From a virus, in the IMG/VR virus record IMGVR_UViG_3300009008_001503, positions 1-40,857 of that record: DNA of 40,857 nucleotides; one strand, 5' to 3'. Numbering within the stretch: position 1 is the stretch's first letter; each line of letters begins with the position of its first letter. The notes under the pieces were generated by a model. It was not told where the DNA came from, made no database searches, and saw only the letters and a program-made list of their open reading frames with translations. A program made the position numbers and the translations under genes. Below, in pieces: positions 1 through 40,857 of this stretch.

Positions 1-186
1 CTACCGTTTTATCCTAACCTTGAAAGCGAACACGCCAGGCCACGTTAGGATTATCAGGAGGCACATGGCTAGGTTCTCAATCCTATGTTTGAGCCCGTCG
101 TACAGAAGTAGGTCAGATACATAGGAGGTACCAAAAGCTGTACCTAGACCCAGCATAAGGTACACGATATAAAAGATTGTGATCAT
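1..186 (-). CDS. small two-helix membrane protein
   Basis: A 61-residue protein, complete in the window, with its TAG stop at bases 1-3. Two hydrophobic stretches (about residues 3-27 and 38-55) are separated by a short polar loop (LLYDGLKHR), and the C-terminus is basic (KVRIKR), so a two-pass inner-membrane protein with the basic end in the cytoplasm is likely. The ATG follows directly on the stop of the HPRT-like gene (TAAATG), and GGAGAG just upstream can serve as its ribosome site, so it is translated as the tail of the nucleotide-metabolism operon. I do not recognise the family. It is too small and lacks features to call it a holin. Confidence 0.6.
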   Translation of the reverse strand: MITIFYIVYLMLGLGTAFGTSYVSDLLLYDGLKHRIENLAMCLLIILTWPGVFAFKVRIKR

Positions 187-690
187 TTAACTCTCCAACA
201 CTCCGATGTGAGGAAGCCCTCTATACCGGCCATTATGATCCAAGCCGTAACCAACCACAAACTCATCTGGACATTGGAACCCATACAGACGATCACAACG
301 TTCCGCCTTGAACTTGTCCAGCAACACACAGTTGAGGACCTCGCGGGCACCCTTCTTTCGGAGATGATCGTTCAACCACCGAAGGGTCTGACCTGTATCG
401 AGAATATCTTCGACTACCACCACACTTTTACCTTGTAGGTCTCCGCAATCTTGAACCAGCTTGAGCTCTCGGCTTTCAGTCCCTTGGTAACTCTGCACCT
501 GGATAAACCCCAGGGTTGGCTTCGCAACGCGGCGATCGAGGGCCCGCATCAAGTCGGCGGTAAACATGTAGGCGCCCTGAAGGACACACAGGACATGGAA
601 AGAATGCCCGAGCCGGTCCACCACTCTTTCCGCTAGCTCGTCAACTTGTTCGGCAATTTGTTGCTCTGTATACAGGATCTTGATTTTCAT
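187..690 (-). CDS. hpt: hypoxanthine-guanine phosphoribosyltransferase-like protein
   Basis: A 167-residue type I phosphoribosyltransferase. The PRPP-binding loop VVVEDILDTGQTL lies at residues 91-103, and the N-terminal LCVLQGAYMFTADLMR and SYQGTES segments match the HPRT fold, in which a purine base (hypoxanthine or guanine) reacts with PRPP to give the nucleotide. The C-terminal FVVGYGLDHNGRYRGLPHIGVL is also typical of HPRT. The ATG at 690 overlaps the upstream stop (ATGA) and has GGAGG five bases before it; a GTG 12 bases upstream sits inside that ribosome site and is less likely. The neighbours are an OPRT-like gene, queD and mazG. Base specificity cannot be read from the sequence; a 7-deazaguanine substrate is possible but speculative. 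Confidence 0.9.
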   Translation of the reverse strand: MKIKILYTEQQIAEQVDELAERVVDRLGHSFHVLCVLQGAYMFTADLMRALDRRVAKPTLGFIQVQSYQGTESRELKLVQDCGDLQGKSVVVVEDILDTGQTLRWLNDHLRKKGAREVLNCVLLDKFKAERCDRLYGFQCPDEFVVGYGLDHNGRYRGLPHIGVLES

Positions 691-899
691 TCTGCCCTCC
701 ACAAAACCGTTCCGTCTACGGTCTCAACCCTTAGGGTCCCCGGATTGAGTTTGGCACTGTCTTCTGCCACCTGTTTAAGGGTTTTACCTTTAGGTAGCCC
801 TGGGTATTCGGCTGGATAGAATCCATCTACGCGAAAGGCCCCGTAATCAGGAACCGATGGTTCTTCCGTTTGCGGTAAGGTCTTGATGGTCATGATCAC
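687..899 (-). CDS. hypothetical protein
   Basis: A 70-residue soluble protein with no family I recognise. The N-terminal third is proline- and glutamate-rich, followed by a short basic stretch (LPKGKTLKQVAED) and a predicted beta pair (TLRVETVDGTVLW). The GTG at 899 overlaps the stop of the upstream gene as GTGA, which favours coupled translation; an in-frame ATG lies at 893. Its own stop overlaps the HPRT start as ATGA. No clear purine-rich ribosome site is seen. Confidence 0.6.
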   Translation of the reverse strand: MIMTIKTLPQTEEPSVPDYGAFRVDGFYPAEYPGLPKGKTLKQVAEDSAKLNPGTLRVETVDGTVLWRAE

Positions 900-1252
900 A
901 CCATTTCAATAGGAGGGAGTGGGATTGGTTGGTCATGCGGTCGCCATAAGTGAAGGCAATTGGCATGGTAGTTAATGTGCTTGGCTGGAGGTACGTGTAA
1001 CTGAAATGCCACCTCGTCCGGGTGAAAGAACATACGTTTGATAAACTCCATTTCCTTCCAAAGAGGAATCCTGGATTTATGACTGATAGAAACGTGGTCC
1101 CAACCATCGGATGACGTTGCAATCACTCTTAGGTGTCCGGACACAGGAGACTTTACTTTAAAGGCGGCACCTTGTGTTGGTGGGTCTTCATTTAGGTCTG
1201 GACGGAGCGGGACCCTAACCCTAGGAGCCGGGATGTCAACCAGCTTTTTCAT
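896..1252 (-). CDS. DUF7694-like phage protein
   Basis: A 118-residue protein. The central DGWDHVSIS, the following basic segment, then WKEMEFIKRMFFHPDEVAFQLHVP and the ending CLHLWRPHDQPIPLPP match the pattern of a small phage family of unknown function (DUF7694) as I know it from other phages. Conserved Trp, His and Cys residues in that half suggest a compact fold, but no catalytic site is evident. AAGGA lies six bases before the ATG. It is in the operon upstream of the HPRT gene, and its last codons overlap the next start. The family assignment is from memory of the motif. Confidence 0.65.
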   Translation of the reverse strand: MKKLVDIPAPRVRVPLRPDLNEDPPTQGAAFKVKSPVSGHLRVIATSSDGWDHVSISHKSRIPLWKEMEFIKRMFFHPDEVAFQLHVPPAKHINYHANCLHLWRPHDQPIPLPPIEMV

Positions 1253-1254
1253 TC

Positions 1255-1701
1255 TTATCCTTTCAATATATCCATGGCAGCAAAAAACCGTTCTGCCGTC
1301 AGGTCTGTGTGAAAGGTCACAATAGACCCCGGTGGTTGGTCCTTCAAAAGACCGAGGGCATCAAAGCCATGTCCATCCTTATTGGATTGGTAAATCGGAC
1401 GTAAAGCGTACCCCTGTTGTGTTGGTACTGTTACCACTGCGTAGTGATAAGTGGTACTATTTTCAAGTACCTCATACCGACGCATCCATACATCGAGAGC
1501 ATGTTCCATCACACAAATGATACCGGCTTTGGAACTGTAAGCCTCAATGAAATGGCGGATGAACGTTTCCTCAGTGGTCGTCATCTTCATTGTACGGGCG
1601 TCAAGCAGGTTGTTCTTGTTCGTCAGTTCGGGGGGATAACCGTCCTCCGTTGCCAACCGAACCACTTTATCCAACAGTTGCTGCATTTGCTCGTCTGTCA
1701 T
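1255..1701 (-). CDS. hypothetical protein
   Basis: A 148-residue soluble protein without a family I recognise. The N-terminal half is predicted helical (TDEQMQQLLDKVVRLA, then TEETFIRHFIEAYSS), and the C-terminal half ends in TAERFFAAMDIL. A very similar motif, TAAERWFADMDLL, occurs in the protein at 25831-26274, so the two may share a C-terminal module. The ATG overlaps the upstream stop (ATGA). It belongs to the same tightly overlapped operon as the OPRT- and HPRT-like genes. Confidence 0.6.
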   Translation of the reverse strand: MTDEQMQQLLDKVVRLATEDGYPPELTNKNNLLDARTMKMTTTEETFIRHFIEAYSSKAGIICVMEHALDVWMRRYEVLENSTTYHYAVVTVPTQQGYALRPIYQSNKDGHGFDALGLLKDQPPGSIVTFHTDLTAERFFAAMDILKG

Positions 1702-1910
1702 AACGTCTCCAAAACCCAGAGTTCATACCGCCAAACAGGTTGGTTGTTTTTCATTAAAACCACTACCAACAATTGGTTGTCAGCAGATAGGGTTCTTGTG
1801 TATTGTCCCGTTTGTAAGATACCCTTCAAGTTTCGTATTCCTTGTACAATGGAAGGTGAAGCAGTGGTAACTTGGGATCGGTACCAGTTTTCTAACTCCG
1901 AGGCACTCAT
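1698..1910 (-). CDS. hypothetical protein
   Basis: A 70-residue protein with an N-terminal helix (SASELENWYRSQV) followed by alternating hydrophobic residues suggesting beta strands (LLVVVLMKNNQPVWRYELWVL). It has ATGA overlaps with both neighbours, the OPRT-like gene upstream and the 148-residue gene downstream, so it is translationally coupled within the operon. Family and function are not recognised. Confidence 0.6.
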   Translation of the reverse strand: MSASELENWYRSQVTTASPSIVQGIRNLKGILQTGQYTRTLSADNQLLVVVLMKNNQPVWRYELWVLETL

Positions 1911-2539
1911 GACGCTGTTAACAGGTCCCAGTTTTCTTTTGGGCGGACAGCTTCAGAACCGTCCGCACAGAGTGGGCACATATGGGGAGGCCAAATCTGG
2001 AGTTGTTTATCAAGTAAGGACACGATAGGTAGGCCATTAATATGTCGGTGACCACTTCGGTTGAGTATAACTGCTACCATCGTTACCTTGGCTCCTTGTA
2101 CCTTGATAGCCTGGATGGTCTTCCGTGTGGTGTCACCGGTGGTTAATACATCCTCGACTACCAACACTTGTTGGCCCGGTTCCAAGGTAAACCTCTTAAG
2201 GACCATTTGCTTCTCGCCGTCATCATCCCTCATGGGTTCGGTAAAGCCTGTATACACGTCTCCACCAATAGACCCTCCCAGGATTAAAGCCATTTGGTGG
2301 GCTAACGTTACTACTCCCATGGCAGACCCGATTACCCAATGAAAGTCATGGGAGGCCATAAGGTCCTTCCAGTGGAGACAAACATCCAAAACCAAGGTCG
2401 GGTGTTTGATTACCTGGCTGGCGTTGAAGAAGCCATCACTGTGGTTGCCAGATGTAAGCAGGGCGTGAGGCCCATTGCCGTCATGGATCCAGAGGGCGCC
2501 TCCAGCCCCTAGTTCTTGTTCCCAATCAATGTCGTTCAT
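1907..2539 (-). CDS. pyrE: orotate phosphoribosyltransferase-like protein
   Basis: A 210-residue type I phosphoribosyltransferase. The PRPP loop VLVVEDVLTTGDTT is at residues 125-138, and the substrate-side motif LTSGNHSDGFFN is near residue 28, as in OPRT, which adds ribose-5-phosphate from PRPP to orotate. The C-terminal CPLCADGSEAVRPKENW also occurs in bacterial and phage OPRT-like proteins. GGGAGG lies eight bases before the ATG, and the promoter-like motif TGTAAATA begins about 30 bases upstream. It heads an operon ending with the HPRT gene. Several phage OPRT-like proteins have uncertain substrates, so orotate is an inference. The plus-strand nuclease gene lies immediately upstream in divergent orientation. 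Confidence 0.88.
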   Translation of the reverse strand: MNDIDWEQELGAGGALWIHDGNGPHALLTSGNHSDGFFNASQVIKHPTLVLDVCLHWKDLMASHDFHWVIGSAMGVVTLAHQMALILGGSIGGDVYTGFTEPMRDDDGEKQMVLKRFTLEPGQQVLVVEDVLTTGDTTRKTIQAIKVQGAKVTMVAVILNRSGHRHINGLPIVSLLDKQLQIWPPHMCPLCADGSEAVRPKENWDLLTAS

Positions 2540-2563
2540 TTTGTTTACCTCCCTATTGAAGTC

Positions 2564-2571
2564 TATTTACA
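2564..2571 (-). promoter_or_regulatory. TGTAAATA promoter-like motif before the OPRT gene
   Basis: Minus-strand TGTAAATA, 25 bases before the start codon at 2539, in AT-rich DNA. It is an exact copy of the motif found before several other minus-strand transcription units here, and resembles the T4 late promoter TATAAATA. Confidence 0.5.
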
Positions 2572-2614
2572 TACTAATTTAATAGATAACCTTTTTATAC
2601 ACGGGAGAAATAGG

Positions 2615-3814
2615 ATGCGCGGTGTTAAGTATACTACAGAAACCTACAAAAAGGCGATCAAACAGCTACCACATGGAAATAAAATTAAAGTCCTCGGATC
2701 CTACGTCAAAGGAAGAATTAAAATCCTACACCAATGCCTTGAGTGTAACCATAAATGGTACACCAAACCAGGCGTTATTTTAAGAGGTGCTGGTTGTCCT
2801 GCTTGCAACACACGAAATCGAACATGGACCCACGAGGACTACTTGGAACAGTTAAAAGCTAAGCACCAAGGTTACTTAATTTGCTTGGAACAATACCGAG
2901 GAGCCAATCATTTTATATTACACCGATGCCTTAGGTGTAGTACCGATTGGGAGACTTCTCCCTACCGAGCACTGAGAGCTACCAATTGTCCCATTTGTGC
3001 GGACCGTCATCGTGGAACCAAGGTACCATTAACTACCTACGAGAAAAAGCTAAGAAGGATCCATGGATCAACTATCCAAGTGTTAGAGTATAATCCGGGT
3101 TCTCGACAAAAATCTCGGTACAAATGCCATCTATGTCATCACCGATGGGCGGCATCAACTCAATCAGTAACTTCTGGATGTGGTTGCCCCTCATGTGCCC
3201 AATCACGGAAAAGAAAACACCCCCAACAATACCTACGGGAAGTAAGACACATGCATGGTAATACGATTAAAGTTCTCGAAAAATATGTTGGGGCGAACTC
3301 AGCCATCCGACACCAATGTGTTAAAAACCACACATGGAAAGCTGAACCAAGCATGGTTATTCGTGGTTCAGGGTGCCCGGTATGTGCACGACAAAAGGCT
3401 TTCCAACCTAAGGATTTTAAACTCGGAGACCGCTTTGTGCAAGTCCAAGGGTATGAACCACAAGCCATCCTTTGGATTTTGGCCAATACAGAAATACCTG
3501 CCGAAAATATAAAAACGAGCGCCAATGATAATCTACCTGTGGTTCCCTACCATTTGGGTGGACGTAATAGGAAATACTATCCAGACCTTTGGATTCCTAT
3601 ACGTAACATATTAGTGGAAGTCAAATCCTTATGGACCTTCTGTGGTAGAAGGTCCAGATTGGAAATGACTCAAGCCAAAGCGAAAGCCTGCTTAAAAGCT
3701 GGATTCCGATTTAAACTCCTTGTGATGGACCCTGCTGGTAGCCGACTCCCGTTACCACATAACTGGTACCACATGGAACCTAAACGTGTCCGGGATATAC
3801 TGCACAACTGTTAG
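2615..3814 (+). CDS. homing-endonuclease-like protein: four zinc-ribbon repeats plus PD-(D/E)XK nuclease
   Basis: A 399-residue plus-strand gene among minus-strand genes. Four repeats of about 65 residues each hold a CxxC...CPxC zinc ribbon; the CPxC parts read GCPAC, NCPIC, GCPSC and GCPVC. The fourth lacks the second Cys of its first pair (CVKNH). Each is preceded by a helix and an I-x-V-L-E-type strand, as in the DUF723-type repeats of phage-encoded nucleases. The C-terminal domain has YPDLW...LVEVKS, a PD-(D/E)XK active site. Repeated DNA-binding fingers plus a nuclease domain and lone opposite orientation fit a free-standing homing endonuclease. The start at 2615 has GGGAG seven bases upstream; the frame is open further 5' but without a ribosome site. 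The 3' end overlaps queD tail to tail by 35 bases. Its target site is unknown. Confidence 0.8.
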   Translation: MRGVKYTTETYKKAIKQLPHGNKIKVLGSYVKGRIKILHQCLECNHKWYTKPGVILRGAGCPACNTRNRTWTHEDYLEQLKAKHQGYLICLEQYRGANHFILHRCLRCSTDWETSPYRALRATNCPICADRHRGTKVPLTTYEKKLRRIHGSTIQVLEYNPGSRQKSRYKCHLCHHRWAASTQSVTSGCGCPSCAQSRKRKHPQQYLREVRHMHGNTIKVLEKYVGANSAIRHQCVKNHTWKAEPSMVIRGSGCPVCARQKAFQPKDFKLGDRFVQVQGYEPQAILWILANTEIPAENIKTSANDNLPVVPYHLGGRNRKYYPDLWIPIRNILVEVKSLWTFCGRRSRLEMTQAKAKACLKAGFRFKLLVMDPAGSRLPLPHNWYHMEPKRVRDILHNC

Positions 3815-4313
3815 GTGTTTCATACACCCGCACTTGGTGTAGGATATCCTTTCCAAATTTCTTTTGAACCTCTTCTTTGAGACGTTGGTACCAGTGTTGT
3901 GCCAAGACCTCTGCGGTTGGAATGCCCTGTACCACATAAATCTTGGTACCTTGGAGAGTCTCAACGTCACTTTCTTGCGAATTCCAATACCCCTTCTCAT
4001 CACACGCTTTCTGTATGGCAGAGACGTGTCGGCCAAAGTCATGGATGAATACCGGACAAAGCTGCTGATCTTGGATGGACAGAATAAAACCATGATCACA
4101 CCCTACATCAATAATATCCATCATGCAGGTCTTCAAGAACCCAAAATCCACCACCATGTCCGTTTGTTCCCCTTCCAAGTAAAGGAACCCTTTACACACG
4201 GCTTCGACGGTATAACGATGACCGTGAATGTTACGGCACTTGGACCCATGTGTTTGGACACGATGACCCGCATCAATTTCAATTTTTCGTGTAATCGTGA
4301 AGGTGTTACCCAT
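3780..4313 (-). CDS. queD: 6-carboxytetrahydropterin synthase
   Basis: A 178-residue QueD / 6-pyruvoyl-tetrahydropterin synthase family enzyme. The zinc ligands are His17 (DAGHR) and His30 and His32 (NIHGH), and the catalytic Cys is Cys26 (SKCRNIHGH). MVVDFGFLK follows, and the C-terminal RVYETPNS matches the family. QueD turns dihydroneopterin triphosphate into 6-carboxytetrahydropterin, an early step to preQ0 and other 7-deazaguanines. The DpdA-like gene at 22970-24493 would use such a base on DNA. GGAGG lies eight bases before the ATG, which overlaps the stop of a truncated queD just upstream. The last 35 bases overlap the 3' end of the plus-strand nuclease gene. Confidence 0.88.
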   Translation of the reverse strand: MGNTFTITRKIEIDAGHRVQTHGSKCRNIHGHRYTVEAVCKGFLYLEGEQTDMVVDFGFLKTCMMDIIDVGCDHGFILSIQDQQLCPVFIHDFGRHVSAIQKACDEKGYWNSQESDVETLQGTKIYVVQGIPTAEVLAQHWYQRLKEEVQKKFGKDILHQVRVYETPNSCAVYPGHV

Positions 4314-4476
4314 GGTTACGTCCTCCAAAATCAACAACACGACCAACACCATCCAACTCTTGGGATTCACAGTAAAAAGTCACCCGGTAGTTGTGGCCAT
4401 GGAGGTGACGGCATTTGTTTTCGTGGCCAACCACGCGGTGGCCAGCGCAAAAATCGTGGTATCTGTGTGCTTTCAT
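4306..4476 (-). pseudogene. truncated second QueD (N-terminal part only)
   Basis: A 56-residue frame that starts at an ATGA overlap with the upstream gene and matches the first third of QueD: FCAGHR, then NKCRHLHGHNY with the zinc His pair and the catalytic Cys, then GRVVDFG. The family continues after VVDFG with about 60-120 more residues, but here the frame ends at once (GRNHG, stop), exactly where the complete queD gene begins. The sequence differs clearly from the complete neighbour, so this is a different QueD lineage rather than a recent copy. It looks like the stump of an original queD replaced by another. A retained role as a small zinc protein cannot be excluded. Confidence 0.75.
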
Positions 4477-4694
4477 AAGTCGGCTCCAAATTCTGTGGGG
4501 TCTTCCCCTGTTGGTGTATCCTTCATCCATGCCTCGATATGTGCCTTGCCTTCAAAGTGACAGCTATCAAAGATGGCATACCGTCGGGCCTTTGGTTCCA
4601 TGTTCCTGATGTTCTCAAGATCTTCGGCGGTAAATACAACTAATAGAGGACCGTCCTGGGTTGTGAAGACCTTGTTCCCTACCTTAAACAACAT
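4473..4694 (-). CDS. hypothetical protein
   Basis: A 73-residue soluble protein. The N-terminal half is strand-rich (MLFKVGNKVFTTQDGPLLVVFTAEDLENI), followed by an acidic C-terminus (TPTGEDPTEFGADL). GGGAG lies six bases before the ATG. The stop overlaps the truncated queD start as ATGA. No family is recognised; its position between mazG and queD suggests nucleotide metabolism only by association. Confidence 0.6.
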   Translation of the reverse strand: MLFKVGNKVFTTQDGPLLVVFTAEDLENIRNMEPKARRYAIFDSCHFEGKAHIEAWMKDTPTGEDPTEFGADL

Positions 4695-4704
4695 TATGGT
4701 CTCC

Positions 4705-5100
4705 CTACCAGTCCTCAGCCAGACTTTCTCTCGGTGTCATTGCCTCCTGTTCTGCCTCTATATCCCTGTTGAGAGCTGCTTCTTGGGTGAAGCCTTCGGG
4801 ATAACGGGCTTTCAACTTACGGATGTTCATGTCGGCAATGGCACCGAGAGAAAGGCCTGTTCCATGAGCAGCCAACGCGAGGTACCAAAGGAGGTCACCC
4901 AGTTCCTCTCGGATATTGTCAATATCCAGTTCCTTGCCGTAGAACCGATGGCGTTTGAAGGCATCCGTCAATTCACCAGCCTCAGTGACGAGCCCCATCA
5001 CTCCATGTTCGAGGTCTTCCAAAGAACTGCTGGTAGTGCTGGCAGTTCTACCAGCTAACTGTTGGTACTCATTGAGAGTCAAATCTTTTGGGTTGGTCAT
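4705..5100 (-). CDS. mazG: MazG-like nucleotide pyrophosphohydrolase
   Basis: A 131-residue all-alpha NTP pyrophosphatase of the MazG-like superfamily. The metal-binding signature is complete: E40-A-G-E43, then YGKELDIDNIREELGDLLWYLA with Glu65, Glu66 and Asp69. Members hydrolyse nucleoside triphosphates to monophosphates and pyrophosphate. Phage MazG proteins have been linked to nucleotide pool control or to host alarmone levels, and which applies here is not visible. The ATG overlaps the stop of the upstream gene (ATGA). It sits in the operon leading to queD, pyrE-like and hpt-like genes. Confidence 0.87.
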   Translation of the reverse strand: MTNPKDLTLNEYQQLAGRTASTTSSSLEDLEHGVMGLVTEAGELTDAFKRHRFYGKELDIDNIREELGDLLWYLALAAHGTGLSLGAIADMNIRKLKARYPEGFTQEAALNRDIEAEQEAMTPRESLAEDW

Positions 5101-6161
5101 ACGTCTACCTCTGTTTCAGCTTCTGTCGTACGTTCGATTAATTGGATCCTACTTTTGGCGGAAGGGAGTCTAACATAACCACGGCCCTCCAACTTACGGA
5201 CAGCCGTGGGCAGTCCCGACTTGGCCATTCCGCTGTGAGCCGACAATTCCGTTACTGTCGGCAACATTCCATGTTCATCCTGGTAGCTTAGGATGAAGCC
5301 ATAGAGCTTGGCCTGGGCTTGTGGAAGCTTCCGTGTCTTAAAAAGCTCCATGGCGTCTTTCTCTGGAAACTGCCAGTAATCTGCCTTCCGCATGGCCCTC
5401 ACCACAAACTTGATGTCGAAGGCATCCAAACCATGCGTTTTTGACAACAAGGCGTAACCTGGTGCCTTGCCAACCTTCTTACCTTTGACATACTCGGCCA
5501 GTGCCGCCCGTCCTTTCTGTCCAGTGTCGGTTTCAAAGAACTCCAGGATACGTGTCACCGATACAGGCGTTTTGTCATACCCTATCACACGGGCGAGCTT
5601 CTGCTCAAGTTCTTCCGGCGTCCGTTTTGATGCCATCCAACGGAAGATCCAAATTCGAGCCTTTGCCCGGACAGTCGTGTCCGGGATGCGGTACAGGAAG
5701 GTCTGGAGGGGACTCAAGAAGGACACCCTGGTTGTGTACAACATCCGAGGGATCATGTCCACTGTTTCACGGGTCACCTCCACCTGGTGCCTATTATTAA
5801 GTCCCTTTTGGATAGCCTCGCGGATGTCATCGAACGTCAGTTGCTGGAGTTCATATTGGTAACTATGACGCATCTCGCGGACATCTAACAGGTTGATGGG
5901 ATCCAACATGTCACACTGGACGGGGTTGTCGAACACGAATACCACCGCCCGACTCTTGTTAAACTCCCGTAGGTTTTGCAAGAACCACTGGAGCGTTGGT
6001 ACCAGGACTACCAACGCACGTGGATTAATCTTTTCGTCGAACCCTAACAGTTGAGTCTTCAACCGCTTTTGTTTGGCCTCCGGGAGGCTCCTTTTGTACC
6101 GGGACACGGCTTTGGCGACAAATTCCATCCCGTGTGTTGTTACTCCATACAATGCTTTCAT
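5097..6161 (-). CDS. protein with a C-terminal winged-helix domain
   Basis: A 354-residue protein. The start at 6161 has AGGAG just upstream (AGGAGTCGATATG); the frame stays open to 6203, but that extension covers the promoter motif and lacks a ribosome site. About residues 285-340 form a LexA-like winged helix (LYGFILSYQDEHGMLPTVTELSAHSGMA, then TAVRKLEGRGYVRLP). The N-terminal 250 residues are soluble and mainly helical, without a motif I recognise. A DNA-binding role is inferred from the C-terminus; it could regulate the operon or act in replication. It heads the transcription unit that continues into mazG. Confidence 0.7.
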   Translation of the reverse strand: MKALYGVTTHGMEFVAKAVSRYKRSLPEAKQKRLKTQLLGFDEKINPRALVVLVPTLQWFLQNLREFNKSRAVVFVFDNPVQCDMLDPINLLDVREMRHSYQYELQQLTFDDIREAIQKGLNNRHQVEVTRETVDMIPRMLYTTRVSFLSPLQTFLYRIPDTTVRAKARIWIFRWMASKRTPEELEQKLARVIGYDKTPVSVTRILEFFETDTGQKGRAALAEYVKGKKVGKAPGYALLSKTHGLDAFDIKFVVRAMRKADYWQFPEKDAMELFKTRKLPQAQAKLYGFILSYQDEHGMLPTVTELSAHSGMAKSGLPTAVRKLEGRGYVRLPSAKSRIQLIERTTEAETEVDV

Positions 6162-6190
6162 ATCGACTCCTATAGATGGTCTCTGCCTTT

Positions 6191-6198
6191 TATTTACA
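6191..6198 (-). promoter_or_regulatory. TGTAAATA promoter-like motif before the winged-helix gene
   Basis: Minus-strand TGTAAATA, 30 bases upstream of the start at 6161. Its TAA also serves as the stop codon of the upstream 165-residue gene. It is an exact copy of the recurring motif. Confidence 0.5.
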
Positions 6199-6691
6199 AA
6201 CAAGGTAGGACACCAGGTGTTTGTAACCTTTTAACCTGATGACTAAATCCTGGCATTCTTATTGGCTGTCGGTCTTTAATTGGACCAAAGACTACAACTT
6301 GGTCCAAGGCAAGGGGTGACAAGGGTTCGATAACCGCCTCGTACGACCTCCTTGCGTCTAACAATAACTTGGCACCACGTTGCCCAATTATTAAGGTGTT
6401 AAAATGTCCATGTTGGAGCAGGTTCAAAGCACAAGGAATATGTGGTTTGTATTCCCCGACTGCCAAGACAGAGGCAGGAACCCTCAAAATGCCCTCACTC
6501 AAGAGGGCACTTAATGGGTGTGGTCCGGTAGGTGCCACCAATAAACACCGAGAACCTGAGGTGATACTAAGACTCTGTAGGTCACGACACACCGCCATAA
6601 CCATGAGATCCCAATCCTTGTTAGACACGACGACGGGTTTTTCAAGCCCTGGAAGGAGAAAACCGCGTGATCCTACGGTTAGGCTTGACAT
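6194..6691 (-). CDS. hypothetical protein
   Basis: A 165-residue soluble protein. Alternating strands and helices (LSITSGSRCLLVAPTG, then FNTLIIGQRGAKLLL, then LDQVVVFGPIKD) suggest a small alpha/beta Rossmann-like fold, but no nucleotide-binding loop or catalytic motif is clear. AAGGG precedes the ATG. It follows the UvrD-type helicase with a six-base gap, so it is probably cotranscribed with it. Function unknown. Confidence 0.6.
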   Translation of the reverse strand: MSSLTVGSRGFLLPGLEKPVVVSNKDWDLMVMAVCRDLQSLSITSGSRCLLVAPTGPHPLSALLSEGILRVPASVLAVGEYKPHIPCALNLLQHGHFNTLIIGQRGAKLLLDARRSYEAVIEPLSPLALDQVVVFGPIKDRQPIRMPGFSHQVKRLQTPGVLPCL

Positions 6692-6697
6692 GGCCCT

Positions 6698-8623
6698 TCA
6701 CATAATCCTGTCGACTAACATCACAGACCCTTGACTGTCTTCCAAACGCTCTTCCATCTCACGGTAGGCGGACCCAGCCCCTGCCACCAGAAACTCTGGT
6801 CCGTAAGCCAACGCACTGCGGGTGCGGGTAAGTATCAGATTGTTCTCGGCCCGAGTGAGGGCGACATAAAACACCCGCCGCTCCTCCTCAACCTCTTCTG
6901 GATCGTGGAGGCTACGTTCATGTGGGAAGAAACCAGGCTGGGCACCCATCACGTAACACGTAGGGGCTTCAGCACCTTTGGCAGAGTGGGTGGTGATGAT
7001 GGTTACGAGCCCATCGTTGGCATCAACACCCTTCTCGGTGATGGGGTCAATCGTGTAAGACTCCAGAAACTGGGTCAAGGTCTTGAACTTCTCGCTGAGC
7101 TTGACAACGACCTCCAGGTCCTTCCTCCTGTTTTCCCATTCGTCCTTATACTTTGCGGCCAGAATTGGATCAAAGTGCTTCCTCGCAGCGCGGAGGGCGC
7201 GTATAGGGGACTTCCGGTTCCGGGCAATACTGCGTAGGCCATCTGTGACCATTTTACGGCCCAGGATTTCATCCACTCGGTTAAGGGCTTCCCCAACATT
7301 GGCACACCGCTCAACAGCCTCTACCAACCGAGTGGATGTTACCTGACCAATACGTGGCCACAGGTTGAGGTATCGGGTCCAGTGGATGTCAGCGCGATGT
7401 GATCGGGCGGCGCGTATCATGGACAGAAAGTCTCGGACGTGTTGTGTACCCAACAGACCTTTACCACCAATCATCCGGTAGGGAATTTTCTCGTTTAAGA
7501 GGAAGCCCTCGAGGTCACGGGCTTGGTAGGCGGTTCTTACTAGCACCATATGATCTCCCCACTTGGCACCGGCTTTATGCCGTTTGGAAATGTCCTCTTG
7601 TATCCACTGTCCTTCTACCGTCGGGTCCTGAAAGCCCCAAACCTGTGGATCATTCCCAGGGCCTCTATAGGCTTCCAGCTTCTTGTCATAGTTCAGATCG
7701 CTTTGGGCCAGCATATGGTTGGCCAAATCCAGTATCTCTTGGGTTGAGCGGTAATTCAACTCGAGCTTGAGTTTCACGGCGTTGGGAATCTTGGCGACAA
7801 AGTTGTGGACGTTTTGGAAGTCGGCACCTCTGAACGCGTATACGGACTGCGCATCGTCGCCTACACAAAACAGACGCACCCCGGCTTGTGCCAACTGATG
7901 AAGGATCGTCCACTGAAGGTGGTTAGTATCTTGCATCTCGTCCACCAACATGTGGTCAAACAGACCGGCAACATAGGACCGAATACGGTTACTCCGCTTC
8001 AGCCTACGTGCCACCATGTACAGCATGTCATCGAAATCCATGTAACCGCGGGCTTTCTTTCGGTCACTATAAGCCCGAAATATTTGGAGGATGGCCGGAA
8101 TTAATGGGTGAGCCTGTTGTGGAAGGGCTTTACGCAACCATTCGGCAGGCGCGATGCCTGTGTTGCGAGCATAAGAATAGTAGTTCATGAGGTCCCAAAT
8201 CTTGGGCATGTCCTCTGGTCGTTTGACAGTTCCGAGGGCGTATTTCATAAGCGTCAGCTGGTCTTCCTGGTCAATGATAACCATCTTGGTGTCAAACTTG
8301 AGCTGCTTCCAGTGCCGACGCAACATCATCATGCAAAACATGTGGAAGGTGTGTACAACGGGCCCTGCTTGCTGGTTGGTGTTCTTAGGCATCACCTGTT
8401 GAAGGCGGTCTTTCATTTCATGGGTGGCCCGTCGGGTAAACGTCAGGAGAGCAATCCTGTTGGGCCGTACCCCTTGACGCATGAGGTGTTCAGCGCGTGC
8501 CACCAAGGTTCGGGTCTTCCCGGTCCCGGCTCCAGCCAGTAACAAGACGTTTTTCTTGGGACCAAGGTAGGTGGCTGCCACCTTCTGCTCTCTGTTGAGT
8601 GTACTGATATAACTGATCGGCAT
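6698..8623 (-). CDS. UvrD/Rep-type superfamily 1 helicase
   Basis: A 641-residue SF1A DNA helicase with a full motif set: NREQKVAA (Q motif), Walker A GAGTGKT at residues 31-37, TFTRRATHEM (Ia), Walker B LVDEMQDTN near 227, DDAQSVYAFRGA (III), LELNYRST (IV), a VTIITTHSAKGAEA segment (V) and RVFYVALTRAENNL (VI). It should move 3' to 5' on single-stranded DNA using ATP, acting in replication restart, repair or recombination. The Walker B core has Met (DEMQD) where Phe is usual (DEFQD). TAGGAGCCGAC lies just before the ATG. The neighbours are the SbcC, SbcD and DnaX genes. Confidence 0.93.
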   Translation of the reverse strand: MPISYISTLNREQKVAATYLGPKKNVLLLAGAGTGKTRTLVARAEHLMRQGVRPNRIALLTFTRRATHEMKDRLQQVMPKNTNQQAGPVVHTFHMFCMMMLRRHWKQLKFDTKMVIIDQEDQLTLMKYALGTVKRPEDMPKIWDLMNYYSYARNTGIAPAEWLRKALPQQAHPLIPAILQIFRAYSDRKKARGYMDFDDMLYMVARRLKRSNRIRSYVAGLFDHMLVDEMQDTNHLQWTILHQLAQAGVRLFCVGDDAQSVYAFRGADFQNVHNFVAKIPNAVKLKLELNYRSTQEILDLANHMLAQSDLNYDKKLEAYRGPGNDPQVWGFQDPTVEGQWIQEDISKRHKAGAKWGDHMVLVRTAYQARDLEGFLLNEKIPYRMIGGKGLLGTQHVRDFLSMIRAARSHRADIHWTRYLNLWPRIGQVTSTRLVEAVERCANVGEALNRVDEILGRKMVTDGLRSIARNRKSPIRALRAARKHFDPILAAKYKDEWENRRKDLEVVVKLSEKFKTLTQFLESYTIDPITEKGVDANDGLVTIITTHSAKGAEAPTCYVMGAQPGFFPHERSLHDPEEVEEERRVFYVALTRAENNLILTRTRSALAYGPEFLVAGAGSAYREMEERLEDSQGSVMLVDRIM

Positions 8624-8631
8624 GTCGGCTC

Positions 8632-8886
8632 CTATTGTTGACGCTCCAACCAGTCGGCGAACCGTGTAATCTCGCGGGCCAACCTGCAGAGTTTCTTGAT
8701 AAACTTCCGGTGGTGTTTATCATCCGAGTAGACGTGGAGTTTAACCGAATGGTTACAATCCTTGATGTTAAGAAATGTAGTGGGTCGTAGAGTCCTACCC
8801 CAGTAGGACTCGCCGTGGAAGGCAGTAACCGAACTCGTCTGGGGCCCTTTCGGGTTCAACCATTTACGACGAACATAGGTCTCCAT
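8632..8886 (-). CDS. hypothetical protein
   Basis: An 84-residue basic protein: an N-terminal part rich in Arg, Lys and Trp, a strand-like middle (HSVKLHVYSDDKHH), and a C-terminal helix (RKFIKKLCRLAREITRFADWLERQQ). It lies between a 76-residue basic protein gene and the helicase gene. The ribosome site is weak (AAAGAAGTAATCC before ATG). No family is recognised; nucleic-acid binding is possible given its charge. Confidence 0.55.
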   Translation of the reverse strand: METYVRRKWLNPKGPQTSSVTAFHGESYWGRTLRPTTFLNIKDCNHSVKLHVYSDDKHHRKFIKKLCRLAREITRFADWLERQQ

Positions 8887-8889
8887 GGA

Positions 8890-9120
8890 TTACTTCTTTG
8901 GTCTGTTCGCCCGACGGCTCTTCTTTTGCTGGCACCGCTTTTTGTTACGGATGGCCTTTTGCTTGGCGGTCAAGGTGCCGGTGGACATAGAACGGCGCCG
9001 ACCTCCTTGAGACTCCTGCAACTGGGACACCATACGTTGAGCATCATTCATGGCTATGCCGCCTTGCAACCCACCAGCCAATGCTGGAAGAAGATTAACA
9101 TCCATTGGTTTATTGTGCAT
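8890..9120 (-). CDS. small protein with a basic tail
   Basis: A 76-residue protein with a neutral glycine-rich N-terminal half (LPALAGGLQGG) and a strongly basic, Lys/Arg-rich C-terminal third ending RRANRPKK. AGGAG lies seven bases before the ATG at 9120; a GTG directly upstream lacks better spacing. A TGTAAATA motif lies 30 bases upstream, so it may be the first gene of the unit that continues into the helicase gene. Nucleic-acid binding is inferred only from the tail. Confidence 0.6.
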   Translation of the reverse strand: MHNKPMDVNLLPALAGGLQGGIAMNDAQRMVSQLQESQGGRRRSMSTGTLTAKQKAIRNKKRCQQKKSRRANRPKK

Positions 9121-9150
9121 CACGTTTCTCCTAGTGTGTTGGTTTCTACC

Positions 9151-9158
9151 TATTTACA
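9151..9158 (-). promoter_or_regulatory. TGTAAATA promoter-like motif before 8890-9120
   Basis: Minus-strand TGTAAATA, 30 bases before the ATG at 9120. Its TAA is the stop codon of the upstream SbcC-like gene. It is an exact copy of the recurring motif. Confidence 0.5.
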
Positions 9159-11622
9159 TAACAGGGATAAACCGCATCTTTTGGCCTTTCTTTTGGGCCA
9201 CAAACTCCCGGGCCTGTGGGTACTCCTCGTCAGTTGGTGTAACCACAATGATGTGAGGGATCACCCTGTTGAGGGCGGGTAAGAATTCCTGGATAAACAG
9301 GTCCCGTCCACCTTCATCCATGTTAGCCGTCATCTCATCAAGCACGAGAATGTTGGTACGCTTGTTGGCCGGAATTAGGGGCAGGACACCAAGCAAAAGC
9401 AGCATATTAAACGCCCGCCCTTCCGCACCACTGAGGGACCTCACATCAGCCGTCACCGTTTTACTACCTTCTACCCTATGAAACAACACGTCAAACTTGT
9501 TCGGTCCTATCTGGAACTCGAACTCCGTTGGTTCATGGAACAGGTGTCGAGCATAGACGTTCATATTCTGTTGTACTGTTTCTGCCAACTGTTGGACCAC
9601 CAGGGACTTTAGGCCCTTAGGGGAATACGCATCAGACAGCATCTTGAGAACAGGTAGGTCCTTGAGACGATCCTTCAATTTTTGGCCCTCCGCCTCCAGG
9701 TCCGCCAGCCTCTTGGTATCCTGTTCATACTGCTCTATCTTGACCTGTAAACGTGGGGTTCTCCGTTGAAGGTCCATCAATCGGGTTTTCTGTTGGTCAA
9801 CCTTTTGTTCCAGATGCTGCCGTTTAGCCCGCAATTTGGACACGTCTCGTGTACCGAACTGGTCCCACAGGGCCACCAACTTGGGTACCACGTAAACCAA
9901 AGACTCCAGCTGGCCGTACATCCAGCGTAGGTCCCTTAATTCGTTCTCGATTTTAGAGGGATCCGACGCTTGTTCACCCGTTCTCTTGGGTACACGTAAT
10001 GCCTGTTCCTGGTTGTCAAGGTCCCACCATGCCCTCCATTTGTCGAACTCTCTGGAGCGGTCCTTTCGTTTATCTTTCTGACTGCATAGTTGATTATAAT
10101 GGTCTCTCAGTTCCTGCTGTTGTTCCTTGAGGTGGTCATAGGTAATAACCTCTGGTACCTCTTGTAGCTTCTGTACCAGAGATTCCCTACGTTTACGCTT
10201 GGCACGTAACTGGCTCAAACGTTTGCGAAGGGTATCATGGATGGATTCCGCTTGAACCTTGGACAAGTCCTGTTGACACACCGTACACTGGCCACCCTCA
10301 GCGTGTTCCATGTGTTGGGACATTAAGTGAAGGGAACGTTTAAAGTCGCGTTCCTGCCCCCGTAGGTCCCCTAGGACCCCAGATAACTTCTGTAGGGTCC
10401 CTTGGACCCCTAACTCCTCTAGGTCCAGCCCTAGGTCCTTACACGGACCTGTTACTCGACCCAACGCCTCCCCGTATTGCTTGCGTTCTCTGCGGGCGGA
10501 TTTAATCCGGCGACCTACCTTCTCATACTGGGCTCGCGTTTCTCGTAACTTGGATCGGAGGTCAGATCGTTGTTGCCGGTCCTGTTCGATCTGTTGTTGC
10601 CCATCTTTTGGAGGCTTTGATAAGCCCTTTTTCTGGCCCGTAATATGCTTGAGCTGGTCTCTGTAGGCTTTCGTAGATCGGCGCCAATGCCTCCACTCTT
10701 GGTGTGCTTCATGCTTTTGTTCTAACCCGGTTATCTTGGCCCCCAGAGAATCCCGGAACTCCAATAACTCTGAGGCGGTCATGTCAAATATAGTGATTGG
10801 GCGGTCTATTGAGGCAAGGTATTCAGCAGTCAAACCAGATAATTTATCCAGTGCCTCTGTTTGGTGGGACACTGCCAGCCGGAGGTCTGCGATAGCCTTG
10901 TGCCTATGGTCCTGTCCTTTGACCAAGGACTTCAGTTCCTTTTGGTACCTGTCATGCCGGACCCTCAGTTGGGTAATATCAATATCCTGTACCCTACTGG
11001 TTAGCTCAACCACGTCTTTTTGTCGGCTTTCATACACCGCTTGTTCCGCCTGGAGTTTCCGGATTTGCTTCTGTACCCTACCCTTCAACTGGTCAAAATC
11101 ATCTAAAACAAACAGGTCACTGAAGAAGGACATACGCTGAGCAACTGTACCCATGTGGAGGACAAACGGTCTGCGACTGTCAAGGTAGACCAGGGACCAG
11201 AACTGCTCCTCATTAATAGGGACGATCTGCTGGACCATTTCCTCGGCTATAGTCGTTGTGCGTGGTTCTAGGTTGTCTTTGTTTTTGTGTATCCGGTACT
11301 TAAGGGACGCTCCTCTCTGACCTTTCTCCAGCTCATAGTTGTCACCGTCGATGGTCAAATCGAGTTGGATCCGGCTACCTTTACGGTGTATGTCTTTCTT
11401 GGCCCTGGATTTGTTTTGCCAGATGATGGGGGAACTGGAATACAGCAGGTTGGGGATGGTTGAAACGAGGAGGGATTTACCACTACCGTTGGACTTCTTG
11501 AGTCCGGCTGGGACATTAAAGTTTTGGCCTCGGATTACCGTAAGACCACGATGGTCTAGGTCAAGGGAGGCTTCCCGGTAATAAACAATATTGGCCAAAC
11601 GCAAACGAGTGAACTGTATCAA
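9154..11622 (-). CDS. sbcC: Rad50/SbcC-like ATPase (recombination endonuclease subunit, gp46-like)
   Basis: An 822-residue SMC-type ATPase. Walker A is SNGSGKS (residues 44-50). Two long coiled-coil arms flank a zinc hook CTVC near residue 447. The ABC signature LSGAEGRAFN is near 729 and Walker B ILVLDEMTANMD near 759. It partners the Mre11/SbcD nuclease (15020-16042) to open and resect DNA ends; in T4 the pair is gp46/gp47 and feeds UvsX. The start is a TTG with GGGAGAG nine bases upstream; the N-terminus (IQFTRLRLANIVYYREASLDL) is the expected first strand of the family, so nothing is missing. Three small membrane protein genes and dnaX separate it from its partner. Confidence 0.93.
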   Translation of the reverse strand: MIQFTRLRLANIVYYREASLDLDHRGLTVIRGQNFNVPAGLKKSNGSGKSLLVSTIPNLLYSSSPIIWQNKSRAKKDIHRKGSRIQLDLTIDGDNYELEKGQRGASLKYRIHKNKDNLEPRTTTIAEEMVQQIVPINEEQFWSLVYLDSRRPFVLHMGTVAQRMSFFSDLFVLDDFDQLKGRVQKQIRKLQAEQAVYESRQKDVVELTSRVQDIDITQLRVRHDRYQKELKSLVKGQDHRHKAIADLRLAVSHQTEALDKLSGLTAEYLASIDRPITIFDMTASELLEFRDSLGAKITGLEQKHEAHQEWRHWRRSTKAYRDQLKHITGQKKGLSKPPKDGQQQIEQDRQQRSDLRSKLRETRAQYEKVGRRIKSARRERKQYGEALGRVTGPCKDLGLDLEELGVQGTLQKLSGVLGDLRGQERDFKRSLHLMSQHMEHAEGGQCTVCQQDLSKVQAESIHDTLRKRLSQLRAKRKRRESLVQKLQEVPEVITYDHLKEQQQELRDHYNQLCSQKDKRKDRSREFDKWRAWWDLDNQEQALRVPKRTGEQASDPSKIENELRDLRWMYGQLESLVYVVPKLVALWDQFGTRDVSKLRAKRQHLEQKVDQQKTRLMDLQRRTPRLQVKIEQYEQDTKRLADLEAEGQKLKDRLKDLPVLKMLSDAYSPKGLKSLVVQQLAETVQQNMNVYARHLFHEPTEFEFQIGPNKFDVLFHRVEGSKTVTADVRSLSGAEGRAFNMLLLLGVLPLIPANKRTNILVLDEMTANMDEGGRDLFIQEFLPALNRVIPHIIVVTPTDEEYPQAREFVAQKKGQKMRFIPVM

Positions 11623-11640
11623 GGGTCGGCTCTCCCATGA

Positions 11641-11760
11641 TTAAAGCCACCAACCGATAAACAATCCTAATAGGAAGAATATGATTGGTAACACGAGGTT
11701 AGTTTGATGCCAGAGATGGACCAACGTTTTGAGGGTATAGTGTCGTCTCTTCGTTGGCAT
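11641..11760 (-). CDS. 39-residue single-helix membrane protein
   Basis: A very short gene: a basic N-terminus (MPTKRRHYTLKTL), then one hydrophobic segment (LVLPIIFFLLGLFIGWWL) that runs to the stop. It is the third of three tandem small genes sharing the pattern basic head, then hydrophobic helix with Pro, Phe and G-x-x-x-GW. The positive-inside rule places the basic end in the cytoplasm. The ribosome site is weak. The SbcC-like gene follows after 18 bases. Function unknown. Confidence 0.55.
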   Translation of the reverse strand: MPTKRRHYTLKTLVHLWHQTNLVLPIIFFLLGLFIGWWL

Positions 11761-11768
11761 GTAGGTAC

Positions 11769-12047
11769 CTATCTAGTTGGAGTCCCGTCAGGATTGGTTG
11801 GTTTGTTAGGTACCAGGTCTTCAGGTTGTGCCCAACGCAGTACCGTCTCCTTTGCACAATCATAATGGGTGCCATGGAGAACGCAACCGTTCAACACCTT
11901 CCGGGGGAACAGGTAATGCCCCTTCCAGGAGAAGTTGACAACAGGGTCGGAAGCCCAACCAAATACCATACCGGCGATGAATATGGCGATGGGTATCAGG
12001 GATTTGAGCTCCATCAGGGTACGGATAACGTGGCGTCTGTCTTTCAT
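11769..12047 (-). CDS. small membrane-anchored protein
   Basis: A 92-residue protein: a basic N-terminus (MKDRRHVIRTLMEL), one membrane segment (LIPIAIFIAGMVFGWA), and a polar domain of about 60 residues probably outside the inner membrane, with two cysteines (NGCVLHGTHYDC) that could pair. The ATG overlaps the stop of the upstream CxxCH protein gene (ATGA). It resembles both its neighbours around the membrane helix, suggesting a small tandem family. Function unknown; a role in membrane anchoring or host-cell takeover is possible but unsupported. Confidence 0.6.
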   Translation of the reverse strand: MKDRRHVIRTLMELKSLIPIAIFIAGMVFGWASDPVVNFSWKGHYLFPRKVLNGCVLHGTHYDCAKETVLRWAQPEDLVPNKPTNPDGTPTR

Positions 12048-12304
12048 GGCTTTTCCCCGATTACATGCGGGTCACCCTGTTTACCATGACACTCAAGGCA
12101 CTCTTCATGTTCAAGTTGTAGTTGTCGGTGCATTTTTACTAGAGGTACGTGAGTGTCTTTATGCAGGACATTAGGAGACTTGTGACCAAAGACATGTTCG
12201 TGGGAACCCCAGCCAAGAATAAGACCGCACAGGAACACAATTACTGGGAACACGTATAGTAATTCCGCTTGCATGTAACGGAAGCTCTTTAACATCCATT
12301 TCAT
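12044..12304 (-). CDS. small membrane-anchored protein with a CxxCH motif
   Basis: An 86-residue protein: a basic N-terminus, one membrane helix (LLYVFPVIVFLCGLILGW), then a histidine-rich tail that contains HEECLECHGKQGDPH. CxxCH is the covalent heme-binding motif of c-type cytochromes, and the membrane topology would place it in the periplasm, where heme is attached. One motif with several nearby His residues could bind a heme or another metal. Start TAAATG directly follows dnaX-C, with AGGAG seven bases upstream. The heme reading is an inference from a short motif; a zinc site is an alternative. Confidence 0.6.
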   Translation of the reverse strand: MKWMLKSFRYMQAELLYVFPVIVFLCGLILGWGSHEHVFGHKSPNVLHKDTHVPLVKMHRQLQLEHEECLECHGKQGDPHVIGEKP

Positions 12305-13222
12305 TTACTTACTCCTTGAACGTTGTCGGTGGATACCTGACATACGCCCAAGCCGAGCAACCAGCATTGACCTTTCAGGTGTTACAAAGGTCATCATCTC
12401 AGCCCGAGCATCCAATATTAAATTATGGACACGTAGTAATAGACCGAGGTTCCTCTTGATGTCGAACTCCCGCTTTAACATCGCCCTGTGCAGGTTCTTC
12501 CGGGATACACTGGCAAACACCGCTGGGTGTTGACCCCTGCTATCAAAATGGAGCGTGGCCCTGTCCACCATGTATTGGTTGAGGTCCATTAATTTTTGCA
12601 TGAGGGGCACGAACTCCGTAGTCTTGGCTATCTCTCTGCACACTATGCGGGTACTGTTCGTGTACAGACCTACCAAGATGGCGCTTGCAATGTTATCCAA
12701 AACACTGTCAACCGTTTGGATGGCTTGGTCTTCGATAATCTTGGACAGAGCTTCAGGTTCAACATCTGTGCCGAGCCCTGCAATGAAGGAACTGGTATTT
12801 TCCAAGATACCAATGGCGTCACGCATCTGACCACCTGACAGATTCGCCATGGCCTTAAAGTGAGGTTCCTCGAGGCCAGTAACACGTTCTCGTTTGGCAA
12901 TCTGTTGGAGGCGTCGAATAATGGACTGGTGCCCTAAAGGTTTCACAGGTAAATGGTGACAACGCCCCTTGATGGCAGCCGCCAACTTCTCTGGGTTTGT
13001 GGTGCCAAGAATCCATAGGACGTGACTTGGAGGATCCTCCAGCGGTTTCAAGAGGGCTTGCTCTGCCTGAGGCGTTAACTGGTGGCAATTTGATACCAGG
13101 ACGCTATTTGTGGAGCCTTTTGGTCGAATGAAAAAATTATGGTTCTTAGCGACACCGATATCATATACGCGTTGACACGGATTACCCAACCGCGTGACTT
13201 TTTTGACTTTAACAGTTTTCAT
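12305..13222 (-). CDS. dnaX: DnaX-like clamp loader, C-terminal half, fused to a C-intein
   Basis: A 305-residue protein: residues 1-45 are a split C-intein and 46-305 the C-extein. The extein begins CHQLTPQAEQALLKPLEDPP and continues with the AAA+ sensor 1 region (WILGTTNPEKL), an arginine-finger-type GRCHHLPVKPL and a sensor 2-like GGQMRDAIG, then a helical collar domain. After trans-splicing with the upstream half, it gives a 384-residue clamp loader ATPase that opens the sliding clamp for the DNA polymerase. It has its own ATG with AGAGGA four bases upstream, so it is translated independently. It follows its partner gene after 226 bases that hold an endonuclease relic. Confidence 0.92.
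   Translation of the reverse strand: MKTVKVKKVTRLGNPCQRVYDIGVAKNHNFFIRPKGSTNSVLVSNCHQLTPQAEQALLKPLEDPPSHVLWILGTTNPEKLAAAIKGRCHHLPVKPLGHQSIIRRLQQIAKRERVTGLEEPHFKAMANLSGGQMRDAIGILENTSSFIAGLGTDVEPEALSKIIEDQAIQTVDSVLDNIASAILVGLYTNSTRIVCREIAKTTEFVPLMQKLMDLNQYMVDRATLHFDSRGQHPAVFASVSRKNLHRAMLKREFDIKRNLGLLLRVHNLILDARAEMMTFVTPERSMLVARLGRMSGIHRQRSRSK
13088..13222 (-). other. split C-intein (45 residues)
   Basis: Residues 1-45 of the downstream dnaX gene. The block F-like segment is RVYDIGVAKNHNFFI and block G is SVLVSN followed by Cys46, the first extein residue and the nucleophile for transesterification. The terminal Asn45 needed for cyclisation is present. The residue before it is Ser, not the usual His. 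Fusion of the two intein ends predicts the seamless extein joint ILDE-CHQL. Confidence 0.9.
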
Positions 13223-13247
13223 AAATTCCTCTCACTAATTTAGATAA

Positions 13248-13481
13248 GTTACATCGGAGAATCATTACCACGGGTCCCCTTTCAAATTCAAGCCTGACCA
13301 TAAGTGCCACCCATTTAACCGCAAAGTAACTGCCAAAACACTATACCGCAAAACTATGGACAGGTTATTACGGCTAGTCTTGGCAGGTTACAATGTGGTA
13401 TACATTTGGGAAACCGATTTTAAACAAGGCCTTACTTACAGCGGGAGTCTAATCGCGAACCAAAAGTTCCTCCCCCTCTAA
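13248..13481 (+). pseudogene. relic of a Vsr-like homing endonuclease between the intein halves
   Basis: A plus-strand frame of 77 codons (open from the TAA at 13245 to the TAA at 13479) in the gap between the split dnaX genes. Its translation holds the C-terminal half of a Vsr-like nuclease: ENHYHGSPFKFKPD, then HPFNRK, then LYRKTMDR and AGYNVVYIWETDF. This is the typical order of free-standing Vsr-like homing endonucleases (YWHG-x-P, N-x-K, LY-x-x-T, GY-x-V-x-x-IWE). The N-terminal half with the first catalytic residues is missing, no good start exists (an ATG at 13356 would give 41 residues), and the 3' end runs 33 bases into the N-intein gene antisense. It is therefore a decayed remnant. 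The family assignment rests on motif order and was not searched. Confidence 0.75.
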
Positions 13482-14129
13482 AAGCTCTTGGGCTTCTACC
13501 ATACGTCCACGCGTGACAGACCACCACTTATGTGTATCCGTGCAGTCTTGATGGGATCCATCCTCAAGATCGACACGTACCATTTGATCGGGCTTGGCTT
13601 CCTTTGGTGTCCTGCTAATTACAGGTTGGGCCTCTATCCTACCTACCTTTGTATCATAGGATAACACCTCTGGGTATCTATCAGGATTTTGACAAATATC
13701 CTCGATGGTGGCCCACTGATCAGGGGCCACCTCTACCTCCGCGTCTGGAGGGAAACATTCGTCAAGGATAAAGACACGGAGGCGATGGGTGGACATAAAT
13801 CTACTGCGGGCGATTAAGTTACGAACGTCCTCGATCTTCCGGCTGTCTGCCATGTTGAACTCTTCGATATCAGGATGGCGGCCTTCCTGTAAGGCGACGC
13901 AGGAATCACATTTACCACACCCTGTCATCTCTGTACAGTTCAGGTATTTGGCGATCAACCGACCGATGGTGGTTTTACCACATCCACTTGGACCTGTCAG
14001 AAGGTAGGCGCTGGGAATCTCACCCTTTTCAATGTTACCCCGAAACGTGGTAACAATAGACTTTTGACCTGCGACTTGGCTTAACTTTTGGGGCCTGTAC
14101 TTCTGGGCCCATCCTTTTACTGGTGGCAT
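13449..14129 (-). CDS. dnaX: DnaX-like clamp loader, N-terminal half, fused to an N-intein
   Basis: A 226-residue protein: residues 1-124 are the N-extein and 125-226 a split N-intein. The extein has the DnaX start WAQKYRPQKLSQVAGQ, Walker A GPSGCGKT (46-53), a four-cysteine zinc module (Cys65, 71, 74, 77), and RVFILDE, the first part of Walker B, where it stops. The missing second part is in the gene at 12305-13222. The product is inactive alone and needs protein trans-splicing. TAGGAGCCGAGAT precedes the ATG, and a TGTAAATT motif lies 37 bases upstream. The neighbours (J-domain protein, Mre11) place it in the replication and recombination block. Confidence 0.93.
   Translation of the reverse strand: MPPVKGWAQKYRPQKLSQVAGQKSIVTTFRGNIEKGEIPSAYLLTGPSGCGKTTIGRLIAKYLNCTEMTGCGKCDSCVALQEGRHPDIEEFNMADSRKIEDVRNLIARSRFMSTHRLRVFILDECFPPDAEVEVAPDQWATIEDICQNPDRYPEVLSYDTKVGRIEAQPVISRTPKEAKPDQMVRVDLEDGSHQDCTDTHKWWSVTRGRMVEAQELLEGEELLVRD
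13452..13757 (-). other. split N-intein (102 residues)
   Basis: Residues 125-226 of the upstream dnaX gene. Block A starts at Cys125 (CFPPDAEVEV), the splice nucleophile. Block B is GSHQDCTDTHKWWSV, with the T-x-x-H pair that activates the first peptide bond. The end, ELLEGEELLVRD, resembles the natural C-terminus of other split N-inteins. No endonuclease domain is fused; the size fits naturally split phage inteins of the gp41/NrdJ type. Confidence 0.92.
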
Positions 14130-14165
14130 ATCTCGGCTCCTACGGCTTTGTGTTCATATACCTTT

Positions 14166-14173
14166 AATTTACA
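14166..14173 (-). promoter_or_regulatory. TGTAAATT promoter-like motif before dnaX-N
   Basis: Minus-strand TGTAAATT, 37 bases before the dnaX-N start. One base differs from the recurring TGTAAATA, and its TAA is the stop of the J-domain gene. Confidence 0.4.
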
Positions 14174-15023
14174 GTTTCCAGAATTGTCCCCAGTTAACTG
14201 TGGTACCTTCATGACCAAAGGTGACGTTCACTTTTTCAGGATTCCTCATCCGCTCTATATCCCCTTGGATGCGTTCCATCTGTTTTTGGAACGTTTGGTA
14301 CTTGGCTATAAGTTGGGCACGTGTGTTTTCAATGACGTGTGCTCTCCCTACAGGGGTTTGCCACAACTTCCAGTTGTTGTGCCCCTCGGAATTCTCTAGG
14401 GTATTTATCTCCGCCCGCAATTCTTGGATACGGCCTAGTAAGATGCCGTGCCTTTTTCGGAGTCTGGCCACCAACCTGTCATAGGCTGGACGGTCCGGAA
14501 GGTTCACCTCTGTACCTTTTTTCTTACCCCGCCCTAGTTTTACCAGCCCATCCCATATATCCAACAGAGCTTTGACGTTGTTGTTCTCGTAGGCCTCTGA
14601 CGCCATCTTAAAAAATTCGTGGAGCCAGGTTTTACCCGGCGTTTTATCAGGGTGGCACAACAGGCTAATGCGGCGGAACAACCTTTTGGCTTCTGAGCTT
14701 GGTTTAACCTTTTGCTTTTCCTGCCGCTTTTCAAAATTGGTTTCGAAGTTTGGCCCCCGTGGTTTGTTAGGTTCCTCTTGGTTGTGTCGCTCCTGTAATT
14801 TACGATGTTGGTCCAAGAGATCACGGCAGGCGGTTTCAAGGTGAGTTATCATCTCATCCTCTTCTGACAGCTCTGCTTGCAACCAACCATCAAGATCGTC
14901 CATCATCCCTTGAAACTCGGCTCTCTTGGTCTCCAGTTGCTGGCACTCAATCTCAAGTACCTCTACCTCATCTTGGAGTTCCATGTGTTGGACAGTAAAT
15001 CCAACGGCAGTATTGGCAGTCAT
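14169..15023 (-). CDS. coiled-coil protein with a J-domain
   Basis: A 284-residue protein. Residues 15-80 form an acidic coiled coil (VEVLEIECQQLETKRAEF and on), and residues 111-160 a J-domain core: EAKRLFRRISLLCHPDKTPGK with the HPD tripeptide at 124-126, then HEFFKMASEAYENNN. Residues 185-265 are a second coiled coil. J-domains stimulate Hsp70 (DnaK) ATPase, so this may recruit host DnaK to the phage replication machinery, as lambda P and DnaJ do for initiation. The start overlaps the Mre11 gene stop (ATGA), coupling the two. No glycine/phenylalanine or zinc region of full DnaJ is present. Confidence 0.8.
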   Translation of the reverse strand: MTANTAVGFTVQHMELQDEVEVLEIECQQLETKRAEFQGMMDDLDGWLQAELSEEDEMITHLETACRDLLDQHRKLQERHNQEEPNKPRGPNFETNFEKRQEKQKVKPSSEAKRLFRRISLLCHPDKTPGKTWLHEFFKMASEAYENNNVKALLDIWDGLVKLGRGKKKGTEVNLPDRPAYDRLVARLRKRHGILLGRIQELRAEINTLENSEGHNNWKLWQTPVGRAHVIENTRAQLIAKYQTFQKQMERIQGDIERMRNPEKVNVTFGHEGTTVNWGQFWKL

Positions 15024-16042
15024 GTCGCGTCCTTTAAGAAGCTTTCTATTAATTGTTGTCCCCGACGAATTTGGGACCGTGTAGCTCCCTTATCCTTCAG
15101 GAAAACATCCAGCCCTGTCAGGAGATCCCATTGCGGACCATCTACGGCCGTATCCTCAAGGGATAAGAGTTCTTGCCGATGTTTGTACCCAACAACGTTG
15201 TAGACGTTTGGATGGGCTGTCAGGAAGCCAGGAGGTAATACTACACCACTCTTCAACCATAGCTTGTATCGGTGTAATGGATTGGACTCAATTTTATCTA
15301 GGTCTGCCTCTACCTCGATGGACAAGTTAACTAGGCGAAACGCTGGTTCGTTCTGGATCCACGTTATGTCAGCGTCAATCTGGTTATTACGTGTATCCAG
15401 AATAAAGTGCATCCATCCCTTGGGTAAGGGTTCCCCAAAGTTCATCTGGTAGAGCGTGCCGGGGTACCACACATTACCCGTCTTTTGCTTGAGATGGAGG
15501 TGCCCCATTAACCAGATGTCTTGGTCTCTCGTAGGACGCCAACCCTTGGTAATCCGTTGGCCATTATCTCGGCGGGCACCTGTTGTTTCTAAGTGCCCAA
15601 TATTAACCGTGGGTCCCAAGGAAAAAGGAGGACAGTCATAGGGAAAAGGAAGAAAGTTAATGACCGTTCCATCCAACTGGATACGGTTAGGACGGTCATA
15701 AATGTAGATGGTACGAAATTTCTCCATCCTGCATAATTGTACAAGTGGTTGTAGGCTGTGGAGGTCTTTGTTCCGAACGTCATGGTTACCCAGGATAACA
15801 TGGATGTCTAACGTTCCATCGTACTCGTGGAGGACCTCAAGGAACGCCATTTGGGCTTCGTATGAAAGCCTAGTATTGTGGGAAATGTCCCCACCAAGGA
15901 TAACAAAGTTGAGACCGAGTTCAACCGCATACCTCAGTGGTTTGCGGAACTCTGCCATTTGTAGGTCCAAATGATTGTCAGGGAACAACTTACGGAGGCC
16001 ATCCAGATGGAGGTCTCCTATGAACACACCTTCTACCGACAT
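15020..16042 (-). CDS. sbcD: Mre11/SbcD-like nuclease (gp47-like)
   Basis: A 340-residue metallophosphoesterase with all motifs: GDLHLDG (Asp10, His12), GGDISHN (51-55), GNHDVR (85-90) and GHLHLKQ near residue 178. Mre11/SbcD proteins bind two manganese ions and cut DNA ends and hairpins together with the Rad50/SbcC ATPase (9154-11622). The length is close to T4 gp47. ATAGGAGTACCTC precedes the ATG. Its 3' end overlaps the J-domain gene. Together with the UvsX-like recombinase and the single-stranded DNA-binding protein it forms a T4-like recombination set. Confidence 0.93.
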   Translation of the reverse strand: MSVEGVFIGDLHLDGLRKLFPDNHLDLQMAEFRKPLRYAVELGLNFVILGGDISHNTRLSYEAQMAFLEVLHEYDGTLDIHVILGNHDVRNKDLHSLQPLVQLCRMEKFRTIYIYDRPNRIQLDGTVINFLPFPYDCPPFSLGPTVNIGHLETTGARRDNGQRITKGWRPTRDQDIWLMGHLHLKQKTGNVWYPGTLYQMNFGEPLPKGWMHFILDTRNNQIDADITWIQNEPAFRLVNLSIEVEADLDKIESNPLHRYKLWLKSGVVLPPGFLTAHPNVYNVVGYKHRQELLSLEDTAVDGPQWDLLTGLDVFLKDKGATRSQIRRGQQLIESFLKDAT

Positions 16043-16051
16043 GAGGTACTC

Positions 16052-16327
16052 CTATCCAGGTAGGGTAATAGGCGGACCTGGTGAAGCCCTCCCACTTTCG
16101 ATCTCTAGTGCCCTTATCAACGCCTGCCCTTTGGGCATCACCATGAATGACGTGCTGTACACATGCAGAGACTGTTCCACCACATCTATTGTTACCATCC
16201 CTTGTTGTATTAACTCAGAGAACCCAGGGGCATAATGGATGTCATCCAGCAATTCCATGACTGTCTCAGTAGGGTACATCATCGACATGTACAAGCAATC
16301 TACCGCAAGGCCCGAAATTATGTTCAC
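16052..16327 (-). CDS. hypothetical protein
   Basis: A 91-residue protein starting at a GTG that overlaps the upstream stop (GTGA). A helical N-terminal half (MELLDDIHYAPGFSELIQQGMVTI) with a following strand pair (LHVYSTSFMVMPKGQALIRALE) resembles a small winged-helix domain, but this is a guess from predicted secondary structure. Its stop lies within the ribosome site of the Mre11 gene, so the two are coupled. Function unknown. Confidence 0.6.
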   Translation of the reverse strand: MNIISGLAVDCLYMSMMYPTETVMELLDDIHYAPGFSELIQQGMVTIDVVEQSLHVYSTSFMVMPKGQALIRALEIESGRASPGPPITLPG

Positions 16328-16566
16328 CTATTAAATCCAGACGAATTGTAGTCGTATCGGTCACAGACCATACCTTCCCCAACCTCCAGTATTTTGAAAT
16401 GGCTGAGGACTTCACAGGTGGTGACCCTATCATAACGTGAAGGGTTTAACTGGAAATGCCTACCTTTCATACACGTCAGGCACTCATCCTCGGTGTCCGA
16501 GGGGCGGAAATTAAATGGTTCAAGGAGGTCCGCCACGTCCTCCAATGCTTGAATAAAAAAGCTCAT
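16324..16566 (-). CDS. hypothetical protein
   Basis: An 80-residue acidic protein: an N-terminal helix (FFIQALEDVADLLEPF) and three cysteines (ECLTC and TTCEVL). The CxxC could bind a metal, but no second clear pair is nearby. AAGGGA lies six bases before the ATG. The 3' end overlaps the next gene start as GTGA. No family is recognised. Confidence 0.6.
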   Translation of the reverse strand: MSFFIQALEDVADLLEPFNFRPSDTEDECLTCMKGRHFQLNPSRYDRVTTCEVLSHFKILEVGEGMVCDRYDYNSSGFNR

Positions 16567-16579
16567 TATTGGTCCCTTG

Positions 16580-17047
16580 TCATAAGAAAACGCGGTATCG
16601 TTTGGTGTTACTTTTGTTGAACTTGGATGCCTTCCAAGCGATGCGGAGGACGATAGCCTTCTTGTTACCCTTAGGCATCTCTCGGTGAGGGGCCGACAGT
16701 ATGGACTTCAAGAGACCTGTTTTAGGATTCAACCACAGGATGCCTATACCCTGGCTTTTCAGAGTGTCCTTGAATGGTTCGATCCAGTCTTTGTCGTGCA
16801 CGATAAAATACATCTTGTTGCAGTGTGGAAGGTACTGCTCGTATTTCTTGTCGGCTCGGAAGTCAGACAAACCACTCTTGACCTCGCACACCACTAACAC
16901 ACCTTTTTGGTTGACTGCCAGCAGGTCTGCTCTACGTCGGCCCCATGGTAGGACACCTATTTCAGGGGTGACACCAAAACCCTTCTTAACCCAGTATCCG
17001 ACGCCTGCTTTTGTAAGGGCCCGGGTGATTGTTTTACGATCACCCAT
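16580..17047 (-). CDS. MmcB-like PD-(D/E)XK nuclease
   Basis: A 155-residue protein starting at the ATG at 17047, which overlaps the stop of the deoxyribosyltransferase-like gene. The frame remains open further upstream, but there it runs antisense-like through that gene in another phase. The core GRRRADLLAVNQKGVLVVCEVKSGLSDFRADKKYEQYLPHC (taken in parts: Asp41, Glu55, Lys57) matches the MmcB family of putative DNA repair nucleases. It would act on DNA as a small endonuclease or as a repair factor. Its place next to mre11 and recA-like genes fits. The biochemical activity of MmcB-type proteins is not well established. Confidence 0.78.
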   Translation of the reverse strand: MGDRKTITRALTKAGVGYWVKKGFGVTPEIGVLPWGRRRADLLAVNQKGVLVVCEVKSGLSDFRADKKYEQYLPHCNKMYFIVHDKDWIEPFKDTLKSQGIGILWLNPKTGLLKSILSAPHREMPKGNKKAIVLRIAWKASKFNKSNTKRYRVFL

Positions 17048-17492
17048 CTGTTGGTGCCAACAGTCCGTCTTGTTTATCCTGGTACAAAGCTTCCAACATT
17101 TCCACCAAGTCCTCCAACTTTTCGACCACCCAACCAGGGCTCTTGGCATCCAATAATTCCGGTCCCTTGTATTTGTGAAGCATACCTGCTGGGAGGGGGA
17201 TGCGATTTTTATGGCACCAAGCAGGAACATATACCACCGTGGTATACTGGGCCAAAGCATACCCCATTTCACTGGTTGTGCCTTCACCATGTGGCCCAAA
17301 AGCAATCACTATGTCTGCCTCTTGTACCCCTTGGTAGTCCATCTCGGCTCGCTCTGGTACACTATCAATAGGCGGTTTCCAGTACCAATGACTGACAAAC
17401 TCCAAGGTAGCCTGTACTTTCTGCCCGAGATAGTATTGGATGGCTTGTATAAACAGACGGTTACATGCAGTAGACGCCAAATATATTTTCAT
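17040..17492 (-). CDS. nucleoside 2-deoxyribosyltransferase-like protein
   Basis: A 150-residue Rossmann-type protein: the MKIYLAST start, ADIVIAFGPHGEGTTSEMGYALA in the middle (Asp60; Glu75 as likely nucleophile) and VVYVPAWC. These are features of the nucleoside 2-deoxyribosyltransferase and DUF4406-like families, which swap or hydrolyse the base of deoxynucleosides or deoxynucleotides. It could clean or remodel base pools in line with the queD, dpdA, hpt and pyrE-like genes. The ATG overlaps the upstream stop (ATGA). Substrate unknown. Confidence 0.75.
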   Translation of the reverse strand: MKIYLASTACNRLFIQAIQYYLGQKVQATLEFVSHWYWKPPIDSVPERAEMDYQGVQEADIVIAFGPHGEGTTSEMGYALAQYTTVVYVPAWCHKNRIPLPAGMLHKYKGPELLDAKSPGWVVEKLEDLVEMLEALYQDKQDGLLAPTDG

Positions 17493-17788
17493 CGGTATGT
17501 CTTCCGGCCTGGAAAGTCAAACTGGATACCCTGTACAGATTTTCCGTCAACGACCAACTCCATCTCATCCATCTCCAAGATCGGTGTGGTTTTATCCACG
17601 GTAGGGAATCCAGTAGCCATCAAGAGACGGATAAATACGTTCTTACTACTGCGTTGGGAATCATGTCGCAGAGTAAAGGAGTCCCCGGTAGAGGCCGGAT
17701 AAAACAACAGGGTCATCTTCCGATCTTTGGCCCGAAAATAGATTTCACAGTGACCACCTTTGGGTATACCCAAAGCCTTTTGAACCAC
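17489..17788 (-). CDS. hypothetical protein
   Basis: A 99-residue strand-rich protein (CEIYFRAKDRKMTLLFYPASTGDSFTLRH read in two parts) with no family I recognise. The GTG start at 17788 lies 44 bases inside the upstream gene in another frame, with no clear ribosome site; an internal ATG at 17716 is possible. The long overlap next to a tandem 12-base repeat makes it possible that the two frames were once one gene. Confidence 0.5.
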   Translation of the reverse strand: MVQKALGIPKGGHCEIYFRAKDRKMTLLFYPASTGDSFTLRHDSQRSSKNVFIRLLMATGFPTVDKTTPILEMDEMELVVDGKSVQGIQFDFPGRKTYR

Positions 17789-18431
17789 CGATCCAAAGGT
17801 AATCTGTAAGGTAATCTATAAGGTAGGGAGGGCCTTTCTTCGACTGGATGATACACACCTCCAAGAAGGCATCCATAAGTTTGCGCCTTTCATGATTAGG
17901 GAGGGGTTGGACAAAGCCGTCAAGAGGAGAGGTTTGATCTACCTGGACCTCGGGCGGTTCGGGTTTTCTAACCTTCGTTGGCTCTGCTTTTACTGGTTCC
18001 TTTACAGGCTTTTCTTTGACGGCAGGCGGAACCGGTTTTATCTCTTCCTTTGGTGGCACCAGAGATTTTGCTGCTGCAGGAGCCAAGTCCTTTTTCTCTG
18101 TAACAGGTTTCGGCTTTGTGGGAAGCTCTTCTGCCTTAACAGGTTCCTCCTCTGTTTTTGTCAGGCACGACAGGGCCCATTCCTCGTCCTTGTCTGCTGA
18201 AAAATAGTAGTAGGGCCGACTGCGACCTCCTCCTTTGTGACGAACCCTTTGCAAGTCTTCCGACTTTATCAAACCACTCAACCGTTGGGTAAGTTTCAGA
18301 TACGTGGTTTGGTCCTCAGGTAAATCCAACATGTGTCGTATGTCCTGCAAGGATACGGGATGTTGGGCTTTGTCCACAATGTCAAAAATCTTGAGGTCGG
18401 CCTTCCCGTCTGACCAAAAATCGGTACTCAT
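17745..18431 (-). CDS. winged-helix protein with a Pro/Lys/Glu-rich linker
   Basis: A 228-residue protein. Residues 1-80 form a winged helix (LKIFDIVDKAQHPVSLQDIRHML, then LTQRLSGLIKSEDLQRVR, then GRSRPYYYF). Residues 90-170 are a low-complexity linker of Pro, Lys and Glu (KPKPVTEKKDL, KEKPVKEPVKAEP). The last 50 residues form a short helical domain with YLIDYLTDYLW, encoded by the tandem 12-base repeat. The start overlaps the recA-like gene stop (ATGA), so it is coupled to the recombinase. A DNA-binding or loader role with the recombinase is inferred from position and the winged helix. Confidence 0.65.
   Translation of the reverse strand: MSTDFWSDGKADLKIFDIVDKAQHPVSLQDIRHMLDLPEDQTTYLKLTQRLSGLIKSEDLQRVRHKGGGRSRPYYYFSADKDEEWALSCLTKTEEEPVKAEELPTKPKPVTEKKDLAPAAAKSLVPPKEEIKPVPPAVKEKPVKEPVKAEPTKVRKPEPPEVQVDQTSPLDGFVQPLPNHERRKLMDAFLEVCIIQSKKGPPYLIDYLTDYLWIGGSKGFGYTQRWSL
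17797..17820 (-). repeat. tandem 12-base repeat inside a coding region
   Basis: Two adjacent copies of aggtaatctgta / aggtaatctata plus a partial third (aggtag). On the minus strand it encodes the YLxDYLxDYL run at the end of the winged-helix protein and sits just before the overlapping GTG start. Confidence 0.85.
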
Positions 18432-19756
18432 TTTTTCTTACTCCTCTTTTTCTCCGCCACGCGGAGGGCCTGTGCCTTTCCATACTGGAGTTGCTGGAAG
18501 CAACGTTCCCGAAGTTTGGGTGGGCGTGTAATGCCAATGTCGTGACAGAACTTCTTACCGCGCTGCCCCTTCAACAACACCAGCGATTTGAAATCGTACC
18601 AGGAAAGGGTCCCGTCATAAGGAAACCCTTCCATCGTAATACGCATTTTCTTCATGTTACCCTGCACCTGGCCAGTCATCTTGAGGTACTGGAAGGTATC
18701 CCAGACAGGACAAAAACCACGCCCGCGGCCTTTATGATCCTCGAACCAAATCCGGTGCCACCCATCCAAGTAGGGCGTGCCATACTTATTCTTAATGGAC
18801 TGGACGTGGATGTACTTGTACTGGTCTTCTGCACCGTCTTCCAGCACAGAATCCTCTACCTCGATTTGGCCCTTTCCATGCGGGATTGCCCGAGGTTTCT
18901 GACGGAGACGAAAGTCCGACCAAAACTTAAGGGCTTCACCACCCGGTTCATACTCAGGTGACCCATACATCTGGGCAGGCTTGAGGCGAAGCTGGTTGAC
19001 ACCGATGAGAGCCACCGCTTTCTTGCGAAGCTTGGATTTCACCCGCTTTACCTGCTTGGAGAACATCCGTGCCTCGACCGCCATGGCGTTGGATGCTTCA
19101 TCCTCGTCATCCGCCAACATACCGGGCCAGCTATCTACAAAGATTAGAGACTGGAGGCCTCCATCAGGGGCTTCAATCCAAAACTCGTTGGTCTTGGAGA
19201 ACAGGGTTTTGCTGTACTTACCCGATAGCATCTTCTGGTGGGCTTTGGTATTCGACCACACGTAGAACCAGTCCCCGTCTACCAACCGTTTATCAGGCAA
19301 CCGTCGGAGCATGGCCGACATACTGTCAAAAAAGACCTGACCAAGTACTTCATCGTAGTACCGCACGCGAGGTGGAATTGACCACCCACCTTTACCATCC
19401 GGGGTTCCAAAAATGTCCTCGGCAATGAGACGCCCGCTGGAAATCCCCTCCAAATAGGATGGGTCCATAGACTTCTCATAGTCCCATACATTGAGGATAG
19501 GTACATCCTTTTGTACGGCGGCGTCCAAGATGTGGTAGGAATGGGTTGACTTGGCGGCGGCCTCTGGGCCGAAGAAAGTATACATACCACCTGGGAGGAG
19601 GCCACCGCTTCCCATGATAAGGTCAGTCACTAACAGGCCTGTTGACAAAGCCGTGGCTCTCCGGGTAGTGGCATCCATCTGACCACTACTGAGGCGGAAG
19701 GACTTGTCAACGCTGTTGATTACTCCTGCATAGTCAGGAACAAAGGCATCACTCAT
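18428..19756 (-). CDS. uvsX: RecA/UvsX-like recombinase
   Basis: A 442-residue RecA-fold ATPase. The Walker A position reads GPEAAAKST (residues 63-71), so the usual Gly before Lys is Ala; T4 UvsX is also unusual there (GPSKSFKS). LIFVDSWPGML is the likely Walker B strand and VALIGVNQLRLKP the conserved segment before loop L2. The C-terminal 180 residues carry an extended region rich in aromatic and basic residues, ending KKRSKKK. It would form filaments on single-stranded DNA and catalyse strand exchange with the SSB-like and Mre11/Rad50 proteins. CGGAGGAGCCTC precedes the ATG, which overlaps the upstream stop by eight bases. Confidence 0.88.
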   Translation of the reverse strand: MSDAFVPDYAGVINSVDKSFRLSSGQMDATTRRATALSTGLLVTDLIMGSGGLLPGGMYTFFGPEAAAKSTHSYHILDAAVQKDVPILNVWDYEKSMDPSYLEGISSGRLIAEDIFGTPDGKGGWSIPPRVRYYDEVLGQVFFDSMSAMLRRLPDKRLVDGDWFYVWSNTKAHQKMLSGKYSKTLFSKTNEFWIEAPDGGLQSLIFVDSWPGMLADDEDEASNAMAVEARMFSKQVKRVKSKLRKKAVALIGVNQLRLKPAQMYGSPEYEPGGEALKFWSDFRLRQKPRAIPHGKGQIEVEDSVLEDGAEDQYKYIHVQSIKNKYGTPYLDGWHRIWFEDHKGRGRGFCPVWDTFQYLKMTGQVQGNMKKMRITMEGFPYDGTLSWYDFKSLVLLKGQRGKKFCHDIGITRPPKLRERCFQQLQYGKAQALRVAEKKRSKKK

Positions 19757-20012
19757 GAGGCTCCTCCGTTGTCATCTGGTCCAGGTTACCAACCTTTTGA
19801 TTGAGGTTTTGGGTAAAGGCATCCTCACCAGCCATCATTTTAACAAAGGAAGACCACCCGCCGGTAGCCGAAAGGTCGAATCCATACATGTTGGCCACAT
19901 TCTGAATTTGTTCCACCATCCCAGTTAACTCCTCTTCCGTGCGAGAGTCCCCGGTTTCATCCGAAAGCCTAATCCCATAATCGTTTCCGGGTTCCCAGTT
20001 TGTCGTAACCAT
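19749..20012 (-). CDS. hypothetical protein
   Basis: An 87-residue acidic protein between the SSB-like and recombinase genes. The ATG at 20012 has GGAG seven bases upstream; the open frame reaches further back to 20072 but there covers the terminator hairpin. The body is helical (TEEELTGMVEQIQNVANMYG, then FVKMMAGEDAFTQNLNQKV). Location between the T4-like gp32 and UvsX equivalents would suit a small recombination mediator (UvsY-like role), but no sequence similarity supports this. Confidence 0.65.
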   Translation of the reverse strand: MVTTNWEPGNDYGIRLSDETGDSRTEEELTGMVEQIQNVANMYGFDLSATGGWSSFVKMMAGEDAFTQNLNQKVGNLDQMTTEEPHE

Positions 20013-20030
20013 CTTTTTACTCCATATAAA

Positions 20031-20060
20031 GAGGGTCGGCCATGTCACAGACCGACCCTC
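20031..20060 (-). terminator. hairpin after the SSB-like gene
   Basis: A perfect nine-base stem GAGGGTCGG / CCGACCCTC with a 12-base loop, 28 bases past the SSB stop. On the minus strand it is followed by only three T (TTTATATGG), so it may be a weak terminator or an attenuator that lowers expression of the recombinase operon relative to SSB. Confidence 0.6.
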
Positions 20061-20087
20061 ATTTACCAACAAGGGCCCTGTAAGGAC

Positions 20088-21497
20088 CTACCTACGACTT
20101 GATCGGCGAGAACGTGTTTTCGTACCCGACCTTGCCTTGGACCTGCTGGAACTGCGTTTGCTGGACCGTGTGGACTTCTCTTTCGGTTCATCTACGTCGT
20201 CCAGATCATCAATAGGTCCGTCATCCCCATCGTAGTCGTCCTCAGCTGGTTTGGGCTTTGGCTTCTGCCGTGAGGAAGAACGTGCCTTACTCTTGGACCG
20301 GCTTTTCTTTGGGGGGTCCGGATCAAATGGAGGATCGTCTTCCCCATCATAACCCTCGTCACCATCGTAACCGTCACCTTCGTATTCAGGTTCCGGCTCT
20401 GGCTCCTTCTTTTTCTTGGACCGACTGGATTGTGGCTCGCGGGCAGGCTTTTCCTCTTCCTCTTCCTCTTCCCCTTCGTAATCACCTTCTCCGTCATACT
20501 CGCCATCACCATCATAGTCACCCGCCTCATCACCATCATAGCCGTCGCCTTCATACTCAGGTTCCGTGTCCTTCTTTTTCTTGCCAGAAGACTTCCGAGA
20601 CCTCGACGACTTGGGAGCAGTTTCTTCCCCGTCATAGCCACTGTCTCCATCGTAACCATCCAGGTCACCGTCTTCCCCATCGTAGTCCACGTCACCATCG
20701 TAACCATCCTCATCGTCGCTGGTGGCGTAGTCTTTATCGCCCTCAGCGTCTGGCAGATTACCAGACTCACGGAGGCGATCGATCTCCTTGCGGGCGGCGG
20801 TAACCGATTCTGGTTCCATGAGACCTTCCAGCTTGTAGATAAGGTAGTCCATCTCCTCTTCCGTCAAAGGCGATCGATCACCTTTCTCCACGTCGTACAT
20901 GGCACTACCCTTGGCGTCAGGATCAAACGACACATGTACGTCAATGCCGTATTTGGGGTCTGACAGGTCATAGGCGGTCTTGGCCCCTGTCTTGCGATTA
21001 CGGCGGACATTAAGGTTACTACGGCTTTTGAACTTTGCTGCCAACGTTGGAGGGATACGTACCGCCCGAACGGGTGTCCAGGAATCAGAACCCTTATCTT
21101 TGAAGCCGCTGGCGTCCTCTTCCTTGGAAGGCCGACTGATTTTGCGTGGTTGGCGTTCTTGTAAGTCCCGAATAATGGCATTTGAGTAGTACGAGATCTG
21201 CAGGTTCGTTACCCATCTGCAGTATGGACATTTTTTGGTCGTGTCGTGGCTCTCAGTCTCTGGGTCCCAATTCAGGCATTGTTTGGGAAACTTGGTTTTA
21301 CCCTTCTTCTCACTCAGGATCTCAATCCAGTGCTGGGCATAGCTGGTGACGTTACCGACCAGCCGCAGCGTCAACCAGTCATCCTTCTTTTTGGGGAAGG
21401 GGAAGACGTCAACCATATCGGTCAACCTGGGTTTCTTGGAATTTGGGTTACTGTCAGCGAACCCTTTCTTTGGCGAACGACGTAGTTGTCTGGCCAT
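20088..21497 (-). CDS. ssb: single-stranded DNA-binding protein with alternating acidic and basic tail
   Basis: A 469-residue protein. Residues 25-245 are a gp32-like DNA-binding region with a zinc-type cluster (Cys74, His84, Cys90, Cys93; KKCPYCRW). From residue 261 the protein is low-complexity: acidic blocks built from YDGD/YEGD units (261-292, 311-349, 366-395, 417-440) alternate with Ser/Arg/Lys-rich blocks (296-309, 356-364, 397-416, 441-469). Known phage SSBs end in an acidic tail that binds partner proteins; this one ends basic. GGAGGAGCACCA precedes the ATG, and a TGTAAATG motif lies 45 bases upstream. The SSB assignment rests on the zinc region and context with the uvsX-like gene. 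Confidence 0.75.
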   Translation of the reverse strand: MARQLRRSPKKGFADSNPNSKKPRLTDMVDVFPFPKKKDDWLTLRLVGNVTSYAQHWIEILSEKKGKTKFPKQCLNWDPETESHDTTKKCPYCRWVTNLQISYYSNAIIRDLQERQPRKISRPSKEEDASGFKDKGSDSWTPVRAVRIPPTLAAKFKSRSNLNVRRNRKTGAKTAYDLSDPKYGIDVHVSFDPDAKGSAMYDVEKGDRSPLTEEEMDYLIYKLEGLMEPESVTAARKEIDRLRESGNLPDAEGDKDYATSDDEDGYDGDVDYDGEDGDLDGYDGDSGYDGEETAPKSSRSRKSSGKKKKDTEPEYEGDGYDGDEAGDYDGDGEYDGEGDYEGEEEEEEEKPAREPQSSRSKKKKEPEPEPEYEGDGYDGDEGYDGEDDPPFDPDPPKKSRSKSKARSSSRQKPKPKPAEDDYDGDDGPIDDLDDVDEPKEKSTRSSKRSSSRSKARSGTKTRSRRSSRR

Positions 21498-21541
21498 TGG
21501 TGCTCCTCCATACTCTTTGGGTTTATATTCGGCTCAACGTC

Positions 21542-21549
21542 CATTTACA
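21542..21549 (-). promoter_or_regulatory. TGTAAATG promoter-like motif before the SSB-like gene
   Basis: Minus-strand TGTAAATG in an intergenic stretch, 45 bases before the SSB start and 15 past the sigma-factor stop. It has one mismatch to TGTAAATA and the AT-rich context ATTAATA just upstream. Confidence 0.45.
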
Positions 21550-21564
21550 TATTAATGAATCCAC

Positions 21565-22542
21565 CTACAATACCTCTGGGATACTGAGGGCGATGCGAGC
21601 AAACCCCTCTGGGTCTGCGGCTTTGGCCAACCGCCTAATTAGGTCCTGTTCCATGCGCTGTTCCATGCCTATTTCAGGGTCCACCATAAGTTGTGGGGCC
21701 AAAGATTTGTCGTCTAGGGCAAGGGCTAGGTTAAAGTCATGGGATTCTCCTCTCGCGATCTTGGACTTTACTGACTGTGGGATAACATACGCCACCCCAT
21801 ACTCATGTCCGTTTATACTGTTGTGGCTGGCGTTTTTTAACCAGTGGTTAATATAAGTGGTAAGGGTTCCTTGGCCGGCATCCGCCTTGTCAATAGCCTT
21901 GGAGGCCGCCAGTACAAAGTTTTGGATGAGGTCTTCGATGTCTACGCGAGAACCACTTTGGGATTGGAAGGCATGGGCTCTGTTTACGATATGCCGCATG
22001 TACTTCTCAAGGATCATATTTTTGAACCGCATAGCCTCGGCCAACCAATAGGTAACGGTCTCACACATTGGATAAACCTCAGAGACCGCACCTACCTGCT
22101 TTTCAATGTCATCCAAGTTTTGTTGCAGGGAGGCCCTGCGAAAAGGATCCTTGGTTTTGATCTTGCGTATCATGAGGTCCCTGTAGGGCCGCACGTGCTC
22201 CAAGAATAACGTGATGGTGGATATCAGGATGTTACGCTCCAACCTCAACTGACGTAGAATCCGCTTTTTGGCACGCACCGTCTTGGCCGCCAGGTACAAA
22301 AATAGGAGGGAAAATGTCTTCTCCCTCCCGATCGATGAGATCTTGCGGCATGGGTTGTCAGTGTACCAGCCAATAATCACCGACACAATGCGGTCCATGA
22401 AGGTAGTGTTTTCAATGATAGGTACGATCGCTTGTTCCAACAACCGGTCGAGTACCTGTAAGAGTTGGCTGCTGGTATAATTCCCTTGGATTTGTTCCTT
22501 AACGGTCTTTAAGCTGGAAACTATCGAAGAATCGTAGGCCAT
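21565..22542 (-). CDS. phage RNA polymerase sigma factor (region 2 type)
   Basis: A 325-residue sigma-70-family protein. Residues 181-240 match region 2: YMRHIVNRAHAF, then DIEDLIQNFVLAASKAIDKAD, then GTLTTYINHWLKNASHNSI, which binds core polymerase and melts the -10 element. AYVIPQSVK follows as in region 3. No helix-turn-helix of region 4 is visible, so -35 contact is probably absent, as in T4 gp55. It probably redirects host RNA polymerase to phage promoters; the TGTAAATA motif in this window is a candidate target. The ATG at 22542 follows the SWIM-type gene stop by four bases; no strong ribosome site is seen. The frame is open 20 codons further upstream. Confidence 0.78.
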   Translation of the reverse strand: MAYDSSIVSSLKTVKEQIQGNYTSSQLLQVLDRLLEQAIVPIIENTTFMDRIVSVIIGWYTDNPCRKISSIGREKTFSLLFLYLAAKTVRAKKRILRQLRLERNILISTITLFLEHVRPYRDLMIRKIKTKDPFRRASLQQNLDDIEKQVGAVSEVYPMCETVTYWLAEAMRFKNMILEKYMRHIVNRAHAFQSQSGSRVDIEDLIQNFVLAASKAIDKADAGQGTLTTYINHWLKNASHNSINGHEYGVAYVIPQSVKSKIARGESHDFNLALALDDKSLAPQLMVDPEIGMEQRMEQDLIRRLAKAADPEGFARIALSIPEVL

Positions 22543-22546
22543 CGGG

Positions 22547-22957
22547 TTACATACGTTTGTTGATGGCGGTAGCAAGCACTTTGGCCAAGTGTTTGCACAC
22601 ATAGGGGATGTTGTAGGGGTTCGTCACAACAGCCGGCATACCATTGGACCAACGAATGCGGCTAGCATCCAACTTGGTCAAAGGGTATTCCTCCCGGTAC
22701 ATAAAGTCTTCGCAAGTACACCACACGCGTACCGGACCTTTGCTGATTTTATATTGCTTGGTAAGGGCTCGAATCTCCACCCCATGCATACGCCCGGAAC
22801 CATGAGGCTTCAAACATCGAACGGAGGCCCTGATCACACCCTGTTTTGTTTTCTTGGTACGGTATTTCTTGGCGCCAGCGATACGCACAAACTGAGCCCT
22901 CTTTCTCCTGGGCCCGTCTGTGAGCTTGATCAACTGAGCGGCTGTTAAATGTGCCAT
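22547..22957 (-). CDS. SWIM-type zinc-finger protein
   Basis: A 136-residue basic protein. The C-terminal half has CTCEDF and, about 40 residues later, YVCKHLAKVL: the CxC...CxH pattern of a SWIM zinc finger, a DNA- or protein-binding module. The N-terminal half is Lys/Arg-rich (PRRKRAQFVR, then AKKYRTKKTKQ) and could bind nucleic acid. GGGAG lies eight bases before the ATG. It is directly followed by the sigma-factor gene, so the two may work together in transcription; that link is only positional. Confidence 0.72.
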   Translation of the reverse strand: MAHLTAAQLIKLTDGPRRKRAQFVRIAGAKKYRTKKTKQGVIRASVRCLKPHGSGRMHGVEIRALTKQYKISKGPVRVWCTCEDFMYREEYPLTKLDASRIRWSNGMPAVVTNPYNIPYVCKHLAKVLATAINKRM

Positions 22958-22969
22958 CTATGTGTCTCC

Positions 22970-24493
22970 CTACACGTTTCCTGCCGCATGTTTGGAGCTT
23001 CCTTTCCTCTTCTGATCCATCCCAGGAGGAACGCGAGCCTTGGCATAGGCAGCAAGGTTTTTCACGAGTCGGCGTTTGGGTGGTTTCTGTCCATGTACAA
23101 GACCACTTCGGTCACCCTCGTATAGACCGATAATACGTTGCATATGCTTGAGGTTGCCATCGACCACTGTTTTCTTGGGCTGGCCTTCCTTTTGGAACCC
23201 AGACATTGGACCACCTCCGAACAAACCTTTAGACAGGTAAAAGTGGTAATTCTGGCGGGCTTTATCCACGCCGTGGTCACAAATGTGGTCGATATAATCA
23301 AGGCCCCGCATCATCTCCTGGCGACCACTACGAGCCCGAGACATTTGGAGTCTCGTTAGCTGTTTCAATTCGGTGGTAGAAGCCTCGCGAGTGATCTCGG
23401 CCATCGCTTGGTAATACTTTTGGACCGCAAAAATGTTGTGGTACATCAGCATCATGTTAACGACGTTACTGTCTAGGGCTGCCAACACGTCCATGTATTT
23501 GATGTTCTCGCACACCGGGCAGTTACATGGCAAGGTGTTCTTGGGGTTTGGGTAGTTGGTATTGTCCCCAATATCAAACGACCTGCCATGTGCCCCAATA
23601 TGCGGGTACAAGCGGTATCTCTTAACCGTACCCTCCGCAATATGACTGCTACTGTCGCTGGTAATCAAAGGTGCAAAACCCTTTGCCGCCATGCGCATAA
23701 GTAAAATTACTTGGAGGACGTTTGAAACCCCAAGAACATGGTATTGGTCATACTTGCGGCCGGTGGTTACAACACTAAATATATCATCGATGCTGTTCAT
23801 GATGCTGCCGAAATAAGCAGACCCAAGCGCGAGGCGGTTGATGTCTGGGTGTTCGCACACCTCACGGTACGCCGCCTTGTCCTCGGCAAAGGCCCCATGA
23901 AAAATGTTCATGAGTTCCAAGTGCGGTGCCTTGTGCTTCAGCATCAACTCGGTGTTTTTGCGTTGTACCTCAGCCGCCCGAAGGTAAGTATCATGGCAGT
24001 TAACATGACCAGGGATATCCAGAACGAGACCGATGTCCACGTTCTCATTATACCACTCAACAATTTGCACGGGATCCAGGTATTCAACAACACCTGTCAG
24101 AATCTGGAACCCTCCGCTATCACATACCAGATTGATCTTCCCTCGTTTGCCGTTCCTACGCGTAGCATGGTTCTGGGAGCCCTTTGTCATAACCTGGAAG
24201 TAATTGAGCATGAACGTTGGAATACCCCAGTCCTGAGCTTGTCTTTCGTGGAATGGGGACAAGACCACGAACCGATCCCAGCTTCCATCCGTTGGGTGGT
24301 TTCCATAGGCATAATTGGTATCCCATACCATGTACAGCTCACGGTCAGGGCATTGGACATGGGAATGCCAAGGGCTGTGGGACTTCAATACAACGCGGTT
24401 GTCCCCACCGCGGTACCGTACATAAATCCCCATACCACCATGGTTAGGATAAAACATCCCTGCCGGGATAAACTCATATTTTCCTGGTATCAT
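22970..24493 (-). CDS. dpdA: DpdA-like DNA guanine transglycosylase
   Basis: A 507-residue protein of the tRNA-guanine transglycosylase superfamily. The general-acid Asp is in DSGGFQ (125-130), a second Asp in ITSDSSSH (Asp280) sits where the TGT nucleophile is expected, and a zinc site CNCPVC (Cys323, 325, 328) with His352 follows. VLDIPGH (158-163) and LALGSAYFG (221-229) are also typical. The spacing fits phage DpdA, which swaps guanine in DNA for a 7-deazaguanine such as preQ0, protecting phage DNA from restriction. QueD (3780-4313) supplies the pathway; QueE, QueC and FolE are not in this window. AAGGAG precedes the ATG, and TGTAAATA lies 51 bases upstream. Confidence 0.85.
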   Translation of the reverse strand: MIPGKYEFIPAGMFYPNHGGMGIYVRYRGGDNRVVLKSHSPWHSHVQCPDRELYMVWDTNYAYGNHPTDGSWDRFVVLSPFHERQAQDWGIPTFMLNYFQVMTKGSQNHATRRNGKRGKINLVCDSGGFQILTGVVEYLDPVQIVEWYNENVDIGLVLDIPGHVNCHDTYLRAAEVQRKNTELMLKHKAPHLELMNIFHGAFAEDKAAYREVCEHPDINRLALGSAYFGSIMNSIDDIFSVVTTGRKYDQYHVLGVSNVLQVILLMRMAAKGFAPLITSDSSSHIAEGTVKRYRLYPHIGAHGRSFDIGDNTNYPNPKNTLPCNCPVCENIKYMDVLAALDSNVVNMMLMYHNIFAVQKYYQAMAEITREASTTELKQLTRLQMSRARSGRQEMMRGLDYIDHICDHGVDKARQNYHFYLSKGLFGGGPMSGFQKEGQPKKTVVDGNLKHMQRIIGLYEGDRSGLVHGQKPPKRRLVKNLAAYAKARVPPGMDQKRKGSSKHAAGNV

Positions 24494-24505
24494 TATCTGC
24501 TCTCC

Positions 24506-24856
24506 TTATTGCGGTTCCCATGAGTGGTTTCCGCGTACCATTCTATTTACACCTGAAGTTCCATCCCACCTAATAAGGTCGTTCTGCGTGCAGAACCGTA
24601 GGATAAAATTCCATTGGTAATCGCTTTTCCAACACCATCCCAAGCGTTGTAATTCCGCGTGTAAGGCAGGCCATTTCATGTTCGCATCATGGGTCCAGGT
24701 AGAAGGGAAGGCCCGCGCTGTTTCCTGCATTACCCCTACCGTCAAGGGGTAGGTCCTTGAGGAATGTAATAATAGGTTTACCTTCAAAGTCAACCAAACT
24801 GGCCGCAGTGTCAACCAGTATATACCCACCACCAATAAGAGGTCACCCAGGATCAT
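24506..24856 (-). CDS. hypothetical protein, start uncertain
   Basis: A 116-residue frame from the ATG at 24856, which overlaps the metalloprotease stop. The first 40 residues are hydrophobic and repeat-like (LLLVVGIYWLTLRPVWL), but this part may be a shadow, since another frame in the same bases looks more protein-like (24687-24842). The second half (MKWPALHAELQRLGWCWKSD, then FILRFCTQNDLIRWDG) looks like a small winged helix and is the more credible part. The TGTAAATA motif lies inside its 3' end. A shorter start at 24730 is possible. Confidence 0.45.
   Translation of the reverse strand: MILGDLLLVVGIYWLTLRPVWLTLKVNLLLHSSRTYPLTVGVMQETARAFPSTWTHDANMKWPALHAELQRLGWCWKSDYQWNFILRFCTQNDLIRWDGTSGVNRMVRGNHSWEPQ
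24544..24551 (-). promoter_or_regulatory. TGTAAATA promoter-like motif before dpdA
   Basis: Minus-strand TGTAAATA, 51 bases before the dpdA start, located within the last codons of the upstream gene. It is an exact copy of the recurring motif. Confidence 0.45.
24687..24842 (-). other. open frame following a UGA stop (possible readthrough extension)
   Basis: The reading frame of the metalloprotease gene stays open for 51 codons after its TGA and reads like protein: IGGGYILVDTAASLVDFEG, then KPIITFLKDLPLDGRGNA. The stop is in the context TGA-C, a leaky one in bacteria. It could be a readthrough extension, a C-terminus lost by a nonsense mutation, or a small gene with a non-ATG start. It competes with the frame at 24506-24856. 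Confidence 0.35.
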
Positions 24857-25829
24857 TGGAACGATCCACTTTTTGGAGGGTCTGTCGGATGGCTTTTTCA
24901 ATCCGAGAAGGGAGTTTGGTTCCAAGGAGGTACATGGCCAACGACTCCGCAAAGAATTCCTCCGGTGACTCTTTGGAATAATCGGTTACAGGTATGTCGA
25001 TGTCAAACAACTGGATGGTTTTGGGCCAATACTTAGCCACAGATTCATCCGAGTCCAGAAGGATGTCAACGTGCTGTACCGTCAGCCCGTGCTTTCTTTT
25101 TACATAATCAAGGCACTCCTTCAGCATGTCGGTCATGCCTGATGCCTTCTTGAACTGGCCGACTGTCATGTTGGACCGTTCGAGTTCCTCACGAAGGGTG
25201 GCAATCTCCTGCGGGGTAGAGGCAGTCAACTCGGTATAGGCATGATAAAGCTGGACCCACTTAGCTTTGAGGTGCTGTGGTACCATCCGGAACCAAACCC
25301 CGTGTGCCGACTCGTGAGTAACAAGGTGAGGTACAGACGCGGGATGGAAGTCCTTGGGGTTCAGGGTCAGGGTATCTGTGCCTTTCTGCCTGTACTTGTA
25401 ACGTCCACTGTACTTCCCTTGGGCAGGACGCACTTCAACGTCCAAGGGAAGGAACGCCGATAGCCGGTGTTTCTTGAGCGCCTTCTGGGCTGCGTGCATA
25501 CCTTTCTTGAGCTCGGCCTTGTCTTCCTTGCAAAGTTTACGGAAGAAGTGGATTTGGCCCCAGAAATCACTGTCCACCGTTTGGTGCCAAGGTTCGACCT
25601 TACAGCCATGGACGGACCCATGGACGGGTTCTGGTCCAAGGTTGAGGATAACATCGGCAGGCTCAATGGTGAGCTCCTGGCGCGTCTCAGGATCAGGACG
25701 GCCTTCTTCCAACACCACTTGGAGGTAGTCAGTGTCTTTCTTGACGACCTGCCCAAGCTTCTTCTTGTCCTGGACCCACAGAATGACATAGTGGTCCTTC
25801 TCTACGTATTTATACAACCATTTGGACAT
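24843..25829 (-). CDS. zincin-like metalloprotease
   Basis: A 328-residue protein with HESAH (H172-E173-x-x-H176) in LVTHESAHGVWFRMV, a match to the HExxH zinc protease motif, and a candidate third ligand in SPEEFFAESLAMYLLG near residue 300, a gluzincin-like arrangement. The fold around it (NLGPEPVHG, then LTLNPKDFHPASVPHL) resembles putative minor-capsid or toxin-type phage metallopeptidases. It could cut a phage or host protein; the target is unknown. The start at 25829 has GAGGAA eight bases upstream and lies next to the upstream stop; an earlier in-frame start would overlap that gene. Confidence 0.7.
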   Translation of the reverse strand: MSKWLYKYVEKDHYVILWVQDKKKLGQVVKKDTDYLQVVLEEGRPDPETRQELTIEPADVILNLGPEPVHGSVHGCKVEPWHQTVDSDFWGQIHFFRKLCKEDKAELKKGMHAAQKALKKHRLSAFLPLDVEVRPAQGKYSGRYKYRQKGTDTLTLNPKDFHPASVPHLVTHESAHGVWFRMVPQHLKAKWVQLYHAYTELTASTPQEIATLREELERSNMTVGQFKKASGMTDMLKECLDYVKRKHGLTVQHVDILLDSDESVAKYWPKTIQLFDIDIPVTDYSKESPEEFFAESLAMYLLGTKLPSRIEKAIRQTLQKVDRSNDPG

Positions 25830-25830
25830 G

Positions 25831-26274
25831 TTATTGTTCCTCGTCAAAACGTTCCCAATATTCATAGGATTCCTGTTCCCAGTACCACAACTTCTGGGGC
25901 CAAGGCCACCCGCAATTCCACCTCCAGCAAAAAGGCCAATAAGGCCCACCACCAACCCGAGTGATAATCCAAATCAGCCAGGCCAGGGGCGAATAATACC
26001 AACCGTAGGATCGAATAGTATTTAATAAATCCATGTCTGCAAACCAGCGTTCGGCGGCTGTACCATCAAGGAGGTACAGCCGATTGTACTTGGTGTAAGC
26101 AGACTCCCACTTTGGTGGAAACATAAACACCCTACGCCCCAAAGAACTTAGGACACCTGGTGTAACAGGTAATGGGGGTTTAACACAGTCAGACACGTTG
26201 TTGTCCACGGTGGCATGAGGGCAGTTTTCGGTCCCAAAACGTTCCCAACAGTGGTCAATCTTTCGCAAGGCCAT
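25831..26274 (-). CDS. tryptophan-rich, probably membrane-associated protein
   Basis: A 147-residue protein. The start at 26274 has GGAG six bases upstream; the frame is open to 26328 without a better site. The N-terminal half has paired cysteines (TENCPHATVDNNVSDC), followed by TAAERWFADMDLL, a motif shared with the protein at 1255-1701. The C-terminal half holds a hydrophobic stretch (YYSPLAWLIWIITRV) and then many Trp and Tyr residues, which suggests membrane association. Function unknown. Confidence 0.55.
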   Translation of the reverse strand: MALRKIDHCWERFGTENCPHATVDNNVSDCVKPPLPVTPGVLSSLGRRVFMFPPKWESAYTKYNRLYLLDGTAAERWFADMDLLNTIRSYGWYYSPLAWLIWIITRVGGGPYWPFCWRWNCGWPWPQKLWYWEQESYEYWERFDEEQ

Positions 26275-26386
26275 CATGCTCTCCATTGGCAAAATCGTTG
26301 GTATATAAGGCAGCATCCTCGTGGTCATGAAATCTATGCACGAGGAGCCGCCAAGCCTGAGCCAAAATGTAGGACAGGCTCCACAT
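26255..26386 (-). CDS. small hypothetical protein
   Basis: A 43-residue frame that begins four bases after the endolysin stop and overlaps the next gene by about 20 bases. An N-terminal helix (MWSLSYILAQAWRLLVHRF) is followed by a polar tail (HDHEDAALYTND). The ribosome site is not evident, so coupling to the endolysin would be needed. Confidence 0.4.
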   Translation of the reverse strand: MWSLSYILAQAWRLLVHRFHDHEDAALYTNDFANGEHDGLAKD

Positions 26387-26389
26387 GAG

Positions 26390-27284
26390 TCAGAACCAGT
26401 TTATGCCGAACACACGGTCACGGAACCGCCAGGGAGGAGTACCTTCCAATTCACGGAGGCTGTAAACCTTGAGGAGTTGCTCGCCGAAAGTGGAGGTCCC
26501 TCGGACAAGGTTCTTGGTAAACTGGAAGTGCCACCACTCGGCCCCAAGGTAGGACCCACCATGCAGGAAGGACTTACGGCATCGGATCCTCTCGAAACCC
26601 TTGGCTTCAAAAAGTGCCGTCAGATCGATAAACTTGCCGGTGACCCGGATACCCCCTTGGCGTTTGTCGTAGGAGACGGCGTCCAACGTCATTTGTTCGC
26701 CATGTTCTGCCCGAGCATAAACACGGAACCGGCGCCCGCTGGAATCCCCATCCCAGGTACACACCATCGGATCTCTGTGGGGATTGTTCATACCTGAGGC
26801 AAGCCCAAGGTCCAGGGCAAGGCCCGAGTAATGAAAGGAAGTAGCGGACCGGGCGGCACCCACTTTGGCACCGAGACCACGGAGGGAACCACTGGAGGTA
26901 ATCAAAGCCCCTGCCTGTTCTACTTTCTGGAGCACACTTTCATAGGCGGCTGCAGCGTTCCCTTGGAGGCGGAAGTTATTGTACCCATCCTTGTACTCAT
27001 GTGCCCGTACTTTCACCAAAGGAGCCGGGGCAGGGGTGCTTCCAAGATGGAACAGTGGTTCGGGAGACTTTACCTTGACGCCGAGGGCCTCCATGGTATT
27101 GGGACCAACAATACCGTCCGGCAACAGGTCATTTTTTCTCCTGCAGAAAAATGACGGCGTCCTCGGTCTTTTCTCCGAAGTGCCCGTCTGTAACGAGGAG
27201 CGCCTGGTTGTGTTTACCCAGGAACTCGTTGAGTTTGACCTGTAGGTCTCGCACCTCAGATCCTTTGGAGTTCAGTCTTAACAT
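26390..27284 (-). CDS. M15 peptidase endolysin with an N-terminal wall-binding domain, in two frames
   Basis: Two frames make one endolysin. The first (27284-27129, 51 residues) starts at an ATG with GAAAGGG upstream and encodes the first part of a peptidoglycan-binding domain: MLRLNSKGSEVRDLQVKLNE and DGHFGEKTEDAVIFLQ. The second continues in the +1 frame: NDLLPDGIVGPNTMEALG completes that domain, then a VanY/M15-type peptidase has SFHYSGLALDLG (Zn ligands) and GAEWWHFQF. The join lies at a run of six A (27131-27140 region); with five A the protein would be continuous, about 290 residues. Sequencing error, programmed +1 shift or a real mutation are all possible. It would cut peptide cross-links of the host wall. 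Confidence 0.8.
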
Positions 27285-27307
27285 GACTACCCTTTCAATT
27301 GATACGG

Positions 27308-28303
27308 TTATAGGGTATTACCCCTGGAACGAAGGCCCATCCGTTTGAACCGGGCCCCCACCCTTGATTTACATTTGGATGCCTGTTGTCCTCCAACGCA
27401 CGTTTTAAACCAAGGACAATCACGGTAAAAGAATTTCTTGGCCGATTTCTTGTAGTAATCAAGGTCAGTACCTTGTTGTTGCTGGCACATGCGAGCATCG
27501 AAGGCCCATCGTGGATCCCCTGTCTTGACCGACTTCTCTGCTGCCTGAAATGCCTCTGTTTGTTGTCGAAGGAATCCGCGAATCCGTTGGCTGTTGGCCT
27601 GTGTATAGGGCATATGAAACTCTTGGAACGCCCGCGGATCATCCCGAGCCACAAACAACAAAGAGCACCCTACCACCTTCTTCTTGAACAGGCGCCTGAA
27701 GATGTAGGCATAGGAGTTAATCTGGGCTACGTACTTCTCGGACACGAGGTACCGACTTGGCTTACCTAGTTTCTTGGCCCGCTTGTCGATCCAACCACCG
27801 AGCTTCTCCAAGCTGGTGGTTTTGTAATCCCCGATGATGTACCCGCCACGCGTTTGGACCACCACATCAATGTGACCGGTAATGCCTTTGTACTTGACCT
27901 CCAGCTCGACGTAATGCCTTTGGGCCCCGCATTGAGGGCACTTGTTTACTGTGCTGGGGGTCTGGGTAGGAACAGCCTTAGAAGGGCATTTCTCCTGCAC
28001 GCATCTCCAGTTCCCGAACAGTCGGCCCCTGCGTCCCATCCATCGTTCACAGACCGCATGAAGAGTGGTTCCAACGTCACAATAGTAATCACCTGTCCAT
28101 TCCTGTTGTCGTGGGAGGCCTTGCTTATGACGAACCCATTGCTCCAACGTCAGGATAGAACACATTGGAAACGAGGATGGTCGTAGTTCGGGTAGGCGCT
28201 CCGGTTCTGGTTGCTGGTCGTTGGTCATGGCCTCGTACTTAAGGCCATACTTTGTCTTCTTATACTGGCCTTGGGCCAAGATTTCCAATATTTGGTGTAC
28301 CAT
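27308..28303 (-). CDS. Cas4/RecB-like PD-(D/E)XK exonuclease
   Basis: A 331-residue nuclease. The PD-(D/E)XK core is KGITGHIDVVV near 141 and YIIGDYKTT near 157 (Asp and Asp-x-Lys), followed by QINSYAYIF, the QxxxY motif of the RecB family. Cys48 and a C-terminal CPWFKTC...C cluster are placed as in Cas4/AddB-type 4Fe-4S nucleases. An additional zinc-ribbon-like insertion (C...CPQCG, about residues 101-126) lies before the core. It would degrade or process single-stranded ends in replication or recombination. It is divergent from the primase gene. AGAGGG lies five bases before the ATG. Confidence 0.85.
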   Translation of the reverse strand: MVHQILEILAQGQYKKTKYGLKYEAMTNDQQPEPERLPELRPSSFPMCSILTLEQWVRHKQGLPRQQEWTGDYYCDVGTTLHAVCERWMGRRGRLFGNWRCVQEKCPSKAVPTQTPSTVNKCPQCGAQRHYVELEVKYKGITGHIDVVVQTRGGYIIGDYKTTSLEKLGGWIDKRAKKLGKPSRYLVSEKYVAQINSYAYIFRRLFKKKVVGCSLLFVARDDPRAFQEFHMPYTQANSQRIRGFLRQQTEAFQAAEKSVKTGDPRWAFDARMCQQQQGTDLDYYKKSAKKFFYRDCPWFKTCVGGQQASKCKSRVGARFKRMGLRSRGNTL

Positions 28304-28313
28304 GAGAACCCTC

Positions 28314-28341
28314 TGTAAATTGATTGTGAGTTATATTTACA
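28314..28341. promoter_or_regulatory. divergent promoter pair with inverted TGTAAAT motifs
   Basis: In the gap between the nuclease (minus) and primase (plus) genes, TGTAAATT at 28314-28321 faces right and TGTAAATA at 28334-28341 faces left, 12 bases apart as an inverted repeat. Distances to the starts are 42 and 31 bases. A shared control region or an operator is suggested. Confidence 0.5.
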
Positions 28342-28362
28342 AGTTTATTGTAGGAGCATGCC

Positions 28363-29322
28363 ATGCTTGCAGAGTCAGAAGCCCTCAGAATTGTCCAACG
28401 CGAAGTCCAACGCCTTCACATATCCAAGCAGTACTCAGGTAGCCATGTGAAGATCTGCTGCCCCTACCACCATGAAACGGTACCTAGCTGTAGCATACAT
28501 ATTGGTCACGACTCTGTGGTTCCAATAGGCTACTTCCATTGTTTTGGCTGCGGTGTTAAAGGGCATTGGAATCAACTGGCAAAAACGTTGGACCTCGAGA
28601 AGATAGCCAGCCACCAATTCCAAGGCACACGTGTAGGCAAGGTGGACCTGCGTAGTATCAAACGAAAATTATTTCATACAGGTACCACTTTGGATGACTT
28701 TGCCCAATATTATGGGGACGGCCTCTTATTCACTTTCAAGGACCCAGAGTGGAGACGTGTGACGCGGGCTACCATGCAAGCGGTAGACGCCAAAGTTATC
28801 TTTGATTCCAAAGAGGAAACCACGTCCCTGCTGTTACCGGTATGGGTGAACGGCCACCTGGAGGGAGCCGTCCGTGCCCGCATGAGGAAGAAGAGAGGTG
28901 CCTTGTCTTATGTGACCAGTGAAGGACCATGGGTGAAGAATAAAGGTCTATTCCCTTTCGACCATGTGCGGACACTGATACAGGATAATAAGGGCATAGC
29001 GTTGGTTGAGGGGCCCAGAGATGCGTTGGCCCTCATTGACAAGGGCATACCGGCGTTGGCGGTCCTGGGCGCCAAGAACTGGGGCCGAGAAAAGAGGGAT
29101 TTGTTACTCAGTCTGGAGGCCCCCAAGATAGTCCTGGCCTTTGACGGAGACCAAGCCGGGGTAGCGGCCTCCAATGACGTTTGGCGGTCTCTCAAGGGAC
29201 TGGCACGGGTGTCTGTGTTGAAGCTCAAGCAAGCTTCGGATGAGTTGGGACGGTCGGTGGATCCGGCCAACATGCCACGGGAGTGGAGGCAAAAGCTACG
29301 ACGTAAGATCGCAATAAGGTAA
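28363..29322 (+). CDS. DnaG-type primase
   Basis: A 319-residue primase. The zinc finger is Cys33, His36, Cys60, Cys63 (CCPYHHE and FHCFGCG), the CHC2 type that recognises template. The TOPRIM domain follows with ALVEGPRDALAL near residue 212 and LAFDGDQAGVAAS near 258, which bind the catalytic metals. It should make RNA primers for lagging-strand synthesis. TAGGAG lies six bases before the ATG. It is on the plus strand, opposite to the rest of the replication genes, so it has its own promoter. No helicase domain is fused, so a separate helicase is expected elsewhere. Confidence 0.92.
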   Translation: MLAESEALRIVQREVQRLHISKQYSGSHVKICCPYHHETVPSCSIHIGHDSVVPIGYFHCFGCGVKGHWNQLAKTLDLEKIASHQFQGTRVGKVDLRSIKRKLFHTGTTLDDFAQYYGDGLLFTFKDPEWRRVTRATMQAVDAKVIFDSKEETTSLLLPVWVNGHLEGAVRARMRKKRGALSYVTSEGPWVKNKGLFPFDHVRTLIQDNKGIALVEGPRDALALIDKGIPALAVLGAKNWGREKRDLLLSLEAPKIVLAFDGDQAGVAASNDVWRSLKGLARVSVLKLKQASDELGRSVDPANMPREWRQKLRRKIAIR

Positions 29323-29342
29323 CGATACCAACAAGATATGAA

Positions 29343-29366
29343 AAATCCACCTTCCTTGGTGGATTT
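29343..29366. terminator. bidirectional terminator between primase and LamG gene
   Basis: A perfect nine-base stem AAATCCACC / GGTGGATTT with a six-base loop. On the minus strand it ends in five T (GGTGGATTTTTC), a good intrinsic terminator for the late region; on the plus strand it follows the primase stop by 20 bases. Confidence 0.75.
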
Positions 29367-29370
29367 CGTG

Positions 29371-29399
29371 TTGACGCCGACAGGGCCCTTCTATACACT
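29371..29399 (+). promoter_or_regulatory. sigma70-like promoter before the 56-residue ORF
   Basis: TTGACG, 17-base spacer, TACACT, 40 bases before the ATG at 29440. It is close to the sigma70 consensus (TTGACA, TATAAT) and overlaps the tail of the terminator hairpin. This is the clearest host-type promoter I see in the window. Confidence 0.55.
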
Positions 29400-29423
29400 G
29401 AGAATCGTAGGGTAGGTTAACGA

Positions 29424-29816
29424 TTAGCAGGAGGGCGCCATGAGAGGCATGAGAACATACTTGGAGCGGCTGGTTGACGAGAAACAGGGCCTTGACCCAG
29501 AGATGATGCTGGAGATCGAGGTAGACTGTACCTTGATGCGGTCGTTGGACCCGTCAAAAAGTCCACACCGTCCTATCAACCCTGCAGAGTTTGTCGAGAG
29601 ACCACCATAGGCGACCCCATCATAATGATTGGGCGAGCTGTCTTTGACCTCCCCAGAGGAACCGTTCCAGGACATCTCCTCCATCCTGTAATAGGCGACA
29701 AGACCAGACCACACACCGGCAGTCTTTAGTTGGCTGTGCCCATCCACCACCTCAATCTTGTTTGGGTCGTAGGTGTAGTTGTCAGGCAGCGTGTATGGTA
29801 TGACAAGATTGGGCAT
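29424..29816 (-). pseudogene. truncated LamG/concanavalin-like domain protein
   Basis: A 130-residue frame. Residues 38-95 match the N-terminal half of a LamG-type lectin domain: LVAYYRMEE, then VKDSSPNHYDGVAYGG, then LIGRCGLFDGSNDRIKV. The family normally goes on for 80-100 more residues of beta strands. Here the frame instead ends in Ser- and Cys-rich sequence (SGSRPCFSSTSRSK) that is antisense to the plus-strand ORF at 29440-29610, so the 3' half is lost and replaced near base 29545. Such domains bind glycans in tail and capsid proteins. AAGGACTTAAG precedes the ATG. It ends the late operon. Confidence 0.65.
29440..29610 (+). CDS. small plus-strand protein, antisense to the LamG gene end
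   Basis: A 56-residue frame with a strong ribosome site (AGGAGG, seven bases before the ATG) and a sigma70-like promoter upstream. The first 35 residues are helical and highly charged (RTYLERLVDEKQGLDPEMM, then LEIEVDCTLMRSL). The last 20 (DPSKSPHRPINPAEFVERPP) are antisense to the conserved LamG part, which suggests that a small gene landed in the LamG gene and reads into it. Its timing is probably early. Function unknown; an early host-takeover protein is possible. Confidence 0.55.
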   Translation: MRGMRTYLERLVDEKQGLDPEMMLEIEVDCTLMRSLDPSKSPHRPINPAEFVERPP

Positions 29817-29825
29817 CTTAAGTCC

Positions 29826-30263
29826 TTATTTCGTAAACATAGAGACAGGAAATCTCCTGACTACGACAGCCTTCTGTTTAACAGGTTCACCCCAAGGGGT
29901 TTTGTTTTTATCCCCTCGTCGGGGTTGGAACCAATAAATATAGTTAGTTCCGTCAAAGGATATCCTCTTTCCTTCCACTCGTGGATTACAAACATCGAGG
30001 CAAGGACCTCCATAACAGTCAAAAATAATACCGGTTTTACTACGTGTAATGATAGAATGGGAAATAAAATTTCCACGCTTAGTTCCACCTAATAACACTA
30101 CTTCGTCAGCGGCTTGCACTTCCGGGTGGTGTAAACTTATCCCTGTGCGTGAATGGCAGGTCCCTCCTTCTTTACCCAAGCGGTCCCTTTTATAGGCTTT
30201 TCGTATTACATCGAGCACACCCTTAATAGTGCCTATACTACCAAGCACACGAAGCTCTTTCAT
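29826..30263 (-). CDS. hypothetical protein
   Basis: A 145-residue protein. The middle has GGTCHSRTGISLHHP and GNFISHSIITRSKTGIIFDCYGG, with one Cys, one His and one Asp spaced as in thiol peptidases of the NlpC/papain type, but the family signature is not clear. The C-terminus is basic (RRGDKNKTP, then VVVRRFPVS). The ATG overlaps the stop of the M15 peptidase gene (ATGA), so it may be part of lysis. The catalytic reading is speculative. Confidence 0.6.
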   Translation of the reverse strand: MKELRVLGSIGTIKGVLDVIRKAYKRDRLGKEGGTCHSRTGISLHHPEVQAADEVVLLGGTKRGNFISHSIITRSKTGIIFDCYGGPCLDVCNPRVEGKRISFDGTNYIYWFQPRRGDKNKTPWGEPVKQKAVVVRRFPVSMFTK

Positions 30264-30868
30264 GTGCCGTAACTCAGGGCTTCCTCGACGGAACGCGGGC
30301 TGTTCTTAACCCAACCACCAAGGGCTGTTAATTTTTGCCGACCTACAGACCCTGGCACAGATGACACGTGAATCCATCCAGGTTGACCAGGACCCGACCC
30401 AAACTCATGGATCACCTGATCAATCCGCAAACGTTCCCGGTTCAAGACCAGGTAAGCCCACAGGTAGAAGTTGGAACCTACATCTTGCCGTATTCCTGCC
30501 CCTGTAAGGTCCTGTACGCGCCTTTCGATATGTTGACGCAGCCTTAACACTCCTGGCTCTTTGGAAGCAAGGAAGGACCTTGGAAGGACCAGGTCGGCGG
30601 CTTGCCCTTTCAGGTGTTGGGATGTCGGTTCGGAGCCTACTTTCTCGTTTAAGGAAGGGCACCGCCACCCACTGCTCACCATGATCGGAAACCCGATCTC
30701 TGTACGCGCAACCTGAATGCAGTGGGTTACCAGATTTTGTAGACACCCGACCACGCATTCAGGAGGGTTCATCTGCTCCTTCCAAATATCCGGGTGTCGC
30801 TGGGCTATCTGGGAATCCAGTAACTCAAGAAGGGTAAAATTGGGTCCTAGCTTTATACCAAGGTCCAT
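30260..30868 (-). CDS. M15-type D-Ala endopeptidase (lysis or tail)
   Basis: A 202-residue peptidase. SGWRCPSLNEKVG (66-78), then SQHLKGQAADL with zinc ligands His85 and Asp92, and a C-terminal GWIHVS with the third His are the M15 family 3 motifs. N-terminal FTLLELLDSQIAQRH is a typical start for phage members. It would cleave peptide bonds in peptidoglycan. It lies directly after a 3TM-type holin gene, with TAGGAGCCGACA before the ATG, so this is the most likely lysis endopeptidase. A second M15-type enzyme lies at 26390-27284. Confidence 0.88.
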   Translation of the reverse strand: MDLGIKLGPNFTLLELLDSQIAQRHPDIWKEQMNPPECVVGCLQNLVTHCIQVARTEIGFPIMVSSGWRCPSLNEKVGSEPTSQHLKGQAADLVLPRSFLASKEPGVLRLRQHIERRVQDLTGAGIRQDVGSNFYLWAYLVLNRERLRIDQVIHEFGSGPGQPGWIHVSSVPGSVGRQKLTALGGWVKNSPRSVEEALSYGT

Positions 30869-30877
30869 TGTCGGCTC

Positions 30878-31468
30878 CTACCAGTTGAACCAGCTCTTGT
30901 CGTCATCCTCTCCCTCAGCCTCTTTTTGCTGGCGCTGAGCTTGAGCAATCTGGACCTTGGCTTGGGCTTCTTCCACACGGGTACGCATTTCTTCTCGTGC
31001 GACTTTGGCTTGACCATCCTTGTACGTCTGGATGCCTTGCATCAACGCACGACCACCAAACCAGAAACCAAACACGATCTCAAAGATCGACCATAGCTTG
31101 GGTGGGATGGCTTCCATGTTGGCTTTTAATGTGGGTCCGTCAACCCAACCAAACATGACACAGGTGATGATAACAAGGGCCCAGTAGGTAACGGCAGGAC
31201 GTACAGAGGCGCGGATAAACTGGACCACAGGATGCATGTCCTCTGCTTTTCCTTCATAGTCCAGGACAAACTTGCGGAAGTCACTGTCTGGTTTCCGCAT
31301 CTCCTCCAGAAACCGAAACTCAATGTCTGCTGCCAGCTGTTCTTTGGCCAGCTCAAACTCTTGTCGGGTGACCTCCTTCTTTTGTTCCCCCTCTTTAAAC
31401 CGGAAGAAACCATCTACACCTGACTTGATAATACTGGGGATGAATCCCAAGAGAGCAGGAAGAGCCAT
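30878..31468 (-). CDS. 3TM holin (GTA-type)
   Basis: A 196-residue protein. A cytoplasmic N-terminal part with a coiled-coil (KKEVTRQEFELAKEQLAAD) is followed by membrane segments (VTYWALVIITCVMFGW and LWSIFEIVFGFWFGGRAL) and a charged C-terminal coiled coil (REEMRTRVEEAQAKVQIA). The motif VRPAVTYWAL is shared with the 3TM holin family known from gene transfer agents. It would form membrane lesions that release the endopeptidase. AGAGGA precedes the ATG. It is followed by the M15 peptidase, an ordinary lysis order. Confidence 0.75.
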   Translation of the reverse strand: MALPALLGFIPSIIKSGVDGFFRFKEGEQKKEVTRQEFELAKEQLAADIEFRFLEEMRKPDSDFRKFVLDYEGKAEDMHPVVQFIRASVRPAVTYWALVIITCVMFGWVDGPTLKANMEAIPPKLWSIFEIVFGFWFGGRALMQGIQTYKDGQAKVAREEMRTRVEEAQAKVQIAQAQRQQKEAEGEDDDKSWFNW

Positions 31469-31477
31469 AGTAATCCT

Positions 31478-31738
31478 CTAACCCAGCCAGGAAAGCCACC
31501 ATGGACTGGTGCCCTTCCCCTGAAAGTAAAGAAATAATGATCGAGTGCCCAAGTGTGATCCGATTGCCACCAAGAACACTATGGTGTTCACCGGCAATTT
31601 CAAGGCCGTGCCTCCCAGGTAAATAAGCAACCCAAAAATACCTGACACCATCAGGTCACAACACGTTGCAAACGTGCGCTCTTGAAATAAGCTTTTACGG
31701 TGTCCCCACTCGTTGGTCACAACCATACCACTATTCAT
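31478..31738 (-). CDS. holin-like protein (LydA type)
   Basis: An 86-residue protein with two or three membrane segments (TCCDLMVSGIFGLLIYLGG, then VNTIVFLVAIGSHLGTRSLFLYF). The IGSHLGTRSLF motif is also seen as MSGHMGARWLSL in the protein at 32440-32811, and occurs in LydA-like phage holins (superfamily III). The ATG at 31738 has AGGAG eight bases upstream; a GTG at 31747 overlaps that site. With the 3TM protein downstream it may form a holin-antiholin set. Confidence 0.68.
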   Translation of the reverse strand: MNSGMVVTNEWGHRKSLFQERTFATCCDLMVSGIFGLLIYLGGTALKLPVNTIVFLVAIGSHLGTRSLFLYFQGKGTSPWWLSWLG

Positions 31739-31767
31739 CTCGTGCACTCCTCACATAACTCGGAGGT

Positions 31768-31905
31768 CTAGCCTCCACCAAACCCTGTACCTAGGGTACT
31801 CGAACCGAAAATTTTGAAACCATGGACTGTTATAAAAAAGCTTTCAAGGTTGGAAAGATCATCACTAACACGTGATACGATACGATCACTACTCCCCTTA
31901 ACCAA
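31768..31905 (-). CDS. possible small ORF or 3' extension of the upstream gene
   Basis: A 45-residue frame starting at TTG with weak support (VKGSSDRIVSRVSDDLSNLE, then FFITVHGFKIFGSS and a Gly-rich end). The frame is open upstream to the stop of 31931-32443 and reads HNAWGIRLVKGS, so a +1 shift in that gene would extend its product by about 55 residues. Otherwise this 180-base gap holds no gene. Confidence 0.35.
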   Translation of the reverse strand: MVKGSSDRIVSRVSDDLSNLESFFITVHGFKIFGSSTLGTGFGGG

Positions 31906-31930
31906 TCGGATACCCCAGGCATTATGGACC

Positions 31931-32443
31931 CTACCCTATAGGGATGGTATGCGCGTTCTTTTGGTTCTGGTAACCTATCAACTCAAAGGCAGTACCTCCG
32001 TCACCATAGGGATCATTAGCACCTGTTTGTACAATGATTTCCCCACTGGTTTTGGCCCCACTTACAATAGGCCCCTCTTGACCACCTTTTTGGACAAAGA
32101 AATCCCACCCATTCACGATTGAACCGGCAGGGATAGACCCAAACCGGTTGTGTCGAACGTCATCGTCCACAATAACGATGCCTATGTGCATGATGGAGAT
32201 CGTGAAGTCAGAGTTGGCTTCGAGATAAAATAAAGAAGGTATAGAGGAACCATTGACAGCCATGTTCTGGCTACCGCTGTCGGTTCCGTCAGAACTCAAT
32301 AGAGCAGTGTAATGCTGAATCGGAAGAACGACTCCTGGTTCAGCGTTTGGGTCTGGATCCCCACCCCTTGGAATAACTTGTCCTGCGTTCTCACCCCCGG
32401 GCCAGCCAGGTGGAAGGGTCCATAAAGCGGTTTGCTTTCTCAT
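31931..32443 (-). CDS. hypothetical virion-type protein
   Basis: A 170-residue protein, beta-rich, with a Pro/Gly-rich N-terminus (LPPGWPGGENAGQVIPRGG) and a repeated strand pattern (FTISIMHIGIVIVDDDVRHN, then GEIIVQTGANDPYGDGGTA). It resembles small tail- or baseplate-associated proteins in composition only. The start overlaps the stop of the LydA-like gene (ATGA). The C-terminus ends abruptly (HTIPIG), and the +1 frame just past it looks coding. Confidence 0.55.
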   Translation of the reverse strand: MRKQTALWTLPPGWPGGENAGQVIPRGGDPDPNAEPGVVLPIQHYTALLSSDGTDSGSQNMAVNGSSIPSLFYLEANSDFTISIMHIGIVIVDDDVRHNRFGSIPAGSIVNGWDFFVQKGGQEGPIVSGAKTSGEIIVQTGANDPYGDGGTAFELIGYQNQKNAHTIPIG

Positions 32444-32811
32444 TTAGGCTTTCCTTCTTCAGGGACAGGACATTCCTTGGGGTCTACGCCAACAGCACTT
32501 GTAACCTTTGATGTAAGCAGGCGTTCTGCCAGAGATAACCAACGAGCACCCATGTGTCCCGACATAGCTACAACAATGGCAGTCCAATGTGGGGATAGTT
32601 CAAATTCTTTACAACCCCAGAAACCAACCATACCGGCCAAGGCAGAAGACAGAATGCTATGTAAGAACGCAAAGAAGAAGCCGACCTTGGATAAGGAACT
32701 CGAATACCCCTTATCCAAGTACCTTCTAAGGAAGCTATTAACTCCTCCAAGAATGGCCAGTACCAGAACCCACCCAAGGCCCTGAAACTGTTCGATTACT
32801 GAAAAATCCAT
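32440..32811 (-). CDS. holin-like protein (LydA type)
   Basis: A 123-residue protein with three hydrophobic segments (GWVLVLAILGGVNSFL, then VGFFFAFLHSILSSALAGMVGFW in part, then WTAIVVAMSGHMGARW) and a polar C-terminal tail (DPKECPVPEEGKPK). The motif MSGHMGARWLSL links it to the 31478-31738 protein and to LydA-type holins. GAGGTGG precedes the ATG. It starts the lysis operon just past the terminator of the 964-residue fibre gene. Confidence 0.68.
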   Translation of the reverse strand: MDFSVIEQFQGLGWVLVLAILGGVNSFLRRYLDKGYSSSLSKVGFFFAFLHSILSSALAGMVGFWGCKEFELSPHWTAIVVAMSGHMGARWLSLAERLLTSKVTSAVGVDPKECPVPEEGKPK

Positions 32812-32864
32812 GAATGTTCCACCTCATAGTCATTGTGTTATCCACCACTTAAATAAAATTAGTG

Positions 32865-32897
32865 AAAAAACAAGGGGCGGGGTAACTCGCCCCTTGT
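32865..32897 (-). terminator. intrinsic terminator after the 964-residue fibre gene
   Basis: A ten-base stem ACAAGGGGCG / CGCCCCTTGT with an eight-base loop, followed on the minus strand by six T (TTGTTTTTTCAC). It lies about 33 bases past the fibre stop and would separate structural from lysis transcription. Confidence 0.88.
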
Positions 32898-32929
32898 GTG
32901 GTCGAACATACGACATGTGGAAAGGTGGG

Positions 32930-35824
32930 TTATCCTGCAACAATCGGTTGGTTCCGACTGACCTCCACCCAGGCACTGAGATTGGCAACATACATCAAGG
33001 TGATCATCACACCATACTTCAGGAGGATGTTACCTTGTAAGATCAAGCCAGCCCCGTTGGTAAGCTTCACATAGTTGGTGTCATTGGTTCCGAGGACTTT
33101 CACCTCCTGACCTCCAACACCAGCCACGATCTGGGCAGTACCGCTCAACGTAACCTCACCACCTGCAGAATGTACCTGCATAATGGCTTTGTTGGCTGTG
33201 ATCTGACCACCACTGGACATTGTGGTGTCGTTACTTTCCGTCAACCCAACGGTGTCCAGACCCATATTGGTACGGGCGGTAGGAGCATCGTTCAGGTCAC
33301 TCAGGTTATTGGCAATCGCCAGCTGGGCATCGTCCGTGACCGACCCCAAACTCACTTGAGCTTTGGTTACCCCGTGAGGGTTGCCAGAGTCAGAAGTATG
33401 TGAAGTCAGGTCCGCGGCATCGGCTTTGGCACCGACTTCACTGTTGATCTTCTGGGCCGACCAACCTTCGTTGTTGGCAGTTCCGGTGTCATTGAGGATA
33501 AAGTGGACGGCGGAGTTACCCGTGTGAGAATCCACTTCTGCCTGACTATAGACCGACAAGTTGGTCCGAGCGGTGGCATCGTTCACCAGGTCACTCAGGT
33601 TATTGGCAGCTTGCAACTGCAGGGCGTTGACAACGTTACCGAGACCAACGTCAGAAGCAACCAAAGTAACAGGACCGGTCTTACCCGCAACCGAAGTCAC
33701 GTTGGCCGTGTTATCCATCTTGTCCCAGGTAGTGCCGTTGGAGATCAGCATGTCACCGGCAACCCAGTCAGTCACACCATCAACGTCAGTGGAACCTCCT
33801 GTGGTTACAACATAGTAATGACCTTTGTTACCTGAGGCAGCGGCAGGGATCGTCGGCGTGTTGGTGTTGGCGTTCCACCCGCTTTGGTATTCGACCTGAC
33901 CCAAGACACTAGCATCGAGTCGGCTATTGGGGACGAGTCCCCCAACCAGTTCACACACCCCGTTGTCTGCGCCCTTTTCAGAGGCATCCAACTTGAGCCC
34001 GAATTCCGTGGTCAGCTTGCTGCTTGACCAAGCTTCATTGGCCGCCGAATTCCCATCATCGATGACGAAGTGGAGCGCCGCGTTGGTGGTATGCGTGGTA
34101 AGGTCGGAAGTTGAGGCGGCCCCGATGTTACTCCGAGCATTCGTGATGTTGGTCACGTCACTCAGATTATTGGCAGCCACCAGTTGAAGAGCATCTGCCA
34201 CGCTTCCAAGACCTACCTGAGCCTTGGTAACGCTGTGTGGATTGGCAGCGTCCCCTTCATGAGATGACAAGTCAGAGGCAGTGGCAAGCCCGGCTTCTGC
34301 CGGAGTCATGTTGTTCCACTGGCCACCCGACAGATTGTAGGCCATCACTTCCAGGTTTCCAACGTTGGTGATCGTCACGTTGGTGTTGTCTTCAACGGCA
34401 TGGGTGTGCGCGCCACTGGAATAACCACTCAGCATATCCACGATTTTGGCCGCTGTCCAGATCACAGCGTTCGTAGACAAGCTATCGTTCACAGGGAAGT
34501 GAATGTCAGAATCCCCTGTATGGGTATCCAGAGAGGTCTGGTCGGCCTTTAGGCCAAGAGAGGTATCAAGCTCAGCCGTTGAATAAACCTCGAGGTTGGT
34601 CCTTGCAGTGCCGATGTTGTCGAAGGTGTTATTGCAGACCCGGCTATCAATCAACCGGCTGTCGTTGTCCAACACGATGGGCTGCAAACTTCCACTGATA
34701 CCGCATTGGAAGTTACCTGCCGCCTCAACCCAAAGCATGGCTGCATCAAGTTCATCACCACGTTCGACTTCAAAACCAGCATTCTGTGAAGGAATGCCCA
34801 CATGGTCAGCGTTGAGACGGTAGATGTTATCACTGATATCCAACTCAGTGGTGTTGACAGTTGTGGTGGTACCGTTGACAGTGAAGTTTCCGGTTACAAC
34901 GACATTACCGCTGAAGTTACCATCAACAGCGCCGACGTTACCAGAGGTAAGAGTCAAACCACCTGACCCAATTTCCATCCCTTTGACAACCACAGTGGCG
35001 TCAGCTGCAACACCGTCCGCGTCAAAGCGAATCTTGTTGGTCGCAAGGTCCAACACCATTTCGTACACCACCCCACCGACAGTCTTCAACTGATAGGTCG
35101 GATTAATGGTAACGTCACCTCCGCCTGGATCATAGGTAAAGGGAATGGCGGTATACTGAGAGGCCTGGGATAACGGCGTTTCGCTCAAGTCCGTTGGTGC
35201 GGCGGGAGGACTCACGATCAAACCAGTGGCGTTCAGTATTACCTCGTCACCGATGTGGACCGAACCAGGACCAACGTAGATGTCACGCACCCGGTTACCG
35301 GATGTACCGATATCCCAGGTAATGTCATCGGTTGGTACCAGATGAGCAGAAAAGTTGATTGTGTCGCCGGTATTCGACTGTAACGTGTCGAAGTAAGCAA
35401 CGCTGGCTTTCATGCTTGGCGCCAGCAGTTCCGTGTTGACGAACACCACCACTTTACCAGCCATAGACTCCGTCAGCTCAATGGCGAAGCTGTTAGAGGT
35501 AATGCTGGCGTTGTCGATCGGCACGTCCATGACATTCCCATTGGAGTCATAAACGTGGTAACCGAAGTCGGTGCTGTCCAGGTTATGTGTGATGGTCCAG
35601 GTTGTGGCAGAAACAGCCTGTGTATGAACATAGCTGTCTTTGGCATTGGTCAGGGGAAACCACATCTCCACGCCACCAATGGACGTGTAAAGATAAAGGA
35701 TCTGATTGACGAACGCCATCTGCCCAATGCCTGGGCTAGTTGGAAAGACGGTATCGCTTTCCCAAGTGATCCGGGTTGATTTCGGAATCGCTTGGTGGGC
35801 AAGCATACGTTGCGTGGTACTCAT
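32930..35824 (-). CDS. tail-fibre-like repetitive protein
   Basis: A 964-residue beta-rich protein. Many copies of a phage fibre repeat occur: GNPHGVTKAQVSLGSVTDDAQL, ANNLSDLNDAPTARTNMGL and variants, with spacers like TSHTGNSAVHF. The N-terminal 110 residues hold a small beta domain (WTITHNLDST, ending SMAGKVVVFVNTELL) also seen at the C-terminus of the 1017-residue protein. The repeats are typical of trimeric tail fibres that bind the host surface. TAATGGAGGTGCCGC precedes the ATG, which overlaps a 17-residue mini-ORF. A terminator follows the stop. The exact receptor-binding part is not evident. Confidence 0.8.
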   Translation of the reverse strand: MSTTQRMLAHQAIPKSTRITWESDTVFPTSPGIGQMAFVNQILYLYTSIGGVEMWFPLTNAKDSYVHTQAVSATTWTITHNLDSTDFGYHVYDSNGNVMDVPIDNASITSNSFAIELTESMAGKVVVFVNTELLAPSMKASVAYFDTLQSNTGDTINFSAHLVPTDDITWDIGTSGNRVRDIYVGPGSVHIGDEVILNATGLIVSPPAAPTDLSETPLSQASQYTAIPFTYDPGGGDVTINPTYQLKTVGGVVYEMVLDLATNKIRFDADGVAADATVVVKGMEIGSGGLTLTSGNVGAVDGNFSGNVVVTGNFTVNGTTTTVNTTELDISDNIYRLNADHVGIPSQNAGFEVERGDELDAAMLWVEAAGNFQCGISGSLQPIVLDNDSRLIDSRVCNNTFDNIGTARTNLEVYSTAELDTSLGLKADQTSLDTHTGDSDIHFPVNDSLSTNAVIWTAAKIVDMLSGYSSGAHTHAVEDNTNVTITNVGNLEVMAYNLSGGQWNNMTPAEAGLATASDLSSHEGDAANPHSVTKAQVGLGSVADALQLVAANNLSDVTNITNARSNIGAASTSDLTTHTTNAALHFVIDDGNSAANEAWSSSKLTTEFGLKLDASEKGADNGVCELVGGLVPNSRLDASVLGQVEYQSGWNANTNTPTIPAAASGNKGHYYVVTTGGSTDVDGVTDWVAGDMLISNGTTWDKMDNTANVTSVAGKTGPVTLVASDVGLGNVVNALQLQAANNLSDLVNDATARTNLSVYSQAEVDSHTGNSAVHFILNDTGTANNEGWSAQKINSEVGAKADAADLTSHTSDSGNPHGVTKAQVSLGSVTDDAQLAIANNLSDLNDAPTARTNMGLDTVGLTESNDTTMSSGGQITANKAIMQVHSAGGEVTLSGTAQIVAGVGGQEVKVLGTNDTNYVKLTNGAGLILQGNILLKYGVMITLMYVANLSAWVEVSRNQPIVAG

Positions 35825-35874
35825 GCGGCACCTCCATTATAAACCGGGGGTGCTGACGGTGCTGTGATTCTCAT
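35821..35874 (-). CDS. 17-residue leader ORF before the fibre gene
   Basis: A mini-ORF, MRITAPSAPPVYNGGAA, whose stop overlaps the fibre start as ATGA and whose last codons contain the fibre gene's ribosome site (GGAGGT). GGGAG lies nine bases before its own ATG. It may tune fibre translation by coupling, or be chance. Confidence 0.35.
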   Translation of the reverse strand: MRITAPSAPPVYNGGAA

Positions 35875-35886
35875 GTCATGCGCTCC

Positions 35887-36105
35887 CTATCGTTGGGCTG
35901 AATGGTCAAATTTACTAGGATCTACTCCTGTTACGAACGCTTTCCTGTTCAAGACATCCTCAAGGGATTTAAGCAGGCGACGTTGTTCTTGGATAAACTG
36001 GAGCTTGTCCCCAGGTGACATTTCAGGATGTTCTACCTGAAAGTTCCTAAGGTTACGTCTACACATTCCCAGCCACACACCAACCTGTTTTTCAGGCGTC
36101 TCCAT
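35887..36105 (-). CDS. hypothetical protein
   Basis: A 72-residue, mostly helical protein (WLGMCRRNLRNFQVEH, then KLQFIQEQRRLLKSLEDVLN). The ATG at 36105 has AGGGA upstream; a TTG six bases before is the first codon of the open frame. It lies between two fibre genes. A structural or chaperone role is possible by position only. Confidence 0.55.
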   Translation of the reverse strand: METPEKQVGVWLGMCRRNLRNFQVEHPEMSPGDKLQFIQEQRRLLKSLEDVLNRKAFVTGVDPSKFDHSAQR

Positions 36106-36107
36106 AC

Positions 36108-36311
36108 TCAAATCCCTATAACAAGGGCATCCATCCGAGCATACACCTTGTCTACTTCTTGGATGGCTTCTTGCAAACGTCTGCGCCTGGACATAAAAAG
36201 GCCCTTTGCTGCTTCCCGCTCCATCTCGTCGAAACAGGATATAACTAGGCCTATCGTGTCCTCAATGGAGGTTACGTGGTCTAGGTTGACGTTTTCAAGC
36301 GTTTGTAACAT
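36108..36311 (-). CDS. hypothetical protein
   Basis: A 67-residue helical protein (IGLVISCFDEMEREAAKGLF, then RRRRLQEAIQEVDKVYARM). AGGATCGCTGA precedes the ATG. The gene follows the hairpin after the 1017-residue protein. It ends just before the 35887-36105 gene. Two small helical proteins between fibre genes are often fibre assembly factors, but nothing here proves that. Confidence 0.55.
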   Translation of the reverse strand: MLQTLENVNLDHVTSIEDTIGLVISCFDEMEREAAKGLFMSRRRRLQEAIQEVDKVYARMDALVIGI

Positions 36312-36330
36312 TCAGCGATCCTATTTGGGT

Positions 36331-36354
36331 GGGGGCCACCTTACGATGGCCCCC
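36331..36354 (-). terminator. hairpin after the 1017-residue fibre gene
   Basis: A perfect eight-base stem GGGGGCCA / TGGCCCCC with an eight-base loop, 18 bases past the fibre stop. No T-tract follows on the minus strand, so it may protect the 3' end or partly terminate. Confidence 0.5.
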
Positions 36355-36371
36355 GTTGTGAAACAATCAGC

Positions 36372-39300
36372 TTACGACGGGATGTTTTCCATCTTCTGGA
36401 CCATTACCTTGACCTTACGTGATTCGGTCAATGTGATGGTGATGTTGTCGGCGTTATCAATACGAACCAGCACACCGTGGTTGTAATACAGGAGGTCTTC
36501 GTCCTGCACCAACACGGTGATCTGTGGGAAACTGGTGTTCAAGTTGTGGGCCAAGCTGTAGGAAGTCGCCGCCGAAGTCGCCTCATAGGTGTACTTCTGA
36601 GCGTTCACGTCCGCGCGAATAGCCGTGTCAGCATTGGTACGGTTGGTAACCTCGGTGTCGAGACCGGTATCCAGTGCTGTCAAGTTTGCATTGACAGTGT
36701 TGGCGGCCAAGACGTAAGAACCGTCAGAAAGATTGGCACCGACCTCAGTGTCCAGAGCTTCCAAAGCCCCTTGAACAGTCGTGGCAGAACCCATCCAGTT
36801 GGAACCATTCAACGCTGTGTTGTTGAAGGTACCGTCAGTGTTGATCATCGCACCGCCAGCGGTCTCGATGTTGTCAACTTCCGTCTGCAAAGCACTGTTG
36901 TCACCAGCCTGTTGACTGGCCAGAGCTGCAAGAGCCACATCCAACGCGGTGATGTTCTGCTGGACTTTGTTGGCGGCCAGGATGTAGTCGCCGTCACCGA
37001 CGTTGGCACCGATTGCGGTATCAAGAGCCGTGATGTTGGCCTGGACTTTGTTCGAAGCCAAAACATAGTTGCCGTTGGCAAGATTGGCACCGATTGCAGT
37101 ATCCAAAGCCGCCAGATTGGCCGCCCGGGTGTTGGAGGCTGCGGTGTAGTTTCCATCCGCATCCGAACCCAATTCCGCGTCCAGAGCCGCGATATTGGCC
37201 TGTACAGTGTTGGCGGCCAGGATGTAGTTACCATCGGAAACGTTGGCGCCGATCGCAGCATCCAAGTCGATGAGGTCAGACGCTACATCAGCGTTACCGT
37301 TGATGTAGTTCTTGCCGGTGTGTGCCACGTAGTTGCCACTGGCATTCATCATGGCGCCCATAGCAGCTTGGGTGGCGTCCAACTCAGCCTGAAGGGCCGT
37401 GTCAGCGTCGCCACGGTCGGTGACTTCCTGAGCCAAGCCATCCGTGTTGGTCTTGACCTGGGTATCGAGGTCCGTGAGGTCCTCAGCCACGTTACTGTTA
37501 CCACCAAGATAATTGGAACCAATGTGAGCGACATAATCTCCATTGGCGTCCATCATGGCACCCATGGCCGCTTGAGTATCATCCAGTTCGGCTTGGATGG
37601 CTGTGTCAGCGTTACCTCGATCCGTAATCTCTTGAGCGAGTCCGCTTTCGTTGGTGTTGATCAGGTCGATAACAGCCTGAGCAACCCGGGCACCGCTGGC
37701 GGAGGTGGAGAGGGTGGCGCCGTGGGTAGCGTCTGTGGTGTCAATCTTGATCGCCAGTTCAGCGCCGGCATCGTCGGATTGAGCTGTGCCGTCAACTGTA
37801 CAGAAAACACCACCAGTGGCACGAACATCAACACCGACTTCATCATTGGGCCGCATTTCAATACCGGCACCAAAGTTGATGTACAGTTCGTTACCGTTCT
37901 TGCTGAGGCCGTTACCCGCGATGATCTGACCGGCACCCGAAGACTGGGTGAAGGTAATGTCATCGGTTCCAACGTCATGGTTTTGTTGAGCCAAGGAACC
38001 ACTGGAGGTCACACTGTAACCGTTGTTTCCGTTGAGCGTACCTTCGGAAACAAAGACATGGGCGCCGGGTGGTACTTCATTATCGGGGGTACCGTCAAAA
38101 TCATCCGCACGCGTCAACGCAGCAGAACCTGTGGTAACGGTACCGACGATGTAAAGGCCATTCTCGATCGGGTCCGTCTGACCGAACAGCAGAACACGAT
38201 CATCAGCCACACCAGTCACACCGTCTTGCTCCACGGTGAAAGCACCCAGATCAGCAACGTTACTGGATACCGCATAACGCACGCTGTACTTGGCGGTAAT
38301 ACCAGTCACCAAGTTGTCCACGTAAATCTTGGTGGCGGCGTCTTGGGCATCACTGGGGTTTGCCATGTTACTGATGGTCTGAGAACCCATTGCAATACCA
38401 CCGGACATGGTACCACCGGCGAGAGGCAGCAACAGAGCGTCTTGGGCAGCCCGGTCAATCAACTCTTGAGCCAGGCCGTCGGTAACGGTCTTGAGCTGGC
38501 TGTCCAAATCCGTCAGGTCTTCGGCAACGTCAGAGTTGGAACCGAGATAATTGGAACCAACATGGGCAACATAATCCCCATTGGCGTCCATCATGGCACC
38601 CATGGAAGCCTGGGTGGCATCCAGTTCTGCTTGGATGTTATCGTCGGCAGCACCACGGTCGATGATTTCCTGGGCCAGACCGTCAGCGTTAACTTTGATC
38701 TGGGTGTCGAGTGCCAACGCGGCAGAAGCCACGTCGGTGGAGGCATCCATGTAGTTGCCGCCATCGAGGGCCGTGGTATTGAAGGTACCGTCAACGTTGA
38801 TCATCGTACCCAAAGCATTCTGGGTCACATCCAACTCAGCTTGCAGGTCGGACAGACCTTGACCACCGCTGGAAGCATTGTCGATAATATCCTGTTGGGT
38901 TTGATCGATGGCGTCGATGATTTGGTCCAAACTGGACTTCAGACTGACGGTCGAAACGGTCAGGTTACCGTTGGAACCGGCATGACCCTGATAACCGACT
39001 TTGTTGGTACCATTGGTGGCCGTGGTGGCCGCCAAGATCGCGCGCCAATCAACCTCTTCTTGACGGTCGGCGTCGATTGCCAAGGTGATGGTGTCCAAGG
39101 TGGAATCCAGTTGGGCGGCAGACGTACTGAACTGACCGTTGGAACCAACCTGTCCACTGTAACCCACCAGGGGGCCACCAGTTGCGGTGGCAGCAAGCAG
39201 GGCAACCCAAGTGTCAAAGTCGGCCTTGGAATGTACCTGCTCAGTGATAACACCTCCGCCGCCGTCAAGGCCACTGAACATAAACTCCTTGAGGGTTGTA

Positions 39301-39425
39301 TTGAACCACCACCGACCGGCTACGGTTGGGGTAGGGTTTGACGCAAAACTTTCGACCACGGCATTCTTGATGTGCGAAGCATCCGCCATCTCCAAGCCAT
39401 GCATCTTTTTGTATTCAACAGACAT
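36372..39425 (-). CDS. tail-fibre-like repetitive protein
   Basis: A 1017-residue protein. The N-terminal part (MSVEYKKMHGLEMADAS, then PTVAGRWWFNTTLKEFMF) matches a common phage fibre/virion start. A beta domain follows near 340-480 (YAVSSNVADLGAFTVEQDGV, then PPGAHVFVSEGTLNGNNGY). The rest is coiled-coil-like repeats: DANGDYVAHIGSNYLG, AAMGAMMDANG, DLDTQVKTNTDGLAQE, and ALDTAIGANLANGNYVLA repeated many times. The C-terminal 60 residues form the small beta domain shared with the 964-residue protein. CAAATAGGAGAG precedes the ATG. It is likely a trimeric fibre or tail-associated protein. Confidence 0.75.
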   Translation of the reverse strand: MSVEYKKMHGLEMADASHIKNAVVESFASNPTPTVAGRWWFNTTLKEFMFSGLDGGGGVITEQVHSKADFDTWVALLAATATGGPLVGYSGQVGSNGQFSTSAAQLDSTLDTITLAIDADRQEEVDWRAILAATTATNGTNKVGYQGHAGSNGNLTVSTVSLKSSLDQIIDAIDQTQQDIIDNASSGGQGLSDLQAELDVTQNALGTMINVDGTFNTTALDGGNYMDASTDVASAALALDTQIKVNADGLAQEIIDRGAADDNIQAELDATQASMGAMMDANGDYVAHVGSNYLGSNSDVAEDLTDLDSQLKTVTDGLAQELIDRAAQDALLLPLAGGTMSGGIAMGSQTISNMANPSDAQDAATKIYVDNLVTGITAKYSVRYAVSSNVADLGAFTVEQDGVTGVADDRVLLFGQTDPIENGLYIVGTVTTGSAALTRADDFDGTPDNEVPPGAHVFVSEGTLNGNNGYSVTSSGSLAQQNHDVGTDDITFTQSSGAGQIIAGNGLSKNGNELYINFGAGIEMRPNDEVGVDVRATGGVFCTVDGTAQSDDAGAELAIKIDTTDATHGATLSTSASGARVAQAVIDLINTNESGLAQEITDRGNADTAIQAELDDTQAAMGAMMDANGDYVAHIGSNYLGGNSNVAEDLTDLDTQVKTNTDGLAQEVTDRGDADTALQAELDATQAAMGAMMNASGNYVAHTGKNYINGNADVASDLIDLDAAIGANVSDGNYILAANTVQANIAALDAELGSDADGNYTAASNTRAANLAALDTAIGANLANGNYVLASNKVQANITALDTAIGANVGDGDYILAANKVQQNITALDVALAALASQQAGDNSALQTEVDNIETAGGAMINTDGTFNNTALNGSNWMGSATTVQGALEALDTEVGANLSDGSYVLAANTVNANLTALDTGLDTEVTNRTNADTAIRADVNAQKYTYEATSAATSYSLAHNLNTSFPQITVLVQDEDLLYYNHGVLVRIDNADNITITLTESRKVKVMVQKMENIPS

Positions 39426-39579
39426 GAGAAAACTCTCCTATTTGGAAGTGAGTATCTGATTTACTTGGTATATCAGCCACACGCACATACACATCCACAA
39501 TCTCATACTCAGGAACCAAGATCAAGCAGATGGGAGAATTCCCACATGACCTGACACTTGTAACCGCGACCCACTCCAT
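39415..39579 (-). CDS. possible small ORF upstream of the fibre gene
   Basis: A 54-residue frame (MEWVAVTSVRSCGNSPICL, then ILVPEYEIVDVYVRVADIP) that overlaps the fibre start by 11 bases. Its ribosome site is poor. The 190-base gap 39426-39614 otherwise holds only a weak AAGTAAATC motif (39459-39467) that resembles the recurring promoter motif, 34 bases before the fibre start. Confidence 0.3.
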   Translation of the reverse strand: MEWVAVTSVRSCGNSPICLILVPEYEIVDVYVRVADIPSKSDTHFQIGEFSHVC

Positions 39580-39614
39580 ACTCAGCCGCAGGCGGTTTTC
39601 GTTAGTAGGGAGAC

Positions 39615-39839
39615 TTAGCCTTCGGATTGAGAGGCCTGCCTCTGCATGTTACGCAGGTCACATAAGTTGAAGTCATGTAACCGGCAGCAGCTTTGGCTGT
39701 ACTCTAATGTCCAGGCCTGCATGTCCTTTTGGTCATCAATGTCGAAAATAATGGCCCGCGGTTGGACCCTCACGACCTGACAACCTTTCATCTTCATGTA
39801 AGCCGCAAGGCCCAGTTTATCGACCGATATTTCTGCCAT
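39615..39839 (-). CDS. DUF5659-like small protein
   Basis: A 74-residue protein. LAAYMKMKGCQVVRVQPRAI and WTLEYSQSCCRLHDFNLCDLRNM fit the pattern of DUF5659, a small family common in phage structural regions, with an N-terminal helix and a C-terminal LR-type end. GGGGTAAAAAC precedes the ATG. Function unknown. Confidence 0.6.
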   Translation of the reverse strand: MAEISVDKLGLAAYMKMKGCQVVRVQPRAIIFDIDDQKDMQAWTLEYSQSCCRLHDFNLCDLRNMQRQASQSEG

Positions 39840-39843
39840 GTTT

Positions 39844-40320
39844 TTACCCCTTCAGCATAACCACTTCAGCCAGTACATCCGCTGAGTGTAGGTTCTCATA
39901 ACGCATCACCAGACCTGACGCATCATATGCAACGTCAACATTAAACTGGAGGTCATCACCTATATACTCCCAACAGAAAACAACTTCTGCCGCCTGTGGT
40001 TTGGCAAGTATTTCCAAGGCGAAACTGCTGCCGTCCTCCCCCTCAATGTCAACTATCCATTTGTGCGAAAACCCAATCTCAGCCGAAGGAATCATAAACA
40101 CGTTTTTTTGTTCCCCGACCGCCACCTCAGTCGATGTGGAAGCCAAGGCCCCGATACCGGGAGGTCCTTGTAAACCCCTTGGTCCTTGTAAACCCCTTGG
40201 TCCCCGTTCTCCTGTTTGGACAACATGTGTAACTGGATCGTGGGTTACGACCTTCGTATCGGAGGCTCCTGTGGATTCAACTACCGTTTGGCAGTCCCTC
40301 TCCGATACGATGATTGACAT
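39844..40320 (-). CDS. collagen-like virion protein
   Basis: A 158-residue protein. Residues 38-56 form a short Gly-x-y repeat (GERGPRGLQGPRGLQGPPG), as in phage collagen-like fibre or head-decoration proteins, where it makes a triple helix. The C-terminal 100 residues are beta-rich (VFMIPSAEIGFSHKWIVDIEG in parts). An 18-base direct repeat encodes the Gly-x-y units. Position among fibre genes supports a virion role. Confidence 0.7.
   Translation of the reverse strand: MSIIVSERDCQTVVESTGASDTKVVTHDPVTHVVQTGERGPRGLQGPRGLQGPPGIGALASTSTEVAVGEQKNVFMIPSAEIGFSHKWIVDIEGEDGSSFALEILAKPQAAEVVFCWEYIGDDLQFNVDVAYDASGLVMRYENLHSADVLAEVVMLKG
40163..40198 (-). repeat. 18-base direct repeat encoding Gly-x-y triplets
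   Basis: Two perfect copies of ggtccttgtaaacccctt in tandem, followed by a partial third (ggtcc). They encode GLQGPR twice in the collagen-like protein. Such exact repeats permit length change by slippage. Confidence 0.9.
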
Positions 40321-40344
40321 GATTAAACCCCGTACACATGATAG

Positions 40345-40695
40345 TCATCGCGTCACCTCTGGAGACACTGATACGTCCCCTGCGATTAAACGTGTGACAT
40401 ATCCATCAGCAGACACAATCTCAAGATCGTAAACACCGGATACCCAAGCAAAGGCTTCGGTGTCTGAGGCAGGGATCGCAAGCACAATTTCCCCAGTAGG
40501 GCCATTAATGCTGATCTGACCGTTACAAGATGTTAATTCGTGGAGTACTTCTTCAGCGTCAATGGCTTCACGAATCTGCATTCTACCCATGTATCCGTCC
40601 AGCTGGATGGGGAGGTCATCCTCCCCAAGCCAGCGTAAACGGTGGTAAAATGTCGCGCCCTGTTCGATCAGAAAATCAAGTTTCCCTGCTGCCAC
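40345..40695 (-). CDS. small virion or tail protein
   Basis: A 116-residue protein. It starts at GTG (MAAGKLDFLIEQGATFYHRL), and has GYMGRMQIREAI, NGQISINGPTGEIVLAIPAS and GVYDLEIVSADGYVTRLIAG. This pattern is common in phage genes next to tail proteins and predicts a small beta sandwich. The GTG has GAGG about ten bases upstream. Its exact structural position is unknown. Confidence 0.65.
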   Translation of the reverse strand: MAAGKLDFLIEQGATFYHRLRWLGEDDLPIQLDGYMGRMQIREAIDAEEVLHELTSCNGQISINGPTGEIVLAIPASDTEAFAWVSGVYDLEIVSADGYVTRLIAGDVSVSPEVTR

Positions 40696-40707
40696 GAGCC
40701 ATTAACC

Positions 40708-40857
40708 TCAAGCCCAAGAAACGGCTGTGATAGAGGCGACGTCAGCTGCAGCCTCGAGAGCGGAAACTTTGGCATGGTAGTTTGCAGTAACCACCGCCTT
40801 GTGAGCTTCCATATCTTGTAAAACCTGCAACAACTGGGCAGCCGTATGGGGACGTTG
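40708..40857 (-). CDS. partial hypothetical protein (C-terminus only)
   Basis: The last 49 codons of a minus-strand gene that extends beyond the window. The end is alanine-rich and helical (AAQLLQVLQDMEAHKAVV, then ALEAAADVASITAVSWA). No family can be assigned from this fragment. Its stop lies 13 bases before the next GTG start, which it overlaps with its ribosome site. Confidence 0.65.
   Translation of the reverse strand, partial: QRPHTAAQLLQVLQDMEAHKAVVTANYHAKVSALEAAADVASITAVSWA

What the first reader, a model, noticed from the sequence alone, without database searches (positions are those of the whole stretch)
12305..14129. Clamp loader gene split by a trans-splicing intein at its Walker B motif
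The dnaX-like gene is in two separately translated pieces. The first ends in a 102-residue N-intein starting at Cys125 directly after ILDE; the second starts with a 45-residue C-intein ending SN, followed by CHQL. Joining gives ILDECHQL, the normal DnaX Walker B, and a 384-residue protein. Each half has its own start and ribosome site. Split inteins in phage genes such as gp41, NrdJ and IMPDH are known; I do not recall one at this DnaX site. The phage would depend on splicing for replication.
Basis: partly seen in the sequence, partly recalled or inferred. Interest (0 to 1): 0.88.

Follow-up and report, generated by a model that had tools for sequence, protein, structure and literature searches.

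The report
Phage clamp loader with split intein
A virus of bacteria appears to make an essential DNA-copying protein as two separate pieces that stitch themselves together, and the gap between the two genes still holds a decayed remnant of the DNA-cutting enzyme that probably once helped this element spread.

Summary
Two ORFs encode DnaX residues 1-124 plus a 102-aa N-intein (13449-14129, minus) and a 45-aa C-intein plus the remaining 260 residues (12305-13222, minus). Joined, they align without a gap at the joint to the intact DnaX of Vibrio phage GR7B. The arrangement recurs in a diverged phage contig (IMGVR_UViG_3300025288_000012; intein halves 51-53% identical), so it is conserved rather than an accident. 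The site itself is known: contiguous inteins sit there in many cyanobacterial DnaX genes and in other phages. In the best tree the split intein is not closest to those; it groups (UFBoot 99) with a split intein at the DE|CH motif of a helicase in Vibrio phage GR11A, which has an intact dnaX in the same SbcD-dnaX-SbcC order. The 226-bp gap holds an antisense fossil of the ORF between the two GR11A helicase halves (E 2.6e-11). Best reading: a trans-splicing relic of a "fractured gene" cassette that entered dnaX and then lost its endonuclease. The same phage has a second split-intein gene, polA, with an endonuclease-like ORF in place. Splicing itself, and the direction of transfer between genes, are inferred, not shown.

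The parts
13758..14129 (-). dnaX-N, N-extein: DnaX residues 1-124 (Walker A GPSGCGKT, four cysteines of the zinc site, Walker B ending ILDE; motif names recalled)
13452..13757 (-). N-intein, 102 aa, from Cys1 to the C-terminus EELLVRD; block A CFPPDAEVEV, block B CTDTH; stop codon 13449-13451
13088..13222 (-). C-intein, 45 aa, own ATG; block F VYDIGVAKNHNFF, block G VLVSN
12308..13087 (-). C-extein: 260 residues starting CHQL (sensor 1 TTNPEK, GRC arginine-finger motif, lid; motif names recalled); stop codon 12305-12307
13223..13448 (.). 226-bp gap between the two half-genes, stops in all three sense frames
13266..13451 (+). Fossil of the endonuclease-like ORF, antisense to dnaX: matches residues 205-265 of the 271-aa ORF between the GR11A helicase halves, 40% over 62 aligned positions; its frame stays open to a stop at 13479-13481, overlapping the 3' end of dnaX-N by 33 nt
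13226..13232 (-). Shine-Dalgarno-like AGAGGAA before dnaX-C
   Evidence: by eye
14137..14141 (-). Shine-Dalgarno-like AGGAG before dnaX-N
   Evidence: by eye
9154..11622 (-). SbcC-like gene; homologues lie next to dnaX in GR7B, GR11A and G005 (26-28% identical)
15020..16042 (-). SbcD-like phosphoesterase; homologues lie upstream of dnaX in GR7B and GR11A (41-42% identical)

Best explanation
The two genes encode the halves of a phage DnaX-type clamp-loader ATPase, each fused to one part of a naturally split class-1 intein. After separate translation the two intein parts bind, fold into one splicing domain and join ILDE to CHQL. This leaves a 384-residue clamp loader and two discarded intein fragments. 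Because Walker A and the Walker B acids are in one half and sensor 1 and the arginine finger in the other, neither half should work alone. By origin it is a relic of a 'fractured gene' cassette (split intein plus an antisense endonuclease gene between the halves) whose nearest form found sits at the DE|CH motif of a helicase in Vibrio phage GR11A. In dnaX the endonuclease has decayed to a fossil of about 62 codons in this phage and left no detected trace in the 62-bp gap of the other phage. Shown: gene structure, intein motifs, conservation in two phages, intein kinship in the best tree, fossil. Inferred: that splicing occurs, that the product is the active form, that the intervening ORF family is a homing endonuclease, and how and in which direction the cassette moved.
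For: Gene structure and families. Joined extein a single TIGR02397 match at 231.2 bits, and gapless at the joint against GR7B DnaX. Intact orthologues with LDE-CHML in the syntenic phages GR7B and GR11A. A contiguous intein at the same bond in LR745208. Second split dnaX in contig G005 (N-intein 51%, C-intein 53%, C-extein 34% identical; gap 62 bp). Profile of six joined inteins against PDB: NrdJ-1 4.5e-16, Spirulina DnaX mini-intein 6.1e-14, gp41-1 3.2e-9. Best matches of both intein parts in the annotated phage collection are split parts in the GR11A helicase (3e-10 and 3e-7). Tree of 52 inteins: window + G005 99, plus GR11A helicase 99. Endonuclease fossil, 55.1 bits, E 2.6e-11 against the whole window, against at most 30.0 bits from 500 shuffled queries; none of the three other intervening ORFs tested matches the gap in the search of the whole window; same antisense orientation and a similar overlap with the upstream half (33 nt here, 35 nt in GR11A).
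Against: No experiment. The penultimate residue is Ser instead of the usual His (also in G005 and LR745208), which could slow the last step. AU tests reject grouping all DnaX inteins (p 0.041) or joining the window pair to the cyanobacterial ones (p 0.036), but the more cautious SH test rejects none of the four alternatives (p 0.075 to 0.31), and AU does not reject joining the pair to the LR745208 intein (p 0.148) or to the viral endonuclease-bearing contiguous inteins (p 0.143) (constrained trees came from a fast search). The 30 bp around the bond are not more alike between window dnaX and GR11A helicase (19/30) than between other DE|CH sites. The product is below the TIGR02397 curated cut-off (231.2 against 250). 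The structure model of the N-half is unusable (mean pLDDT 46, two sequences).
Confidence: 0.86

Rival explanations
1. The two polypeptides assemble without splicing: the intein parts are dead or only act as a docking clasp, as in split phage genes whose halves work as a complex (Aeromonas phage Aeh1 NrdA, phage 25 gp43A/43B).
For: Such working unspliced split phage enzymes are described in PMC2988022 (passages seen). The penultimate His of block G is Ser here.
Against: The catalytic Cys1, block B Thr and His, block F Asp and His, terminal Asn and +1 Cys are kept in both diverged split dnaX genes, and the intein halves are as conserved as or more conserved than the exteins (0.51 and 0.53 against 0.50 and 0.34). 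The split falls in the middle of the ATPase core.
Confidence: 0.08
2. Pseudogene or assembly error: a stop or frameshift in an ordinary contiguous gene.
For: None found.
Against: The locus is the same in the window, the 168.9-kb contig and the 70.6-kb contig, with no difference in the split gene. The same split is in a diverged phage. In the window each half has its own start and Shine-Dalgarno-like site, and there is no reading frame across the gap.
Confidence: 0.01
3. About origin only: the split arose in place, by breaking a contiguous DnaX intein already at this bond, and the likeness to the GR11A helicase intein reflects transfer from dnaX to helicase or convergence.
For: The LR745208 intein shares the SN ending. 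AU does not exclude kinship with LR745208 (p 0.148), and SH excludes none of the alternatives.
Against: The best tree places the window pair with the GR11A helicase split intein (99) and with other split phage inteins, away from DnaX contiguous inteins. The gap holds a fossil of the GR11A-type ORF in the GR11A orientation, which suggests the unit came as a split intein plus endonuclease. Direction between the two genes stays open.
Confidence: 0.25

Closest known systems
Split inteins of phage 'fractured genes' (gp41, NrdA, NrdJ, IMPDH; Dassa et al. 2009, recalled, paper not held)
   Same: Intein cut between blocks B and F, halves fused to host-gene halves, free-standing endonuclease gene between them (recalled); best PDB match is NrdJ-1
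   Different: Host gene is a DnaX clamp loader; the endonuclease is reduced to a fossil in this phage and not detected in the second one
Split helicase intein of Vibrio phage GR11A (QJT71044 + QJT71042)
   Same: Closest intein outside dnaX among those compared; same DE|CH bond type; related endonuclease-like ORF in the same orientation between the halves
   Different: Sits in a helicase, intervening ORF full length; GR11A's own dnaX is uninterrupted
DnaX inteins of cyanobacteria (Ssp DnaX, Spl DnaX mini-intein, PDB 7cfv)
   Same: Same DnaX bond in the cyanobacterial loci found, Cys1 and +1 Cys, homologous splicing fold
   Different: Contiguous, many long enough to hold an endonuclease; usually HN rather than SN end; a separate branch of the tree
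DnaX mini-intein of uncultured phage LR745208.1
   Same: Same bond, SN ending
   Different: Not split; 24% (N part) and 46% (C part) identical to the window's intein

Membership tests
Natural split intein (class 1) | Two ORFs, each an extein piece fused to one intein part, cut between blocks B and F | tested here: met
Natural split intein (class 1) | Cys1, block B TxxH, block F Asp/His, C-terminal Asn, +1 nucleophile (Cys) | tested here: met
   conserved in G005 (block definitions recalled)
Natural split intein (class 1) | Penultimate His of block G (usual, not universal) | tested here: not met
   Ser in window, G005 and LR745208; treated as variation, not as a defining feature
Natural split intein (class 1) | Homology to inteins of solved structure | tested here: met
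   (profile of six joined inteins incl. the window's); the window ORFs alone match Pfam's intein model only below cut-off
Natural split intein (class 1) | Trans-splicing activity | not testable with these tools
   needs coexpression
Fractured gene with free-standing endonuclease | Intact endonuclease ORF between the halves | tested here: not met
   only a fossil lacking the DGF...FHGD part; hence filed as a relic, not as a full member
DnaX insertion site intein | Inserted between DE and CH of DnaX Walker B | tested here: met
DnaX intein lineage of cyanobacteria | Groups with cyanobacterial DnaX inteins | tested here: not met
   (AU p 0.036; SH p 0.089)
DnaX (gamma/tau) clamp loader | Full-length match to TIGR02397 at its curated cut-off (250 bits) | tested here: not met
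   231.2 bits, positions 4-288 of 355: a DnaX homologue, phage clamp-loader group phrog_5846, not the bacterial equivalog
DnaX (gamma/tau) clamp loader | Walker A, Walker B, sensor 1, arginine finger after joining | tested here: met
   read by eye; motif definitions recalled

The most novel reading that the evidence does not exclude
A split intein together with its antisense endonuclease forms one mobile unit that can jump between unrelated ATPase genes because they share the DE|CH Walker-B/motif-II sequence. The window's dnaX is such a landing site caught after the endonuclease died, with the split intein then kept through phage divergence. The same phage would build both its clamp loader and its DNA polymerase by two trans-splicing reactions that must not cross-react.
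Probability: 0.45. Interest if true: 0.78.

Novelty: new variant of a known kind. Interest (0 to 1): 0.64.

Why it matters
It adds the clamp loader to the genes known to be cut by natural split inteins, at least as far as the papers searched here show. It also catches an intermediate stage: a split gene with a decayed endonuclease-like ORF between the halves, with a full-length form (GR11A helicase) and a form without detected trace (G005) also found. Split inteins are working tools for protein ligation, so a conserved pair with an SN end and a diverged split partner in the same phage (PolA) is a natural test of orthogonality. It also gives a concrete case for asking how inteins reach new genes.

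Tried and rejected
Frameshift, read-through or assembly error: rejected (different frames, stops in all sense frames of the gap, same split in a second phage). Splitting of the DnaX contiguous intein in place: disfavoured, not excluded (AU p 0.148 for LR745208; SH rejects no alternative). Ectopic homing helped by DNA likeness at the site: tested, 19/30 identical bases, no more than other DE|CH sites, so no support. Endonuclease remnant in the G005 gap: none found (62 bp). dN/dS of window against G005: dS could not be computed (saturated) in three of four segments, so only codon-position differences are usable. Promoter and terminator scan of the region: numbers within chance. Rfam and tRNA on the window: nothing. 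Structure prediction of the N-half: mean pLDDT 46, discarded, no fold search made. Supports first read from a re-rooted tree (and my note) were shifted along the path to the window; one search gives the right ones, so the PolA grouping is 77, not 99. Tree members were my choice: 19 of the 83 bacterial contiguous inteins and all 13 viral ones (two of these, L015 and L024, near-identical), plus 20 others. My pattern scan missed G005, so it undercounts. The printed rows for L075-L086 were cut, but classified every match. Of the 31 loci I read the ORFs of L203, L204, L205 and L213 and knew three; the other 24 were not read.

Full report
What is there. On the minus strand the window holds dnaX-N (13449-14129, 226 aa) and dnaX-C (12305-13222, 305 aa), 226 bp apart and in different frames. 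dnaX-N carries DnaX residues 1-124 up to ILDE, then 102 residues starting CFPPDAEVEV. dnaX-C starts with 45 residues ending VLVSN, then CHQL and the rest of the protein. DnaX profiles match the extein parts and meet at the joint. The Pfam intein model matches both intein parts only weakly, below its cut-off (E 0.1 and 0.064). The joined 384-residue product gives one TIGR02397 match of 231.2 bits, against 123.0 and 91.9 for the halves, though below that model's cut-off of 250. It aligns with the 389-residue DnaX of Vibrio phage GR7B over nearly its whole length, 36% identical, with no gap at the joint.

It is not an error. The window equals the first 40,857 bases (reversed) of a 168.9-kb IMG/VR contig (G002), and a 70.6-kb contig with another dataset number differs at 8 of 11,403 compared bases, none in the split gene. 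I count these as one phage. A second phage (G005, contig 3300025288_000012, 190.9 kb) has the same split: dnaX-N, a 62-bp gap, dnaX-C and then an SbcC homologue (27% identical to the window's). Identities to the window are 0.50 (N-extein), 0.51 (N-intein), 0.53 (C-intein) and 0.34 (C-extein). Differences pile up at third codon positions, and dS could not be computed in three of the four segments. This suggests that the split form and both intein parts have been kept under selection through long divergence.

Intact and contiguous relatives. GR7B and GR11A, with the same SbcD-dnaX-SbcC order (SbcD 41-42% and SbcC 26-28% identical to the window's), have uninterrupted dnaX reading LLDECHML and FLDECHML. 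Among 12 loci found with an alignment of phage DnaX N-parts, 2 are the window phage, 9 are uninterrupted (DEVH or DEAH) and 1 has a contiguous intein. An uncultured 485-kb phage, LR745208.1, has a contiguous mini-intein at exactly this bond, also ending SN.

The site is old news; the split form is what is new there. Of the 22, 13 are contiguous DnaX inteins, 1 has Walker A without a clear DEC, 5 are cut by the end of the stretch, 1 is spurious and 2 are the window phage. Of the 118, 83 are contiguous, 13 cut, 21 spurious, and 1 was flagged as split but has only four residues of open frame before the match, so I take it as chance. By record title most of the bacterial ones are cyanobacterial, which I did not tally; lengths run from 129 to 452 aa. 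The pattern missed G005, so absence from this scan is weak evidence. A second pattern gave 5 stretches: two from the window phage, one from G005, one spurious and one more contiguous intein. Two searches with alignments of the two split dnaX genes gave 31 and 19 loci, of which 3 each are the two known phages; I read the ORFs of 4 of the other 28 and of all 16 others and saw no further split dnaX.

Kin of the intein. In annotated phages the best match of the N-intein is in Vibrio phage GR11A (33.7%, E 3e-10), and so is that of the C-intein (48.9%, E 3e-7). There they are the two parts of a split intein in a helicase, at VDE|C...HN|CHK, with a 271-aa ORF on the opposite strand between the halves. 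Yersinia phage fHe-Yen9-02 has the same arrangement at the same DE|CH bond, and Dickeya phage JA33 has one at another helicase bond. GR7B, whose helicase is 78% identical over the C-part, has no intein at motif II and reads DEIH, so the element is patchy. G002's own homologue of that helicase is uninterrupted and reads DEVH. A tree of 52 inteins (143 columns) joins window and G005 (UFBoot 99), then the GR11A helicase intein (99), then split PolA inteins (77), then the Yersinia and Dickeya ones (83), away from DnaX contiguous inteins. AU rejects a single DnaX group (0.041) and a window-cyanobacteria group (0.036), but not window with LR745208 (0.148) or with the viral endonuclease-bearing contiguous inteins (0.143); SH rejects none of the four (0.075 to 0.31).

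The fossil. The 226-bp gap carries, antisense to dnaX, a match to residues 205-265 of the GR11A intervening ORF: 40% identical over 62 positions, 55.1 bits, E 2.6e-11 against the whole window. Of 500 shuffled queries 495 had some hit at E up to 10, the best with 30.0 bits. The same ORF also matches, more weakly (32.7 bits), the separate endonuclease-like ORF at 2516-3814; the Yersinia, Dickeya and G002-polA intervening ORFs match that ORF too, but not the gap. The fossil's frame runs open to 13481 and overlaps the 3' end of dnaX-N by 33 nt; in GR11A the overlap is 35 nt. The GR11A ORF matches endonuclease families only in part (phrog_559, 3.3e-9) and no Pfam family. Its DGF...FHGDxWHGNP motif resembles the Vsr-like EDxHD endonucleases, a resemblance recalled and not tested; a fragmentary relative lies in Salicola phage SCTP-2. 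The fossil begins after the DGF and FHGD part, so it is unlikely to be an active enzyme.

Second split gene. G002 also has a split family-A DNA polymerase (85462-89944), with a 381-aa ORF antisense between the halves (DUF7487, 6.6e-28; phrog 'homing endonuclease', 2e-11). G005 has a split polA at a different bond, with a 174-bp gap. A profile built from six inteins, these included for G002, found in the nine pieces of G002 these two N-parts and two C-parts and nothing else above threshold.

How it works, most likely. The parts pair, Cys1 attacks the ILDE carbonyl, the chain moves to the +1 Cys, the terminal Asn cyclises, and a peptide bond closes ILDE-CHQL. This is standard class-1 chemistry, known from other inteins and inferred here. 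A profile of six such inteins, the window's among them, finds split and DnaX inteins of solved structure. The Ser before the last Asn is a departure; it is shared by G005 and LR745208.

What is known. Fractured genes with split inteins and endonucleases between the halves were described by Dassa et al. 2009 (recalled; not held; the citation was seen in passages of PMC7090010, PMC11766414 and PMC12350094). Passages of PMC3443213 describe the Ssp DnaX intein as a natural intein used there in artificially split form, and a table passage of PMC11766414 lists such splits with Cys1 and +1 Cys. Passages of PMC5050341 describe intein insertion at the Walker B motif of phage terminases. Searches of the paper library for split intein with DnaX, DnaX intein, intein with clamp loader and phage, fractured genes with split inteins (20 of 71 papers listed), split intein with homing endonuclease, phage and helicase (20 of 21 listed), GR11A, intein with DnaX and Walker B, and natural split intein with DnaX listed no paper that, by title, abstract start or the passages read, reports a natural split DnaX intein. 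The library lacks most subscription journals.

Verdict. The finding is a new variant of a known kind: a DnaX split intein, conserved in two phages, that looks like the relic of a mobile cassette shared with a helicase.

Noticed in passing
IMGVR_UViG_3300007511_000003 (G002) 85462-89944; L166:5462-9944: Second split-intein gene in the same phage: family-A DNA polymerase cut (by eye) in the exonuclease part, with a 381-aa endonuclease-like ORF (DUF7487) antisense between the halves.
   Followed up: partly
L176:3666-7217 (G005): polA of the second split-dnaX phage is also split by an intein, at a different bond, with a 174-bp gap and so no room for a full endonuclease ORF.
   Followed up: partly
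L176:91-3198 (G005): Helicase-like gene (SNF2-like by eye) with a contiguous intein in the same phage.
   Followed up: no
window 2516-3814 (+): Free-standing endonuclease-like ORF (DUF4379 zinc fingers plus DUF7487) between an ORF that looks like a phosphoribosyltransferase (by eye) and a 6-pyruvoyl-tetrahydropterin-synthase gene.
   Followed up: partly
window 12044-12304 (-): 86-aa protein with a hydrophobic stretch and a CxxCH (haem c-type) motif, by eye, next to dnaX-C; no Pfam match.
   Followed up: no
window 36477-39341 (+) opposite 36372-39425 (-): A 954-aa open frame lies antisense to the 1017-aa gene that matches a head-decoration PHROG; no Pfam match to the antisense frame. Repeats of 79% identity at 37426-37599 and 38464-38637.
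   Followed up: no
L152:3045-5384 (Vibrio phage GR11A) and L248:494-3367 (GR7B): Both helicases carry a contiguous intein at Walker A (SGK|C..HN|T, by eye); only GR11A has the split one at motif II as well.
   Followed up: partly
L238 (IMGVR_UViG_3300028048_001497): A contiguous mini-intein at the DE|CH motif of another phage helicase-like gene, ending VSN|CHHI.
   Followed up: partly
window 14169-15023 (-): DnaJ-domain-like protein (Pfam DnaJ 2.6e-05, 24.7 bits, under the 27.8 cut-off) between SbcD and dnaX-N.
   Followed up: no
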